Source: a virus | Direction: 5' to 3' (one strand) | Virus record (IMG/VR): IMGVR_UViG_3300042876_000278 | Span: 1-45,417 of that record | Length of the DNA: 45,417 nucleotides | In this document: piece after piece, positions 1-45,417 of the stretch | Numbering within the stretch: the first letter of the stretch is position 1 | How the letters are laid out: the number at the start of each line of letters is the position of its first letter | The notes under the pieces: generated by a model | The model's input: the letters and a program-made list of their open reading frames with translations, nothing else | Databases searched by the model: none | Told to the model about the DNA's origin: nothing | Translations under genes and position numbers: made by a program

Positions 1-77
1 GCTTTTGGTATTGGGGTAACCGCCATTTTGATGGTACTATTCTGGTCGGGTATTGATGGTTTTGGTTTTTCTGTCAT
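1..77 (-). CDS. Partial small protein, 5' end only (cut by window edge)
   Basis: An ATG at 77 opens a frame reading MTEKPKPSIPDQNSTIKM and onward with no stop before the window edge, so only the first 25 residues are visible. It follows the next upstream gene directly, in the same operon direction. The visible part is proline-rich and has no recognisable motif. It may be the N-terminus of the partial coiled-coil gene at the other end of the window, but the two halves are one base out of phase when the ends are joined directly. Confidence 0.45.
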   Translation of the reverse strand, partial: MTEKPKPSIPDQNSTIKMAVTPIPK

Positions 78-78
78 A

Positions 79-615
79 CTACTTTCTTTTGATTGTGTAC
101 TGTTGAGATAATTCTTCTATGGTCACAGATTGTGATGTATGCCTACCCTTGTCTCCGCAAATCTTGCTGATAACCCCACCCCACAACTCCTCCTCGCTCT
201 CTTGCTTCTCATCCACAAAGCGGAGGACTTTACGGTACTTCATCCCGTCTTTGGGATTTTTGAAGTCCTTTTCGGTTGATGGGAACCAATCGATGTTGTA
301 AACAAAAATGGGATCAATAATGCTTTCCTGATACACCTCCACATACTTCGGAAAGTCGGGTGGGATTGGGTAGGTGCCTTCAATTAAAAACTTTTTAATC
401 AAAGGATGCCTAAATGCTTCATCTGGCAATAAGTGCCAAACCCTCTCCTGATCCTCGAAATAGAGGGCTTCGGAGATGGCTTGGGCCTTTTGCTTTTCGT
501 ATTCAGCCTCAATCGCTTCGTACTCTTTGACGGTAGCCGTATATTTTTGGTTAGGGAACTCCGGCATCTCTGCCATACCTATGCCTTTGGCGGTGATTAC
601 AATCATCTGTTTCAT
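79..615 (-). CDS. Hypothetical acidic protein, 178 aa
   Basis: I do not recognise this family. The protein starts MKQMIVITAKGIG, has a charged helical stretch at about residues 30-50 (rich in E, K, A), a proline-containing middle (around TYPIPPDFPKY, residues 80-90), and a charged C-terminus that ends IKRK. There is no signal peptide or membrane segment. It sits near the end of the leftward early operon, 17 bases after the SPFH gene, so it is probably a non-structural accessory protein. Confidence 0.7.
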   Translation of the reverse strand: MKQMIVITAKGIGMAEMPEFPNQKYTATVKEYEAIEAEYEKQKAQAISEALYFEDQERVWHLLPDEAFRHPLIKKFLIEGTYPIPPDFPKYVEVYQESIIDPIFVYNIDWFPSTEKDFKNPKDGMKYRKVLRFVDEKQESEEELWGGVISKICGDKGRHTSQSVTIEELSQQYTIKRK

Positions 616-632
616 GGGTTACAGGTTCAGGT

Positions 633-1181
633 TTATCGTTTTGCTTCCATGTCTACTGCATTGTTTGTCCAACTGCTCCCATCCTGAATGAGGCGATATG
701 TGCGCACATTCATGAAGCCAGTCACCTTGAAGTATTCAATTTTGACGCCGTACTTATCAATGTCTTTCAATTTGCCAGAGACATAAGGTTCAAGCGCTGC
801 CGGAATACAGTATGCCAATTCATTCTCAGAAATGTACTCAGCTATAACACCACTAACCATGTTTTGAATGGTGGCTTCCGGTTGATACAACGTTCTGTAA
901 AGTTCTTGGATGTCAGTTATGGAATAGCCCAATGCTACCGTTACCGTAATTGTTACCTTATCCTTGGTTGACATGGTTTGAAGGGGTAGGGAAATGACAC
1001 GAAGCCGTGTTGTCTGAATATAAAACACGTCTATGAATGGAACCTTAAAATGGAATCCGGCATTCAGTTTCTTTAGTCTACTCCCAAGCCGGACTCTGAT
1101 AGCCTGCTCCCATGGGGTAATCGTTATCCACCACTGAAAGGGCTTTGATACGAAGTTAAGTATTGCGTCGATGTATGTCAT
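633..1181 (-). CDS. SPFH / band-7 (stomatin-prohibitin-like) domain protein
   Basis: The 182-residue protein matches the start of SPFH/band-7 proteins. An aromatic, membrane-seeking N-terminus (residues 8-22, with WWITITPWEQ) is followed by VRLGSRLKKLNAGFHFKVPF (about 29-48), the usual 'G.....L.PGlhf..P' signature. A beta-rich repeat follows, with TTRLRVISLPLQTMSTKDKV and a VTVALGYSI strand, and then KYGVKIEYFKVTGF near 145-156, which matches the family's 'yGi.v..v.i' end. It is shorter than cellular stomatins and lacks a long coiled-coil tail. Family members scaffold membrane microdomains and bind membrane proteases. A phage copy could act at the host inner membrane. The fold is fairly secure; the role is unknown. 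Its start overlaps the stop of the upstream gene by 4 bases. Confidence 0.75.
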   Translation of the reverse strand: MTYIDAILNFVSKPFQWWITITPWEQAIRVRLGSRLKKLNAGFHFKVPFIDVFYIQTTRLRVISLPLQTMSTKDKVTITVTVALGYSITDIQELYRTLYQPEATIQNMVSGVIAEYISENELAYCIPAALEPYVSGKLKDIDKYGVKIEYFKVTGFMNVRTYRLIQDGSSWTNNAVDMEAKR

Positions 1182-1483
1182 TTTGCTTTAAGGTTTGAGT
1201 AGCGGATTTGCCATTCTTCTATTTCTTCCTCATTGTTTTGTTGAGATAGCAAGTGGTTTGCCTCTTCCAGCAGCTCGTCACGCTCTTTGAGCTTGGACTG
1301 CCAGTGCTGATTAGCTTCCTGTTCCGCTATCAACGCATTAAAAAGTTCATTCCTCTCTTTGCTTTGATACTTGTACTCGGCGGTAGCTCCGGCTATGTAG
1401 CTTTCCCCATCACGCTTATCGGGAGCCTCTAAATAGAACTCGATTGCGTTCTTTTTAATTCTTTCTTCGTATTCTTCATTCAT
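1178..1483 (-). CDS. Hypothetical coiled-coil protein, 101 aa
   Basis: Almost wholly charged and helical. From about residue 35 to the end, E, K, Q and L dominate with heptad-like spacing (for example LKERDELLEEANHLLSQQ), so a coiled coil is likely. No enzyme motif, signal peptide or membrane segment. Stop and start codons overlap neighbours on both sides by 4 bases, which supports a real gene translated with them. Function unknown; a structural partner of a neighbouring small protein is possible but unsupported. Confidence 0.65.
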   Translation of the reverse strand: MNEEYEERIKKNAIEFYLEAPDKRDGESYIAGATAEYKYQSKERNELFNALIAEQEANQHWQSKLKERDELLEEANHLLSQQNNEEEIEEWQIRYSNLKAK

Positions 1484-1740
1484 GGCTTCTGTGATTCGTG
1501 GTAACGGGTTAGAAGTTCTTTATTTGAAAGTGGGCAATCCCCATCAGGGTCATCCTTCCAATAATAATCGTTATCAACTAATTCTATCTCACTCTGCGTA
1601 ACAAACCACTGAATAAACCCCAACGCCTGCTCGTCAGCGTACTGCTGGATGAGTTTGGCGGCAAGTGTCTTTTGAAACTCGCTCAAATCCTCTGTGCCAT
1701 CAAAGATGTTTTCAATCAGTTCTTTCAGTTTCTCGTTCAT
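1480..1740 (-). CDS. Hypothetical small protein, 86 aa
   Basis: Not recognised. The first half is helical with LSEFQKTLAAKLIQQYADEQA (about 19-39); the second half is acidic with DNDYYWKDDPDGDCPLS. This layout is common among small early phage proteins that modulate host functions, but nothing in the sequence identifies a target. The 4-base overlap with the downstream gene indicates translational coupling. Confidence 0.65.
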   Translation of the reverse strand: MNEKLKELIENIFDGTEDLSEFQKTLAAKLIQQYADEQALGFIQWFVTQSEIELVDNDYYWKDDPDGDCPLSNKELLTRYHESQKP

Positions 1741-1742
1741 AT

Positions 1743-2009
1743 CTATTCGGGGGTGACGGTGTCGATTACTTCAAGTACGTTATCAATGGCGGCATTAAAT
1801 CCTTCGTCAAATTCACCAAAATACCTACCCTTTTTCATTTCCTCAATCGCCTTCCTCAGCGCGGATTTGTAGGCTTCGATGCCTTGCAGGTAATCGTGCA
1901 TGATCCAGTCCGGAGTTTCCTTATCGGGTGCTTTAGACATATTTTGGGCGTAGTGTAACGCCTCCGCTTGCCACTTCTGCTCTGTAGTCATAGTCTTATC
2001 GGTTTTCAT
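1743..2009 (-). CDS. Hypothetical small protein, 88 aa
   Basis: Helical, charged protein with WQAEALHYAQNMSKAPDKET near the start and an acidic C-terminus (FDEGFNAAIDNVLEVIDTV). No recognised motif. The first residues (MKTDKTM) allow an alternative start at the second Met. It overlaps the upstream gene by 4 bases and lies in the leftward early operon. Confidence 0.65.
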   Translation of the reverse strand: MKTDKTMTTEQKWQAEALHYAQNMSKAPDKETPDWIMHDYLQGIEAYKSALRKAIEEMKKGRYFGEFDEGFNAAIDNVLEVIDTVTPE

Positions 2010-2191
2010 AGTTTTACCTTAACAAATTTTAGCCCCGTATCTTTCATCCACTTAGCATCGCATCTAAATGAGTCATCGTTCCATTTCTCGTAAATCCTAC
2101 GGGCTGTTGCTTTGCTTCTTGCCAATAGCAAGACAAACATTTTGTTTGCCTCATAATCTTTAGGCACAACGGCATAAAATGTTCTTTTCAT
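2006..2191 (-). CDS. Hypothetical small basic protein, 61 aa
   Basis: Basic 61-residue protein beginning MKRTFYAVVPKDYE. A short beta strand is followed by an Arg/Lys-rich helix (LARSKATARRIYEKW, about 23-37) and another strand at the end. This alpha/beta pattern and charge would suit nucleic-acid or protein binding, but no family is recognised. Its stop overlaps the start of the downstream gene. Confidence 0.6.
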   Translation of the reverse strand: MKRTFYAVVPKDYEANKMFVLLLARSKATARRIYEKWNDDSFRCDAKWMKDTGLKFVKVKL

Positions 2192-2195
2192 AGTC

Positions 2196-2555
2196 TTATC
2201 GGTTTAGCTTCCAACAAAATGCACCTTCTCCGGTTACGGGGTCATTCCGCTTTTCCTCCGTCTTGGTCAAAAACTCCGGCGTTAGGGTTGTGATTGACCT
2301 CCTGGTATTATTCAGGTGTCGCGGGTGAAAGTTAGGAAATAGCCTTGCCTCTACCTCAAAGGGGGCAAAACTTTCGTTAGGGTGGTTTCGGAAAAAGGTT
2401 AAAATCCTTTCCGTTTCGCTACCAGCCCTCACCCTAGCCTCTTTCAAATCGTCTCCCGTCTTGGAGGTGGTGTTGAAGTAAACAAAGTTAGCCGTCTCTG
2501 CCGTACTTTGTGGGCCGTTGTGTCTCAACGCCTGAAATAAGTCTAGCTGGTTCAT
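2196..2555 (-). CDS. Hypothetical protein with possible winged-helix fold, 119 aa
   Basis: The sequence from ETERILTFFRNHPNESFAPF to the C-terminus (about residues 48-115) reads like a winged helix: helix, helix ('EVEARLFPNFHPRHLNNTRRSI') and a beta wing ending in 'GAFCWKLNR'. This is the pattern of phage-encoded proteins that help set up replication or transcription of host or phage DNA. It opens MNQLDLFQALRHNG, a start also seen in other phage proteins. Function is not assigned. It overlaps the preceding gene by 4 bases. Confidence 0.65.
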   Translation of the reverse strand: MNQLDLFQALRHNGPQSTAETANFVYFNTTSKTGDDLKEARVRAGSETERILTFFRNHPNESFAPFEVEARLFPNFHPRHLNNTRRSITTLTPEFLTKTEEKRNDPVTGEGAFCWKLNR

Positions 2556-2911
2556 TTGAATAGGCTTAATTGGTTATTTGGCTTAATCCGAAACATCCGC
2601 TCGTTTATCAGGTATTCGCAGTTACGCCAATCCAGTAGGTATTTCTCGTGCTGGCTTTCATCTTCCTCTCCTTCCTCAACGTACCAAAGGCCGTATCTGT
2701 CCTCCTTTGCCCTGATAGCGTTTTCGGGCAACTTGTCAACCTTCTCGAAAGAATGGAATGTGAACGTATGAAACGGGGCAATTGCTTGTTCCTTCTCCAA
2801 CCAAGCGACCTCAGCGTAAAAGGATATCCGGCCATCGGATTGAACTTTGACGATATCGCCTATCTCCAATTCCTGACCCTTGCGGTCGTGTAGTGTCAGA
2901 ATGAAACTCAT
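2552..2911 (-). CDS. Hypothetical protein with small beta-barrel-like N-terminus, 119 aa
   Basis: The start is placed at the ATG at 2911 (MSFILTLHDRKGQELEIGDI). The frame is open further upstream, but that extension is a low-complexity run of G, K, Q and D overlapping another plausible small frame, so it is unlikely to be translated. Residues 1-60 show an SH3-like pattern of short strands with GDIVKVQSDGRISF. The C-terminus ends NNQLSLFK, close to the QLxLF tail that is common in phage DNA-metabolism proteins and may bind a sliding clamp. Role unknown. Confidence 0.6.
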   Translation of the reverse strand: MSFILTLHDRKGQELEIGDIVKVQSDGRISFYAEVAWLEKEQAIAPFHTFTFHSFEKVDKLPENAIRAKEDRYGLWYVEEGEEDESQHEKYLLDWRNCEYLINERMFRIKPNNQLSLFK

Positions 2912-3048
2912 GCTACCTTTTGTCTTTTGGTCTTGATCTTTATTACCTCTATGTCCTCCGGGGTGAATGCGTAGGCTTTGGTTACTATCTTCCTGACCTT
3001 GCCCTTTCTCCTTACCCCTATCCGCTTGGCCCAATAGTTCAGACTCAG
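2908..3048 (-). CDS. Possible small basic DNA-binding protein, start unclear
   Basis: An open frame ends in a TGA that overlaps the ATG of the gene at 2911 (ATGA). It encodes LNYWAKRIGVRRKGKVRKIV followed by TKAYAFTPEDIEVIKIK. The tyrosine/tryptophan and basic run, then 'FTPEDIEVI', resemble the helix-turn-helix part of MerR- or excisionase-like proteins. No ATG, GTG or TTG is in frame nearby; the left limit given here is a CTG. A nine-codon frame starting with the ATG at 3119 could feed into it by frameshift. The protein part looks real, but its start is unresolved. Confidence 0.35.
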   Translation of the reverse strand: MSLNYWAKRIGVRRKGKVRKIVTKAYAFTPEDIEVIKIKTKRQKVA

Positions 3049-3115
3049 TGGGTGAGGTGTCGGAGATGCTAGGGCTTTCTCATCAGTCGCTAGTACATCC
3101 TTTTGATTTCGTCTT

Positions 3116-3685
3116 TCATATTCCCCAGGTTTGTGCCATTGCTTTTGCTATTCCGATATACGTCTTTGATCTTTCCTTTGCCCTGTCCGGACCTGGGGCC
3201 ATCTTCCAAATCCTTTGCTCCCTGCCTTCGACTATCTCGGTAGGCTCCAGCTTGGGCAAATTGTTAAGCCATAAACAGGTAGCCTTAGTTTCACCGTGTC
3301 CAAACTGCCAGGGCTGAATGATCTGGTCGGGCTTGCGGTAAAGCGTGGACATTATACCGATAGGGTTTTCTATTGCCCACTTGCCCGGACGGTTTGCAAA
3401 CATCATGAAGAAATCAACCGCCGCCTGTTGCCGTCCGTCTTTCCGCTTTTCTTCAAACCACTTCGCCCCGCTTACAGCCAAATCAGTACATGGCGGGAAC
3501 GCTATTACCAAGTCCCACAGCAAGTCCAATGGATGACCCAAAACCCGTTTAACATCGTCCTGGATATGCCACTCAGGGTGCCCACCGGAACAAGGTAACA
3601 GGTCACAGGAATACGCTTCGTGTCCGAGCTTGCGGAACTCAATGCAAACCGCTTGACTTTCCTCACAGGCAACTAGTACCCTCAT
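3116..3685 (-). CDS. Phage-type DNA (cytosine-5) methyltransferase, short form
   Basis: The 189-residue protein opens MRVLVACEESQAVCIEF and carries FPPC at 63-66 followed by TDLAVSGAKWF. This is the PPC motif IV of C5-cytosine methyltransferases, with Cys66 as the candidate nucleophile. ENP (106-108) corresponds to motif VI, and GHGETKATCLWL (129-140) resembles a later conserved block. It is much shorter than full-length Dcm-type enzymes and lacks an obvious target-recognition domain. This is a known reduced form in phage genomes. It probably methylates phage DNA, perhaps to evade restriction; target sequence unknown. It overlaps the neighbouring HTH gene by 4 bases. Confidence 0.75.
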   Translation of the reverse strand: MRVLVACEESQAVCIEFRKLGHEAYSCDLLPCSGGHPEWHIQDDVKRVLGHPLDLLWDLVIAFPPCTDLAVSGAKWFEEKRKDGRQQAAVDFFMMFANRPGKWAIENPIGIMSTLYRKPDQIIQPWQFGHGETKATCLWLNNLPKLEPTEIVEGREQRIWKMAPGPDRAKERSKTYIGIAKAMAQTWGI

Positions 3686-3867
3686 AACATCTTATTCTTA
3701 AAAGCTATGGCCACCAGGTGCGGGGCGTTCTTTGCGTTTAGTTTCTTCATCAGTTTGTATTTGTAGGTTTCAACTGTTTTTATCGTTGCATTAGTCATAA
3801 AGGCTATGCTCTTTGTCGTGTAGCCCTCGGCTAACAATCTCAATATCTCTTTGTCTAGGTGTCTCAT
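3682..3867 (-). CDS. LuxR/GerE-type helix-turn-helix protein, 61 aa
   Basis: The whole protein is a single four-helix GerE domain. 'ILRLLAEGYTTKSIAFMTNA' is followed by a recognition helix at about 28-43 (TIKTVETYKYKLMKKLNAKN) and 'LVAIAFKNKML'. This matches the 'iL.l.a.G.s.kEIA..L..S..TV..h...i..KL.v' pattern of LuxR output domains, without any sensor or receiver domain. It probably binds DNA and could regulate the early or late operon. It lies between the helicase and methyltransferase genes, and its start touches the helicase stop. Confidence 0.8.
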   Translation of the reverse strand: MRHLDKEILRLLAEGYTTKSIAFMTNATIKTVETYKYKLMKKLNAKNAPHLVAIAFKNKML

Positions 3868-4763
3868 TAAAATGGCGTGTCAAATGTGATAGGCTTTTGC
3901 ACTGGCTTTATCTCCATCATGTTCCCTGAGTAGTTCCTGTCTGCATAGTAGCGGTTCCGAATTATGTCAAAGAAAGCCTTTACCTCTCCCGGCCTTCCGT
4001 TCAGCTTTTGGTTCTTCATCTTCCAGACCTTAATCGTTACGTCACCAGTATATCTTCCATCCTCCCGGTGGGCCTGAATAGCAAATACACAATCCGACTT
4101 ATTCCACCACATCGACCCGCCAAAAAGCTGATAGGGTCCAGGGATATCAAAAGCCTCTTTGTCCCTCGGTGTCCTCGGATGCTCAATGCAAAAGAAGATA
4201 GCCTTCTCCATGTGGGTGAAGTGAACGAACTTGTTTAGTACGTCCTTCAACTGCAAAGCCATGTTTTCCCCGTCTTCGTTGGTCAGTGAGTTGAACGGGT
4301 CCAGTACAAACACCTTGCATCCGTATCCTGTCCGAAGCTGTTTGAAATCCTCAAGGATATGGTCCGGCGTTGGTGAGTCTTCATACTCCACGAAAAAGAA
4401 CCACTCATTGAGCCATTCAAGGGCCGTGATATACTCTGCCTCGGTACAAACGTCCTTGTAATGTTTGTCGGTTGACTTGCCCAAATAGCAGTGCGACATG
4501 GTGGCAATAAACGATTCGACCGGGTACGATTCGGGAGAGTAAAAAGCAACCTTCCTTTTGGATATGTACGCTTGAAGGATTGCCAACTGCAAAACCAATT
4601 CGCTCTTACCTGACCCCGGCCATCCGGTCACCGTGTAGAAGTACCCAGGCCTGATCTTCAAATGAGGATCAAGGAACGGAAGTCCCGAAGGCTCCCCGAC
4701 CTGTGAACCGTTCTTGAACTGGTCCAGCACCCTATCTTGATAATCTTTGATGCGCTTTATCAT
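3867..4763 (-). CDS. DnaB-like / RecA-fold replicative helicase
   Basis: 298 residues. Walker A is GWPGSGKS at 47-54. An acidic residue after the next strand (YSPES, Glu79) is in the place of the catalytic glutamate of DnaB-family motors. Walker B is VFVLDPFN at 151-158, and IEHPRTPRDKEAFD near 194-207 would be the sensor region. 'LFGGSMWWNKSD' resembles the DnaB motif-3/4 zone. It is a helicase C-terminal domain with almost no N-terminal collar or primase, as in several phage replisomes. It presumably unwinds DNA at the fork, with the DUF1376-like protein encoded just upstream as initiator or loader partner. Confidence 0.8.
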   Translation of the reverse strand: MIKRIKDYQDRVLDQFKNGSQVGEPSGLPFLDPHLKIRPGYFYTVTGWPGSGKSELVLQLAILQAYISKRKVAFYSPESYPVESFIATMSHCYLGKSTDKHYKDVCTEAEYITALEWLNEWFFFVEYEDSPTPDHILEDFKQLRTGYGCKVFVLDPFNSLTNEDGENMALQLKDVLNKFVHFTHMEKAIFFCIEHPRTPRDKEAFDIPGPYQLFGGSMWWNKSDCVFAIQAHREDGRYTGDVTIKVWKMKNQKLNGRPGEVKAFFDIIRNRYYADRNYSGNMMEIKPVQKPITFDTPF

Positions 4764-5080
4764 TTGAAAACTATGTCGTAATCTGTACCGTTTTCTTCGA
4801 GCATCTTGGAAATGATCTTGTCGGAATTTGCTGAGGCGGTGAGCATTTCAATTTTCCTTTTGAGAAGCATCTCCCTAAACCTCATGAGCCTGAGGGATTT
4901 GATTAGCGCGGGCTTGCTGATGGCCATAGTCTCCAAAGCCTGACGAACTGAGGGTATCTTTACCCCTGTCTGTGAAAGTTCCTTCATGGCTCTTTCGGTG
5001 GGTATCTCTGAAAGTATTTTCATGCACTCCTCAAACGGGTCATCCGAGTGATCCTGGGGCGCTTGTTCCGATGTCATCAT
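4760..5080 (-). CDS. Hypothetical protein between replication genes, 106 aa
   Basis: Mostly helical, with an acidic N-terminus (SEQAPQDHSDDPFEECM) and a basic middle around residues 62-80 (KSLRLMRFREMLLKRKIEML). No known motif. It overlaps the upstream replication gene by 41 bases and the helicase by 4, so the three are translated together. Position suggests a helicase loader or accessory protein, but this is an inference from neighbours only. Confidence 0.6.
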   Translation of the reverse strand: MMTSEQAPQDHSDDPFEECMKILSEIPTERAMKELSQTGVKIPSVRQALETMAISKPALIKSLRLMRFREMLLKRKIEMLTASANSDKIISKMLEENGTDYDIVFK

Positions 5081-5759
5081 AAACTGGTGCTTTGGAAGGT
5101 TTTGCTTTTGCGATTGTCTCCGCCTGCTTTTCCGGGTCCGTCTCTTTCATCTTTTCGACCCAGTCACAGTTGAGGAAGGACTCGGTCATCTTCTCAATCC
5201 TTGTCGGTATAGGCCAGTCCTTGAGCGTGTAGTAGGCTTTCATGGCCTTGAGCTGGGCGGGTATCTCTTTGGGGTCCATCTTTTGCGCCCACTGTCGGAC
5301 CATCATCCGCACCTCCATCGTATTTGGATTTTTGCGGTTCATGAAAGAATTAACTGTTTGGACTAATACATTAATACTATCATTATCAAGATCATTATGA
5401 TGGTTATGGTTTGGGTTTGCCTTTGGGTTATCATCTGGGTTTACATCTGGGTTTAGCTTTTTTCCTCTACCCCCTTTTTGGCCGTTTTTTCGCTGTTTAT
5501 CCCAAAAATTCCTTACCTCCTCCAATTTTGCGTTTTGCCTTTTGCCGGGAGAAACGACTGGAAACTTATCCGAAAGCGAAACCCAAACTGAACCCAACTC
5601 AGGCTCGATAAGGGTCAGGGTTTCTAGGTCTTCAGGGAGATAGCCGTGATCGTACTGGTGTATCAGAAGCCCGATATAGACCCCCTTTACGTTGGCTTTC
5701 ATCCCCCTAGTCCCCCTGATCCAGTCCCCCATCATGAGGGGCATATAAGGCTTTCCCAT
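5040..5759 (-). CDS. DUF1376-like replication initiation protein
   Basis: The first 60 residues (KPYMPLMMGDWIRGTRGMKA, then VYIGLLIHQYDHGYLPEDLE) follow the DUF1376 pattern found in phage replication proteins: a P-W-G/Y-D-W opening, a winged-helix-like helix and a 'G.lP.d...L' turn. A disordered linker around residues 103-122 repeats Asn-Pro units and is rich in N, H and D. The C-terminal part (VNSFMNRKNPNTMEVRMMVR) is helical, like DnaD-type C-domains. It likely binds the origin and recruits the helicase encoded directly downstream. No origin repeats were noticed in the linker region. Confidence 0.65.
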   Translation of the reverse strand: MGKPYMPLMMGDWIRGTRGMKANVKGVYIGLLIHQYDHGYLPEDLETLTLIEPELGSVWVSLSDKFPVVSPGKRQNAKLEEVRNFWDKQRKNGQKGGRGKKLNPDVNPDDNPKANPNHNHHNDLDNDSINVLVQTVNSFMNRKNPNTMEVRMMVRQWAQKMDPKEIPAQLKAMKAYYTLKDWPIPTRIEKMTESFLNCDWVEKMKETDPEKQAETIAKAKPSKAPVYDDIGTSAPGSLG

Positions 5760-5936
5760 TTACACCGTAATCCAGATCATGAAAAGCCCTACCCCTAGAA
5801 TGACCACCACAGCCCCGATAAAGGCTAGGAAAGCCAACGCCATTACTTCGATTGGAATGTCCTGATCTTCTGCTTCCATGCCTGGCCGGAAGTCTCTGAT
5901 CGCTTGTATTGCCTTGCGGCGTTCTTCAAATTTCAT
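5760..5936 (-). CDS. Small single-pass membrane protein, copy A, 58 aa
   Basis: Reads MKFEERRKAIQAIRDFRPGM, then an acidic stretch, then a long hydrophobic segment (about residues 32-58) ending MIWITV. It closely parallels the protein at 9822-10004 in the other arm. Both have an RR-rich start, FRPGME, an acidic link, 'FLAF.G' and an 'M.IW.T.V' end. Likely topology is a cytoplasmic N-terminus and one membrane span. It starts inside the stop of the upstream gene (ATGA) and its stop touches the next start. Function unknown. Confidence 0.7.
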   Translation of the reverse strand: MKFEERRKAIQAIRDFRPGMEAEDQDIPIEVMALAFLAFIGAVVVILGVGLFMIWITV

Positions 5937-6157
5937 ACGTTGTTGAGTTGTTTAGCCCTGGAAGCCAGTTGACGGTTATGTTCAGCCGCTTCGGTAAGGC
6001 GTTTGATTAAGTCCCAATTCGGTTTCTTCACCCTGTTTTTCCTTTCCGAGTTCCAAAACAGGTGTTTCCGTATCCCCTCCTGTGAGGTTATCCCGTACTC
6101 GCGGCCAATCTTTAGCCTGGTTTCGGGGTCTGTCCAGTAGAGTATTTCGGAGAACAT
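5933..6157 (-). CDS. Small basic HTH-like protein, 74 aa
   Basis: Basic helical protein. 'DPETRLKIGREYGITSQEGIRKHL' (about 11-34) has the spacing of a helix-turn-helix, followed by a helix rich in R, K, A and L (WDLIKRLTEAAEHNRQLASR). It is probably DNA-binding; family not recognised. Its ATG lies in a TGATG junction with the frame that would be the full-length end of SSB. This is evidence that the ancestral SSB gene ended here and not at its present stop. Confidence 0.65.
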   Translation of the reverse strand: MFSEILYWTDPETRLKIGREYGITSQEGIRKHLFWNSERKNRVKKPNWDLIKRLTEAAEHNRQLASRAKQLNNV

Positions 6158-6169
6158 CAGATAGGCAAG

Positions 6170-6520
6170 TCATCGTGTGAGGGCTTTGAAACTTTCTGCG
6201 TGGATAGCATCGTCATTTCCTCGCCAATGATCTCGGTAGTGTACCTGGTTACTCCGTCCTTCTCCCATGAGCGGGTGCGGATCGATCTTACCCTCGACAT
6301 ACACCAAATCCCCCTTGTGTAGATACTTAGCAGCAACCTCAGCCAATCCCCGCCACAGGACTACGTTGTGCCAATCGGTTACCTCTTTCTTCTCGCCTGA
6401 TTTGTCCTTGTAGGATTCGGAAGTAGCTACCGTGAAATTCACCACCATAGTACCGTTGTCGATTGTCCTTGATTCTGGGTCTTTACCCAAGCGTCCTACT
6501 AGAATTGCTTTGTTAATCAT
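6170..6520 (-). CDS. ssb: Single-stranded DNA-binding protein, frameshifted C-terminus
   Basis: Residues 1-78 are a canonical SSB OB-fold: [49 protein letters not shown] and [11 protein letters not shown]. After EGKI the frame switches to [18 protein letters not shown], which is not SSB-like. The typical continuation [17 protein letters not shown], plus an acidic tail ending SHDDLPI, is present one frame over. It would stop at 6157-6159, overlapping the next gene as TGATG. The shift coincides with a tandem GATC at 6280-6287. As written, the product lacks the last OB strand and the acidic partner-binding tip. This is a mutation, an assembly error or a recoding event. Confidence 0.85.
6280..6287. 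repeat. Tandem GATC duplication inside ssb
   Basis: The sequence GATCGATC breaks the SSB frame. Removing one GATC restores the conserved R-T-R-S-W reading and a 119-residue protein ending in the usual acidic tip. The duplication is therefore the likely cause of the frameshift. Confidence 0.7.
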
Positions 6521-7223
6521 TTGATAGTTGGTTTAAAAATTCTCTTGCTTCTTCTACTTTCTTGTGGGCCTTGTCGATGTCGGCCTGGTTACGGTCGATA
6601 ATCATTTCGATATATCTTTCCTCAAATGGGATGTCATCAAAGACGTTGTTCTTCTCCACCTGTTCACAGGCCTTTTGATAGGCTTCGTCCGTGTCGGGGT
6701 CGATTACTCCCATCGTCCACAGGAGTTTTTTCTTCTCGTCCTCGATGAGTTTTAAGGGGGTGTTAACCAAGCAGTACACCAATCGGGCCTGTTGCGCTCC
6801 GGTCAGGTCCATGTACGCCTGGAGCTGCCAGTAATACCGTTTATCAAGAGCCTTACCTAACTGGCCGTAGAAGGAAAAAATACTCCATGATGTTTTCAGG
6901 TCAATGATAACCGATGCCGAGTTGATGGACTCCCCGATGTATAGGTCGGGTGTACCGATAAACCACTCATTCTCAATGGTTTCTTTGTTCTTCTCGTACA
7001 CGGTTTTCTTGACTACTGAATACAGGTCGATAGAGTCCTCCTCGGCCAGTATGCCCTTTTCAATGTATTTGTTGGTGATGTCTTTTACCCGTCCGTACTT
7101 GCGCTCAACGTAGCACTCAAGCATATAAGACTTTGCTGTTTCGCCCCATTGGTCTTTCGTGCGGGATTCCGTCATGAGCAGTCCTAGACTGGACGGGTGG
7201 AATTTGTAATCGTTGAACATCAC
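6513..7223 (-). CDS. PD-(D/E)XK exonuclease, YqaJ/RecE-like recombination nuclease
   Basis: 236 residues with the active-site layout of the PD-(D/E)XK superfamily: GTPDLYIG at 90-97 (Asp93), IIDLKTSW at 106-113 (Asp108-x-Lys110), and a [10 protein letters not shown] helix at 131-140 supplying the downstream Gln/Tyr. An N-terminal '[20 protein letters not shown]' corresponds to the helix with the first acidic residue. Such enzymes degrade one strand of a duplex so that the partner annealing protein can load. It sits between the Rad52-like gene and SSB, forming a complete phage recombination cassette. Start codon overlaps its neighbour. Confidence 0.75.
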
Positions 7224-7831
7224 TTAACCCCGTTTACCAGTTGTTTCCGTTTCTCTAAGCGGTCAATTATTTCCATGTCGGGCTTGAACTCCAGGACATC
7301 CTTACGGTTCAGGTCAGACCCGAAGATTTTGCCGAAGTGGTGGCAAGCGTCTTTGATTGCAAGGGTCTTGGCTATTGGCAGGGCCATTGAAAGCGCACCG
7401 CTATTGATGTTGTCAGAATTAAAAGGTACTTTGATGTTCATCTCCTTTTCTTCCTCTGTCCTTTTTCGGAGTTGTAATTCGGTTGCTCCAATTCCGTCAT
7501 GGTATTCCATCTGACCCGTTACCGGGTTTAGGTAGTGGATTCTTACGACCACATACACCCCGTTAAAAGCCGTCCCCTCTCTGAGGACTTCAATCTTGTA
7601 GGACTTGAAAATCTTTCTTAGAAGGTACTCCACCTTGTCAATCGGCAGGTACTTGTGGCCCTTTACATAGGGGTGTTCCTTAATCCAGGTAGCCGGGGGT
7701 GGGGTGTTGGTGATGATGTTGAGAGCCTCCATCTGCGGGGCTTCTTCTACGCCCTCAAACAGTTGGGCGATGGTTGGGAGTTTAGTCTCCTGTTTGGGGG
7801 GAATAGTATTCAGTTCTGAATTGGGTTTCAT
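7220..7831 (-). CDS. Rad52-like single-strand annealing recombinase
   Basis: The start is placed at the ATG at 7831 (MKPNSELNTIPPKQ), because 30 further upstream codons overlap the preceding gene and look non-coding. From residue 60 the protein has YLPIDKVEYLLRKIFKSYKI, VYVVVRIHYLNP and DGIGATELQLRK. It ends with SGALSMALPIAKTLAIKDAC then HHFGKIFG (145-171), like the 'A.s.A.k.A...G..fG' helix of Rad52/SSAP proteins. With the neighbouring nuclease it would repair and recombine phage DNA by annealing. Assignment to the Rad52 group is by pattern only; RecT-type is the alternative. Confidence 0.6.
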   Translation of the reverse strand: MKPNSELNTIPPKQETKLPTIAQLFEGVEEAPQMEALNIITNTPPPATWIKEHPYVKGHKYLPIDKVEYLLRKIFKSYKIEVLREGTAFNGVYVVVRIHYLNPVTGQMEYHDGIGATELQLRKRTEEEKEMNIKVPFNSDNINSGALSMALPIAKTLAIKDACHHFGKIFGSDLNRKDVLEFKPDMEIIDRLEKRKQLVNGVK

Positions 7832-7841
7832 GGCTTTTGGT

Positions 7842-8039
7842 TTATTCCTGTATGTCGAGTGAGCGATACCATGCTTTCTCGGCTTGATCGTCTTCGTATT
7901 CTTCGATGAACTGCATGGCATCCTTTATGTCTTTGACGGGTTCATCCTCGTTAATAACCACATCCCTATCCATGTCGTAGATGTAGATGTCAACCCCGTT
8001 GAGGTCGTGTTGCAGGTCGTAGCGTTTGGCGTATCTCAT
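7842..8039 (-). CDS. Hypothetical acidic small protein, 65 aa
   Basis: Acidic protein starting MRYAKRYDLQHDLNGVDIYI with DMDRDVVINEDEPVKDIKDA following. Negative charge and small size recall phage DNA-mimic or inhibitor proteins, but there is no direct evidence. Its first 50 bases overlap the 3' end of the upstream gene in another frame, which is unusual for this genome, where overlaps are mostly 4 bases. Confidence 0.6.
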   Translation of the reverse strand: MRYAKRYDLQHDLNGVDIYIYDMDRDVVINEDEPVKDIKDAMQFIEEYEDDQAEKAWYRSLDIQE

Positions 8040-8205
8040 GGCTCGGTTTGGTTGAGTTTATTTCAGTTTCGATCTTATAGAGTTTCTTCACCTTCATCCA
8101 GATATCGTGGTTGTCTTTCGGCCCCAGGATTTCCAGTACGTCAAGGATGGCTGAGTTGTACCCGTTCTCGCGGACTAACTCAATGGTTTCTTTGTCGGGG
8201 ATCAT
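7990..8205 (-). CDS. Hypothetical small protein, 71 aa, with long overlap
   Basis: The first 50 residues look like a compact helical protein (IELVRENGYNSAILDVLEIL, then DIWMKVKKLY). The last 17 residues (after NSTKPSHEIR) lie over the next gene in another frame and are proline- and arginine-rich. Stops exist in the neighbouring frame just before the overlap, so the tail may be a frameshift product or simply a long overlap. Function unknown. Confidence 0.55.
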   Translation of the reverse strand: MIPDKETIELVRENGYNSAILDVLEILGPKDNHDIWMKVKKLYKIETEINSTKPSHEIRQTLRPATRPQRG

Positions 8206-8660
8206 AGTGCTTTGATTTTCTCAATGATGGCTTCTGTCAAATACTTTCGGCAGATGTCAGCCGTTGCCTTTTGGTTCGCTTGTTTGGCGGCGGCATAGGC
8301 GGCGGCATCGGCGGCATAGGCGGCGGCATCGGCGGCATAGGCGGCGGCATCGGCGGCATAGGCGGCGGCATCGGCGGCTCTTAACTCAGCGTCCGTAGCA
8401 TTTCCTTCACCGTACCTAATGGCAACCTCTACCGCCTTGCGGCTAAGTTCATCCTTCATCAAATGAAGCACAGTAGCCGCACAATGACCCTTCGCTAAAG
8501 TCAACAACCGAAAGTCAACATCTACCTTTTTAGCAAGCCACAAAAGCCAGTCCCCACGATGGCAGGTATTTATTACTTCCTCAATGGTCTTGCCTTTAGC
8601 CCATACACGGGCACCTTCACAGGCACCGAGGTCAATCAAAATTTGGTCTAATGTTTTCAT
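8202..8660 (-). CDS. Imm5-like protein with Ala-rich repeat, 152 aa
   Basis: The N-terminal half matches the pattern of putative Imm5 immunity proteins: an 'LGACEGARVWAKGKTIEEV' opening followed by CHRGDWLLWLAKK at about 33-45, then 'HCAATVLHLM..E'. A stretch of residues at about 95-124 is a perfect repeat of a seven-residue unit (AADAAAY) encoded by four exact 21-bp copies. The C-terminus returns to a normal helix (TADICRKYLTEAIIEKIKAL). Proteins of this type are frequent in phages and mobile elements. The name implies toxin immunity, but the role in phages is not established. Confidence 0.6.
   Translation of the reverse strand: MKTLDQILIDLGACEGARVWAKGKTIEEVINTCHRGDWLLWLAKKVDVDFRLLTLAKGHCAATVLHLMKDELSRKAVEVAIRYGEGNATDAELRAADAAAYAADAAAYAADAAAYAADAAAYAAAKQANQKATADICRKYLTEAIIEKIKAL
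8290..8373. repeat. 21-bp tandem repeat, four perfect copies (in-frame, Ala-rich)
   Basis: The unit GCGGCATAGGCGGCGGCATCG is repeated four times without a mismatch, followed by a five-base partial copy. A multiple of three keeps the reading frame, so copy number can change without breaking the protein. Copy-number variation between isolates is expected. Confidence 0.95.
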
Positions 8661-8953
8661 AGGTAAGTCTCAGGATAGCCGCCACGTTTAGAGAAATAGG
8701 AACCGGGATGCCAGTTACGTTCATCCTCCCTGCGCTCTGCCGCCTCGTGTTCGTCTTGGATGATGTCGATAGTGTCTATGCACTCCTTGATGGTTTCCTC
8801 GTCACAATGGTCAAGGACACGGCCTTCGGGTGTGTAGATCGTGAACGGTTCACTTCCGTAGGGTTCGTCTGTGATGGTGTACCCGCGATGGGTAGCTAAA
8901 ACGGTGGGTCTCATAGTTCGCGGCGTGTTGATAGGGAGTATCTCATTATCCAA
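8657..8953 (-). CDS. Hypothetical protein, 98 aa
   Basis: The middle of the protein (ATHRGYTITDEPYGSEPFTI then YTPEGRVLDHCDEETIKECI) looks like a short beta sheet followed by a helix. This is similar to small phage proteins that open with 'y.G..I.......I....G' strands. The C-terminus is charged. No family assignment. Overlaps both neighbours by a few bases, as expected for a real gene in this operon. Confidence 0.6.
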   Translation of the reverse strand: MDNEILPINTPRTMRPTVLATHRGYTITDEPYGSEPFTIYTPEGRVLDHCDEETIKECIDTIDIIQDEHEAAERREDERNWHPGSYFSKRGGYPETYL

Positions 8954-9155
8954 TTAAGTTTTGAAGGGCTATCACTTTTGCGCTATGTTCGATGCGGCGA
9001 CCATTACAAGTATCCCAAGTCTCCAATTGGTGAAGTCTTTTGCGGAATTGTTTTTCGGTTTTTAACGTAAGGGCATAGGCGGCTTGCCATGACTCTACCA
9101 TTTTCTGAAATTCATCGTTGGGGTGAAATTGTGATTCTGTCAGTTGCTTTTTCAT
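8946..9155 (-). CDS. First gene of leftward operon, hypothetical, 69 aa
   Basis: The start is placed at the ATG at 9155 (MKKQLTESQFHPNDEFQKMV). The frame is open 21 codons upstream, but that extension crosses the predicted promoter and has an unlikely composition. The product is a basic helical protein with KTEKQFRKRLHQLE. It is the first gene after the leftward promoter, a position typical of early host-takeover proteins. Function unknown. Confidence 0.6.
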   Translation of the reverse strand: MKKQLTESQFHPNDEFQKMVESWQAAYALTLKTEKQFRKRLHQLETWDTCNGRRIEHSAKVIALQNLIG

Positions 9156-9188
9156 GGCTTTGGTTTTTGTTGTGCGTTGATTACATGA

Positions 9189-9219
9189 GCAAGGTACACT
9201 AATAATTTTATTAGTCAAA
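9189..9219 (-). promoter_or_regulatory. Leftward early promoter, Bacteroidetes type
   Basis: Read on the minus strand: TTTG (9216-9219), 19 bases, then TACCTTGC (9189-9196), a partial match to TAnnTTTG. It lies 34 bases upstream of the first leftward gene. The spacer holds a perfect inverted repeat. The -33 box is exact, the -7 box is imperfect. Confidence 0.5.
9199..9214. promoter_or_regulatory. Operator-like inverted repeat in the leftward promoter spacer
   Basis: CTAATAATTTTATTAG is a perfect 7-bp inverted repeat with a 2-bp centre. It occupies the spacer between the -33 and -7 boxes, where a bound dimer would block RNA polymerase. The binding protein is unknown; the LuxR-type HTH, the RHH protein or a host factor are candidates. 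Confidence 0.5.
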
Positions 9220-9253
9220 CTTTTCCCCTATTTTTTTTATCCTTTTTTTATAC

Positions 9254-9261
9254 TATGTTTG
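9254..9261 (+). promoter_or_regulatory. Rightward promoter -7 element, TATGTTTG
   Basis: TATGTTTG is an exact TAnnTTTG match, but the expected TTTG about 20 bases upstream is replaced by a T-rich run. It ends only 4 bases before the first rightward ATG (9266). If it is used, the transcript would be leaderless or nearly so. Confidence 0.45.
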
Positions 9262-9265
9262 CCTC

Positions 9266-9445
9266 ATGCTTGGAAGAAAACCGAAATACGACGTAAAAAG
9301 CCTGCAAATTGGCCAAAAAATGGCCCTCAAGGGTATGGCCAAAAAATTCTCCAACCAGTACGTTTATTCCTTCAACCAACGGGGGCCGGAAAAATACCGC
9401 CGTTTGGTGGAGGGGAAAGAGGTATTCGTGGAGCGTGTCGCATGA
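9266..9445 (+). CDS. Small basic protein, first gene of rightward operon, 59 aa
   Basis: Translation from the ATG at 9266 gives MLGRKPKYDVKSLQIGQKMA then a basic alpha/beta sequence with YVYSFNQRGPEKYRRLVEGK and a VFVERVA end. Its TGA overlaps the ATG of the HNH gene (ATGATG). A longer alternative frame across this region has a proline/glycine-rich, low-complexity reading and was not preferred. The high charge fits nucleic-acid binding. No family recognised. Confidence 0.6.
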   Translation: MLGRKPKYDVKSLQIGQKMALKGMAKKFSNQYVYSFNQRGPEKYRRLVEGKEVFVERVA

Positions 9446-9825
9446 TGCCCCTGGAATGTAAGGTTCCCGGATGCGGGAAGCGGACTGAAGGAAAAACGGG
9501 TCTTTGCGCCTCACACAATCGCGCAATGAGGAAGATCATCACCACCCCGATTAAAAAGGTGGGGGACAAACTCAAAAAGGACCTGACCGCCTACGCCGAG
9601 TCGCGCCGGGTGTTCCTTCAAAAGAACCCGCGTTGTGCTGTTTACCCCTCCCAGCGCGCTACGGAAGTCCACCACATGGCCGGGAGAACCGGCAAGATGC
9701 TCATGGATCAAAAGTACTGGCTGCCCGTCTGCCGCTCGGCTCATGTGAAGATCACCACCGACAGCAAATGGGCCATTGAAAACGGGTATAGCCTGCCCCG
9801 AACAACCAAAACCCAAGAAGAATGA
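9442..9825 (+). CDS. HNH-like endonuclease, 127 aa
   Basis: Start chosen at the ATGATG at 9442, in the overlap with the upstream stop. Residues 6-25 form a zinc knuckle (C-x4-C, later C-x2-H: CKVPGCGKRT then LCASHN). The catalytic-type core is NPRCAVYPSQRATEVHHMAG at about 62-81, with EVHH as the first HNH histidines. It is followed by WLPVCRSAHVKIT, where the usual C-x-x-C-H is reduced to C-x-x-x-H. HNH proteins next to terminase are part of the packaging machinery in many siphoviruses, helping to cut concatemers. One expected cysteine is missing, so activity is less certain. Confidence 0.7.
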   Translation: MMPLECKVPGCGKRTEGKTGLCASHNRAMRKIITTPIKKVGDKLKKDLTAYAESRRVFLQKNPRCAVYPSQRATEVHHMAGRTGKMLMDQKYWLPVCRSAHVKITTDSKWAIENGYSLPRTTKTQEE

Positions 9826-10004
9826 AATCTTTTGCAAAACGCCGGCGCATCATCAACGCCCTTCAAACCTTCCGCCCCGGCATGGAAGAGGAACAGGAGG
9901 AAGTCAGTGCCGAGTTCTTGATCCTGATCTTTCTGGCCTTTGTCGGCTTCGGCCATCTGGTAGTATATTTCGGCATGTGGGTAATCTGGATGACTGCCGT
10001 ATGA
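9822..10004 (+). CDS. Small single-pass membrane protein, copy B, 60 aa
   Basis: Reads MKSFAKRRRIINALQTFRPG then acidic residues, then a 25-residue hydrophobic segment with FLAFVGFG and an end in WMTAV. It is a paralogue of the 58-residue protein at 5760-5936: same length, same basic opening, same FRPGME motif, same membrane segment near the C-terminus. It overlaps both neighbours by 4 bases. Function unknown; keeping two copies in opposite transcription units suggests early and late roles. Confidence 0.7.
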   Translation: MKSFAKRRRIINALQTFRPGMEEEQEEVSAEFLILIFLAFVGFGHLVVYFGMWVIWMTAV

Positions 10005-10129
10005 AGATCACCCGCTTTGAGCAATTCGTCGAAAAGGTGGTGCCCTGGTTCATCGCTGTGGCTCTCAGGCCAACGTCATCAAGCCCGACAAGACAAAACA
10101 CGCGCAATTTCGCTAACTTGTCGGCTTAA
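10001..10129 (+). CDS. Very small protein, 42 aa, uncertain
   Basis: An ATG overlaps the stop of the membrane-protein gene (ATGA). It opens a frame reading MKITRFEQFVEKVVPWFIAV then a Ser/Thr/Asn-rich tail. The first 20 residues look like an amphipathic helix plus a short hydrophobic stretch; the tail looks less like protein. It could be a truncated gene. Spacing to the next ATG is 10 bases. Confidence 0.4.
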   Translation: MKITRFEQFVEKVVPWFIAVALRPTSSSPTRQNTRNFANLSA

Positions 10130-10139
10130 ACGGCAACCT

Positions 10140-10343
10140 ATGAGGAAGATAGACATCGTTCGTCAGGCGGTCGAAAAGTTTCCCAACACGGCGAAGAAGA
10201 CAATCGCGAACTACATTTTCAAACACAACCCTGGCCTGTTTAAGGATCAGGAGGCGGCACGGAGATACGTGAGGGGCATCTGTGGAACCGCAGGCAACAA
10301 AAACCCCGACTCTTTTAGCTTTTCCTTTCCTCAACCGAAATGA
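10140..10343 (+). CDS. Small HTH-like protein, 67 aa
   Basis: Start chosen at the ATG at 10140. MRKIDIVRQAVEKFPNTAKK, then TIANYIFKHNPGLFKDQEAA, then RRYVRGICGTAGNK. This resembles the N-terminal helical segment ('kfP.tp..tLA..iy..np.lF.d.E.aR..iR...G..G') that precedes other domains in Bacteroidetes phage proteins. Here it is nearly alone, and the C-terminal SFSFSFPQPK is low-complexity. A second open frame one base over continues further (10282-10446), so the original protein may have been longer. Confidence 0.55.
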   Translation: MRKIDIVRQAVEKFPNTAKKTIANYIFKHNPGLFKDQEAARRYVRGICGTAGNKNPDSFSFSFPQPK

Positions 10344-10446
10344 GGTAGAACGTCCAGCAGAACCCGTCATGCTCTACGGTGGCCGCTCCCAGGTTCCAGC
10401 GATTGATCGGCAGCCACTTGGGGTGTACCGGTACACAAAGCGATAG
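10282..10446 (+). CDS. Short frame, possible displaced C-terminus of the preceding gene
   Basis: In the +1 frame relative to the preceding gene, a GTG opens 54 codons. They contain TLLAFPFLNRNEVERPAEPV then a neat end (VPAIDRQPLGVYRYTKR). The composition is more protein-like than the tail of the upstream frame. It may be a separate GTG-started gene, or the continuation of the 10140 gene after a frameshift in the overlap. Function unknown. Confidence 0.3.
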   Translation: MEPQATKTPTLLAFPFLNRNEVERPAEPVMLYGGRSQVPAIDRQPLGVYRYTKR

Positions 10447-10495
10447 ACGGCTATAAAAAGGTTACAATCGGAAAAATGTAGTAAATTTACGCCCA

Positions 10496-10717
10496 ATGAC
10501 CGAATCAACCCCCATCGTTGACGTTTGGCTCCCCCACGAGGAAGGATACCCGCCAGACTGCCGGATTCCGCTCCAAAGTATCCGGATATGGATACCCCGA
10601 CAACGGACAGCCCTGCGGTTCAACAAACGTGAGGAGGGCCTGCAAGACTACAAAGGACTCCCCTGGACGGTGTACTTCCGCCGGCGCAAAGAGGGGTTCA
10701 TGATTTCACTGCAATGA
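10496..10717 (+). CDS. Hypothetical protein upstream of terminase, 73 aa
   Basis: MTESTPIVDVWLPHEEGYPP followed by short strands (IRIWIPRQ, WTVYFRRRKEGFMISL) suggests a small beta-rich protein. Its stop overlaps the terminase small-subunit start (ATGA), so it is co-translated with packaging genes. About 50 bases upstream are without a gene and hold the palindrome GTAAATTTAC, a weak -7 look-alike. Confidence 0.6.
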   Translation: MTESTPIVDVWLPHEEGYPPDCRIPLQSIRIWIPRQRTALRFNKREEGLQDYKGLPWTVYFRRRKEGFMISLQ

Positions 10718-11088
10718 GACCAAAGGCCACATTAAACCTTCCCGACAAATGGGAGGACGCGATACTCGACATCTACCGCGAAGGCGGATCGGACGTTGAA
10801 GTAAAGGCGTGGCTTTTCGAGAAAAGGGGCTCATTCTCAAACGATTTGTGGGATCGTTGGCTCAAAGAAGAACCAAAGTTTTCGGAAACCATAAAAATAG
10901 GAAAGCTGCTTTCTGAAGCCTGGTGGACCAAAAACGGGCGCGAATGCCTGAAGAATCCCAGGTTCAACTATACCGGATGGTACATGAACATGAAGAACCG
11001 TTTCGGGTGGCGCGACAAGCAGGAGGTCCAGCACAGTATCACCGAAGGCCAACACTTCAAGATTGGTGACACCGTCATCCAGTTCTAA
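10714..11088 (+). CDS. terS: Terminase small subunit
   Basis: 124 residues. An HTH-type N-terminus (DKWEDAILDIYREGGSDVEV, then FEKRGSFSNDLWDRWLKEEP) is followed by the segment typical of Bacteroidetes phage small terminases: SEAWWTKNGRECLKNPRFN then YTGWYMNMKNRFGWRDKQEV. A short beta C-terminus (FKIGDTVIQF) would contact the large subunit. It recognises phage DNA and brings it to the packaging motor. Directly followed, with a 26-base overlap, by the large subunit. Confidence 0.8.
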   Translation: MRPKATLNLPDKWEDAILDIYREGGSDVEVKAWLFEKRGSFSNDLWDRWLKEEPKFSETIKIGKLLSEAWWTKNGRECLKNPRFNYTGWYMNMKNRFGWRDKQEVQHSITEGQHFKIGDTVIQF

Positions 11089-12373
11089 CGTCATTTTTGA
11101 GCCCTACCCGAAACAGCTAGAGTTTATCGAAGCTGTTTTCTCCGGGAAATATTCGTTCCTGTGCTACGGCGGGGCAATGGGCGGAGGTAAGTCCTACGTC
11201 TGCCTAGCGATCGCTATCCTACTGGCCAAAGTCTACCCCGGCTCTATTTGGTGCGTGATTCGCGAATCGCTCCCCACCCTGAAAAAGACCTCCCTGGCCA
11301 CGTTCATGAAGGTCTGCCCCAAGCAGTTCATCGCCGGCTACAACCAACAGGACCAGACGGTAACTTTCACCAACGGGTCGAAAATGCTGTTCATGGCCGA
11401 GGACTACGCCAACGACAAGGATTTCGACCGGTTCAAGGGCTTGGAGGTATCGGGCTTCATCCTGGAACAGATCGAAGAACTCAACGAGGGCCTTTTGGAC
11501 GTTTGTTTCATCCGGGCCGGGCGTCATAAGCTGCCCAAGCAACCGCCGCCCCTGGTGATCGCCAACGTCAACCCCACGCTCATGTGGCCCAAGGCGAAGA
11601 TTTACGACGCCTACAATTCGGGCACCCTCCCCCCGGATTGGTTCTACCTGCCGGCCAAGATCACCGACAACCCTGCTTTGTCCACCGACAACGCCTACAT
11701 GGACCGGCTCAAGAACCTGGACGCGCTGACCTATCGGCGGCTGATCGACGGGGACTGGACGGCCTTCGCGGTGAAATCTCCGTTCCTGTACTCTTTCTCG
11801 ATTGCCAAGCACGAAATCGAGTCCTACGCCCCGAATCCAAACCTGCCGATTATCATCTCGTTCGACTTCAACAAGGACCCCATGACGTGTCTTGTCGGGC
11901 AATCCCTGGACCTGCGGCATCTGTGCATTTTTGACGAACTCAAGATCGCCAACGGGTCCACCCCGGAACTATGCGAAATGATCGTGGCCAAATACCCGCG
12001 CTGGCTGGGTCAGATTTACGTCACCGGGGACGCTTCAGGTCATTCACGCTCCCCCCTGGTACGCGGGGGGGTGAACCACTACATCATCATCAAAAAGGCC
12101 CTGGGGATAAAGGACGGGCAGTTTTGGGTCCGCAAGCAGAATTTAAGCCATATAAACTCGCGGGTCCTTTGCAATAGTGTCCTGCAAAATGCTAATTTTA
12201 CTATTACCAAAAACTGCAAGGAAACGGTGGCTGACTGTGTATATGCCTCGGTGGACGAGGAGGGGGAACTGATTAAGACCGTGAAGGAAGGCCGCCACTT
12301 TTTCGACAACGTCAGGTATATGATCGACGCCAAGTTCCCGGATTTCATCACCAAGCCGCAGAAATACCAATGA
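11063..12373 (+). CDS. terL: Terminase large subunit (packaging ATPase/nuclease)
   Basis: 436 residues, normal for the family. N-terminal ATPase: an adenine-binding region (FEPYPKQLEFI), Walker A GGAMGGGKS at 36-44, and Walker B with catalytic Glu at about 129-138 (GFILEQIEEL). C-terminal RNase H-fold nuclease: IISFDFNKDPMTCLVG (about 262-277) supplies the first aspartate, YVTGDASGHSRS (about 318-329) a second, and an acidic residue near NVRYMIDAKFPDF a third. It pumps and cuts DNA into the prohead at the portal. Start chosen to overlap terS. The glycan island follows with no terminator between. Confidence 0.92.
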   Translation: MVTPSSSSNVIFEPYPKQLEFIEAVFSGKYSFLCYGGAMGGGKSYVCLAIAILLAKVYPGSIWCVIRESLPTLKKTSLATFMKVCPKQFIAGYNQQDQTVTFTNGSKMLFMAEDYANDKDFDRFKGLEVSGFILEQIEELNEGLLDVCFIRAGRHKLPKQPPPLVIANVNPTLMWPKAKIYDAYNSGTLPPDWFYLPAKITDNPALSTDNAYMDRLKNLDALTYRRLIDGDWTAFAVKSPFLYSFSIAKHEIESYAPNPNLPIIISFDFNKDPMTCLVGQSLDLRHLCIFDELKIANGSTPELCEMIVAKYPRWLGQIYVTGDASGHSRSPLVRGGVNHYIIIKKALGIKDGQFWVRKQNLSHINSRVLCNSVLQNANFTITKNCKETVADCVYASVDEEGELIKTVKEGRHFFDNVRYMIDAKFPDFITKPQKYQ

Positions 12374-12540
12374 TTTCAATAGTTGAAAACCGCGACTGCA
12401 TGGAGGCTATGAGGGAGTTCCCTGATAAATACTTTGAGCTGGCCTTTGACTTCTGGGGTTACGAGTTGGACAAGGAGTATTTTGATGCAAGCGTAAAGAG
12501 ATTTGAACAACACAAGGCACAATTAAACCTATTCAAATGA
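12370..12540 (+). pseudogene. Internally deleted DNA methyltransferase remnant, 56 aa
   Basis: The frame begins MISIVENRDCMEAMREFPDK then YFELAF, which is the opening of phage DNA adenine methyltransferases ('I.n.Dcme.m...pD.yfDLa..DPPY'). Without a break it continues DFWGYELDKEYFDASVKRFE and ends LNLFK, which is the C-terminal block of the same family ('G.ElD.eYf..a..R......q..LF'). The catalytic DPPY segment and about 100 or more residues between are missing, so it cannot be an active methyltransferase. Both ends keep 4-base ATGA overlaps with terminase and the next gene. This points to an in-frame deletion rather than random decay. Confidence 0.75.
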
Positions 12541-12725
12541 ACCAACTCCCCCTTTTCGGTTTCCGCGACATGAAGCCCAAGGCCAGGGTCCCCATCAGTC
12601 GGGAGCGGATCGAGGAGGCAAAGAAACTGTTTCAAGGCGGGGACATTAAAGGATCGGTTGAGGTGTTGCGGGAAGTTCGGTACAAGTTGGAAGCCTACTG
12701 CGCGAGGATAAACTCAAAGCCATGA
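12537..12725 (+). CDS. Small helical protein, 62 aa
   Basis: MNQLPLFGFRDMKPKARVPI followed by a basic helix pair (SRERIEEAKKLFQGGDIKGS, EVLREVRYKLEAYC). The second half looks like a helical hairpin of TPR type. Overlaps both neighbours by 4 bases. It is the first intact gene of the island after the methyltransferase remnant. Function unknown. Confidence 0.55.
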   Translation: MNQLPLFGFRDMKPKARVPISRERIEEAKKLFQGGDIKGSVEVLREVRYKLEAYCARINSKP

Positions 12726-13237
12726 ACATCATCGCCTGCGGCCCAACGGGCTCAACATGGAACGGGGAAGGTGGCTCCATCGGAGTCAACGACTGCGAGA
12801 AGTTCGGCAATAAGGTCGCCTCGCTCGTTGTGGTAAACTCCGACTTTGAACTGCCGCGTCTTCAAGTCATCAAGAACACCGTTGCCCCTGCGGGGTTTTA
12901 CTCCCAATTGACCTATTGGTGCAATCAGCCCAACTACAAGCCACTGCCCCCCATGAAACGATTTAAGGGACGGGAGAACAAGACCGAAACCGGCTGGGTG
13001 TATTCTTCGCGGACTTCGCCGTTTATCGCTATCTCCCTGGCTGCCTACTTGGGGCACAATGAAATCGTCCTCTACGGGGTAGATTTCGAGGCTCACCCGA
13101 TAGTTTCCGGGGAGCGGTTGGTGCGGGAAGTTGACGCCTACAAAAAGCTGATTGACTTCTTGCATATTCGGGGCGTTAATGTATTTTTGTCAGCCGACTA
13201 CGGGGCGTTAAAAGGATTTGTACCTGTGAAAAAGTGA
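12722..13237 (+). CDS. MAF/DUF115- or GT42-like protein
   Basis: 171 residues. 'NIIACGPTGSTWNGEGGSIG' with 'VND' is a glycine-rich nucleotide-sugar loop followed by an N-D pair, as at the start of DUF115/MAF and sialyltransferase GT42-type folds. Near residue 95, 'SSRTSPFIAISLAAYLGHNE' then IVLYGVDFEAHP matches their 'sG.fA...A..lGy..iyl.GiDf' block. It would be a CMP- or other nucleotide-sugar-dependent transferase. The call is by pattern; the exact family is unresolved. It is the first glycan-type gene of the island. Confidence 0.5.
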   Translation: MNIIACGPTGSTWNGEGGSIGVNDCEKFGNKVASLVVVNSDFELPRLQVIKNTVAPAGFYSQLTYWCNQPNYKPLPPMKRFKGRENKTETGWVYSSRTSPFIAISLAAYLGHNEIVLYGVDFEAHPIVSGERLVREVDAYKKLIDFLHIRGVNVFLSADYGALKGFVPVKK

Positions 13238-13860
13238 AATTCTGCACCATCACACCTACGCGGGGGGACCGTCCGCAATTCCTTGAGTTCTGCAAGCATC
13301 AGCTTTCGCGGATGCACGTCAAGCCGGATCACTCGTATTTCATCGACTACCCGCCAACCGGCACCGACTTCGACCTTGTCGCGCGCGTGCGCAAGGGGAT
13401 AGAGCAAGCCAAGGCCGACGGCTTCGAGCGGTGTTTCATCGTGGAGGACGATGACCATTACCCGGCAGACTATTTCCTCATCATGCCGGAAGCTGATTTC
13501 TACGGCGACGACCATACGATCTACTACCACCTGGGCAACCGGACTTGGCAGGAGTGGAGTCACCCGCGCCGGGCATCGCTGTTTACAACCGGGTTCAAAA
13601 TATCGTCCCTCAACGACTTCCAATGGATTCACGACAATGAGCGGTTCCTGGATATCAGCCTTTGGAACTACGCGGTAAAGGAGAAGAAACCCGTATTCTG
13701 GCGGCAATCCAAGGCGGTAGGCATCAAGCACGGGATCGGGCTCTGCGGTGGCAGGGGCCACGTTCAGCGCAACAAATACCAGGATCAGGACCTTTCATGG
13801 CTCAAGGCCCACGTTGATACCGAGGCTTTCACGTTTTACTCAACCCTGAAACTGAAATGA
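13234..13860 (+). CDS. Glycosyltransferase-like protein (GT-A, family 2 type)
   Basis: 208 residues, GTG start inside a GTGA overlap with the previous stop. Opening FCTITPTRGDRPQFLEFCKH is the GT2 'P..gR...l...' start. CFIVEDDDHYPADYF at about 69-82 gives the DxD metal/nucleotide-sugar motif. The C-terminal part includes WRQSKAVGIKHGIGLCGGRG. It is short compared with full GT2 enzymes (about 250-300 residues), with only the catalytic domain. Presumably soluble and cytoplasmic; acceptor unknown. Confidence 0.65.
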   Translation: MKFCTITPTRGDRPQFLEFCKHQLSRMHVKPDHSYFIDYPPTGTDFDLVARVRKGIEQAKADGFERCFIVEDDDHYPADYFLIMPEADFYGDDHTIYYHLGNRTWQEWSHPRRASLFTTGFKISSLNDFQWIHDNERFLDISLWNYAVKEKKPVFWRQSKAVGIKHGIGLCGGRGHVQRNKYQDQDLSWLKAHVDTEAFTFYSTLKLK

Positions 13861-13881
13861 GGCCCCTCACCGAAAAAAGAA

Positions 13882-13963
13882 ATGAAGTCCCTCCCTCCTG
13901 GGAAGTGGTACGTCGAAAAGACCGAGCGCGGGGTCTACGTGCCAAAACCTAAACCCAAAATGT
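13882..13963 (+). other. Open segment before the membrane-protein gene, protein-like but without its own stop
   Basis: An ATG at 13882 starts MKSLPPGKWYVEKTERGVYV then PKPKPK. This looks like real protein, but the frame then runs into the next gene in the wrong frame and shows no stop until 14223. A frameshift would fuse it to the membrane protein at 13964. It could be a decayed or frameshifted N-terminus; a 31-codon frame from 13857 is an alternative. Confidence 0.3.
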
Positions 13964-14245
13964 ATGGTAACCTTCCTGCTTCTGCTATTGATCGCCTCAA
14001 TGTGGACAATGGGCGTGTCCGCTCTGTTTCAGGAGGACATGATCCTGGAAAAGCTGGGACAGTGGCAAGACGAAAACATTCCGCTTTGGCTCAACAAGCC
14101 TCTTTGGCGTTGTCCGCCTTGTATGGCTTCTTTTCACGGGTCGGTAATTTACTTGCTCGTCTTGGTGGGCGAATACGGTCTTTGGCTTTGGGTGCCGTTC
14201 GTCATTTGTCTGGCCGGGCTTAACTATGTCATTGTGAACCGATGA
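13964..14245 (+). CDS. Small membrane protein with CPPC motif, 93 aa
   Basis: Three hydrophobic stretches: residues 2-20 (VTFLLLLLIASMWTMGVSAL), about 58-75 (SVIYLLVLVGEYGLWLW) and the C-terminus (VPFVICLAGLNYVIV). Between them is LWRCPPCMASFHG, a W-x-C-x-x-C motif followed by an aromatic segment. It resembles DUF1360-type small membrane proteins that carry a 'C..C....G' centre. It could anchor or assist the glycan enzymes at the inner membrane. It lies between two glycosyltransferase genes and overlaps the next by 4 bases. Confidence 0.6.
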   Translation: MVTFLLLLLIASMWTMGVSALFQEDMILEKLGQWQDENIPLWLNKPLWRCPPCMASFHGSVIYLLVLVGEYGLWLWVPFVICLAGLNYVIVNR

Positions 14246-14841
14246 CACTGCTTTCCCTCCTCATCCCCACCACTCCGGACCGGGCCGAATCATTGGACCG
14301 CTTGGTTCAGTCGTTGACCAAGCAAATCCTACACGCCGGGGCAATGGATCAGGTCAAAATCCACACCCTCGAAACCCCGAAATGGGACAAGGCCAAACCC
14401 ATGCGTGAGCATTCTATCGGCTACAAGAGGAACCGCCTATTGCAGGCTGCCGAGGGTCTTTACGTGGCTTTCATCGACTCCGACGATCGGGTGGCATTGG
14501 ACTACGTTGAATTGTTACTTGAAGGTATTGACAAGGGGCCCGATTGCTGTTCGCTCAACGGGATCATCACCGAGGACGGCAAAAACCCCTTGCGGTTCCA
14601 GCACTCGATCCGGCACAATGCCTATGTAACCTGCCCAGATGCCGAGGAAATCCGATACCTCCGCTATCCGAACCACCTGAATTGCATCCGCGCCGACATC
14701 GCCAAGCGATTCGAGTTCCCCGAAACCATGCACGGGGAAGATACCGACTGGGCTACCCAACTCCACCGCTCGCGCCTGCTCAAGATCGAGTACGACATAC
14801 CCGAAATCATCTACTACTACGATTACATTTCCAACAAATGA
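14242..14841 (+). CDS. Glycosyltransferase family 2-like protein
   Basis: 199 residues. Opens MTLLSLLIPTTPDRAESLDR (GT2 start). YKRNRLLQAAEGLYVAFIDS then DD at about 60-82 is the classic 'G.ar..G.yi.flDaDD' with DxD. HGEDTDWATQLHRS near 159-172 gives the second acidic 'ED' of GT2 enzymes that binds the acceptor base. It is a nearly minimal GT-A domain. Product and acceptor unknown; overlaps neighbours by 4 bases on both sides. Confidence 0.8.
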   Translation: MTLLSLLIPTTPDRAESLDRLVQSLTKQILHAGAMDQVKIHTLETPKWDKAKPMREHSIGYKRNRLLQAAEGLYVAFIDSDDRVALDYVELLLEGIDKGPDCCSLNGIITEDGKNPLRFQHSIRHNAYVTCPDAEEIRYLRYPNHLNCIRADIAKRFEFPETMHGEDTDWATQLHRSRLLKIEYDIPEIIYYYDYISNK

Positions 14842-14939
14842 AAAAACTACTCATCATTGCCTTTTTCGTTGCGGCTTATCCCTGGTGGATACTGCCAATT
14901 GCCCGGTTCATTCTCAGGTTCTTTTGCCCAGTCTGCTGA
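14838..14939 (+). CDS. Tiny hydrophobic protein, 33 aa
   Basis: MKKLLIIAFFVAAYPWWILP followed by IARFILRFFCPVC. Almost entirely hydrophobic, with a lysine pair at the start and one possible membrane span or hairpin. Stop-start overlaps on both sides (ATGA before, TGATG after) support a real gene. Function unknown; it may be a membrane tether for the glycan enzymes. Confidence 0.55.
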   Translation: MKKLLIIAFFVAAYPWWILPIARFILRFFCPVC

Positions 14940-15805
14940 TGAATCGCGCGATCTCTTATAGCCTCTTTGGCTACAACCGCAAGACCCCGGACAACTGTTT
15001 CGAGTTTGCCACTTATATGCGTGGCCTACACATCGCGATCCGCTTCAACCGCATCCTGTACCCCGGCTGGATCACGGTGGTAAATGTGGACCATTCCACC
15101 TATAACAGCGAGTACAAGGAGATATTCGACTGGCACGTCCACACCGGCCACCTGCGGGTCAACCTATGCCCGGACAACGAGCCGCTTTGCCTGGCGATGC
15201 TGTGGCGCATGAAAACCGTTTTCGATTATGCCCATCCCCAATGGAATTGGTCCCACGTCATCATGCGTGACCTGGATTCGATCGCCACCTTCCGCGAGGT
15301 TCAAATGGTCCAGGAGTGGGTCAACGAGGACAAGACCATCCACTGCATCACCGACTCGGTTTCCCACAATATCCCCATGATGGGGGGAATGATCGGGATC
15401 AGGCCGGCGCATTTCGCCTCGAAAACCGGCATCCATTCATGGGATCAACTCCTGGCCTTCGACAAATCGATCGACTTCTCGGTCAAGGGATCAGACCAAA
15501 CCTTCCTGAACCGGGCCATTTACCCCAAATGCGCGGATTCTTCGACCGAACACTTCATAAAGGGCATGGTCCACAACCTCCCGGAGGGCAACGGGCGGCA
15601 CTACCGCGTGAATGAGGACCTGCCCATCGGGGTAGACGAACGCTTCAAGGAAACGAACCTGCTTTGCGGCCATGTGGGGGCGGCTGGGTACTACGAGGCC
15701 CCGACGATGAAATTCCTGCATTATGCTGATCCTTATCGGGAGGAATATGTAGATTTGGAAAGACGCAAGCAGTTTCAAAGGCTCTTTTACTGGGCTCACG
15801 GATGA
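14939..15805 (+). CDS. Glycosyltransferase-like protein with DxD (RDLDS), 288 aa
   Basis: Start chosen at the TGATG overlap. Residues 108-114 (MRDLDSI) hold the DxD motif after a hydrophobic strand (WSHVIM). SHNIPMMGGMIGIRPAHFAS then DQLLAFDKS and GSDQTFLNRAIYPK (about 183-196) follow the 'mgGm.g.r......gsDQ.fl..iyp' pattern of capsule-type transferases related to GT8/GT32. The N-terminus (SYSLFGYNRKTPDNCFEFAT) is typical of that group too. It probably adds a sugar from a nucleotide-sugar donor; donor and acceptor unknown. Confidence 0.7.
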   Translation: MNRAISYSLFGYNRKTPDNCFEFATYMRGLHIAIRFNRILYPGWITVVNVDHSTYNSEYKEIFDWHVHTGHLRVNLCPDNEPLCLAMLWRMKTVFDYAHPQWNWSHVIMRDLDSIATFREVQMVQEWVNEDKTIHCITDSVSHNIPMMGGMIGIRPAHFASKTGIHSWDQLLAFDKSIDFSVKGSDQTFLNRAIYPKCADSSTEHFIKGMVHNLPEGNGRHYRVNEDLPIGVDERFKETNLLCGHVGAAGYYEAPTMKFLHYADPYREEYVDLERRKQFQRLFYWAHG

Positions 15806-16314
15806 TACACGAGGCCGAACATTGGAGGACTACCGACAGCAAGGGGCGCACGATGCCCTGGTACACGCGCGAGTGCTGCAAGTGGCTTGATGGAAATGCT
15901 TCGCTTGGTACGTTCAAAGGGCTTCGCGTTTGGGAATGGGGCGGCGGCCTTTCGACGCTTTGGTATCGGGCCGTCGGGGCCGTTGTTTCCGGTGTTGACT
16001 CAAGCCAGGACTGGGCTAATTTGTCCGGGCTTTTGTACGTTGGAGAAAAGCAATCATACATTTCATCGATTTCCACTTTTGGCCCTTTCGACCTGATCTG
16101 TATCGACGGAGACTACCGCGACGAGTGTTTCGTATATGCCGTCAATAACCTGGCCATTGACGGTACGATCATAATCGACAATTGGAAGCAGGCAAGCGCG
16201 GGGTGGCCCGATTGGCCGGATACCGAGCGACTGATCCGTGAACTGAATTTGAAAGTCACCGAGTACCCACAGGCCGGGCATCCGGATTGGGTAACCATAA
16301 CCGTACAGCGATGA
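15802..16314 (+). CDS. Class I SAM-dependent methyltransferase
   Basis: 170 residues. LRVWEWGGGLSTLWY at 41-55 is the SAM-binding motif I (E-x-G-G-G-x-S/T). VSGVDSSQDW supplies the acidic residue of motif II, and GPFDLICIDGDYRDECF at 94-110 the post-strand-4 'D.I.iDg.yR' typical of Methyltransf_24-like enzymes. TIIIDNWKQA follows. Possibly methylates a sugar made by the neighbouring transferases. Overlaps neighbours by 4 bases. Confidence 0.75.
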   Translation: MIHEAEHWRTTDSKGRTMPWYTRECCKWLDGNASLGTFKGLRVWEWGGGLSTLWYRAVGAVVSGVDSSQDWANLSGLLYVGEKQSYISSISTFGPFDLICIDGDYRDECFVYAVNNLAIDGTIIIDNWKQASAGWPDWPDTERLIRELNLKVTEYPQAGHPDWVTITVQR

Positions 16315-16559
16315 TGAAAGACCCCAAAGTCCAGATTCCCCTAAACATGACCAAGCAAGTCGTTTGCAAAGGTTGTGGGGGTCAATTGTTCAACGTCATG
16401 CACGCGGTAAGGATTTACCCCGGCGGGATTCTCACCGGAGGGGTTCCGGCCACCATGACCGAGCAGGTATTCGTCTGCGGGGCCTGTGGCGTTCCGGTGG
16501 ACATCGCCGATTATATCACTACCGCACCACGCGACGAAATGAAAATCATCAAGGCATGA
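16311..16559 (+). CDS. Zinc-ribbon protein, 82 aa
   Basis: Start at the ATG at 16311 overlapping the previous stop. Two CxxC pairs, VCKGCGG and VCGACGVPV, are 36 residues apart and form a zinc ribbon. Between them are short strands with YPGGILTGGVP. Probably structural or binds a nucleic acid or enzyme partner. Embedded between a methyltransferase and a glycosyltransferase, so a role in the glycan complex is possible but unproven. Confidence 0.6.
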   Translation: MMKDPKVQIPLNMTKQVVCKGCGGQLFNVMHAVRIYPGGILTGGVPATMTEQVFVCGACGVPVDIADYITTAPRDEMKIIKA

Positions 16560-17359
16560 AAAAGTTTGTCATCCTTTCCACAAACTGGAATCCGGATTAT
16601 TTGTACTATACCCCCCTGGTCGTTTGGGCCTGGCGCAAGTTTGGATGGACTCCGGTGGTGTTCTACGAGGGTGAATTGACGGAGGCCGCAAAGTTCACTT
16701 TCAAGATTGCCGGAATTACCCCTATTCTTTTGAATCCCCAGGATGGCTACCGGTCGGACACCATCACGCAAGTATCGCGGCTTTACGGGGCCTGTGTTGT
16801 CCAAGAGGGCTACCTCATGACTTCCGACATTGACATGATCCCGCTTTCGGATTACTGGAAGTTTGATCCTTCTGACATCACCATCTGGGGCCATGACCTG
16901 ACCGACTTCACCCATTACCCGATTTGCTACATCGGCATGACCGCCGAGCGGTGGCGCGAGGTGATGGGCCTGTCCTCCTCGGATTTCAATTCCCTGATCC
17001 GGCGCGACCTTGACACACTCCCGCAAGCCAAAGACCCGGATTTTTACAAGTACTGGTTTTCAGATCAGGACCTAATCACCACACGGATTGATTCGACCGA
17101 GTTCCAAAAGAAGCACATCCACCGGGGGCAATATCCGAACGGGTTTGCCGTTGGCCGGGTAGATCGCGGCGACTGGAAACTCCAACACGCCCAATTCATC
17201 GACTGCCACGCCTTACGGGACGTTTACAAGCACTCTGACACGGGGGTCATGAACATTTCACGGACCATGCGAATGCTAGACCGTATATGGCCGGAGGAAT
17301 CATTCCAATGGCTCATAGACTTCACGCGGGAATACCAAAAACTGGCAAACAATGGATAA
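16556..17359 (+). CDS. Glycosyltransferase-like protein with SDIDM motif, 267 aa
   Basis: Start at the ATG at 16556 (MKKFVILSTNWNPDYLYYTP). A GT-A core: WTPVVFYEGE strand, SRLYGACVVQEGYLMTSDID at about 75-94 with the DxD motif, then MIPLSDYWK. WFSDQDLITTRI near 170 resembles the acceptor-side D-Q. Sequence otherwise diverges from well-known families, so it is placed as a capsule-type transferase by motif. Co-translated with its neighbours. Confidence 0.65.
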   Translation: MKKFVILSTNWNPDYLYYTPLVVWAWRKFGWTPVVFYEGELTEAAKFTFKIAGITPILLNPQDGYRSDTITQVSRLYGACVVQEGYLMTSDIDMIPLSDYWKFDPSDITIWGHDLTDFTHYPICYIGMTAERWREVMGLSSSDFNSLIRRDLDTLPQAKDPDFYKYWFSDQDLITTRIDSTEFQKKHIHRGQYPNGFAVGRVDRGDWKLQHAQFIDCHALRDVYKHSDTGVMNISRTMRMLDRIWPEESFQWLIDFTREYQKLANNG

Positions 17360-17996
17360 CCTCGTTTTTTGCTCGGTAGCCTTTGGCAAGGAGTACGTCC
17401 AGCAGCAGGCACGCCTTCGGGAGTCGATCCGGAAGTTTTACCCCCAGGCGAATTTGCTGTTTTACACCGAAGAACTACCCCCCGGCTCCAGGCCTTTCCT
17501 TGACTCACTGTATGGGTTCAAGCCACACCTGGCCCAGGAGGCACGGAAACGGGGCTACAAGCGCATAATCCTACTTGACCCTGCCATGATACTCACCGGG
17601 AAGATCGACGGCGTATACGACCGCTATTCCGTTGTAGCGGCCAAGGACACCTCGGTCCTTTGGAATGTCACCTCCCACCGGGCGGCGGACTACTTCGGGA
17701 CTACGCGGGTAGAAATTAAAAATAAGGGCTGGCACCTGGTTGGGGGGAGTTTCTACTACTTCAACCTTGACACGGCTACGGCTGGGACCGTTCTGGATAG
17801 GTGGCTAGCGGCTGAGAAAGCCGGCATTTTCGGCAGTCAGCAGGAGGCGGCAAGCGAACAACTTCAGGGGCACCGGTACGACGAGACCATCATGGCCCTT
17901 TGTATGTATCAGGCAGGAATTGAACCGCAAGACCCGGACCAAATCGGGTATTGCATAAGCGAGAATAGCGTATGGCAGAAGCGACATTTCAAGTAA
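17352..17996 (+). CDS. Glycosyltransferase-like protein with altered DxD, 214 aa
   Basis: MDNLVFCSVAFGKEYVQQQA, then RLRESIRKFYPQANLLFYTE and KRGYKRIILLDPAMILTGKI at about 67-86. In GT8-type enzymes this strand is followed by D-x-D; here the position reads D-P-A, so the second aspartate is missing. SFYYFNLDTATAG and HRYDETIMALCMYQ resemble the later acceptor blocks. It may be a degenerate enzyme or use another metal ligand. Overlaps the previous gene by 8 bases. Confidence 0.55.
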   Translation: MDNLVFCSVAFGKEYVQQQARLRESIRKFYPQANLLFYTEELPPGSRPFLDSLYGFKPHLAQEARKRGYKRIILLDPAMILTGKIDGVYDRYSVVAAKDTSVLWNVTSHRAADYFGTTRVEIKNKGWHLVGGSFYYFNLDTATAGTVLDRWLAAEKAGIFGSQQEAASEQLQGHRYDETIMALCMYQAGIEPQDPDQIGYCISENSVWQKRHFK

Positions 17997-18133
17997 TCAT
18001 TCCGGGCTGGATCACCCGCATTGGCGATAAACTGGTAATTTGTACCAGTGGTCACGCATACCCTCCCGGCGTGCTGATTATCCCAAATGACAAAAGCTAC
18101 AAGCGTTTCATCAAAAACACATGGTATGATTGA
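17972..18133 (+). CDS. Small protein inside the island, 53 aa
   Basis: An ATG 25 bases before the stop of the previous gene opens MAEATFQVIIPGWITRIGDK then LVICTSGHAYPPGVLIIPND and ends TWYD. Beta-rich and compact; no motif known. Its stop is within 8 bases of the next gene start. Long overlaps like this are rarer here, so this call is moderate. Confidence 0.5.
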   Translation: MAEATFQVIIPGWITRIGDKLVICTSGHAYPPGVLIIPNDKSYKRFIKNTWYD

Positions 18134-18689
18134 AGTCATTGCAGAGCATTCCGTCGATTTATCCCTGCTCCCGGAGAAGGCAAACGTCCTGGACCTTGGA
18201 TGTCGTGGCTTTGCTTTTACCCACGCTTTACGCGAACGCGGCCACCACGTCGTGCCCATCGACATCGACCGACTCCACGACGGGCAAGCCTATTACCAGT
18301 GCGCTATCTCGGATTTTGACGGGCGCGTGGCTATCCTCAAATCATCCGACCCGCAGGCTACCCGAATCGATCCCGACCGCGAGGGAACGGTGCCATGCTA
18401 TACGCTTGCGACCCTTTCCGGCAATTTCCTCAACAAAGGCCAGATTTGGGACCTCATCAAGATGGACATCGAGGGGGCGGAGTACCAGGTCATCATGAGC
18501 ATGGAAAAAGCCTGGGCCAAACAACTCAGCGTAGAATTTCATTGCCACACCGGACATATCAACCAGGCGCAGATGAAGCAGATGGAGAACAAACTCAAAA
18601 ACCTTGGGTATAAGTTCGCCTCTCATTCACAAAGCCAGCAACACGGGGCGGGCTGGAATTATTGGGACTCCCTTTTCATCCTGAAATGA
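18126..18689 (+). CDS. FkbM-type SAM methyltransferase
   Basis: Start placed at the ATG at 18126; upstream codons overlap the previous small gene. VLDLGCRGFAFTHALRERGH at 21-40 is motif I, VVPIDIDR motif II. QIWDLIKMDIEGAEYQVIMS at about 106-125 is the hallmark FkbM block ('lliDvEG.E..vl'). SVEFHCHTGHINQAQ follows. FkbM enzymes O-methylate sugars or similar acceptors, so this fits a glycan-modifying pathway. Confidence 0.75.
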   Translation: MIEVIAEHSVDLSLLPEKANVLDLGCRGFAFTHALRERGHHVVPIDIDRLHDGQAYYQCAISDFDGRVAILKSSDPQATRIDPDREGTVPCYTLATLSGNFLNKGQIWDLIKMDIEGAEYQVIMSMEKAWAKQLSVEFHCHTGHINQAQMKQMENKLKNLGYKFASHSQSQQHGAGWNYWDSLFILK

Positions 18690-19405
18690 TCCACGCTTTC
18701 AACTTTTGCGGGCAACGCGACCGGCAGCTTGGCGACCTTATGGAAACCACCTTGCGAAAATACGCAGGGAAGTTCCTGGGGTCATTCACGCAGCGCGACA
18801 TGGACGCGGCAGGATACGGCAACGGGGCAGGATGGGAGGCGGCGATGCTGAAACTCGACGTCATGCGTTGGGTAGTAAACAAGAAGAAAGTCAAGGATTC
18901 GGATTGGGTTCTTTCCATCGACTCGGATGTCGTTTTCTGTTCTTCGGAGATATTCAGCTACATCAGGATGCTTGAACTTCTCACCTATGAAAAGTCGGGG
19001 ATTGTCGGGATCATGCAGGTTGGCCCATTGGCTAAGTGCAAGATGGGCGACCTTTACAACTTCTCAGGCTGTTCAATCTACCTGCGCGGGAACATTGCCA
19101 GGGCAATCACTTCGCTTTCCCCTGAACGACTGACCGAAGTTCGCGGGGAGTTCAAGGAGTTCGTGATCTGCGAAAACGAGGATGTGGTAATCAGTTACCT
19201 TGCCCAATCGGTAGGGGCCGCTCCGCGCGCGCTACCAAATCATTTGTTTCATTCAGACTACGGTTTCGAGCATGACATAAAAGCCGGGACGCTTTGCTCG
19301 TTCTATCATTTGAACTACGGCGGCATGACCCGATTCATGGACACTGAGGTAACCGGTAAATGGGACATCCCGAAAGTATTGAGGCGTAAAAAGGTGATTT
19401 TATGA
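18686..19405 (+). CDS. Glycosyltransferase-like protein with DSD motif, 239 aa
   Basis: Start at 18686 in an ATGA overlap. Reads MIHAFNFCGQRDRQLGDLME; the catalytic-type segment SDWVLSIDSDVVFCSSE at about 72-88 carries D-S-D after a hydrophobic strand. YNFSGCSIYLRGNIARAITS and VICENEDVVISYLAQSVG near 165-182 give an 'ENEDV' acidic block, as in family 2-like transferases. It ends in a basic helix. Acceptor unknown. Confidence 0.65.
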   Translation: MIHAFNFCGQRDRQLGDLMETTLRKYAGKFLGSFTQRDMDAAGYGNGAGWEAAMLKLDVMRWVVNKKKVKDSDWVLSIDSDVVFCSSEIFSYIRMLELLTYEKSGIVGIMQVGPLAKCKMGDLYNFSGCSIYLRGNIARAITSLSPERLTEVRGEFKEFVICENEDVVISYLAQSVGAAPRALPNHLFHSDYGFEHDIKAGTLCSFYHLNYGGMTRFMDTEVTGKWDIPKVLRRKKVIL

Positions 19406-19881
19406 TTGTTGGACGTGGTGACGTGGCAAAAGTGTTAATAGACCGACCCGGCGCGCTGTTCTTTGCCGCCGGGGTGTCAAATAGTTCATGCACTGATCGG
19501 GACCTTTTCCGATTGGAGAAGCACCTGCTTTTGGAGCAACCCAAAGACCTGTGCCTTTTCTATTTCGGGACGATTTCCATGTACTACAAGTCAACGCCGT
19601 ACACGATCCACAAGGCAAACATGGAACTGCTAATCAAATCCAATTGGGTCAATTACAACATCGTCCGGCTGGGCAACATCTCTTGGGGGAGCAATCCAAA
19701 CACCTTTTTGAACTACATTCGTGGGAAAAAGGAACGCGGGGAGCCTTACGAGGTTCTGGATGAATACCGGTATATGATCGACGAGGACCAATTGAACCTG
19801 ATCTGTTCGTCCCTCCCGCTTCATGGGCAGAACGAAATAAACGTGTTCGGCAGGATGGCAAAAGTAAAGGACCTGATATGA
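19402..19881 (+). CDS. Short SDR / NAD-dependent epimerase-like protein, 159 aa
   Basis: N-terminal GRGDVAKVLI (4-13) is a reduced Rossmann loop. LFFAAGVSNSS (19-29) resembles the SDR 'flAaG.....s' strand. CLFYFGTISMYYKSTPYTIH then K at 51-71 contains the SDR Ser/Thr plus Y-x-x-x-K catalytic pair (Y67-x3-K71). NIVRLGNISWG is the conserved post-catalytic strand. At 159 residues it is about half the length of normal extended SDRs and lacks much of the cofactor and substrate domain. It could epimerise or dehydrate a nucleotide sugar, or be a degenerate regulator. Confidence 0.65.
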   Translation: MIVGRGDVAKVLIDRPGALFFAAGVSNSSCTDRDLFRLEKHLLLEQPKDLCLFYFGTISMYYKSTPYTIHKANMELLIKSNWVNYNIVRLGNISWGSNPNTFLNYIRGKKERGEPYEVLDEYRYMIDEDQLNLICSSLPLHGQNEINVFGRMAKVKDLI

Positions 19882-20390
19882 AAAAAGAGGACTTTCTCAA
19901 AGATGTTGCCAATTGGGACAATCACCGAGTATTCCTTTGGCAAGCCCTTGAAGTAACCACCGGCGAAGTTATCGAGATGGGCATGGGCGACGGGTCCACG
20001 CCATTCCTTCACGAGTATTGCAAGGATTCCAGGCGGAAGCTATTCAGTTACGAGGGTAGTTTGCAGTGGGCCATGAAATACCAGGAGTTGATAACCGACG
20101 GCCACCGCGTTCTGCACGTCCATAATTGGGATGATGTAAGCCTTCGCCATCCATCCCCGGACGTTGTTTTGATCGACCACGCCCCCGGCGAACGGCGCAA
20201 GGTAGACATTGAGCGGTTTGCCAATTCGGCCAAAATTATCGTTTGCCACGATACCGAGCCGGCGGCGGATCACGGGTATCAAATGCGGGCCATCCTTGGC
20301 ACGTTCAAGTACCGGAAGGACTATCAAACAATAGGGGCATGGTCTACGGTGGTTTCCAATTTTATCGACGTCACAAAGTTTGAAATATGA
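19878..20390 (+). CDS. Class I SAM methyltransferase-like protein, 170 aa
   Basis: GEVIEMGMGDGSTPFLHEYC at 29-48 is motif I with an E-x-G-x-G-x-S pattern. DVVLIDHAPGERRKVDIERF near 94-113 is the post-strand-4 block. KIIVCHDTEPAADHGYQM supplies 'vvHDt', as in Methyltransf_24-like proteins. It is the third methyltransferase of the island. Substrate unknown; may methylate or act on an amino sugar. Overlaps both neighbours. Confidence 0.65.
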   Translation: MKKEDFLKDVANWDNHRVFLWQALEVTTGEVIEMGMGDGSTPFLHEYCKDSRRKLFSYEGSLQWAMKYQELITDGHRVLHVHNWDDVSLRHPSPDVVLIDHAPGERRKVDIERFANSAKIIVCHDTEPAADHGYQMRAILGTFKYRKDYQTIGAWSTVVSNFIDVTKFEI

Positions 20391-21034
20391 AAATTTCCCT
20401 CCTTCACCCCAGCCGGGGCCGACCAGTCAAGGCGGTAGTCACAGCCAGAAAATGGATTTCACAGGCAGGCGTTGAACTTGAACACGTTTTCAGTCTCGAT
20501 GAATCCGACTACACACACAAGTCGTATCAGCAGATTGACAAACTCCTGGTCAATCCAAACGATTGCGTTGTCCAGGCAACCAACCACGCGGCGGCAGCAT
20601 CGACCGGGGACGTGCTGATTTACTTGTCGGACGATTTCGACTGCTTCCCGAACTGGGGCCGCGTCATTACTGAAATCTGCTCCCGCTATACGGGGGAGTA
20701 TATGGTCAAGGTAGATGATGGCCTGCAACGCTTTGAAAATACCGTTCTTACCATCCCGATCATGTCGCGAAAATTGTACGAGCGGCTGGGGTACTTCTTC
20801 CATCCCGACTACAAATCGATGTGGGTAGACGTTGACCTGTACTACACTTGCGCACGTATGCGCCCGCGTGACGGGGAGGGTCAAATCCTCAAATTTCACA
20901 AGGAAATCAGGTTTCAGCACAACCACTACTCGAACGGGAAAACCAAGAAAGATGATACGTACACCCGATCCGACGGATTCTGGAACCAGGGCAAGGAAGT
21001 ACTGGCGCGAAGGAGGGCCGAGCATTTCCGTTGA
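20387..21034 (+). CDS. Glycosyltransferase family 2-like protein, 215 aa
   Basis: KISLLHPSRGRPVKAVVTAR is a clear GT2-like opening ('P.rgR...'). NHAAAASTGDVLIYLSDDFD (65-84) is the 'N.g...a.Gd.l..lddD' block. Later KSMWVDVDLYYTCARMRP carries the acidic acceptor motif. FHKEIRFQHNHYSNGKTKKD follows. It resembles phage proteins of the same size found beside other glycosyltransferases. Probably soluble. Confidence 0.75.
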   Translation: MKISLLHPSRGRPVKAVVTARKWISQAGVELEHVFSLDESDYTHKSYQQIDKLLVNPNDCVVQATNHAAAASTGDVLIYLSDDFDCFPNWGRVITEICSRYTGEYMVKVDDGLQRFENTVLTIPIMSRKLYERLGYFFHPDYKSMWVDVDLYYTCARMRPRDGEGQILKFHKEIRFQHNHYSNGKTKKDDTYTRSDGFWNQGKEVLARRRAEHFR

Positions 21035-21798
21035 AACTCGCGGCAATATATAACGCTTGGGGCGACTGCCAGGACCTTCTCCGGAAGTCCATTGTGAACA
21101 TTTGCCCGGTGGTTGACCTGGTGATCGTCATTTACTCCACCCGCAGCAATCGGGGCGAGGAAATGGAGTTTTTACAGGAAGTCAATGATCCAAAGGTGGT
21201 CTATGTGAACGTGGAGCCTATCCGCCACTTCTCCCCGGCGCAGAATGAAACCATGAAGCGCAACGCCGGCCTTGATTACGCGCGCGCAAACCTTTGCACC
21301 CACTTCCTGGTCATGGATTCCGATGAGTTCTACCTGTGCGCCGACGTTGAACTGGAGAAGCAGCGCATTGAACGCGAAAACCTGAACGGATTGGTTTGCG
21401 GGCTACGGGTCTACGTCAAAAAGCCGACCCTATGGTGCGAAGATCATACCCTTGTGCCGTTCATCCAGAAATTGACCCCGGAGGTGAGCCTTGGCGATTA
21501 TCGTCATTATCCATTCACATACGATAAAGACCGCCGGTGTCACATAGACCCCACTCGTCGCCCGTCACACGTTAGCCGGATCGGTTGGAGTGATGTAGTA
21601 ATGCACCATTTTTCCTATGTTCGCAAGGATATGGATTTGAAGATAAGAAATTCAACGGCCAACCTGGAACGCTCGCGCGATGTGATTGCCAAGGAAATGA
21701 TAGAAGCCCGTCCGGGGTGGATGTCGTTATTGTATCACCGGGAACTGAAGGAGTGCGAAGATATTTTCAAAATCAAAGGGGCCGGTCCACCCAATTGA
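21031..21798 (+). CDS. Glycosyltransferase-like protein with DSD motif, 255 aa; last island gene
   Basis: TTG start in a TTGA overlap (TTG codon directly followed by AAA CTC). Reads KLAAIYNAWGDCQDLLRKSI; NETMKRNAGLDYARANLCTH then FLVMDSDEFY at about 93-101 gives the D-x-D with a following Glu/Phe/Tyr, as in GT2-like 'hflv.DaDEf' proteins. VVMHHFSYVRKDMDLKIRNS is another shared block. The gene ends inside the GC-rich hairpin that closes the island. Confidence 0.7.
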   Translation: MKLAAIYNAWGDCQDLLRKSIVNICPVVDLVIVIYSTRSNRGEEMEFLQEVNDPKVVYVNVEPIRHFSPAQNETMKRNAGLDYARANLCTHFLVMDSDEFYLCADVELEKQRIERENLNGLVCGLRVYVKKPTLWCEDHTLVPFIQKLTPEVSLGDYRHYPFTYDKDRRCHIDPTRRPSHVSRIGWSDVVMHHFSYVRKDMDLKIRNSTANLERSRDVIAKEMIEARPGWMSLLYHRELKECEDIFKIKGAGPPN

Positions 21799-21808
21799 AA
21801 CCGGCCCC
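21778..21808 (+). terminator. GC-rich hairpin after the glycan island
   Basis: GGGGCCGGT (21778-21786) pairs perfectly with ACCGGCCCC (21800-21808) across a 13-base loop. The stem begins inside the last island gene and is followed by two GTTAACC repeats rather than a T-run. It could terminate or attenuate transcription before the tail genes, or protect the 3' end of the island mRNA. Confidence 0.6.
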
Positions 21809-21831
21809 CCGTTAACCGTTAACCATCCTTA

Positions 21832-22458
21832 ATGGAAGCGCAAAGCAAAGATATGAAAAACCCCACAAAAAAGCCAAAAAAGGTAATTTCCGACAAGGTA
21901 ATGAACCTTTACCACCCCAAAATTGCCAAGGACATCGAGTTTGCATTCGAGGCCGGCGGGGTGAAATACTACTGTTTCCGGGCCGATTCCGACGTTCGCT
22001 ACGGTAGGTATATCGTTTTGCAGGCTTTCCTCCAGGAGTACCACCTGCGCGTCGATTTGGACACGCTCAGGGCCAATATCAAGAAAATCAAAGGCTGGCT
22101 GAACCCCCCGGTCAACAAGGACGGGCAGGGCACCTTGCAGCTTGGGAAAGCCCTGGAATTGCTCGAAATCATGGAACAGAGGGCAAATATCGCTTTTGAG
22201 CCGGATACCGTGTACCGCCTGGCGTCGGTCCTGTACTTCGACGATACCGAGATTTTGAGCGGCTACGACAAGAAATACAACGAGGAGAAGATCGCCCGGT
22301 GGAAAGAAACCGAGACAGTAGATTTTTTTTTTCACAAACTGTTCAGAGAATCAACTCGCTTGATGGTTACATCCAGAGAAGATTTACTAAATTATTTGCG
22401 CCTCGTTCCCGCTCTAACAAAAGGGTGGAATACGATGGAAGGCATCCTCTCGCAGTGA
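21832..22458 (+). CDS. Tail assembly chaperone, first frame (gpG-like)
   Basis: 208 residues, helical and charged; the first gene after the island and two genes upstream of the tape measure protein, the usual place of gpG-type chaperones. The sequence contains no catalytic motif. It reaches a 10-T run at residues 164-167 (D-F-F-F), where a -1 shift would join it to a second open frame ending at 22607. This is the same gene architecture as lambda G/GT. A start at 21853 (MKNPTKKP) is also possible. Confidence 0.65.
   Translation: MEAQSKDMKNPTKKPKKVISDKVMNLYHPKIAKDIEFAFEAGGVKYYCFRADSDVRYGRYIVLQAFLQEYHLRVDLDTLRANIKKIKGWLNPPVNKDGQGTLQLGKALELLEIMEQRANIAFEPDTVYRLASVLYFDDTEILSGYDKKYNEEKIARWKETETVDFFFHKLFRESTRLMVTSREDLLNYLRLVPALTKGWNTMEGILSQ
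22323..22332 (+). promoter_or_regulatory. Candidate -1 programmed ribosomal frameshift site (T10)
   Basis: Ten consecutive T residues provide a slippery T-TTT-TTT. Slipping -1 leaves the 21832 frame and enters the open frame that continues to 22607, making a product of about 258 residues. Chaperone pairs in siphoviruses are classically expressed by such a shift. Confidence 0.6.
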
Positions 22459-22607
22459 TGCAGGACTACCTGGATGGGAGGTATGAGGAAGTCAAAATTC
22501 TCGCTAACTTTGACGTTGAAAAGGAACCCGCCTTTTACGAGATGTCCGTCTACGAGTTCTACTTCCATCTCTGGGTAAAGTCCAACAATGGCGAAAAAAA
22601 TAGTTAA
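22458..22607 (+). CDS. Tail assembly chaperone, second frame (T-like), also startable alone
   Basis: From the ATG at 22458 (TGATG overlap with the stop of the first chaperone): MQDYLDGRYEEVKILANFDV and FYEMSVYEFYFHLWVKSNNG. This is a short helical domain that overlaps the tape measure start by 20 bases. Its frame is open back through the 10-T run, so it may be made mainly as a -1 fusion to the upstream protein. Position and size match the second chaperone of siphoviral tail modules. Confidence 0.55.
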   Translation: MQDYLDGRYEEVKILANFDVEKEPAFYEMSVYEFYFHLWVKSNNGEKNS

Positions 22608-24699
22608 TGTCGTCTACAAGGTAGACTCCAAAGAACTCGACGCGGTAAAAAAGTCCCTTCAATCAAATCAGCAGGAGGCCAAGAAGTTCGACGACTCCCT
22701 CAAAAAGGTTGACAAGACGGCCAAGGACACCGGGAAGGATATGCAAAAGTCCTTCCTTGATTTCAAAAACATCCTGGCCACCATTTCCTTTGTCGGTATC
22801 CTGTCGGGGCTGACTTCGCTGGGCAAGAAAATATTCGATCTTGGCGTTCAGCAGGAGCAGTTGAACATCGCATTCACCACCTTCCTCGGATCGGCTGAGA
22901 AGGCCAAGAAACTGATGGCCGAACTCACCAAGTTTTCCATCATTACCCCCTTCACACCGGAGCAGGTCAACAAAGCGGCCAAGACGCTCCTGGCTTTTGG
23001 CACCCAGGCAAAGGACATCATCCCGACGTTGAAAATGATCGGCGACGTATCGGCGGGAACCGGGAAGGACCTTGCAGAAATGGCGGTGATCTTCGGGCAG
23101 ATTCAATCCACAGGGAGGCTCATGGGTCAGGACCTGCTCCAACTCATTAACGCCGGATTTAACCCCTTGCAGATCATTTCAGAGAAAACCGGCAAGAGCG
23201 TCAAGGTATTGAAGGAGGAAATGGAAAAAGGCCTGATTTCTTTCGACATGGTGAAACAGGCTTTTAAAGACGCTACTTCCGAAGGTGGGCTGTTCTTCAA
23301 TCTCATGGAGAAACAGAGTCAATCAGTTGGGGGTAAAATTTCCACCATTGCCGGAAATCTTGACGAGGTGATGAAGGCCATTTTCGCATCAAATACCGGC
23401 ATCATCAAGGACTTTGTCGATATACTGGAAGATGCAACGGAGGGCCTTTTGTTCTTCTTTGAAACGGCAGATCAAAAGCAAACCAAATACGAGCAGTCAG
23501 TCATTGAGCGATTTGAGGCTTCCGGTCTTTCAATAGAAAAGGAAATAGAAATACAGGAGGGAAGGATTAAGCAAAGGCAGGCCGAAATTGAAAGCTATCT
23601 TGATATGGTCAAGAAGTTCGGCGAATCGGCTGGCGTAACCCCTGACATGATAAGCGCGCGCGAACAAGAAATACTTGTCATCAAGCGCGAACTTGCCGTA
23701 ATCGAAAAACTCAGGAAAGAAAAAAATCAAGAGGCCGAAGACGCAAGAAAAAATGCGCCGCCTCCGATGAAAATAACCCCATCGGAAGACAAAGACCTTT
23801 CATTCTGGAAGCCAATCAGCGACGATGCTGTTTTGGAGGCACAAGATACGCTATACGATTACAAGGACCTTCTTGCGGATTTCAATAAAGACATTACTCA
23901 GCAACTCAAGGATCAATACAAGACAGAGGAGGAACTTCGCAAGGAAGCCACCGACAAGGCGGTCAAGGACGAAGCCGACAAGCAGCAGAAAATAAAGGAC
24001 ATCAAGCAGCAGGCTTTCAACTTTGGTATTGACCTTTTGGGCGGTATTCTCATGGCGTCCTTGCAGTCCAATAATACCGAGATGCAGGCCATTGACGAGA
24101 GGTACGCCCGCGAAATCGAACTGGCAGGCAACAACGAGCAGGCCAAGAAGTCCCTTGAAAAGCGGCGCGAACAGGAACGTAAGGAGGCATTGAAGCGGCA
24201 GGAACAGGAGGAGCGTAACCACCGGGTAAAGGTAATCCTTGCTGAGGCTTTGGTCAATTCAGTAAAGGCTTTAGGTCTTCCACCTATCCCCGGTGCGAAC
24301 TTCATCGCGGCGGCTCAGGCATTGGCCTACGGGGCCTTGCAGGCTGGACTTGTGGGCAAATATAAGGACGGAGGATGGATTTCAGGGCCGGGAACACCTA
24401 CCAGCGACTCGGTGCCGATCCTTGCCTCCCGTGACGAGTTCATGGTCAACGCGGCGGCGGCGGCTCAGTCCCCGAACCTTTTGGAGGCCATCAACGACCG
24501 CAAGATCAACGACAACATCCTTCGGGCGGTAGCTTCAACCGGAGGCCGTCAGGTCAATATCCTGGACGACTCGCGCATCGTTAAGGCCATACAGGAAAAC
24601 CGGGTCGATTACATCAATCACGGCTATACGCTCATGAAGGTTCAAAAGTCGGGCGAGAATTTCAAGCGCATGATTCGGTCTAAAATTCAGGGCTACTAA
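22588..24699 (+). CDS. Tail tape measure protein
   Basis: 703 residues. N-terminal helical region with KIVNVVYKVDSKELDAVKKS and a hydrophobic stretch near 65-88 (ILATISFVGILSGLTSLGKK). A tape-measure N-domain follows (LNIAFTTFLGSAEKAKKLMA, then TPEQVNKAAKTLLAFGTQAK). Middle region of long charged coiled coil (about 330-560, E/K/R/Q-rich), then FIAAAQALAYGALQAGLVGK before a Gly-rich end (GGWISGPGTPTSDSVPILAS) common in these proteins. Tail length scales with this protein; 703 residues would suggest roughly 100 nm by the usual rule. It follows the chaperones as expected. Confidence 0.9.
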   Translation: MAKKIVNVVYKVDSKELDAVKKSLQSNQQEAKKFDDSLKKVDKTAKDTGKDMQKSFLDFKNILATISFVGILSGLTSLGKKIFDLGVQQEQLNIAFTTFLGSAEKAKKLMAELTKFSIITPFTPEQVNKAAKTLLAFGTQAKDIIPTLKMIGDVSAGTGKDLAEMAVIFGQIQSTGRLMGQDLLQLINAGFNPLQIISEKTGKSVKVLKEEMEKGLISFDMVKQAFKDATSEGGLFFNLMEKQSQSVGGKISTIAGNLDEVMKAIFASNTGIIKDFVDILEDATEGLLFFFETADQKQTKYEQSVIERFEASGLSIEKEIEIQEGRIKQRQAEIESYLDMVKKFGESAGVTPDMISAREQEILVIKRELAVIEKLRKEKNQEAEDARKNAPPPMKITPSEDKDLSFWKPISDDAVLEAQDTLYDYKDLLADFNKDITQQLKDQYKTEEELRKEATDKAVKDEADKQQKIKDIKQQAFNFGIDLLGGILMASLQSNNTEMQAIDERYAREIELAGNNEQAKKSLEKRREQERKEALKRQEQEERNHRVKVILAEALVNSVKALGLPPIPGANFIAAAQALAYGALQAGLVGKYKDGGWISGPGTPTSDSVPILASRDEFMVNAAAAAQSPNLLEAINDRKINDNILRAVASTGGRQVNILDDSRIVKAIQENRVDYINHGYTLMKVQKSGENFKRMIRSKIQGY

Positions 24700-26895
24700 A
24701 TGGGCTTCCCGTTATTTCGTTTCACCCTCAACAACTCCATTGCCGGGAGTTTGCAGATTTCCGAACCTGGCGGATGGGACGAGGCCGTATTGAAACTTGA
24801 ACGCAATCAGGAATTTCATTCTTTGGTTGAGTTCTACGATCAGCCGCTCACCTTCTACGGGCAGAGTTCCAACGGAAACGGGGGATTGGATTACATCCGC
24901 GAGATTGAACGCAGCCAGGGTCCGGATGCTCAGATTACTATTTTGATTGAAATCAGCCAGGATGAAGGAGTGACGTATGAAACGGTATTCGACGGGCTGA
25001 TTGATATCACATCGTGCAAAGAAGTTGATTTCTACAAGGCCGAGTATGGTATAATCCGGAATGACTTCTGGCAGAAGTTTATCAACCGGAAAAGTACGCC
25101 GGTGAATATGGGGGCCAGTACTGACGTAGATGGTAATGCGATAACGAGTATTTTGCCATCAACGCTGACGCTCACAAGTCAGAAGATCAGACAAACATTT
25201 GAGAGGAGACAGGAATCAACCTTTCCTGATAACATTTCAAGTGTATCATTTGGTACAACAAATTACCTGATTTGGGGTAACACAAATCCTGTAATTGATG
25301 AGATCACACAGCGCGTTGAGTATGGCACTCAAGTAAGTTCAGAGCTTCCGACAACGGCAGAAAAGTACCTTTGGAAATTTGATTATGCGGGTGACTACGC
25401 CATTGACCTTAACATCAAATACTATATTGGATTTGGGGCATCACGCACCTATGATCTTCGCTGGTATTATGCTTACAAGGTCGGTGGAGTTTTGACAGGA
25501 CTTACACAGATTGGAGCGACTATTTCAGGAACGGCCATTGACGTTACCTGGTCGGCAGGCTCACCTCATACGCTTTCAACAACACTCACATTTTCAGAGG
25601 GAGGGGCCGAACTATACATTTATGGCACACTGGTACTTTCTTCGGCAAGTACTGGCGGGAGTTATTTCCCTGATTTTGATAACGATCCTGGCGCACCGTT
25701 TGATCCGGTTTACACAACACTGACAATTGATGCAGATACTACCTATCCAAATACCACGGCCAACGCCTACCAGGTATTGAACGCCGCGCGGTCCATTGCC
25801 TCAAAGATTACCGGAAGCTATCCATGTATTCAATCAGATTACCTGCTTTCGGCTTCCGGATGCGGTCACAATTACGCGGTAACTAAGGGCCTTTACGTTC
25901 GTGGTTACAATACGACGGATAAACCTTTCTACATGAGTTTCGACGATTGGTGGAAAGGATTCAATCCGATTTTATGCCTTGGCCTTGGATACGTGAACGG
26001 GGCCGATGAAATCGAAATCGAGCCGCGTAGTGAGTTTTACGATCCCGTGCCGGTTCTGAACCTGGACTATGTCAACAACATCGAACGAAGCTGGGACACC
26101 CGACTTGTTTTCAAGACGGTGGAGGTTGGTTATGAAAAATGGTCGGCTGAATCAGGATCAGGTATTGACGATCCACAGACAAAGCACACGTACAATACAC
26201 GGTTTAAAACAGTCGGGGAGGATATCAAGATGCTTTCCAAATTCTACGCTGCTTCACTTGGAATTGAGCAGACACGCCGCAATCGTGTTGAGTTTGGCAA
26301 AGATTGGCGGCTTGATGAGGACTTAATGGTGATCGCTTTGCAGAGGGCGGATAACTCACTGCCGGAACTTGGAAACGGCCCATACACCGGCGGAATTACC
26401 GATCTGCTCAATTTTGCTACCCGCTACAATGTACGGATCACCCCGGCCAGGAACCTGATCCGTTGGCGGGATTTCTTATCTGGGTGCCTGAAATGGTATT
26501 ATGACGCTGACGGCCTTGGGACCAGGCTTGGCTTCCAGTTTGCAAGCGGAGAGGGTAACGTAGAAACGTCCAGCACCCTGGCAAGTACCGATTGCGAATA
26601 TGACGACTACGCCTGGGATGCCCCGACTTTATCACTTTACGGGCTTCATTCGGTCACGGAAAATTCCAATATCACACCGAGCGAAAACTACCTTTTCGTC
26701 CCGATCCTATACGAGTTTGAACACCCGTTAACCTGGGAGGAGTACAAAGCAATCCAGGCATACCGGAAGAAGGCAATCGGTGTATCGCGGACTAATTCAG
26801 GCCATGCGCCGTGTTTTATTATGAACCTTGAATATCAGATTACCAAAGGAAAGGCTAAATTTACAGTACTTTTAGGGCAATCTGAGCCAATATGA
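24700..26895 (+). CDS. Tail protein, likely distal-tail/baseplate component, 731 aa
   Basis: Immediately follows the tape measure gene, where siphoviruses encode distal tail (Dit) and hub proteins. N-terminal: FPLFRFTLNNSIAGSLQISE and GGWDEAVLKLERNQEFHSLV, then YDQPLTFYGQSSNG. This is the 'wd....l.rd..y.gv..ef' pattern seen in Bacteroidetes phage tail proteins. The middle (about 160-370) is Ser/Thr-rich and beta-sheet-like with lower GC than its flanks, probably a carbohydrate-binding insertion. No enzyme motif visible. Confidence 0.65.
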   Translation: MGFPLFRFTLNNSIAGSLQISEPGGWDEAVLKLERNQEFHSLVEFYDQPLTFYGQSSNGNGGLDYIREIERSQGPDAQITILIEISQDEGVTYETVFDGLIDITSCKEVDFYKAEYGIIRNDFWQKFINRKSTPVNMGASTDVDGNAITSILPSTLTLTSQKIRQTFERRQESTFPDNISSVSFGTTNYLIWGNTNPVIDEITQRVEYGTQVSSELPTTAEKYLWKFDYAGDYAIDLNIKYYIGFGASRTYDLRWYYAYKVGGVLTGLTQIGATISGTAIDVTWSAGSPHTLSTTLTFSEGGAELYIYGTLVLSSASTGGSYFPDFDNDPGAPFDPVYTTLTIDADTTYPNTTANAYQVLNAARSIASKITGSYPCIQSDYLLSASGCGHNYAVTKGLYVRGYNTTDKPFYMSFDDWWKGFNPILCLGLGYVNGADEIEIEPRSEFYDPVPVLNLDYVNNIERSWDTRLVFKTVEVGYEKWSAESGSGIDDPQTKHTYNTRFKTVGEDIKMLSKFYAASLGIEQTRRNRVEFGKDWRLDEDLMVIALQRADNSLPELGNGPYTGGITDLLNFATRYNVRITPARNLIRWRDFLSGCLKWYYDADGLGTRLGFQFASGEGNVETSSTLASTDCEYDDYAWDAPTLSLYGLHSVTENSNITPSENYLFVPILYEFEHPLTWEEYKAIQAYRKKAIGVSRTNSGHAPCFIMNLEYQITKGKAKFTVLLGQSEPI

Positions 26896-28169
26896 CCATA
26901 AGCGATTCAATACCGGTTCAGTTCTGGGACATTGACGAGGAAACCTTCAATGAAAAGGCCGTTTGCGGAATGGTGAAGCAGGACTGTTTTTGTCAGCCGT
27001 TCCAATGTTCAGACACAATAAAAATTCAATTCTACGACCCTAACCCTTTCCATTGGGGCCTTCATGTTTTTGATACAAGCGATCAACTCATCACTGAAAT
27101 AGATTTCGAGGAGATTGCCACCGGCTACTGGCAGACTGACGCGGCACTTGACGGTAGCCCATGCGATCAGAAGGTATATTTCAAGATTCAGAAATCCGAG
27201 GTTTTTTCGGATGGTACGTTTGATTTTGGTAATGGCTATTCTGTTATTACTACCGATGCCCAATTAGGAGATGCTTGGAGTATTGGTGGGGGTGTTTTTG
27301 GTGGCGGGCTTGGTACATGGAGTCATTCATCATACTTGGGTAATTTAGCCGCGTATGTCACATTAACCACTGCTCAATCGGCTAGTCCCAAAACAATTGC
27401 CCCATTGGTTCACAGATTTGAGCAAATACAATATGCTTTCAGAAACTTTTCGTATTCCTTTAGACAAGGGTCATGGTCAACCACATTTGGATCATGGACG
27501 GGAGGTACAATTGAGGCAGTTTACTACCTTGATGGGTCCGAGATTGGGACGCAAGTGATTGTTAGTAGCCTGAGTCAAAACACATCATATTCAGGAACTT
27601 TTAACACATCACTATCTGGATGGAATGCCATAGGCATAAGGATAAAATGGACCTCTTCTGGTTCGCCATTTCTTGGGACTAATGAAATGTATGTATTGAC
27701 TTTTGACATTAACGGATCATTAGGATCCGAATACGTTGCAAAATCAGACTGCATTGAATTGAGGGAAACGCAGGATTGTACCGTCCTGATCGAGTATGAA
27801 AACACCTCCAACTTTGATGGCGTTAACTACGAGGCCGGAAGCCCTGGCCCATCCTTTCAACTGCGTATCCCGGCAATGTTCTTCGAGGAGGAAAACCCAC
27901 AGGAACAGGAGGATTTGGAGCTTTCCAACGGGGTGATCGTTACCCTGCGGCAGTCGATTGTGGAGAAGCGGAAGATGGAAACCGGCTTCATGCCCAATTA
28001 TATGCACCGCAAACTGCAAAAGATACTCATGCACGACAGCGTCTACATCGATGGGGACTACTGGAAAAAGCGGGATTCCTACGATACCTCGCCGGTCAAA
28101 AAGTACAATCTAAAAACCGCTTCGGTGTTCCTTACAAAATATGACTCCGTTGAAAAGAATACGATTTAA
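26892..28169 (+). CDS. Tail/baseplate structural protein, 425 aa
   Basis: Begins MTISDSIPVQFWDIDEETFN with several cysteines (CGMVKQDCFCQPFQC) and IKIQFYDPNPFHWGLHVFDT, a pattern recurring in Bacteroidetes phage tail proteins: short beta repeats around 'W....D.L'. The middle part (about 110-280) is Ser/Gly/Thr-rich and AT-rich, resembling a lectin-like insert. The C-terminus (YMHRKLQKILMHDSVYIDGD) is common to this group. Structural role inferred from position and composition. Confidence 0.6.
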   Translation: MTISDSIPVQFWDIDEETFNEKAVCGMVKQDCFCQPFQCSDTIKIQFYDPNPFHWGLHVFDTSDQLITEIDFEEIATGYWQTDAALDGSPCDQKVYFKIQKSEVFSDGTFDFGNGYSVITTDAQLGDAWSIGGGVFGGGLGTWSHSSYLGNLAAYVTLTTAQSASPKTIAPLVHRFEQIQYAFRNFSYSFRQGSWSTTFGSWTGGTIEAVYYLDGSEIGTQVIVSSLSQNTSYSGTFNTSLSGWNAIGIRIKWTSSGSPFLGTNEMYVLTFDINGSLGSEYVAKSDCIELRETQDCTVLIEYENTSNFDGVNYEAGSPGPSFQLRIPAMFFEEENPQEQEDLELSNGVIVTLRQSIVEKRKMETGFMPNYMHRKLQKILMHDSVYIDGDYWKKRDSYDTSPVKKYNLKTASVFLTKYDSVEKNTI

Positions 28170-28182
28170 TGCTATAACTTTG
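28150..28182 (+). promoter_or_regulatory. Promoter for head/tail-tube genes, TTG-N22-TAACTTTG
   Basis: TAACTTTG (28175-28182) is an exact TAnnTTTG -7 match, with TTG at 28150-28152 at about the right distance. It lies just after the preceding stop and 68 bases before the next ATG. It would start a separate late transcript from the tube gene onward. Confidence 0.6.
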
Positions 28183-28187
28183 TCCTG

Positions 28188-28223
28188 AATCCGGCCCCGG
28201 ATTACCCGATGCCATCCCTGGCA
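28188..28223 (+). promoter_or_regulatory. Two adjacent short inverted repeats in the 5' leader
   Basis: AATCCGGCCCCGGATT (28188-28203) is a perfect 7-bp inverted repeat. TGCCATCCCTGGCA (28210-28223) is a 5-bp stem with a TCCC loop. Both lie in the leader between promoter and tube gene. They may stabilise the mRNA, terminate upstream transcription or act as an operator. Confidence 0.45.
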
Positions 28224-28250
28224 TAAGTCCCAATCTAAAAAAATTATTCA

Positions 28251-28781
28251 ATGAACATTTTTTGTGAACAAAACCAGTCTGACTATGTTCAGATGGATTG
28301 CGGGATCGACCAGGCGGGGATCGTGGCGGTCGGTTTCATCGACACAACGGTAACCACTCCCACCAAGGTGAACCTTGAATCGGAAGGATGGTACACCAAC
28401 CTGCTTAACCAAAGCCCTCCGCAGTTGTACGTGGCCACCAAGACGCGCGGCGAGTATCCCGGAGGTACCCCTACCGAGGAGGACGGTTTCGGCAAAGAGT
28501 CTACCCAGGTGACCGGCGCGGCCCACGAGGCAACGATCGAGTTTGAGGGTATCGACGACAACCGCCTCTTTGTCGAGGGCATCAACTCGAAGAAGTGGAA
28601 AATGGTGTTCATCACCAACGGCGGAAAAGGTATCTACATCGACGCCCCGGTGACCCCTTACGGGAAACTGAACGTCCCGCGTGGCATCACGACGGCGGCC
28701 TTCTGGATGATGACCCTAAAGTGGCAATCATTCGAGAATCCGGTAGTTTTTGACGCTCCTGATAACATCTTTGACGAATAG
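28251..28781 (+). CDS. Probable major tail tube protein, 176 aa
   Basis: 176 residues, acidic, beta-rich and without motifs. ITTAAFWMMTLKWQSFENPV lies near the C-terminus. A size of 150-200 residues, its own promoter and location among tail and head genes fit a tube protein. It precedes portal rather than the tape measure, which is an unusual order. A capsid decoration protein is the alternative. Alone in its leader it follows two short hairpins. Confidence 0.5.
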   Translation: MNIFCEQNQSDYVQMDCGIDQAGIVAVGFIDTTVTTPTKVNLESEGWYTNLLNQSPPQLYVATKTRGEYPGGTPTEEDGFGKESTQVTGAAHEATIEFEGIDDNRLFVEGINSKKWKMVFITNGGKGIYIDAPVTPYGKLNVPRGITTAAFWMMTLKWQSFENPVVFDAPDNIFDE

Positions 28782-28809
28782 GGGCGGGATTGAATCATAA
28801 ACCCTCCCC
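28781..28809 (+). promoter_or_regulatory. G-rich/C-rich hairpin before the portal gene
   Basis: GGGGCGGG (28781-28788) can pair with CCCTCCCC (28802-28809), with one C/T mismatch and a 13-base loop. It covers the stop of the tube gene and ends 6 bases before the portal ATG. Similar 13-base-loop hairpins occur at 21778-21808 and 36688-36714. Confidence 0.4.
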
Positions 28810-28815
28810 CGTTCT

Positions 28816-30651
28816 ATGGAGATAGTAGACGTTACAACCGTTGTCGACGCTTCGTTTGTCGAGTCCCTGAAGAAAATCATCAAGGACCCGGAGAAGGACG
28901 ACTATAAGCATGAGAATTACAAAGAATGTAAGGACCATGCCGAAGAAATGTCCTGGCACGTTTACGGCACCAAGCCGGAGCGACTGCTCAAGCGCACGCG
29001 TCCCCGCGAGGACCCGGCAATTACCACCTACCGGATAGAATCTTACGAACCCATCACGCAGTCGGTTTGCAAGAAAGCCCTTGCCATCGTCCACAAGATT
29101 TTCGACCCTAACCTGTACTCGATTCGCTTTGAACAAAGCAAACAGGCCGAGGAGTTGAAAAAATACACCCTTGAGGACTACCCGCAATTCAACACGATTG
29201 TAAACTACCTGGCCAACTACATCCTCAAAAAGATGGTTGCCGACCCCAACGCAATCATTTTAGTCCAGCCGCTTCGGTATGATATTTTAGGATCGGAACG
29301 CGTCCAACCCATTGCAAGCTGCTACCATTCGCGCGACATATTCATGCGCGGGATGGATTACGTCCTACTGTTCGATAAACTCGTGTCTACCGAAAAAGGC
29401 GCGAAACGGTGGTATTTCACCTATGCCGACACCGTAGGGATTTATCATTTTTTCGTTGAACTCTCGGCAGATGGCAGGGATTACCTTTTTACGACCCTTG
29501 CCTCCTACGTTCACAACTTCGGAGAACTGCCAGTATGGTCTCTGACCGGTGACTATTCAGATAGCAAAATCGGCTGTTACCAGTCGTATTTCTACGCGGC
29601 AGTGCCTTTCTGGAACGAGGCTATCAACGATCATTCCGACGTTACCGGGGCCTACCGGATGCACATGTGGCCCCAAAAGTGGGAGGTTGCCGACGAGTGC
29701 GAATACGTGGAGCGGACCGAGGGAGGCAACTACCCCTGCAACGGTGGGTATATTTTCAACGGTCAGGATAAATACAAATGCCCTGGATGCAATGGAAGTG
29801 GCTATAAGACCGCGAAAAGCCCGTATGAAAGCCACCTGGTCAATCGCGACAAGTTCCTGAACGCTGAGGGCGGAGCCGGTAACATTCAGCCGCCTTTTGG
29901 CTATGTGACCGTGCCGGTAGAGGCCACCAAGATGCTCGAAGATAAGGCCGACAAGAACCTGATGAAGGGGCTCGAAGCCCTTTCGATGGACGTAGTTAAC
30001 GAGATCGGCCTGAACCAGTCCGGCAAGGCAAAGGAGATGGACCGCACGGAGCTGAACGATTTCCTGAAGCGGATTTCCTCGGTCATGTTCGACACCCACA
30101 TGACCAATATTTACTACTTCTTCACCCGGTACATGTTCGGTGTTTCCGACCCGGAGAAGGTAGAGACCATCCAACCGGAGATTTCCAAGCCTACGCAGTT
30201 CGACGTTTATTCGTCCACCGAGTTGACCGAACAGTTCGCCAAATCTAAGGAGGCAAAACTCAATCCGTCTTACCTGGCCGTTAAGCAGGTGGAGATTCAA
30301 AACAAGGAATTTTCAACGCATCCCCAGCTTTTGGCGCGGCTCAACCTTGAAATTTCCCTCGATCCACTGGCCGAGGTTTCAACGGATGAAATTTCCCTCA
30401 TGCTCACCAATGGAACCATCGAGCAAACGACGGCCATAATTCACGACAATATCAGGCTTTTTGTGGCGCAAGCCATCGAAGAAAACAAAGGCTTTGAGGA
30501 GTTGGAGCGCATGAAGCAGTGGGAAATTTTGAAAGAATACGCCGAGGAAGTTATCGAGGCCAACAAGGTCAAGATCGATGAGTCAATGATTGAGCCGAAA
30601 GACACCGGGGAAGAAGAACCTAAAGAGCCAGAAGAAGTAAACCAGGAGTAA
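28816..30651 (+). CDS. Portal protein
   Basis: 611 residues, the usual portal length. Sequence includes YRIESYEPITQSVCKKALAI, TIVNYLANYILKKMVADPNA, HNFGELPVWSLTGDYSDS and IGLNQSGKAKEMDRTELNDF, a helix-rich pattern of dodecameric portals that end with an acidic tail (PKDTGEEEPKEPEEVNQE). At about 305-332, YPCNGGYIFNGQDKYKCPGC then NGSG is a Cys-rich knuckle typical of Bacteroidetes phage portals. It forms the DNA entry ring at the capsid vertex, working with terminase. Positioned before the fibre-like and MuF genes, it fits the head module. Confidence 0.75.
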   Translation: MEIVDVTTVVDASFVESLKKIIKDPEKDDYKHENYKECKDHAEEMSWHVYGTKPERLLKRTRPREDPAITTYRIESYEPITQSVCKKALAIVHKIFDPNLYSIRFEQSKQAEELKKYTLEDYPQFNTIVNYLANYILKKMVADPNAIILVQPLRYDILGSERVQPIASCYHSRDIFMRGMDYVLLFDKLVSTEKGAKRWYFTYADTVGIYHFFVELSADGRDYLFTTLASYVHNFGELPVWSLTGDYSDSKIGCYQSYFYAAVPFWNEAINDHSDVTGAYRMHMWPQKWEVADECEYVERTEGGNYPCNGGYIFNGQDKYKCPGCNGSGYKTAKSPYESHLVNRDKFLNAEGGAGNIQPPFGYVTVPVEATKMLEDKADKNLMKGLEALSMDVVNEIGLNQSGKAKEMDRTELNDFLKRISSVMFDTHMTNIYYFFTRYMFGVSDPEKVETIQPEISKPTQFDVYSSTELTEQFAKSKEAKLNPSYLAVKQVEIQNKEFSTHPQLLARLNLEISLDPLAEVSTDEISLMLTNGTIEQTTAIIHDNIRLFVAQAIEENKGFEELERMKQWEILKEYAEEVIEANKVKIDESMIEPKDTGEEEPKEPEEVNQE

Positions 30652-30652
30652 G

Positions 30653-31819
30653 ATGGCCGATACCAAAATATCGGCGATGGCCGCAGCAACTAGCCTGAAC
30701 ACTGCCAAATTCCCGGTAGTTGAATCTGGCACCAATAAGACAGGAGAAATATCTTCGGACACCACACTTGCTGATAATTCAGATGCAAAAGTTCCTACCC
30801 AAAAAGCAGTTAAGGCATACGCGGATACAAAGGCCGGACTTTCACACGGTCACGCTATTGGAGACATCACAAATCTTCAGACGGCACTTGATGGAAAAGC
30901 AGCCGCACTTGGTTCAGATGACAACTATGTAACTGACGCGGAGAAGGTTAAACTCTCTAATCTTTCGGGGACTAATACGGGGGATCAGGATTTAAGCGGG
31001 TACGCTTTAACCTCACATAATCACGCGGGTGTATATCAGCCAGCAGATACACAGCTTACTTCTTTGGCTGGCCTTTCTTATGCAGGGAATGCCCAAAAGG
31101 TAGTAAGGGTAAACGCCGGAGAGACTGACTTTGAACTAGCAACACTTGCGGGTGGTGGTGATGTGGTGGGTAATGATACTTCGGTATCTGTTCAAAATAT
31201 AGTAGCCTATGCCCATGTAGGAGGAAAGCAGATAACTGAATTAACGGGTACGGCGGGGGATATGCTGATTTATGACGGTGGCCTGTCCTCATGGGTAAAA
31301 CTAGCTAAAGGTGCAATAGGTCAGGTTCTTCAAATGGACTCATCGGCGGCTTCCCCTGCGTGGACCTATGGGGGTTTAATTCATTCGTCCAAGAGTACAG
31401 GGGTAACTACTACCGGAGCCAACACTACCCCGGTGAGCGTTTCGGGTGCTGTTTTTACATACGCGGCCAACGCTGTTTATAAGATTTGGGTCATGGGTCG
31501 CCTTAATTCTGCGGCGGCTACTACGGGTATGGGTTTGCAGTTTGACCTATCTAGTGCGGTGACGGCGATAGACGTACAATTCTATCATACTCTTGCGGCT
31601 ACTGGAACACTTAGCGGGGGTAACTCTATTGCAGATGACGCATCCGCAGGGGTCTCTTCCGGTGTACCTGCTGGCCCCCTTGACGTACCTGTAACGGGTG
31701 AGGGTCTTTTGGTGACGGGAGCAAATACAGGGACTTGTCAGTTAAGACTTAGGAGTGAGACAACTGCGGTAACGGAACTTTTAGCAGGCACGGTAATGTG
31801 CGTTTGGAGGGTAGCATGA
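30653..31819 (+). CDS. Fibre-like protein (head fibre or tail fibre), 388 aa
   Basis: Ala/Gly/Ser/Thr-rich, beta-repeat protein with collagen-fibre-like pieces: TNLQTALDGKAAALGSDDNY, LSGTNTGDQDLSGYALTSHN and TSLAGLSYAGNAQKVVRVNA, as in phage fibre shafts. Residues about 35-60 (SSDTTLADNSDAKVPTQKAV then KAYAD) repeat in the tail spike at 40722. The C-terminus is a globular beta domain ending CVWRVA, likely a knob. It is encoded between portal and MuF, so a head fibre is more likely than a tail fibre. No cleavage motif seen. Confidence 0.6.
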   Translation: MADTKISAMAAATSLNTAKFPVVESGTNKTGEISSDTTLADNSDAKVPTQKAVKAYADTKAGLSHGHAIGDITNLQTALDGKAAALGSDDNYVTDAEKVKLSNLSGTNTGDQDLSGYALTSHNHAGVYQPADTQLTSLAGLSYAGNAQKVVRVNAGETDFELATLAGGGDVVGNDTSVSVQNIVAYAHVGGKQITELTGTAGDMLIYDGGLSSWVKLAKGAIGQVLQMDSSAASPAWTYGGLIHSSKSTGVTTTGANTTPVSVSGAVFTYAANAVYKIWVMGRLNSAAATTGMGLQFDLSSAVTAIDVQFYHTLAATGTLSGGNSIADDASAGVSSGVPAGPLDVPVTGEGLLVTGANTGTCQLRLRSETTAVTELLAGTVMCVWRVA

Positions 31820-31971
31820 AAATTCTACTTGAAAACGGAACAGATTATTTTCTTCTTGAGGATTCAAGCGGAGTAATACTTACAGAAACCGTTACCATTG
31901 TAAAAACCGTAAGACCTCGTCCTGTTTCAAGAAAGAAAAAACTAGGAGGCTGGGCATTTCATAAGCGATGA
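31816..31971 (+). CDS. Small basic protein in the head module, 51 aa
   Basis: MKILLENGTDYFLLEDSSGV then ILTETVTIVKTVRPRPVSRK and KKLGGWAFHKR. Two beta strands and a basic C-terminal tail. Starts in an ATGA overlap and its stop overlaps the MuF start. Similar short genes downstream of fibre genes in Bacteroidetes phages are of unknown function. Confidence 0.6.
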   Translation: MKILLENGTDYFLLEDSSGVILTETVTIVKTVRPRPVSRKKKLGGWAFHKR

Positions 31972-33428
31972 CCCCGGATAAACTATCCATAAAGATTGAT
32001 GAAATTGTTTCATCCTTTGAATCCCGCTTTGCCAATCAGGTAGGCAAGACGCAAGGGGCCGTTTTTGACAAAATCCAGGTACTCCTCAACCGGCTCGAAC
32101 TCAACGCAGACGGGACCATCAAACAGAACCAAGCCAACCGGAAAATACTGGCAAGGGCTGACGAGGCCCTGGAACGCGCTTTAAAGCAGTCCGGCTACTA
32201 TGCCTCCCTGGATGCCACTGCCTCGTCGATCGGGGCCCTGACGGGCGCAAACTCGGCCTATTTCAAGACTTTGGTGGATGGTTTCAAACCCTCCGCCCAG
32301 TACATCAAAACCCTGCAAAGCCAAACGATCACCCAGTTGGAGGACATGCTGGCCAATGACGGACTGGAAACGGTCCTAAAGGCCCCCATCCGGAACATCC
32401 TGAATCAAAACATCAATACCGGAGCGTCATACAATGACCTTTTGAAGCAGCTTCGGACATTCATCACCGGCAATGAGGACGTAGAGGGGAAACTCATGCG
32501 GTACTCCAAGCAGATTACCACCGATTCGCTGTTCAATTACAGTCGGGCGTTTCAGGAGTCGGTTTCACAAAAGACCGGCCTTGAGTGGGTGCAATACGTC
32601 GGTGGGGCCGTGAAGGATTCGCGGAACTTCTGCCTTTCCAGGATGGGTGGCTACTACAAAAAGGAAGACGTTGAGAAGTGGGCAAAACAGAACTGGGCCG
32701 GGAAACGCGAAGGGACAACGGCCAGCACGATTTTCATCTATGCGGGCGGCTACAATTGCCGGCACCAAATCATTTACGTTAGCGAGGCGGCGGTGCCCAA
32801 GGTAAACAAGCAATCCAAGGAACTCATCGCCAGGGCAAAAACCGTAGGCCAGGAATTGCAGGACATGGGGGAGAAGGTGGCCAAGAAATACAACGCTGAA
32901 ATTACCCCGCTCAATCACAAGGGCTACGAGTCAATGGTAAGAAAAGCAAACGACGAATTGAAAGGCAATGTCTTTCGCGTGAAAGATGCGGTACGAAATA
33001 CCATTGTAACGGATGCCGAGAATATCAAGGACGTTGCAAATGACGTGGGAAAATTTGGCGTCAAGGGCCTAAAGGTTCAAAACTACGATTCGGGATATCG
33101 TGGCTACATCACCAATCCGAGGCTATCAAATGGGGTTATTGGCGAAATACAGGTAAACACCCATGAAATGATTTTCGCCAAAGAGGAACCGACCATTGCC
33201 AAGATGATTATCGGTGAGGATAAATGGAACGAGATTGCAAAAAAAACCGGCCTGCCCGGTGGACTTGGTCACAAGTACTACGAGCAAGACCGGAAAATTA
33301 TTATCGATCCGGAAAAACCTGATCCAATCAACGACCAGATCAACCTAAAACTAAAGGATGAAATACGGGAGAAGTCGCGGGCCTATTACAGTAAATTCTA
33401 TTACAGCTATCCGAAGTCTTGGCCTTAG
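31968..33428 (+). CDS. MuF-type minor head protein with C-terminal RelA/SpoT-like domain
   Basis: N-terminal 1-280: MuF/SPP1 gp7-like helical region, ending with DSRNFCLSRMGGYYKKEDVE (about 216-235) and YAGGYNCRHQIIYV (257-270), the Cys/His block of the family. C-terminal 305-450 resembles a RelA/SpoT nucleotidyltransferase core: VKDAVRNTIVTDAENIKDVA, then GYRGYITNPRLSNGVIGEIQ (375-394) with the diagnostic G-Y-R-G and E-I-Q strands, THEMIFAKEE and GHKYYEQDR. Phage MuF proteins with C-terminal toxin domains are known; here the toxin part would be of the ppGpp/pppApp-synthetase or tRNA-pyrophosphorylating type. The stop overlaps the convergent next gene. Confidence 0.7.
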   Translation: MTPDKLSIKIDEIVSSFESRFANQVGKTQGAVFDKIQVLLNRLELNADGTIKQNQANRKILARADEALERALKQSGYYASLDATASSIGALTGANSAYFKTLVDGFKPSAQYIKTLQSQTITQLEDMLANDGLETVLKAPIRNILNQNINTGASYNDLLKQLRTFITGNEDVEGKLMRYSKQITTDSLFNYSRAFQESVSQKTGLEWVQYVGGAVKDSRNFCLSRMGGYYKKEDVEKWAKQNWAGKREGTTASTIFIYAGGYNCRHQIIYVSEAAVPKVNKQSKELIARAKTVGQELQDMGEKVAKKYNAEITPLNHKGYESMVRKANDELKGNVFRVKDAVRNTIVTDAENIKDVANDVGKFGVKGLKVQNYDSGYRGYITNPRLSNGVIGEIQVNTHEMIFAKEEPTIAKMIIGEDKWNEIAKKTGLPGGLGHKYYEQDRKIIIDPEKPDPINDQINLKLKDEIREKSRAYYSKFYYSYPKSWP

Positions 33429-33652
33429 AAGTTGTTGAACTCCTCTTCGGTGATTTCGTGGCCGCACTGGATGGCGTTATATGCCGACTCCTCGCTGGTC
33501 AAAATCTGAAAGGGGGTTTCTCCGGGGAACTTCTTCATCGTGTACTTCCCCCGAATCATGTAGGCCGCGTCGGTGTCGCAGATGTCATTCAGATACACTA
33601 CTTCGCCCTTGGCTATCCTGGCCCACAGTTCCGATGATGTTATTTTTTTCAT
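33425..33652 (-). CDS. Small protein convergent to MuF-RelA, candidate immunity protein, 75 aa
   Basis: MKKITSSELWARIAKGEVVY then LNDICDTDAAYMIRGKYTMK, GETPFQILTSEESAYNAIQC and GHEITEEEFNNF. Acidic, compact alpha/beta protein; no family recognised. Its stop (33425-33427) and that of the toxin-like MuF gene (33426-33428) overlap tail to tail. Antitoxins and immunity proteins can lie next to their toxin, so this gene is a plausible but unproven partner. It is the last gene of the minus-strand module. Confidence 0.55.
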   Translation of the reverse strand: MKKITSSELWARIAKGEVVYLNDICDTDAAYMIRGKYTMKKFPGETPFQILTSEESAYNAIQCGHEITEEEFNNF

Positions 33653-33779
33653 AGTCCTCTACAAATTTAAGTAATACCGTCTCGATTAAGTTCGTTGCGG
33701 TGCGGTTTTCTTTACTGGCAATGTACCTGACCTTAGCGATCAGGGATTCATTGAGCCTCATGGTGTGCATTTTTCTCAT
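33585..33779 (-). CDS. Ribbon-helix-helix DNA-binding protein, 64 aa
   Basis: Start at the ATG at 33779 (MRKMHTMRLNESLIAKVRYI). HTMRLNESLIAKVRYIASKE followed by NRTATNLIETVLLKFVEDYE is a textbook RHH: beta strand, helix, turn, helix. The C-terminal 20 residues overlap the next gene in another frame. Likely represses its own operon at the inverted repeat in the module's promoter spacer. Confidence 0.65.
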   Translation of the reverse strand: MRKMHTMRLNESLIAKVRYIASKENRTATNLIETVLLKFVEDYEKNNIIGTVGQDSQGRSSVSE

Positions 33780-34564
33780 GGCTGGGCGATTAGGTTCTTT
33801 GCCGTTTGAATGTTCCAGGGTTTGAGGTACGCCATCCACGCGCCTACTGAGGGTGCCCACCGGAAACCGTTCCGCTTCAACTGTGTGCGCTTCTCTTCGC
33901 TCGGCTTGCCGGGGAAGAACAATTGCACCCGGTTATCCTCCGGAGACACGACCAGCCGCACCCCGTTAACCTCTTCCTCACTGTGGGGGATAGATTCAAC
34001 CTTCTTGAGTTGGGCGATCCTCTGGGCGATCCGCTTCATGTTGGCGTTGTTGTTGGTCAGTTCATAGCGCGGGATTCCGGGGCCGCTAAAGGTTTCCGTT
34101 GACAGGAATTTTTGCGCCACCACTTCGCTCACCCCAAGGATGACCATTTTTTCAACTTTTTGATTGTCGGAGAGTTTTTTGGACTTGACGATCTTGTTCA
34201 CCGCCTTGAAAAGTTCCTGTTTCTTGGTCAGCTTTTCAAGTTTGGCCTGCAACAGTTCCAGGGCGTTAGGATTGTCCGAACTGATCGCCGTGTTGGATTC
34301 CATCGCTTCGGCCTTTTCGGCATAGTAGGCTGCCTTTTTATCGGCTTCGATACTGGCCCTCATGGCGTTGTCAATGCGCTCAATATCGCGGCGGTGCCGC
34401 TTCTCACTGTGGTGACCCACAAGGATTGGCTGGCCCATCGGGATCATACTACCGATTGCGGTAGCGCGTGTGAACGATGCTTTTGACAGGTCGGCGTTTT
34501 TCGCGGCCAGGCGTTCATAGGCTTCTTTCCGTGCCTCGCGTTTTTCTTCAAAGTTGCTTTTCAT
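33776..34564 (-). CDS. DUF3560-like protein, 262 aa
   Basis: Residues 1-80: EARKEAYERLAAKNADLSKA then SMIPMGQPILVGHHSEKRHR and RDIERIDNAMR match the DUF3560 core. A charged helical middle follows. The C-terminal part (VRLVVSPEDNRVQLFFPGKP then KRNGFRWAPSVGAWMAYLKP) is a separate beta domain seen in plasmid and phage proteins of this type. The family is abundant on plasmids and mobile elements; its role is not established. Overlaps the RHH gene by 4 bases. Confidence 0.7.
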   Translation of the reverse strand: MKSNFEEKREARKEAYERLAAKNADLSKASFTRATAIGSMIPMGQPILVGHHSEKRHRRDIERIDNAMRASIEADKKAAYYAEKAEAMESNTAISSDNPNALELLQAKLEKLTKKQELFKAVNKIVKSKKLSDNQKVEKMVILGVSEVVAQKFLSTETFSGPGIPRYELTNNNANMKRIAQRIAQLKKVESIPHSEEEVNGVRLVVSPEDNRVQLFFPGKPSEEKRTQLKRNGFRWAPSVGAWMAYLKPWNIQTAKNLIAQP

Positions 34565-34574
34565 GGTTCTGGGA

Positions 34575-35126
34575 TTATGCGTAGTGAGATTGATATTTTG
34601 GTTTTCCTTCGTACTTGCTGATCCATCCGTGACGGCTCTTTATGTAAACCTTGCCATTCGACAACACCTGCAAGGTCTTGGTCACTGCCTCACCGATGAA
34701 GTTGTCAACGTCAGGGGCTACAAACTCGGACATCGAAGAGTAGCCGGGTTGGTGACTGGCTATCTGGCCAATCTCACGGATTTTCACCGACTTGGGGCCG
34801 ACGGCCACTACCTGGTAAAAGTCGATGTTCGTTTGTTCCCATCCCCAAGAGTCATACAACACGTCGCCGACTTTGAAGGGGTTGACCATGTTTTTCCTGG
34901 CTTCGGCCTTGGCTTTCTTCCGGTTTTCGCTCCGTGCCTCGATGTGGGCCTGCATCGCGTAGAAGTTGTCGATGTAGGTCTGGCGCGCTTGGGCGGTTTT
35001 AAACCGGTAGTTGAACTCGACGGTCTCGTTAAACCGGCCTTTCGGAGTCATGCGGAACATGATTGCGAAGTACTGGACTTGGCCCATCACCTCTTTTTCG
35101 CTGGTTTGTAATCTGAATTTGTTCAT
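34575..35126 (-). CDS. Plasmid-type hypothetical protein, 183 aa, first gene of the module
   Basis: Contains a helical, basic first half (QARQTYIDNFYAMQAHIEAR, then NRKKAKAEARKNM) and a beta second half with FKVGDVLYDSWGWEQTNIDF then YQVVAVGPKSVKIREIG. This 'GD.ly.sWGyeQtni.fYqV' segment is shared by hypothetical proteins on plasmids and phages. It is directly downstream of a near-consensus promoter. Function unknown; with DUF3560 it marks the module as mobile-element cargo. Confidence 0.6.
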   Translation of the reverse strand: MNKFRLQTSEKEVMGQVQYFAIMFRMTPKGRFNETVEFNYRFKTAQARQTYIDNFYAMQAHIEARSENRKKAKAEARKNMVNPFKVGDVLYDSWGWEQTNIDFYQVVAVGPKSVKIREIGQIASHQPGYSSMSEFVAPDVDNFIGEAVTKTLQVLSNGKVYIKSRHGWISKYEGKPKYQSHYA

Positions 35127-35264
35127 AAAATTGGGTTTTTATTGCTCCCAGTTCGCCATCGAAGGCCACGCCTAAAGCGGAAGGGATTTCCGACCCGGAT
35201 GCCAGCCAGGTCATTGTCACGAGGCAGTTCTGGGAGCGTCGCTCAACCCGCTCCTCCCACATAT

Positions 35265-35296
35265 CAAAGATAGTATGTACGTCATACATACGCAAA
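35265..35296 (-). promoter_or_regulatory. Near-consensus Bacteroidetes promoter for the minus-strand module
   Basis: On the minus strand TTTG (35293-35296), 20 bases, TATCTTTG (35265-35272): both boxes exact. The leader to the first ATG (35126) is about 130 bases, long for this genome. The spacer contains an inverted repeat. Confidence 0.75.
35273..35291. promoter_or_regulatory. Operator-like inverted repeat in the module promoter spacer
   Basis: GTATGT (35273-35278) and ACATAC (35286-35291) form a 6-bp inverted repeat around a 7-base centre, located exactly between the -33 and -7 boxes. A dimer or tetramer of the RHH protein encoded in the module is the obvious candidate ligand. Confidence 0.5.
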
Positions 35297-35331
35297 TAAT
35301 TTAGTAATTATTTTATACGATTTTAGCCTGA

Positions 35332-35364
35332 TTTGGCACATTGGCCCAAATTGCCCTAAATTTG
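35332..35364 (+). promoter_or_regulatory. Rightward promoter before scaffold/capsid genes, TTTG-N21-TAAATTTG
   Basis: TTTG (35332-35335) and TAAATTTG (35357-35364) are both exact, 21 bases apart, 24 bases upstream of the ATG at 35388. Divergent from the module promoter, from which its -33 box is separated by about 35 bases. It would restart late transcription after the inverted module. Confidence 0.7.
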
Positions 35365-35387
35365 AAGGAACCAAACACAAAAAATTT

Positions 35388-35816
35388 ATGGCAAATGAAC
35401 TCGTCCAGGTTGAGCTGATCGCCAACCCGGCAGTTAAAAGGACGATGACAATGGCATCGTACAGGAACAACTCCCACAAATGGCGCATTTCAGGCGCAGA
35501 GCAAGTACAAGCCCCACAGGTGCAAAAAAAAAGTGTAGAACCTGCGGCGGCGGTTAACCAAACGGCGGGACTTCCAAACCCCGGAGTAGTGGAAATCAAA
35601 TCCATCTCTACCCAGGGCGGTGAAACAGACTTCATCGGAGACCCCACAACAACGGCCACAGAAGGCGCGGAAAATGTAACCACTACGATTGAGCCCACCG
35701 GGCTGATCGATGGCCTACGCGCCCAATACAAGGCCTCAACGGGCAAAGACGCCGACAAACGATGGGGCGTCAAGAAACTTTCCGAAGAAATCAAAAACCT
35801 TAACACCCCCGCCTAA
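35388..35816 (+). CDS. Head-module protein, 142 aa
   Basis: First gene after the rightward promoter. Strand-forming start (ANELVQVELIANPAVKRTMT), a disordered Ala/Pro/Thr-rich middle, and a C-terminal helical SAP/LEM-like part (LIDGLRAQYKASTGKDADKR then WGVKKLSEEIKNLN). Directly precedes the scaffold-like gene, overlapping by one base. Possible capsid accessory or decoration; not recognised. Confidence 0.55.
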   Translation: MANELVQVELIANPAVKRTMTMASYRNNSHKWRISGAEQVQAPQVQKKSVEPAAAVNQTAGLPNPGVVEIKSISTQGGETDFIGDPTTTATEGAENVTTTIEPTGLIDGLRAQYKASTGKDADKRWGVKKLSEEIKNLNTPA

Positions 35817-36679
35817 TGAAACTCAACGAATGGCTTTTGCCGATTGTCTCCCAGCTTTTCGAGAAGAAAGAAGAAGCTGACCTGTTTGTTTCCGCCTCGG
35901 CCCTCAAAGACATCGACGTTCCGGACGATGTGGCGGCCAGGTTCAATCAAAAGTTCCTCACCAAGGAGCGGGCCTTCACTGACGAGGATATCGTCAAGAA
36001 GTTCAACATCGACGCGCGCGGACGTGTTTTCGATTCCGTTGACCTGAAAATCAAGAAGTTCATCGGCAAACTCTCCGCCGAGGACCAGGCGGCGATCAAC
36101 GCCGAGCCCAACACGTTACTCAAACTCGAACTGCTCGACAAGGCCCTGGACAACCTGGGCAAAAACGACGACGTGAAGAAAATCAACGAGCAGTGGCGCA
36201 AGCGCGAGGAAGACCTACACGAAAAAATTAAAGGTCTTGAGGACGTTGTGAAGGAAAAAGATAATAACTTTGCAAAGCAGGTTAAGGACATCCAGATCGA
36301 CTATGCACTCAAAAACAAGTTGTATGGATTCCAGCTTGCACCGGAATTTGACACCGAGGAACATAAAAACTTCCTAGCCGAAAGCACAATCAACTCACTG
36401 AAAAAGAACTTTTTGGTCGAGTTGGATGAAAAAGACCCATCGATCTTGCATCTACGCAAAAACGTAGACGGGCAGATAACCGAAGTATTTGAGGGCAATA
36501 CGAAAGTAACCCTAGAAGATCACCTCAGAAAGAAATACGAGCCGTACTTGAAAAAGAGTACCGGCGGTAAAGGTGATAATCCTCCTCCCCCTCCTGCTTC
36601 AAAGGTTCCTGCTTCCGCACCTACCGATCGACCTTTAACCCTTCGGGAAAAAATGCTGGCACAGGCCCCACAGAGTTAG
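35816..36679 (+). CDS. Scaffolding-protein-like, 287 aa
   Basis: Long charged helical protein just before the capsid gene: LLKLELLDKALDNLGKNDDV and KINEQWRKREEDLHEKIKGL then EDVVKEKDNNFAKQVKDIQI (about 115-165) form a coiled coil. The C-terminus holds a Gly/Pro-rich linker, then TDRPLTLREKMLAQ, as a capsid-binding tail would. Scaffolds shape the prohead and leave before packaging. Acidic N-terminus. Position and coiled coil support the call. Confidence 0.65.
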   Translation: MKLNEWLLPIVSQLFEKKEEADLFVSASALKDIDVPDDVAARFNQKFLTKERAFTDEDIVKKFNIDARGRVFDSVDLKIKKFIGKLSAEDQAAINAEPNTLLKLELLDKALDNLGKNDDVKKINEQWRKREEDLHEKIKGLEDVVKEKDNNFAKQVKDIQIDYALKNKLYGFQLAPEFDTEEHKNFLAESTINSLKKNFLVELDEKDPSILHLRKNVDGQITEVFEGNTKVTLEDHLRKKYEPYLKKSTGGKGDNPPPPPASKVPASAPTDRPLTLREKMLAQAPQS

Positions 36680-36687
36680 GTTTCGCG

Positions 36688-36714
36688 GGGAGATTTTTTC
36701 AACCACTATCTCCC
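36688..36714 (+). promoter_or_regulatory. Hairpin abutting the capsid start codon
   Basis: GGGAGAT (36688-36694) pairs perfectly with ATCTCCC (36708-36714) over a 13-base loop; the stem ends at the base before the ATG at 36715. It could affect translation initiation or protect the capsid mRNA. Confidence 0.5.
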
Positions 36715-37911
36715 ATGAAATTCTCCAAAAATCCCCTTGCGTGGGCATTTTCCCTCGCATTCGTTCTCTACGTTGTCCTGACCGGTGATGCGGACGGCAG
36801 CGTGTTGATCCTGGCAACTTCCCCTTTTGTGGACCTTGCCGGTGCCTGTGCGCAGATTACGCGCCAACTTTCCGACCTGACCAAGCAAAACACCCCTTTC
36901 GGCCTCTCGCGCCGGACCGGTGCGCTTGACCTGGTTCTTTCCCCGGATAACGGATCGATCAAACTTGACCTGACCAATACCCAAATGGGTAAGAAGTACG
37001 TCAAGACCAAACTCCACTACAAGACCCGCACCAAGTCCTGCGAATGGCTCACGGATGCCAACGTGCCGAGCGTCTGCGATCAGGGCGACGAGCCGGAGGA
37101 AAACAGCGTGACGGTAAACATCAACAAGCATTTTTCTTCGCCCCTGCGCTCGTTCTCCAATTCCAACATGGTGAACATCTGCCAGGACACCCAGCAGTTT
37201 GTCAATGAGTACATCCTCAACGACATGCGCGCCGGTCGCGAGAAGATTGATGAGTACATCCTCTCGCAAATCGACTCCAACGTGGGCCGGATCACCCACC
37301 AGGACGGCAGTGCCGACACCCCTCCCGGCGGTCACAAGATGAAGCGGATTCTCGGAACCGATGCCACCACTGGCACCCAGGTTCCCCTGTTCGCCAACTA
37401 CGCCGACGTGTTGCTGGATTACCAGTACAACCAATTCAACGGCGTGCCGATGCTCCTGGGCGACGGATACCTGCAAAAGTTCTTCATGCTCTCGAAATTC
37501 TCGTGTTGCAACGCCGACGGAGTGGCCTATGATTCGGCCATTGCCGAGGCTGGCGCGGCCTTCTATCTCGACCCGGCAGCTTCCACCTACTTCGGTGCGA
37601 ACAGCTTTGTCATGGTCGCCCCCAACACGGTCCACCTGATGTGGTTCAACGAAAACGCGAACGTGAACATCGATACCCCGCTGCGCCGGCAGATTGTGGT
37701 CAACGACCCGATTTACCCGTCCCTGAAGTGGGACCTGGATTTCGAGTACACCTGCGACAAGGTGTGGACCTACAAGATCAGCGCATGGGCTGACACGTTC
37801 TTCGCCATCCAGTCCGACGCCTTCGGCACGGACAACTCCCCGCAGACTTCCTGCGAGGACCAACTGGCCGGCGTGAATGGTATCTTCGGATACACGGCAA
37901 CCAACGCGTAA
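36715..37911 (+). CDS. Major capsid protein (probable), with hydrophobic N-terminus
   Basis: 398 residues, right for a capsid protein, following a scaffold-like gene and followed by connector-like genes. Beta-rich with INKHFSSPLRSFSNSNMVNI, RITHQDGSADTPPGGHKMKR and FVMVAPNTVHLMWFNENANV. The unusual part is the N-terminus: NPLAWAFSLAFVLYVVLTGD (about 6-25) reads like a signal peptide or membrane anchor. No later in-frame Met before residue 86, so this start is firm. An unprocessed capsid with such a segment, or its removal by a protease, are both possible. Confidence 0.65.
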   Translation: MKFSKNPLAWAFSLAFVLYVVLTGDADGSVLILATSPFVDLAGACAQITRQLSDLTKQNTPFGLSRRTGALDLVLSPDNGSIKLDLTNTQMGKKYVKTKLHYKTRTKSCEWLTDANVPSVCDQGDEPEENSVTVNINKHFSSPLRSFSNSNMVNICQDTQQFVNEYILNDMRAGREKIDEYILSQIDSNVGRITHQDGSADTPPGGHKMKRILGTDATTGTQVPLFANYADVLLDYQYNQFNGVPMLLGDGYLQKFFMLSKFSCCNADGVAYDSAIAEAGAAFYLDPAASTYFGANSFVMVAPNTVHLMWFNENANVNIDTPLRRQIVVNDPIYPSLKWDLDFEYTCDKVWTYKISAWADTFFAIQSDAFGTDNSPQTSCEDQLAGVNGIFGYTATNA

Positions 37912-37913
37912 GC

Positions 37914-38849
37914 ATGAGTTTTAGCGGATACATCACCGCTTCAACCGATACACCCTCCAAGTCCGGCCTTTACTTTACGGACTTGGCGGGTTGTACCGTT
38001 TCTTTGCTCGATGACCTGACCAAAGAGGACCACGACGATTGGGAGGACTGTTTCGACTACCTCTATAAGACTGCCCAGCGAAACCTGCGCATCGACATGC
38101 AACGCGCGCTGGCTAACCGGTTCCACATCGACAAGAAGCTGATTACCCGCGAAACATCCGAGTTTAAAGACGACTACAATGGGTATTCCGGGCTCGCTGG
38201 CGTTAAAATCCAGGTTGCCCTACCCAAGTATGCCCGCCTGCAAATTCTCTCAATAGGGGTCAATTCTGCGACAACCGGGGCCGTTTCTTTCTACGTCTAC
38301 AAGGAAGACACAACCGGGGACTTGCTTTCCACCATTTCAGCGACTCTTACCGGCGGAAAACAGACCGTCGAGGTATTCGAGGAGTTTGAGGAGGAGGAAA
38401 TCATGGTAGCCTACAATGCGACCACTGTTTCGCTGAAAGAAACCCAAAACCGGTATTATGATTCAGACAGTGTAACCACCGACAAAAACTGCGAATTTGA
38501 CTGCGGCAACGGTGACCCCGGCCTGGTTATCCAGGTCAACGGCGGGGGACTCAATGTGAAGTTCATCCTATACTGCTCGATTGAAAAGTTCATCCTGGAA
38601 AACCTTCCATTGTTTCAATTCGCGCTTCTCTACCGTTTGGGCGTGGACACGATGAAAGAACGGCTGACCACCCAAAGGGTCAACTTAACGACGGTATTGA
38701 CCGAGGAACGGGCAAAGGAACTTATGACAGTCCATAATGAGGACTACAAGGCGGCTCTTGACGCGGCTACCATGTCAATCAAGATGACCGAGGACCCGAT
38801 TTGTTTTATGTGTAAAAAGACAGTTTCAGCAAAAGTTAATTTACCTTAA
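37914..38849 (+). CDS. Head/connector structural protein, 311 aa
   Basis: Follows the capsid gene with a 2-base gap. Beta-rich with LKETQNRYYDSDSVTTDKNC, CGNGDPGLVIQVNGGGLNVK and IEKFILENLPLFQFALLYRL. The N-terminal 90 residues are mostly helical (KTAQRNLRIDMQRALANRFH). Ends with an ICFMCKKTV Cys pair. Not recognised precisely; position fits a head-tail connector or capsid accessory protein. Confidence 0.55.
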   Translation: MSFSGYITASTDTPSKSGLYFTDLAGCTVSLLDDLTKEDHDDWEDCFDYLYKTAQRNLRIDMQRALANRFHIDKKLITRETSEFKDDYNGYSGLAGVKIQVALPKYARLQILSIGVNSATTGAVSFYVYKEDTTGDLLSTISATLTGGKQTVEVFEEFEEEEIMVAYNATTVSLKETQNRYYDSDSVTTDKNCEFDCGNGDPGLVIQVNGGGLNVKFILYCSIEKFILENLPLFQFALLYRLGVDTMKERLTTQRVNLTTVLTEERAKELMTVHNEDYKAALDAATMSIKMTEDPICFMCKKTVSAKVNLP

Positions 38850-38863
38850 AAACCAAAACAATT

Positions 38864-39037
38864 ATGGCAGGAAAAGTAGGAGCACCGTACGGCAACAAGA
38901 ACGCCGCAGGTAAAAGAGGGGGGGGATTGAAATTCGCCCCTGGAAAAATTCATTATGACTCGCCAAAATTCCAAGCTGCCGCAAGAAGGCAACAACGGGC
39001 GGGGTCTAAAACGGCATACGTAATCAAATTCAAATGA
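38864..39037 (+). CDS. Small basic protein with GAPYGNKNAAGK motif, 57 aa
   Basis: MAGKVGAPYGNKNAAGKRGG then a basic, Ala/Gln/Arg-rich helix (FQAAARRQQRAGSKTAY). GAP.GNKNA.GK is a widespread short motif in phage proteins (HTH and packaging related). The high charge suggests nucleic-acid binding. Its stop overlaps a 14-codon frame. Confidence 0.55.
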   Translation: MAGKVGAPYGNKNAAGKRGGGLKFAPGKIHYDSPKFQAAARRQQRAGSKTAYVIKFK

Positions 39038-39078
39038 AAAAAGGAAAAGGATGTAAAGGCTGCCGGGGCGGCAAGTAA
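39034..39078 (+). CDS. Micro-ORF, 14 aa, CKGC motif
   Basis: ATGA overlap with the previous stop, reading MKKGKGCKGCRGGK then TAA, followed by one base and the next ATG. It is in the place where a gene would be expected in this overlap-linked operon. Lys/Gly/Cys only, with C-K-G-C. It could be a real micropeptide or merely a coupling device keeping ribosomes on the message. Confidence 0.4.
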   Translation: MKKGKGCKGCRGGK

Positions 39079-39079
39079 T

Positions 39080-39562
39080 ATGGTCACAGGATACGAGGTA
39101 TTGATCGCAGACATAAACCGCGTCCTTCAAAACGAGCGCGTGTTGATTGCTGCGGCAAATTCGGTCCTGGCGGCTCAGAAAGACAGGATTTTCAACAAAG
39201 GGGACGCCACCAACGGATCGAAAATCGGCCAGTATTCAACCAAGCCAATTTCGATTTCGCGCCGGCGGCAGGCCAGGCAGACCGGGAAAACTAGGTTCAC
39301 CGGCGGTTACCGGGAGTACAAAAGCCTGACCGGGAAAGAGGCTTCCTTCGTGAACCTCCAGGACACGGGGCAGATGATGATGGACCTGGGGACTACGATT
39401 GTCGGACGCGGGGAGGTTGGGATCGGATTTTCAAACCAGTTCAATGCCGACAAAAGCTACTGGGCCGAAGAAAAGTATAAAAAGGAGATTTTCTTCACTT
39501 CAGATAAGGAAGACGATCTATTCGACAGGGTGATTCAGTTTGAATTAGACAGACAGTTATGA
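39080..39562 (+). CDS. Tail-completion/virion morphogenesis-like protein, 160 aa
   Basis: ADINRVLQNERVLIAAANSV then LAAQKDRIFNKGDATNGSKI and GQYSTKPISISRRRQARQTG; later YREYKSLTGKEASFVNLQDT then GQMMMDLG. This is the pattern of gp10-like head-tail joining proteins in Bacteroidetes phages: helical N-term, a conserved 'iF..G...nG..ig.Ys', and 'vnl..tG.m..dl'. Would help close the head or tail interface. Sits between connectors and terminator-like genes. Confidence 0.65.
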   Translation: MVTGYEVLIADINRVLQNERVLIAAANSVLAAQKDRIFNKGDATNGSKIGQYSTKPISISRRRQARQTGKTRFTGGYREYKSLTGKEASFVNLQDTGQMMMDLGTTIVGRGEVGIGFSNQFNADKSYWAEEKYKKEIFFTSDKEDDLFDRVIQFELDRQL

Positions 39563-39876
39563 TAATCGTACACAGGGGCGAAACGCTCACATCAACGGCC
39601 ACAGAGGACGAGGTCCTTTTCGTTGAGGTTAACGAAAACGGTGATGTTGTCCCAGTTGGCCGGGAAACGATCATGTTCGAGATGTTGAGCGGCACGGTAC
39701 AGGTTGCCGTCGGAAAATCGGTCAACACGAGCAAAGCCACATCCCACTCGACAACGGTTGCACCCAAATTTGTCCTTACCATCAAAAACGCTGGCTATGC
39801 AGTCGGGGGACCACAGGAAGGAAACAGGACAAATCTTCGGGTTGTTGGTGTTGGAACAATTGACTGCAATTGGTAG
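39559..39876 (+). CDS. Beta-rich small structural protein, 105 aa
   Basis: Short beta strands throughout (EVLFVEVNENGDVVPVGRET, TVQVAVGKSVNTS, VLTIKNAGYAVGGP). No membrane segment or motif. Likely a capsid or tail decoration protein, by position between tail-completion and terminator-like genes. Overlaps neighbours by a few bases. Confidence 0.55.
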   Translation: MIIVHRGETLTSTATEDEVLFVEVNENGDVVPVGRETIMFEMLSGTVQVAVGKSVNTSKATSHSTTVAPKFVLTIKNAGYAVGGPQEGNRTNLRVVGVGTIDCNW

Positions 39877-40379
39877 ACCTGATCGAATATATCGACAACT
39901 CGATCAAGAACTGCGTGACCGAATCGAAGCAGTTTGGGCTCTGCCATTTACTGCAAGGTGACAACGAGACTTTCCCAGCCACTATCGAGACCAACGCCAA
40001 AAAGGCGGTTCCGGATGACAGGTATCTGGTTGTGACCTATCACCGTTATCTGAACGGAAACATCGACCCGCGCGAAGATTTGTCCTTCGGTACGCGCATC
40101 ACTGGCCAGAATAATCAGCGTATGCGGATGGTTGTCTTTGTGAGGATCGACCAGGGCGAGACCAAGATCGACGACATCATCAACGCGATGCCGGATAACT
40201 TCGAGGTAACCGATTACCAGTTTTGCAATGTGTCTCGCAATATCTCGCTGATCCGTGACCGGGATTCTGTTTGGACTGCGGAGTTTTCGCAAGCCTATAA
40301 AGACCGGTATCAAAAGAAATGGAACGTGTACGCCGTAGAATACGACCTTCAATACATCAAGTGTAATGTCTGCGTTTAA
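39870..40379 (+). CDS. Tail terminator-like protein, 169 aa
   Basis: TTG start overlapping the preceding stop by 7 bases (TTG GTA GAC CTG). Alpha/beta protein: VDLIEYIDNSIKNCVTESKQ, DRYLVVTYHRYLNG, NQRMRMVVFVRIDQGETKID, then DIINAMPDNFEVTDYQF. Size and location (before the spike) match gpU-like tail terminators of siphoviruses. Assigned by context, not by motif. Confidence 0.5.
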   Translation: MVDLIEYIDNSIKNCVTESKQFGLCHLLQGDNETFPATIETNAKKAVPDDRYLVVTYHRYLNGNIDPREDLSFGTRITGQNNQRMRMVVFVRIDQGETKIDDIINAMPDNFEVTDYQFCNVSRNISLIRDRDSVWTAEFSQAYKDRYQKKWNVYAVEYDLQYIKCNVCV

Positions 40380-40725
40380 AACATACAAAGGCGGTCGCCT
40401 GGATTTGGAACACTATCGGGGGATGACGATTTCATCCTACGCGATAGACGTTTACAATGACGACGACACGGATTTCGACCTGGACACTTACGACGACATC
40501 TACTACAAGGTGTTTGAAAAGATTCACGGTACGGAAGTTTTGAGCGGGCACCTTTACGATGGTCGTGTCGGTGTTGACTCTCCGGCGGGGAATACGCTTT
40601 ACCTCAATTTTACCGATGAACTCATGACGCTCCGCCCGAAAGAGTACTGGCATGAATGCTATGGAACTCGCGGGAATGGCGCGGTCAAGGAATTGATTTT
40701 TCAAGGAGCAAGCCCTGTGATATGA
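40366..40725 (+). CDS. Acidic small protein before the tail spike, 119 aa
   Basis: Acidic, beta-rich: TISSYAIDVYNDDDTDFDLD then DTYDDIYYKVFEKIHGTEVL and SPAGNTLYLNFTDELMTLRP. Resembles small baseplate or fibre-associated proteins of Bacteroidetes phages. Its stop overlaps the spike start (ATGA). Role not established. Confidence 0.55.
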   Translation: MSAFKTYKGGRLDLEHYRGMTISSYAIDVYNDDDTDFDLDTYDDIYYKVFEKIHGTEVLSGHLYDGRVGVDSPAGNTLYLNFTDELMTLRPKEYWHECYGTRGNGAVKELIFQGASPVI

Positions 40726-43145
40726 CTCGCGTAACGGTAAGAACACGAAACCCAAGCGTCCAAACGGAGAATCCAGGCTCTTCCGTTTCCGCCGCCACCC
40801 AATCGGAGGTAAACGCGGGGACGGAGACGGCTAAATATGTTTCTCCTGCGACTTTACAGGGACGGGTAGATACAGACGGGACTTTAGCGGCTAACTCAGA
40901 CGTAAAAATCCCCTCACAGAAAGCGGTTAAGACTTATGTCGATGCTAACGGTGGAGGCGGTGTTTCAACCATAACAGAAAAAAAACAATACTATCGTGGT
41001 GAGTTTAGGATTAACAGACTTATAAATACTTCCACCGGGGCCACCTCATCAAACACAACGTATGACACTACTGATTATATAGAAATTGAACCGGGAACAG
41101 AAATAACTATAAGGCTTAATACTGGTGGTAGTTTTACTTGCTATGGCTGGACATATACGTCTGCGCTCATAGCAATAAGCGAGATCAGATCAAATTCATT
41201 AATAGGGACTTCGGTAACTACTTATTCATTTACAACTCCTGCCAATGCAAAATATATCCAAATTTACTGCCGATATGGAGGAACTGGCTCTATCAGCTCA
41301 GTTGGTTTCCGTCCTAATCTTGTAATTGAGAGGTCTTCAGAAAGCACACATAATGCAATTATAAAGCCAGAGGATTATTCAGGTACTGATCTTTCAAAAA
41401 TACAGCAAGCTATTGACGCGGCCAGGTGGACAAGTGCAATAGTCGAGCTAAATGATTACTATGAAATAAGTGGGGCAATTATAGTTTATAGCGGCACAAG
41501 ATTAAAAATAAATGGAAGAGTAAAGGCGGCTGTCGGATTCAGAGACAACTTCATTAGAAATGAGGCCGTAGCTGACCCAATCAATATATTCACAAGAGGG
41601 AATAAATACATTGAGATATTTGGCTCCGGCTCTATTGAGGGGAGCGATGAAAACTGGGGATCAGATAACCCCGCCGATGTGGGCACTTACAGATGGAAGT
41701 CAATAGGCATATTTTTGGCAAATGTCGAGTTTTTTAAAATTGACGGGCTGAGGCTTGTTTCGACGCCAAGTTGGGGCATATCTGTTGAACAATGTAGATA
41801 TGGACTTATAACCAATTTGACTTATAACCAGGATGGAAGGCAAAATAACCAAGACGGAATAAATATAAGAAGGGGATCGCATCACATTTCTGTAAGGAAT
41901 ATATACGGGACTACATATGATGATGTGGTTGCCATGACAAATCTGGAGCTTTCCCCGACTATAAATATTCTTGGCAGCACTATTTACGAACCCTATTCAA
42001 CTGAATTAACAATTCATAACATTGTTGTTGAGAATATACATACTTTAGTTGAGTACAAATTTTCACTTTCTCCTCCATTATACGGAGGTGGTGTTTTGGT
42101 TCTTTGCGAGGATGGGTTGAAGTGTCGGGATATTTCAATAAGGAATATTACCAATGAATACGCCCACGTCTATATTGGTTTCCATACATATCAATATTGG
42201 GTCACCACTCAATGCGCTTTAGGTGACATGACAAATATAAATGTCACAGATTGCAATTCTGCCGTTTACATAAGGAGACCTATATCTGGTTGTAGTTTTA
42301 TTAACTGCAAGACATTTGACCAAACTGTAATAAATAAGTCTGTTGCAATTCCATTAACAAGCACTAATGTATTAAGGAAATACCCGGATAACAACTTTGA
42401 GTATTTTACTTCGGTTGATACGCTTGACCCAACAACGATTTCAAACTGCTTAATGTGGTTTGATGCCGCCGATTCCTCAAGCCTTACTTACGATGGAAGC
42501 AATAATATAAGTCAATGGAACGACAAGAGTGGCAATGCCCTTCACGTTACTGCATCTGGGAGTAATAGACCAACCTATTTGCCGCTTGGTGCAATAATGA
42601 GAAAGGGTGGGGTTCAGTTTAACGGAACTTCTCACGCTCTTAGGAGAGCAAAAATTGCAAATATGCAATCACAGTCCGGGTTAACTGTCTTTATGGTTGG
42701 AGGCAATCAGGGTTCCCAAAAGGGCGGCGGGCTTTTGTTTCATGGTTATGATACTACAAATAGGACTGTTGTAACAAACAACTACGAGGTTGATACACTT
42801 TCATACGGGATTTTATCTGCGGGCACATCTGCACAGGGTACTTTCTCTTTAGGGCAATTAACGCTTCAAAGAACAGATATTGTTTTTGATGGTTCATTAA
42901 GTGGCAACTCTAATAGGTTGAAAATGTGGGTTAATGGACTTCAAAGGACATTAACATTTACGGGCACAATACCGGCTACTACCGAAAGTCATGCAAGTAG
43001 TGTATTTGCTTTGGGTGTATTGGATTTTTCGAGTCCGGTATATATAGCGGGAACTGCCTGCGAAATCATTGTCTATAATAGGGCGTTGACTTCAAATGAA
43101 GTATCACAGGTTCAGGCGTATTTAAGTGCTAAATGGGCGTGTTAA
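40722..43145 (+). CDS. Tail spike: parallel beta-helix with LamG-like C-terminus, 807 aa
   Basis: Start at 40722 (MTRVTVRTRNPSVQTENPGS). Residues about 25-75 hold a virion-attachment segment with TLAANSDVKIPSQKAVKTYV, shared with the fibre-like protein at 30653. From about 230 to 560 the sequence is a parallel beta-helix: DLSKIQQAIDAARWTSAIVE, YIEIFGSGSIEG, IGIFLANVEFFKIDGLRLVS, ISVEQCRYGLITNLTYNQDG, DGINIRRGSHHISVRNIYGT. It is typical of polysaccharide-degrading spikes. The C-terminal 220 residues (SNCLMWFDAADSSSLTYDGS, LTVFMVGGNQ, AGTACEIIVYNRALTSNEVS) form a LamG/ConA-like domain. The gene is markedly AT-rich, suggesting separate acquisition. Likely the host-recognition depolymerase. Confidence 0.75.
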   Translation: MTRVTVRTRNPSVQTENPGSSVSAATQSEVNAGTETAKYVSPATLQGRVDTDGTLAANSDVKIPSQKAVKTYVDANGGGGVSTITEKKQYYRGEFRINRLINTSTGATSSNTTYDTTDYIEIEPGTEITIRLNTGGSFTCYGWTYTSALIAISEIRSNSLIGTSVTTYSFTTPANAKYIQIYCRYGGTGSISSVGFRPNLVIERSSESTHNAIIKPEDYSGTDLSKIQQAIDAARWTSAIVELNDYYEISGAIIVYSGTRLKINGRVKAAVGFRDNFIRNEAVADPINIFTRGNKYIEIFGSGSIEGSDENWGSDNPADVGTYRWKSIGIFLANVEFFKIDGLRLVSTPSWGISVEQCRYGLITNLTYNQDGRQNNQDGINIRRGSHHISVRNIYGTTYDDVVAMTNLELSPTINILGSTIYEPYSTELTIHNIVVENIHTLVEYKFSLSPPLYGGGVLVLCEDGLKCRDISIRNITNEYAHVYIGFHTYQYWVTTQCALGDMTNINVTDCNSAVYIRRPISGCSFINCKTFDQTVINKSVAIPLTSTNVLRKYPDNNFEYFTSVDTLDPTTISNCLMWFDAADSSSLTYDGSNNISQWNDKSGNALHVTASGSNRPTYLPLGAIMRKGGVQFNGTSHALRRAKIANMQSQSGLTVFMVGGNQGSQKGGGLLFHGYDTTNRTVVTNNYEVDTLSYGILSAGTSAQGTFSLGQLTLQRTDIVFDGSLSGNSNRLKMWVNGLQRTLTFTGTIPATTESHASSVFALGVLDFSSPVYIAGTACEIIVYNRALTSNEVSQVQAYLSAKWAC

Positions 43146-43146
43146 A

Positions 43147-43716
43147 ATGAATAAAAAGTTAATTGATTGGTGGGGGGTCTCTACTTCTGATTTGATTATT
43201 AGTGAAAACTTTGACAGGGTTAGTGCAGACATTTCGGGAGCATTACCTGTGCCAACTGGTATTTCTAACTGGGTGAAGTTATACGGGAACACGGGCATAA
43301 TTAGTACCACGCCAGGACAGGGAAAGAATACGTCAAGTAGTGCCGTTTATTCAACAGGTGCTGGCGTTAGAAATGTCGACATTAGTATCGTATGCTCAGT
43401 AATAACATCCAATTTATATATTCAATTTGCGGAAGCCGATATTAATAATAGATTTATAGCACGACTTAATAGTGGACAAATTGACCAGAGGTTAGGCGGT
43501 GTTTCAACCATTCCATTTGTCGGGAGCGGGAGTACTTCAAATGGGGATACTATGAGATTCGTCCTGAATGGTACTAGCCTGAAAATTTATAGAAACACAA
43601 CTCTATTAAATGACGCAGTTGTTAGTGCTTCTGTGAATGGGACAAACGTGGGTATTTTGTTTTTTCCCTTAGATACTACTGCAAGGGTGGATGATTTTAT
43701 TGTAAGAAGAGTATAA
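43147..43716 (+). CDS. ConA/lectin-like protein, 189 aa
   Basis: Start at the ATG at 43147 (MNKKLIDWWGVSTSDLIISE). Beta-rich with FDRVSADISGALPVPTGISN, VDISIVCSVITSNLYIQFAE, RFIARLNSGQIDQRLGG and TMRFVLNGTSLKIYRNTTLL, VDDFIVRRV. It follows the pattern of ConA/LamG-type jelly rolls that detect glycans. Like the spike it is AT-rich. Probably a second host-binding protein or a spike partner. Confidence 0.6.
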   Translation: MNKKLIDWWGVSTSDLIISENFDRVSADISGALPVPTGISNWVKLYGNTGIISTTPGQGKNTSSSAVYSTGAGVRNVDISIVCSVITSNLYIQFAEADINNRFIARLNSGQIDQRLGGVSTIPFVGSGSTSNGDTMRFVLNGTSLKIYRNTTLLNDAVVSASVNGTNVGILFFPLDTTARVDDFIVRRV

Positions 43717-43760
43717 TCCAATGGAACAAGTCCAGCAGGAACTAATAAGGAGTAACTAAC

Positions 43761-44006
43761 ATGGAACACGACGACAGCCAACTTCTCGCCCGTTTGGATG
43801 AGCGATCCGAAAACATGGAAAAGACGCTTAATGCCATCTTAGCTCAAACTAAAATAACTAATGGCAGGGTAACAGCCTTGGAGACTCAAGTCAATGAAAT
43901 AAAAACTTGGCGCGAGGTCTTACGGGGCCAATGGAAGCTGGTTATAGGAGCCGCCGGGGTGACGGGAGCCATTATTGCCTTTATCATTGACCACTTCCTG
44001 AAATGA
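43761..44006 (+). CDS. XhlA-like membrane-associated protein, 81 aa
   Basis: Soluble coiled coil at 1-55 (LLARLDERSENMEKTLNAIL, then ITNGRVTALETQVNEIKTWR), followed by one membrane segment (about 58-79, KLVIGAAGVTGAIIAFIIDH). This is the layout of XhlA/holin-accessory proteins. It directly precedes the endolysin (4-base overlap), so it belongs to the lysis cassette, perhaps as pinholin or antiholin. Confidence 0.65.
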   Translation: MEHDDSQLLARLDERSENMEKTLNAILAQTKITNGRVTALETQVNEIKTWREVLRGQWKLVIGAAGVTGAIIAFIIDHFLK

Positions 44007-44473
44007 ACCTAAGCCCACGGATATCCCTTTTAACGGCCACCAAGTCCGACACGGCTATCAGGTTGGGGATAGATAATACTCCCAATCAGGTACAATTAGA
44101 GAACATGACAAGGGTATCAGGTAAAGTAATTGAGCCTATTTTATCACGATACCCGATGGCGTTTGTTAGTTCTTTTTTCCGTTCTCCGGCCCTTAACAGG
44201 AAGATAGGCGGGGCTAAGAACTCACAGCACATGACTGGCGAGGCCGTTGACATTGATTCACCTGATAACAGGGCAAACCTGGATATCTTCAACTTCGCGA
44301 AAGAGTATTTGACTTTTGACCAGTTGATTTTGGAAGCCCCTGACGCTTCCGGCGTTCCTTCATGGGTGCATATCAGTTTGAAGGAGAAAGATAACCGGGG
44401 TCAGATATTGGTCTTTCTAGCGTCAACCAAAAAGTATCTACCCTTTGGGGAGTGGAGGCCAGGGATGGTATGA
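44003..44473 (+). CDS. Endolysin, peptidase M15-type (D-Ala-D-Ala carboxypeptidase-like)
   Basis: 156 residues. SSFFRSPALNRKIGGAKNSQ then HMTGEAVDIDSP at 56-87 carries the zinc ligands His76 and Asp83 of M15 peptidases (S-x-H-x-x-G-x-A-x-D). WVHISLKEKD (121-130) supplies His123. No signal peptide, so release needs the holin. Cuts peptidoglycan peptides at the end of infection. Neighbours on both sides are lysis genes. Confidence 0.85.
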   Translation: MNLSPRISLLTATKSDTAIRLGIDNTPNQVQLENMTRVSGKVIEPILSRYPMAFVSSFFRSPALNRKIGGAKNSQHMTGEAVDIDSPDNRANLDIFNFAKEYLTFDQLILEAPDASGVPSWVHISLKEKDNRGQILVFLASTKKYLPFGEWRPGMV

Positions 44474-44709
44474 AGATCGTTAGAGACACCCTAAAGAACC
44501 CCAAGACGGGAGAATGGAGCCGGAAGAATCTGACTTCGTTTACCTCTTTGATGTTCGCTATGGCTTACTCGGCTTATGGGATGGCCTTTGACAAGGAGGT
44601 ACACGAGTTTGTAGTTATCGGCTTCCTTTCGCTTGCGGGAGGGATGCTTGGGGTGAGTTCATGGGAGAAGTTGAACCTAAAAAAACCCACCGGATCGGGA
44701 GACGCTTAA
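44470..44709 (+). CDS. Holin-like protein with two membrane segments, 79 aa
   Basis: Start at 44470 in an ATGA overlap with the endolysin stop (MKIVRDTLKNPKTGEWSRKN). Hydrophobic segments: TSFTSLMFAMAYSAYGMAF (about 23-41) and FVVIGFLSLAGGMLGVSSW (48-66), with a short charged linker and tail. Two-span class II topology is common for holins. It would form the pores that release or trigger the endolysin. Confidence 0.65.
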   Translation: MKIVRDTLKNPKTGEWSRKNLTSFTSLMFAMAYSAYGMAFDKEVHEFVVIGFLSLAGGMLGVSSWEKLNLKKPTGSGDA

Positions 44710-44717
44710 AGCGACTC
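44699..44717. repeat. Imperfect dyad at the holin stop codon
   Basis: GAGACGCTTAAAGCGACTC is a 9-bp-arm dyad with one mismatch around a central A, and it includes the holin stop. It has no T-run and lies in the 92-base gap before the spanin gene. Could be a weak terminator or binding site. Confidence 0.3.
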
Positions 44718-44801
44718 TTGCACCGAGGGGCTCCCGCATTCAGAATAGAACGGATACGCCGCCACAGTCTGACCTTCTGAATTATAGGTAACGCAAACTT
44801 A

Positions 44802-45224
44802 ATGAAAAAAACCTTCACATTCCTGCTCCTGATTACCCTCTCCTCCTGCGGTGTTAACTACAACCTGCACCGGATGGCCTACCACAAGCGTATGGCCATC
44901 GCCAAAGGCGCGGAGATCAAAAGCGACACGGTATTTACCGACCGGGTATACATCACGCCAGGAGACTCGACAACGGTGTTCCTGCCAGGGGTTACCATCA
45001 TTCGGGATACCACCATCTACCAGGATCGCATAAAGATCAGGATCAGGCGCGATACCGTGCGGGAGATGATACAGGTCGAGTGCCCGCCAGACACGGTAAA
45101 GATTCGCGTGCCCGTGGCTGTCAATGAAACTCTTTGCCCCCCGCCGGACAATAAGTGGAAATGGATCGCCGGAATACTGGCCTGTATTGTTGTTGGGATT
45201 GCTTTGATAAAGTCTCGCCAATAA
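44802..45224 (+). CDS. Unimolecular spanin (lipoprotein with C-terminal membrane anchor)
   Basis: 140 residues. N-terminus MKKTFTFLLLITLSSCGVNY is a lipoprotein signal with lipobox L-S-S-C (Cys16). A charged, beta-rich periplasmic part follows (VFTDRVYITPGDSTTVFLPG, TIIRDTTIYQDRIKIRIRRD), and WIAGILACIVVGIALIKSRQ at the C-terminus is a membrane span. Outer-membrane lipid at one end and inner-membrane anchor at the other is the architecture of u-spanins, which fuse the two membranes. It follows endolysin and holin, as a spanin should. No separate Rz/Rz1 pair is present. Confidence 0.7.
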   Translation: MKKTFTFLLLITLSSCGVNYNLHRMAYHKRMAIAKGAEIKSDTVFTDRVYITPGDSTTVFLPGVTIIRDTTIYQDRIKIRIRRDTVREMIQVECPPDTVKIRVPVAVNETLCPPPDNKWKWIAGILACIVVGIALIKSRQ

Positions 45225-45240
45225 AGCCTGTATCTTGGTT

Positions 45241-45417
45241 TCATTTCAGTAGGTCAAGGATTCCCTGTGGTTCTATAAAGCCCTTACCCTTTAATCTTTC
45301 ACACAATGTAATCACCATGTCTAGTTTGGATTGGAGGGCTTCAAATTTATCATTTGCCTCAAGTGAAAGTATGACCATTTGGGAAATGGTGTCTTTCAGC
45401 CTCTTGTTCTCCGCTTG
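45241..45417 (-). CDS. Partial coiled-coil protein, 3' end (cut by window edge)
   Basis: The frame runs from the window edge to TGA at 45241-45243 and reads QAENKRLKDTISQMVILSLE, then ALQSKLDMVITLCERLKGKG and FIEPQGILDLLK. Coiled-coil-like heptads. It converges with the spanin gene, with a 16-base gap. If the window is circular, it may continue into the partial gene at 1-77, with one base missing at the junction. Function unknown. Confidence 0.6.
   Translation of the reverse strand, partial: QAENKRLKDTISQMVILSLEANDKFEALQSKLDMVITLCERLKGKGFIEPQGILDLLK

Follow-up and report, generated by a model that had tools for sequence, protein, structure and literature searches.

A large, exchangeable glycan-synthesis island in the packaging/tail region of an uncultured phage may serve virion glycosylation

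Bacterial O-antigen and capsule loci carry swapped glycosyltransferase cores between shared flanks. Among phages, the literature that we found documents virion glycosylation in only a few cases, with few genes each. The closest described systems are those of the mycobacteriophages Che8, Corndog, and Myrna (Freeman 2023) and the LittleE genes gp15-gp21, in which the glycosyltransferases are phage-encoded, as here. As this work is cited in PMC12363180 and PMC12619734, mycobacteriophage capsid and tail-tube proteins are glycosylated by the phage's own glycosyltransferases. In LittleE, the cluster is embedded in the structural operon, where gp15 opens a set of four glycosyltransferase genes between the major capsid/head protein and the head-tail connector genes. 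The chlorovirus PBCV-1 glycosylates its capsid outside the host ER pathway with its own glycosyltransferases, which lack an ER signal peptide (PMC7019647); it infects a eukaryotic alga and is likened to the present case by function. According to PMC4065374, MAF enzymes glycosylate flagellin in the cytoplasm prior to export.

The record IMGVR_UViG_3300042876_000278 derives from an uncultured phage and was used whole, so that the window is the entire stretch of 45,417 nt, which is classed as linear and possibly a fragment. Terminase, tape-measure, portal, and head-morphogenesis matches were present, and these, together with a tail-chaperone-like pair of ORFs with a T10 run inside their overlap, point to a siphophage. 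The T10 run is a possible -1 slip site. The best matches of the tape measure included Bacteroides, Riemerella, and Cellulophaga phages, among others, and Shine-Dalgarno-like motifs were noted at 5 of 36 starts, not above background (13.6%). Judged from the tape-measure matches and this scarcity, the host is probably a member of the Bacteroidota. A host search in genome contigs was uninformative: apart from distant relatives, it returned just one phage contig, from the bin of a Paceibacterota MAG.

The island occupies approximately 9 kb of the 45 kb (12722-21798) and comprises about 17 co-directional ORFs between TerL and the tail-chaperone and tape-measure genes (Table 1). The order is A, B, a 93-aa CxxC protein, C, a 33-aa ORF, D, E, a zinc ribbon, F, and G, followed by a doubtful 53-aa ORF and then H, I, J, K, L, and M. 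Nine glycosyltransferase-like proteins (A, B, C, D, F, G, I, L, and M) and three SAM methyltransferases (E, H, and K) were counted, which bears out the sequence-only reading of a glycan-synthesis island that takes up about a fifth of the genome and is unusually large for a phage. That reading had also described an unbroken chain of stop-start overlaps beginning directly after terminase. Most junctions do overlap, by 1, 4, or 8 nt, but a single 103-nt gap follows B (13860-13964) and two small ORFs intervene between TerL and the island. The strong hairpin that it had placed before the tail chaperones was recovered, and its zinc ribbon and two tiny hydrophobic proteins (the 93-aa and 33-aa ORFs) were located. 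Its claim that no promoter lies inside agrees with the 8 sigma-70-like sites found in the island versus 7.2 expected by chance, in a scan with Bacteroidota-type promoters outside its scope. From gene order, expression would be coupled to packaging. The island proteins have no obvious transmembrane helix except for the two small hydrophobic ORFs, and M has one borderline stretch. An ORF at 13882-14223 is probably not a gene and was dropped for the conserved ORF at 13964-14245, which it overlaps.

Table 1. Positions of the island genes and flanking features in the window
Feature	Position	Strand	Evidence or remark
TerL, terminase large subunit, left flank	11063..12373	+	PHROG terminase families E 1.7e-24; relatives 62-66% identical
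Two small ORFs separating TerL from island	12370-12540, 12537-12725		
A, MAF/GT42-like, 171 aa	12722..13237	+	First gene; common to both cassette types
B, GT2-like, E-x-D-D motif	13234..13860	+	Invariant E71/D73/D74; common to both cassette types
93-aa membrane protein, CPPCMASFHG motif	13964..14245	+	hhalign
C, GT2 glycosyltransferase	14242..14841	+	PF00535 30.8 bits vs cut-off 23.3; PHROG 14775 E 2.3e-33
Hydrophobic ORF, 33 aa	14838..14939	+	Overlaps C by 4 nt and D by 1 nt
D, putative glycosyltransferase, RDxDS motif	14939..15805	+	Invariant R110/D111, near-invariant D113 in 42-sequence alignment
E, class-I SAM methyltransferase-like	15802..16314	+	E-x-G-x-G motif
Zinc-ribbon protein, 82 aa, CxxC...CxxC	16311..16559	+	Sequence
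F, GT-A-fold glycosyltransferase, family unclassified, MTGDIDM	16556..17359	+	73 contigs
G, GT8/glycogenin-like putative glycosyltransferase	17352..17996	+	Weak PDB profile matches, nearly all glycogenin; invariant D76
H, FkbM-type SAM methyltransferase	18087..18689	+	PF05050 45.6 bits vs cut-off 22.7
I, putative GT-A glycosyltransferase	18686..19405	+	DSDV invariant in alignment
J, 159-aa protein, Y-x2-H-K motif	19402..19881	+	Alignment
K, class-I SAM methyltransferase-like	19878..20390	+	E-x-G-x-G-x-G-S-T motif; hhalign to E 96%
L, GT2-like	20387..21034	+	PHROG 14945 glycosyltransferase E 7e-18; PF00535 16.8 bits, below cut-off
M, GT2-like, DxDE	21031..21798	+	Invariant D96/D98/E99; hhalign to B 91%
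Hairpin, right edge	21778..21808	+	dG -23.9 for 21770-21835, z -3.5; no T-tract
Tail-chaperone-like overlapping ORF pair, right flank	21832..22607 (21832-22458 + 22299-22607)	+	Kept in relatives
Tape measure	from 22588		Directly downstream of chaperone-like pair

The sequence-only reading had called for structure prediction, and the AlphaFold2 models of A and F both gave glycosyltransferase folds. For A (pLDDT 93), the best Foldseek matches were the MAF structure 5mu5 and the CstII structure 1ro7 (E about 5e-4; TMq 0.58-0.60), a likeness at the fold level only with 12-15% identity. A thus shares its fold with the MAF flagellin glycosyltransferases and GT42 sialyltransferases, as had been anticipated, although it is just 171 aa in length. 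Because A falls below the family threshold in sequence (PF01973 16.2 bits vs a cut-off of 34.6; weak PDB profile match to CstII, E 0.026), it was filed as MAF/GT42-like and not as a member. The model of F (pLDDT 97.1) adopts a GT-A fold, with Z of 11.8-12.8 to KfiA, glycogenin, and LgtC, and both acidic residues of its DxD motif, D91 and D93, are invariant in the alignment.

The remaining glycosyltransferase-like proteins were assigned from profiles and motifs. Profile-profile comparison placed B with GT2-like proteins (hhalign 96% with C and 91% with M), and C matched the GT2 of the other cassette at 93%. No convincing match came from the PDB sequence profiles of B, D, F, and M. I had sub-threshold matches to Galactosyl_T in Pfam and to an ABO transferase PDB profile. 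On the basis of their invariant acidic motifs, D, G, and I are candidate glycosyltransferases only. The island would supply new small, apparently cytosolic glycosyltransferases, with D and F matched by no Pfam or PHROG family; Pfam scans of all members of these two gave no shared family. A D-F hhalign match of 98% has 3% identity over 72 columns and was not counted as evidence.

Among the other genes, the three SAM methyltransferases of the sequence-only reading, one of them FkbM-like, were all retained, H by its Pfam match and E and K by motifs and hhalign. E was also matched to the methyltransferase of the other cassette (79%). Its short SDR was not upheld, as J shows nothing beyond the Y-x2-H-K motif, with hhalign to epimerase at 0.3% and no PDB profile match. 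The 93-aa CxxC protein falls in one family (hhalign 99.9%) with the protein that relatives carry ahead of the tail chaperone.

Relatives were gathered by TerL, F, and the tape measure and compared by tblastn, with duplicate contigs removed from the counts. With the single B protein as query, one distant locus was found. At least four island genes were found on 45 contigs and at least six on 27, 15 of which also had a related TerL. The C-D-F-K order was kept in 43 of 44, and among the TerL relatives every contig with both TerL and the tail chaperone had the island between them. In four contigs (L012, L017, L018, and L019), A and B are followed by an alternative cassette of GT2_4, GT11 (80 bits), GT2, FkbM, methyltransferase, and GT47 (73 bits) genes. 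Genes of this second cassette were also seen on the short contigs L005 and L007 (one and two genes, respectively), whose TerL groups with that of the present record. The starred branches of the TerL tree force at least three changes of cassette label, which indicates that the cassettes have been exchanged between phages.

No island was present in the distant relatives L020-L023, where approximately 1 kb separates TerL from the chaperone (L020 read in detail). In L025 and L027, the same gene order, without A, was encountered with a different terminase (PHROG 15) on one side and a tail sheath gene on the other. In L134, the same two genes flank the island, which is inverted with respect to both. 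The island thus crosses siphophage and myophage lineages. The sequence-only reading had mentioned neither the alternative cassette nor the occurrence of the island in myophages, and likewise neither the relatives without an island nor the CxxC protein as a probable backbone gene.

We assessed how these genes compare with those of other phages by tblastn against 50,697 phage records. No match was found there for A, B, F, K, or M, and D had four. C matched 60 of the records, mostly Mycobacterium and Gordonia phages, including the LittleE gp15 homolog. The island shares with the mycobacteriophage loci the presence of phage-encoded glycosyltransferases in or near structural genes. However, it holds nine glycosyltransferase-like genes and three methyltransferases, whereas the mycobacteriophages have a few and the LittleE cluster is smaller; the hosts are probably Bacteroidota, and the cassettes are exchanged behind two shared genes. 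The virion target has been demonstrated in the mycobacteriophages, whereas we infer it for this island. Read in this way, the island would be an enlarged, exchangeable version of known phage virion glycosylation.

We consider it rather probable that the island acts as a late cytosolic assembly line that puts a methylated oligosaccharide on virion proteins. With enzymes that are apparently soluble and encoded amid structural genes, the simplest reading is that sugars are attached directly to virion proteins. The catalytic steps and their order that we infer would begin with sugar nucleotides from the host, since no gene for sugar-nucleotide synthesis was confirmed and the phage must rely on host pools. 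Up to nine phage glycosyltransferases would then add sugars in succession to a capsid, tail, or fibre protein, the first of them possibly A acting as a MAF/GT42-like protein O-glycosyltransferase, and up to three methyltransferases would cap the sugars by methylation. The resulting coat could benefit the phage by altering how the particle adsorbs, how stable it is, or how it is recognized, and trading the enzyme set as a cassette between phages would produce virion 'glycotypes'.

The sequence-only reading had named virion glycosylation and late remodelling of the host glycan as alternatives; the former fits best, and we regard the latter as unlikely. Under such remodelling, the enzymes would alter the host surface glycan late in infection, for example to block readsorption to debris or superinfection. 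Surface-polysaccharide loci typically contain GT2, GT11, GT47, and FkbM genes, and the island holds two small hydrophobic proteins. Envelope glycan pathways, however, depend on a flippase and on an enzyme that initiates synthesis on a lipid carrier. GtrA (PF04138), phosphoglycosyltransferase (Bac_transf, PF02397), and Wzx-type flippase (Polysacc_synt, PF01943) genes were found in 0 of 16 island-bearing records, while the search controls were matched, and this sets the island apart from the O-antigen and capsule loci, with which it has in common the arrangement of shared flanks around a swapped core. No integrase was found in 13 of the 16 records, including this one, which makes lysogenic conversion unlikely. 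The main hydrophobic protein, the 93-aa CxxC protein, resembles the ORF after TerL in the island-less L020 (hhalign 95.8%), so that it is probably part of the phage backbone and not a glycan enzyme.

A further possibility, which we judge to be quite improbable, is that the clustered glycosyltransferases build an oligosaccharide hypermodification on the phage DNA. Phage glycosyltransferase clusters have been reported to decorate modified bases (Pyle 2024, as cited in PMC12619734), and C5-methyltransferase genes (PF00145) were seen in 2 of the 16 island-bearing records. They were absent from the other 14, this one included, and the thymidylate-synthase-type hydroxymethylase (PF00303) was found in none of the 16. 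DNA hypermodification requires a base-modifying first step. TET/JBP (PF12851) was also found in 0 of 16 records, in a search whose control likewise gave no match. The island sits among structural and not replication genes, and its three methyltransferases and MAF/GT42-like enzyme better fit a protein-borne glycan.

The methyltransferases and J could also act on small molecules, and the island might synthesize or modify such a compound or act on peptidoglycan or another non-virion, non-DNA host target; the chance of this appears slim, as no synthetase or scaffold genes were seen and the position and exchange pattern suit a surface antigen better. That a bacterial polysaccharide locus was joined to a phage in a chimeric metagenome assembly, a concern with only one metagenomic record as source, is of negligible probability and is refuted by synteny, since many independent contigs carry these genes at the corresponding location, with at least six families on each of 27 distinct contigs.

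Returning to virion glycosylation, we tentatively suggest, as an idea about evenly balanced and leaning slightly to doubt, that the island is a 'glycotype' locus. Siphophages and myophages would trade whole cassettes at one packaging/tail slot, yielding interchangeable methylated virion coats made by unclassified glycosyltransferase families. By analogy with the exchange of surface antigens among bacteria, phages may trade their sugar coats. If this is true, elaborate and diversifying sugar coats would be a widespread phage trait, raising the question of whether host lectins or receptors, grazers, or immune systems are the selecting force.

Endonuclease-like open reading frames adjoin or lie inside the glycan-synthesis islands of four related viral contigs (L003, L013, L018 and L019), and these could drive the exchange of the island with the alternative glycosyltransferase set found in the same slot. 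Between TerL and the island, it was noted that a short reading frame fuses the first and last methyltransferase motifs, with the central part absent; it looks like a DNA methyltransferase with an internal deletion. Downstream of the island, a T10 run with an in-frame T TTT TTT is a possible -1 frameshift site.

Coordinates of features in and around the island
Feature	Location	Observation
DNA methyltransferase-like ORF, 56 aa	window 12370-12540	phrog_67 match, E 2.7e-7
T10 run	window 22323-22333	within overlap of the two tail-chaperone-like ORFs
Endonuclease-like ORF	L003 10886-11377	HNH-like by eye
Endonuclease-like ORF	L013 5202-5768	HNH-like by eye
Endonuclease-like ORF	L018 3708-4088	GIY-YIG
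Endonuclease-like ORF	L019 10896-11429	HNH-like by eye

One island-bearing phage contig (L108, JAGVCW010000004.1; 51,399 bases) was placed in a Candidatus Paceibacterota MAG (GTDB), probably as a binning artefact; its size and matches are identical to those of the IMG/VR record L006.

Elsewhere in the window, the phage encodes a Band_7/SPFH-domain protein (633-1181, minus strand; 62.9 bits) and a DUF3560 protein (33776-34564, minus strand; 139.8 bits), the latter located inside the structural region on the opposite strand.
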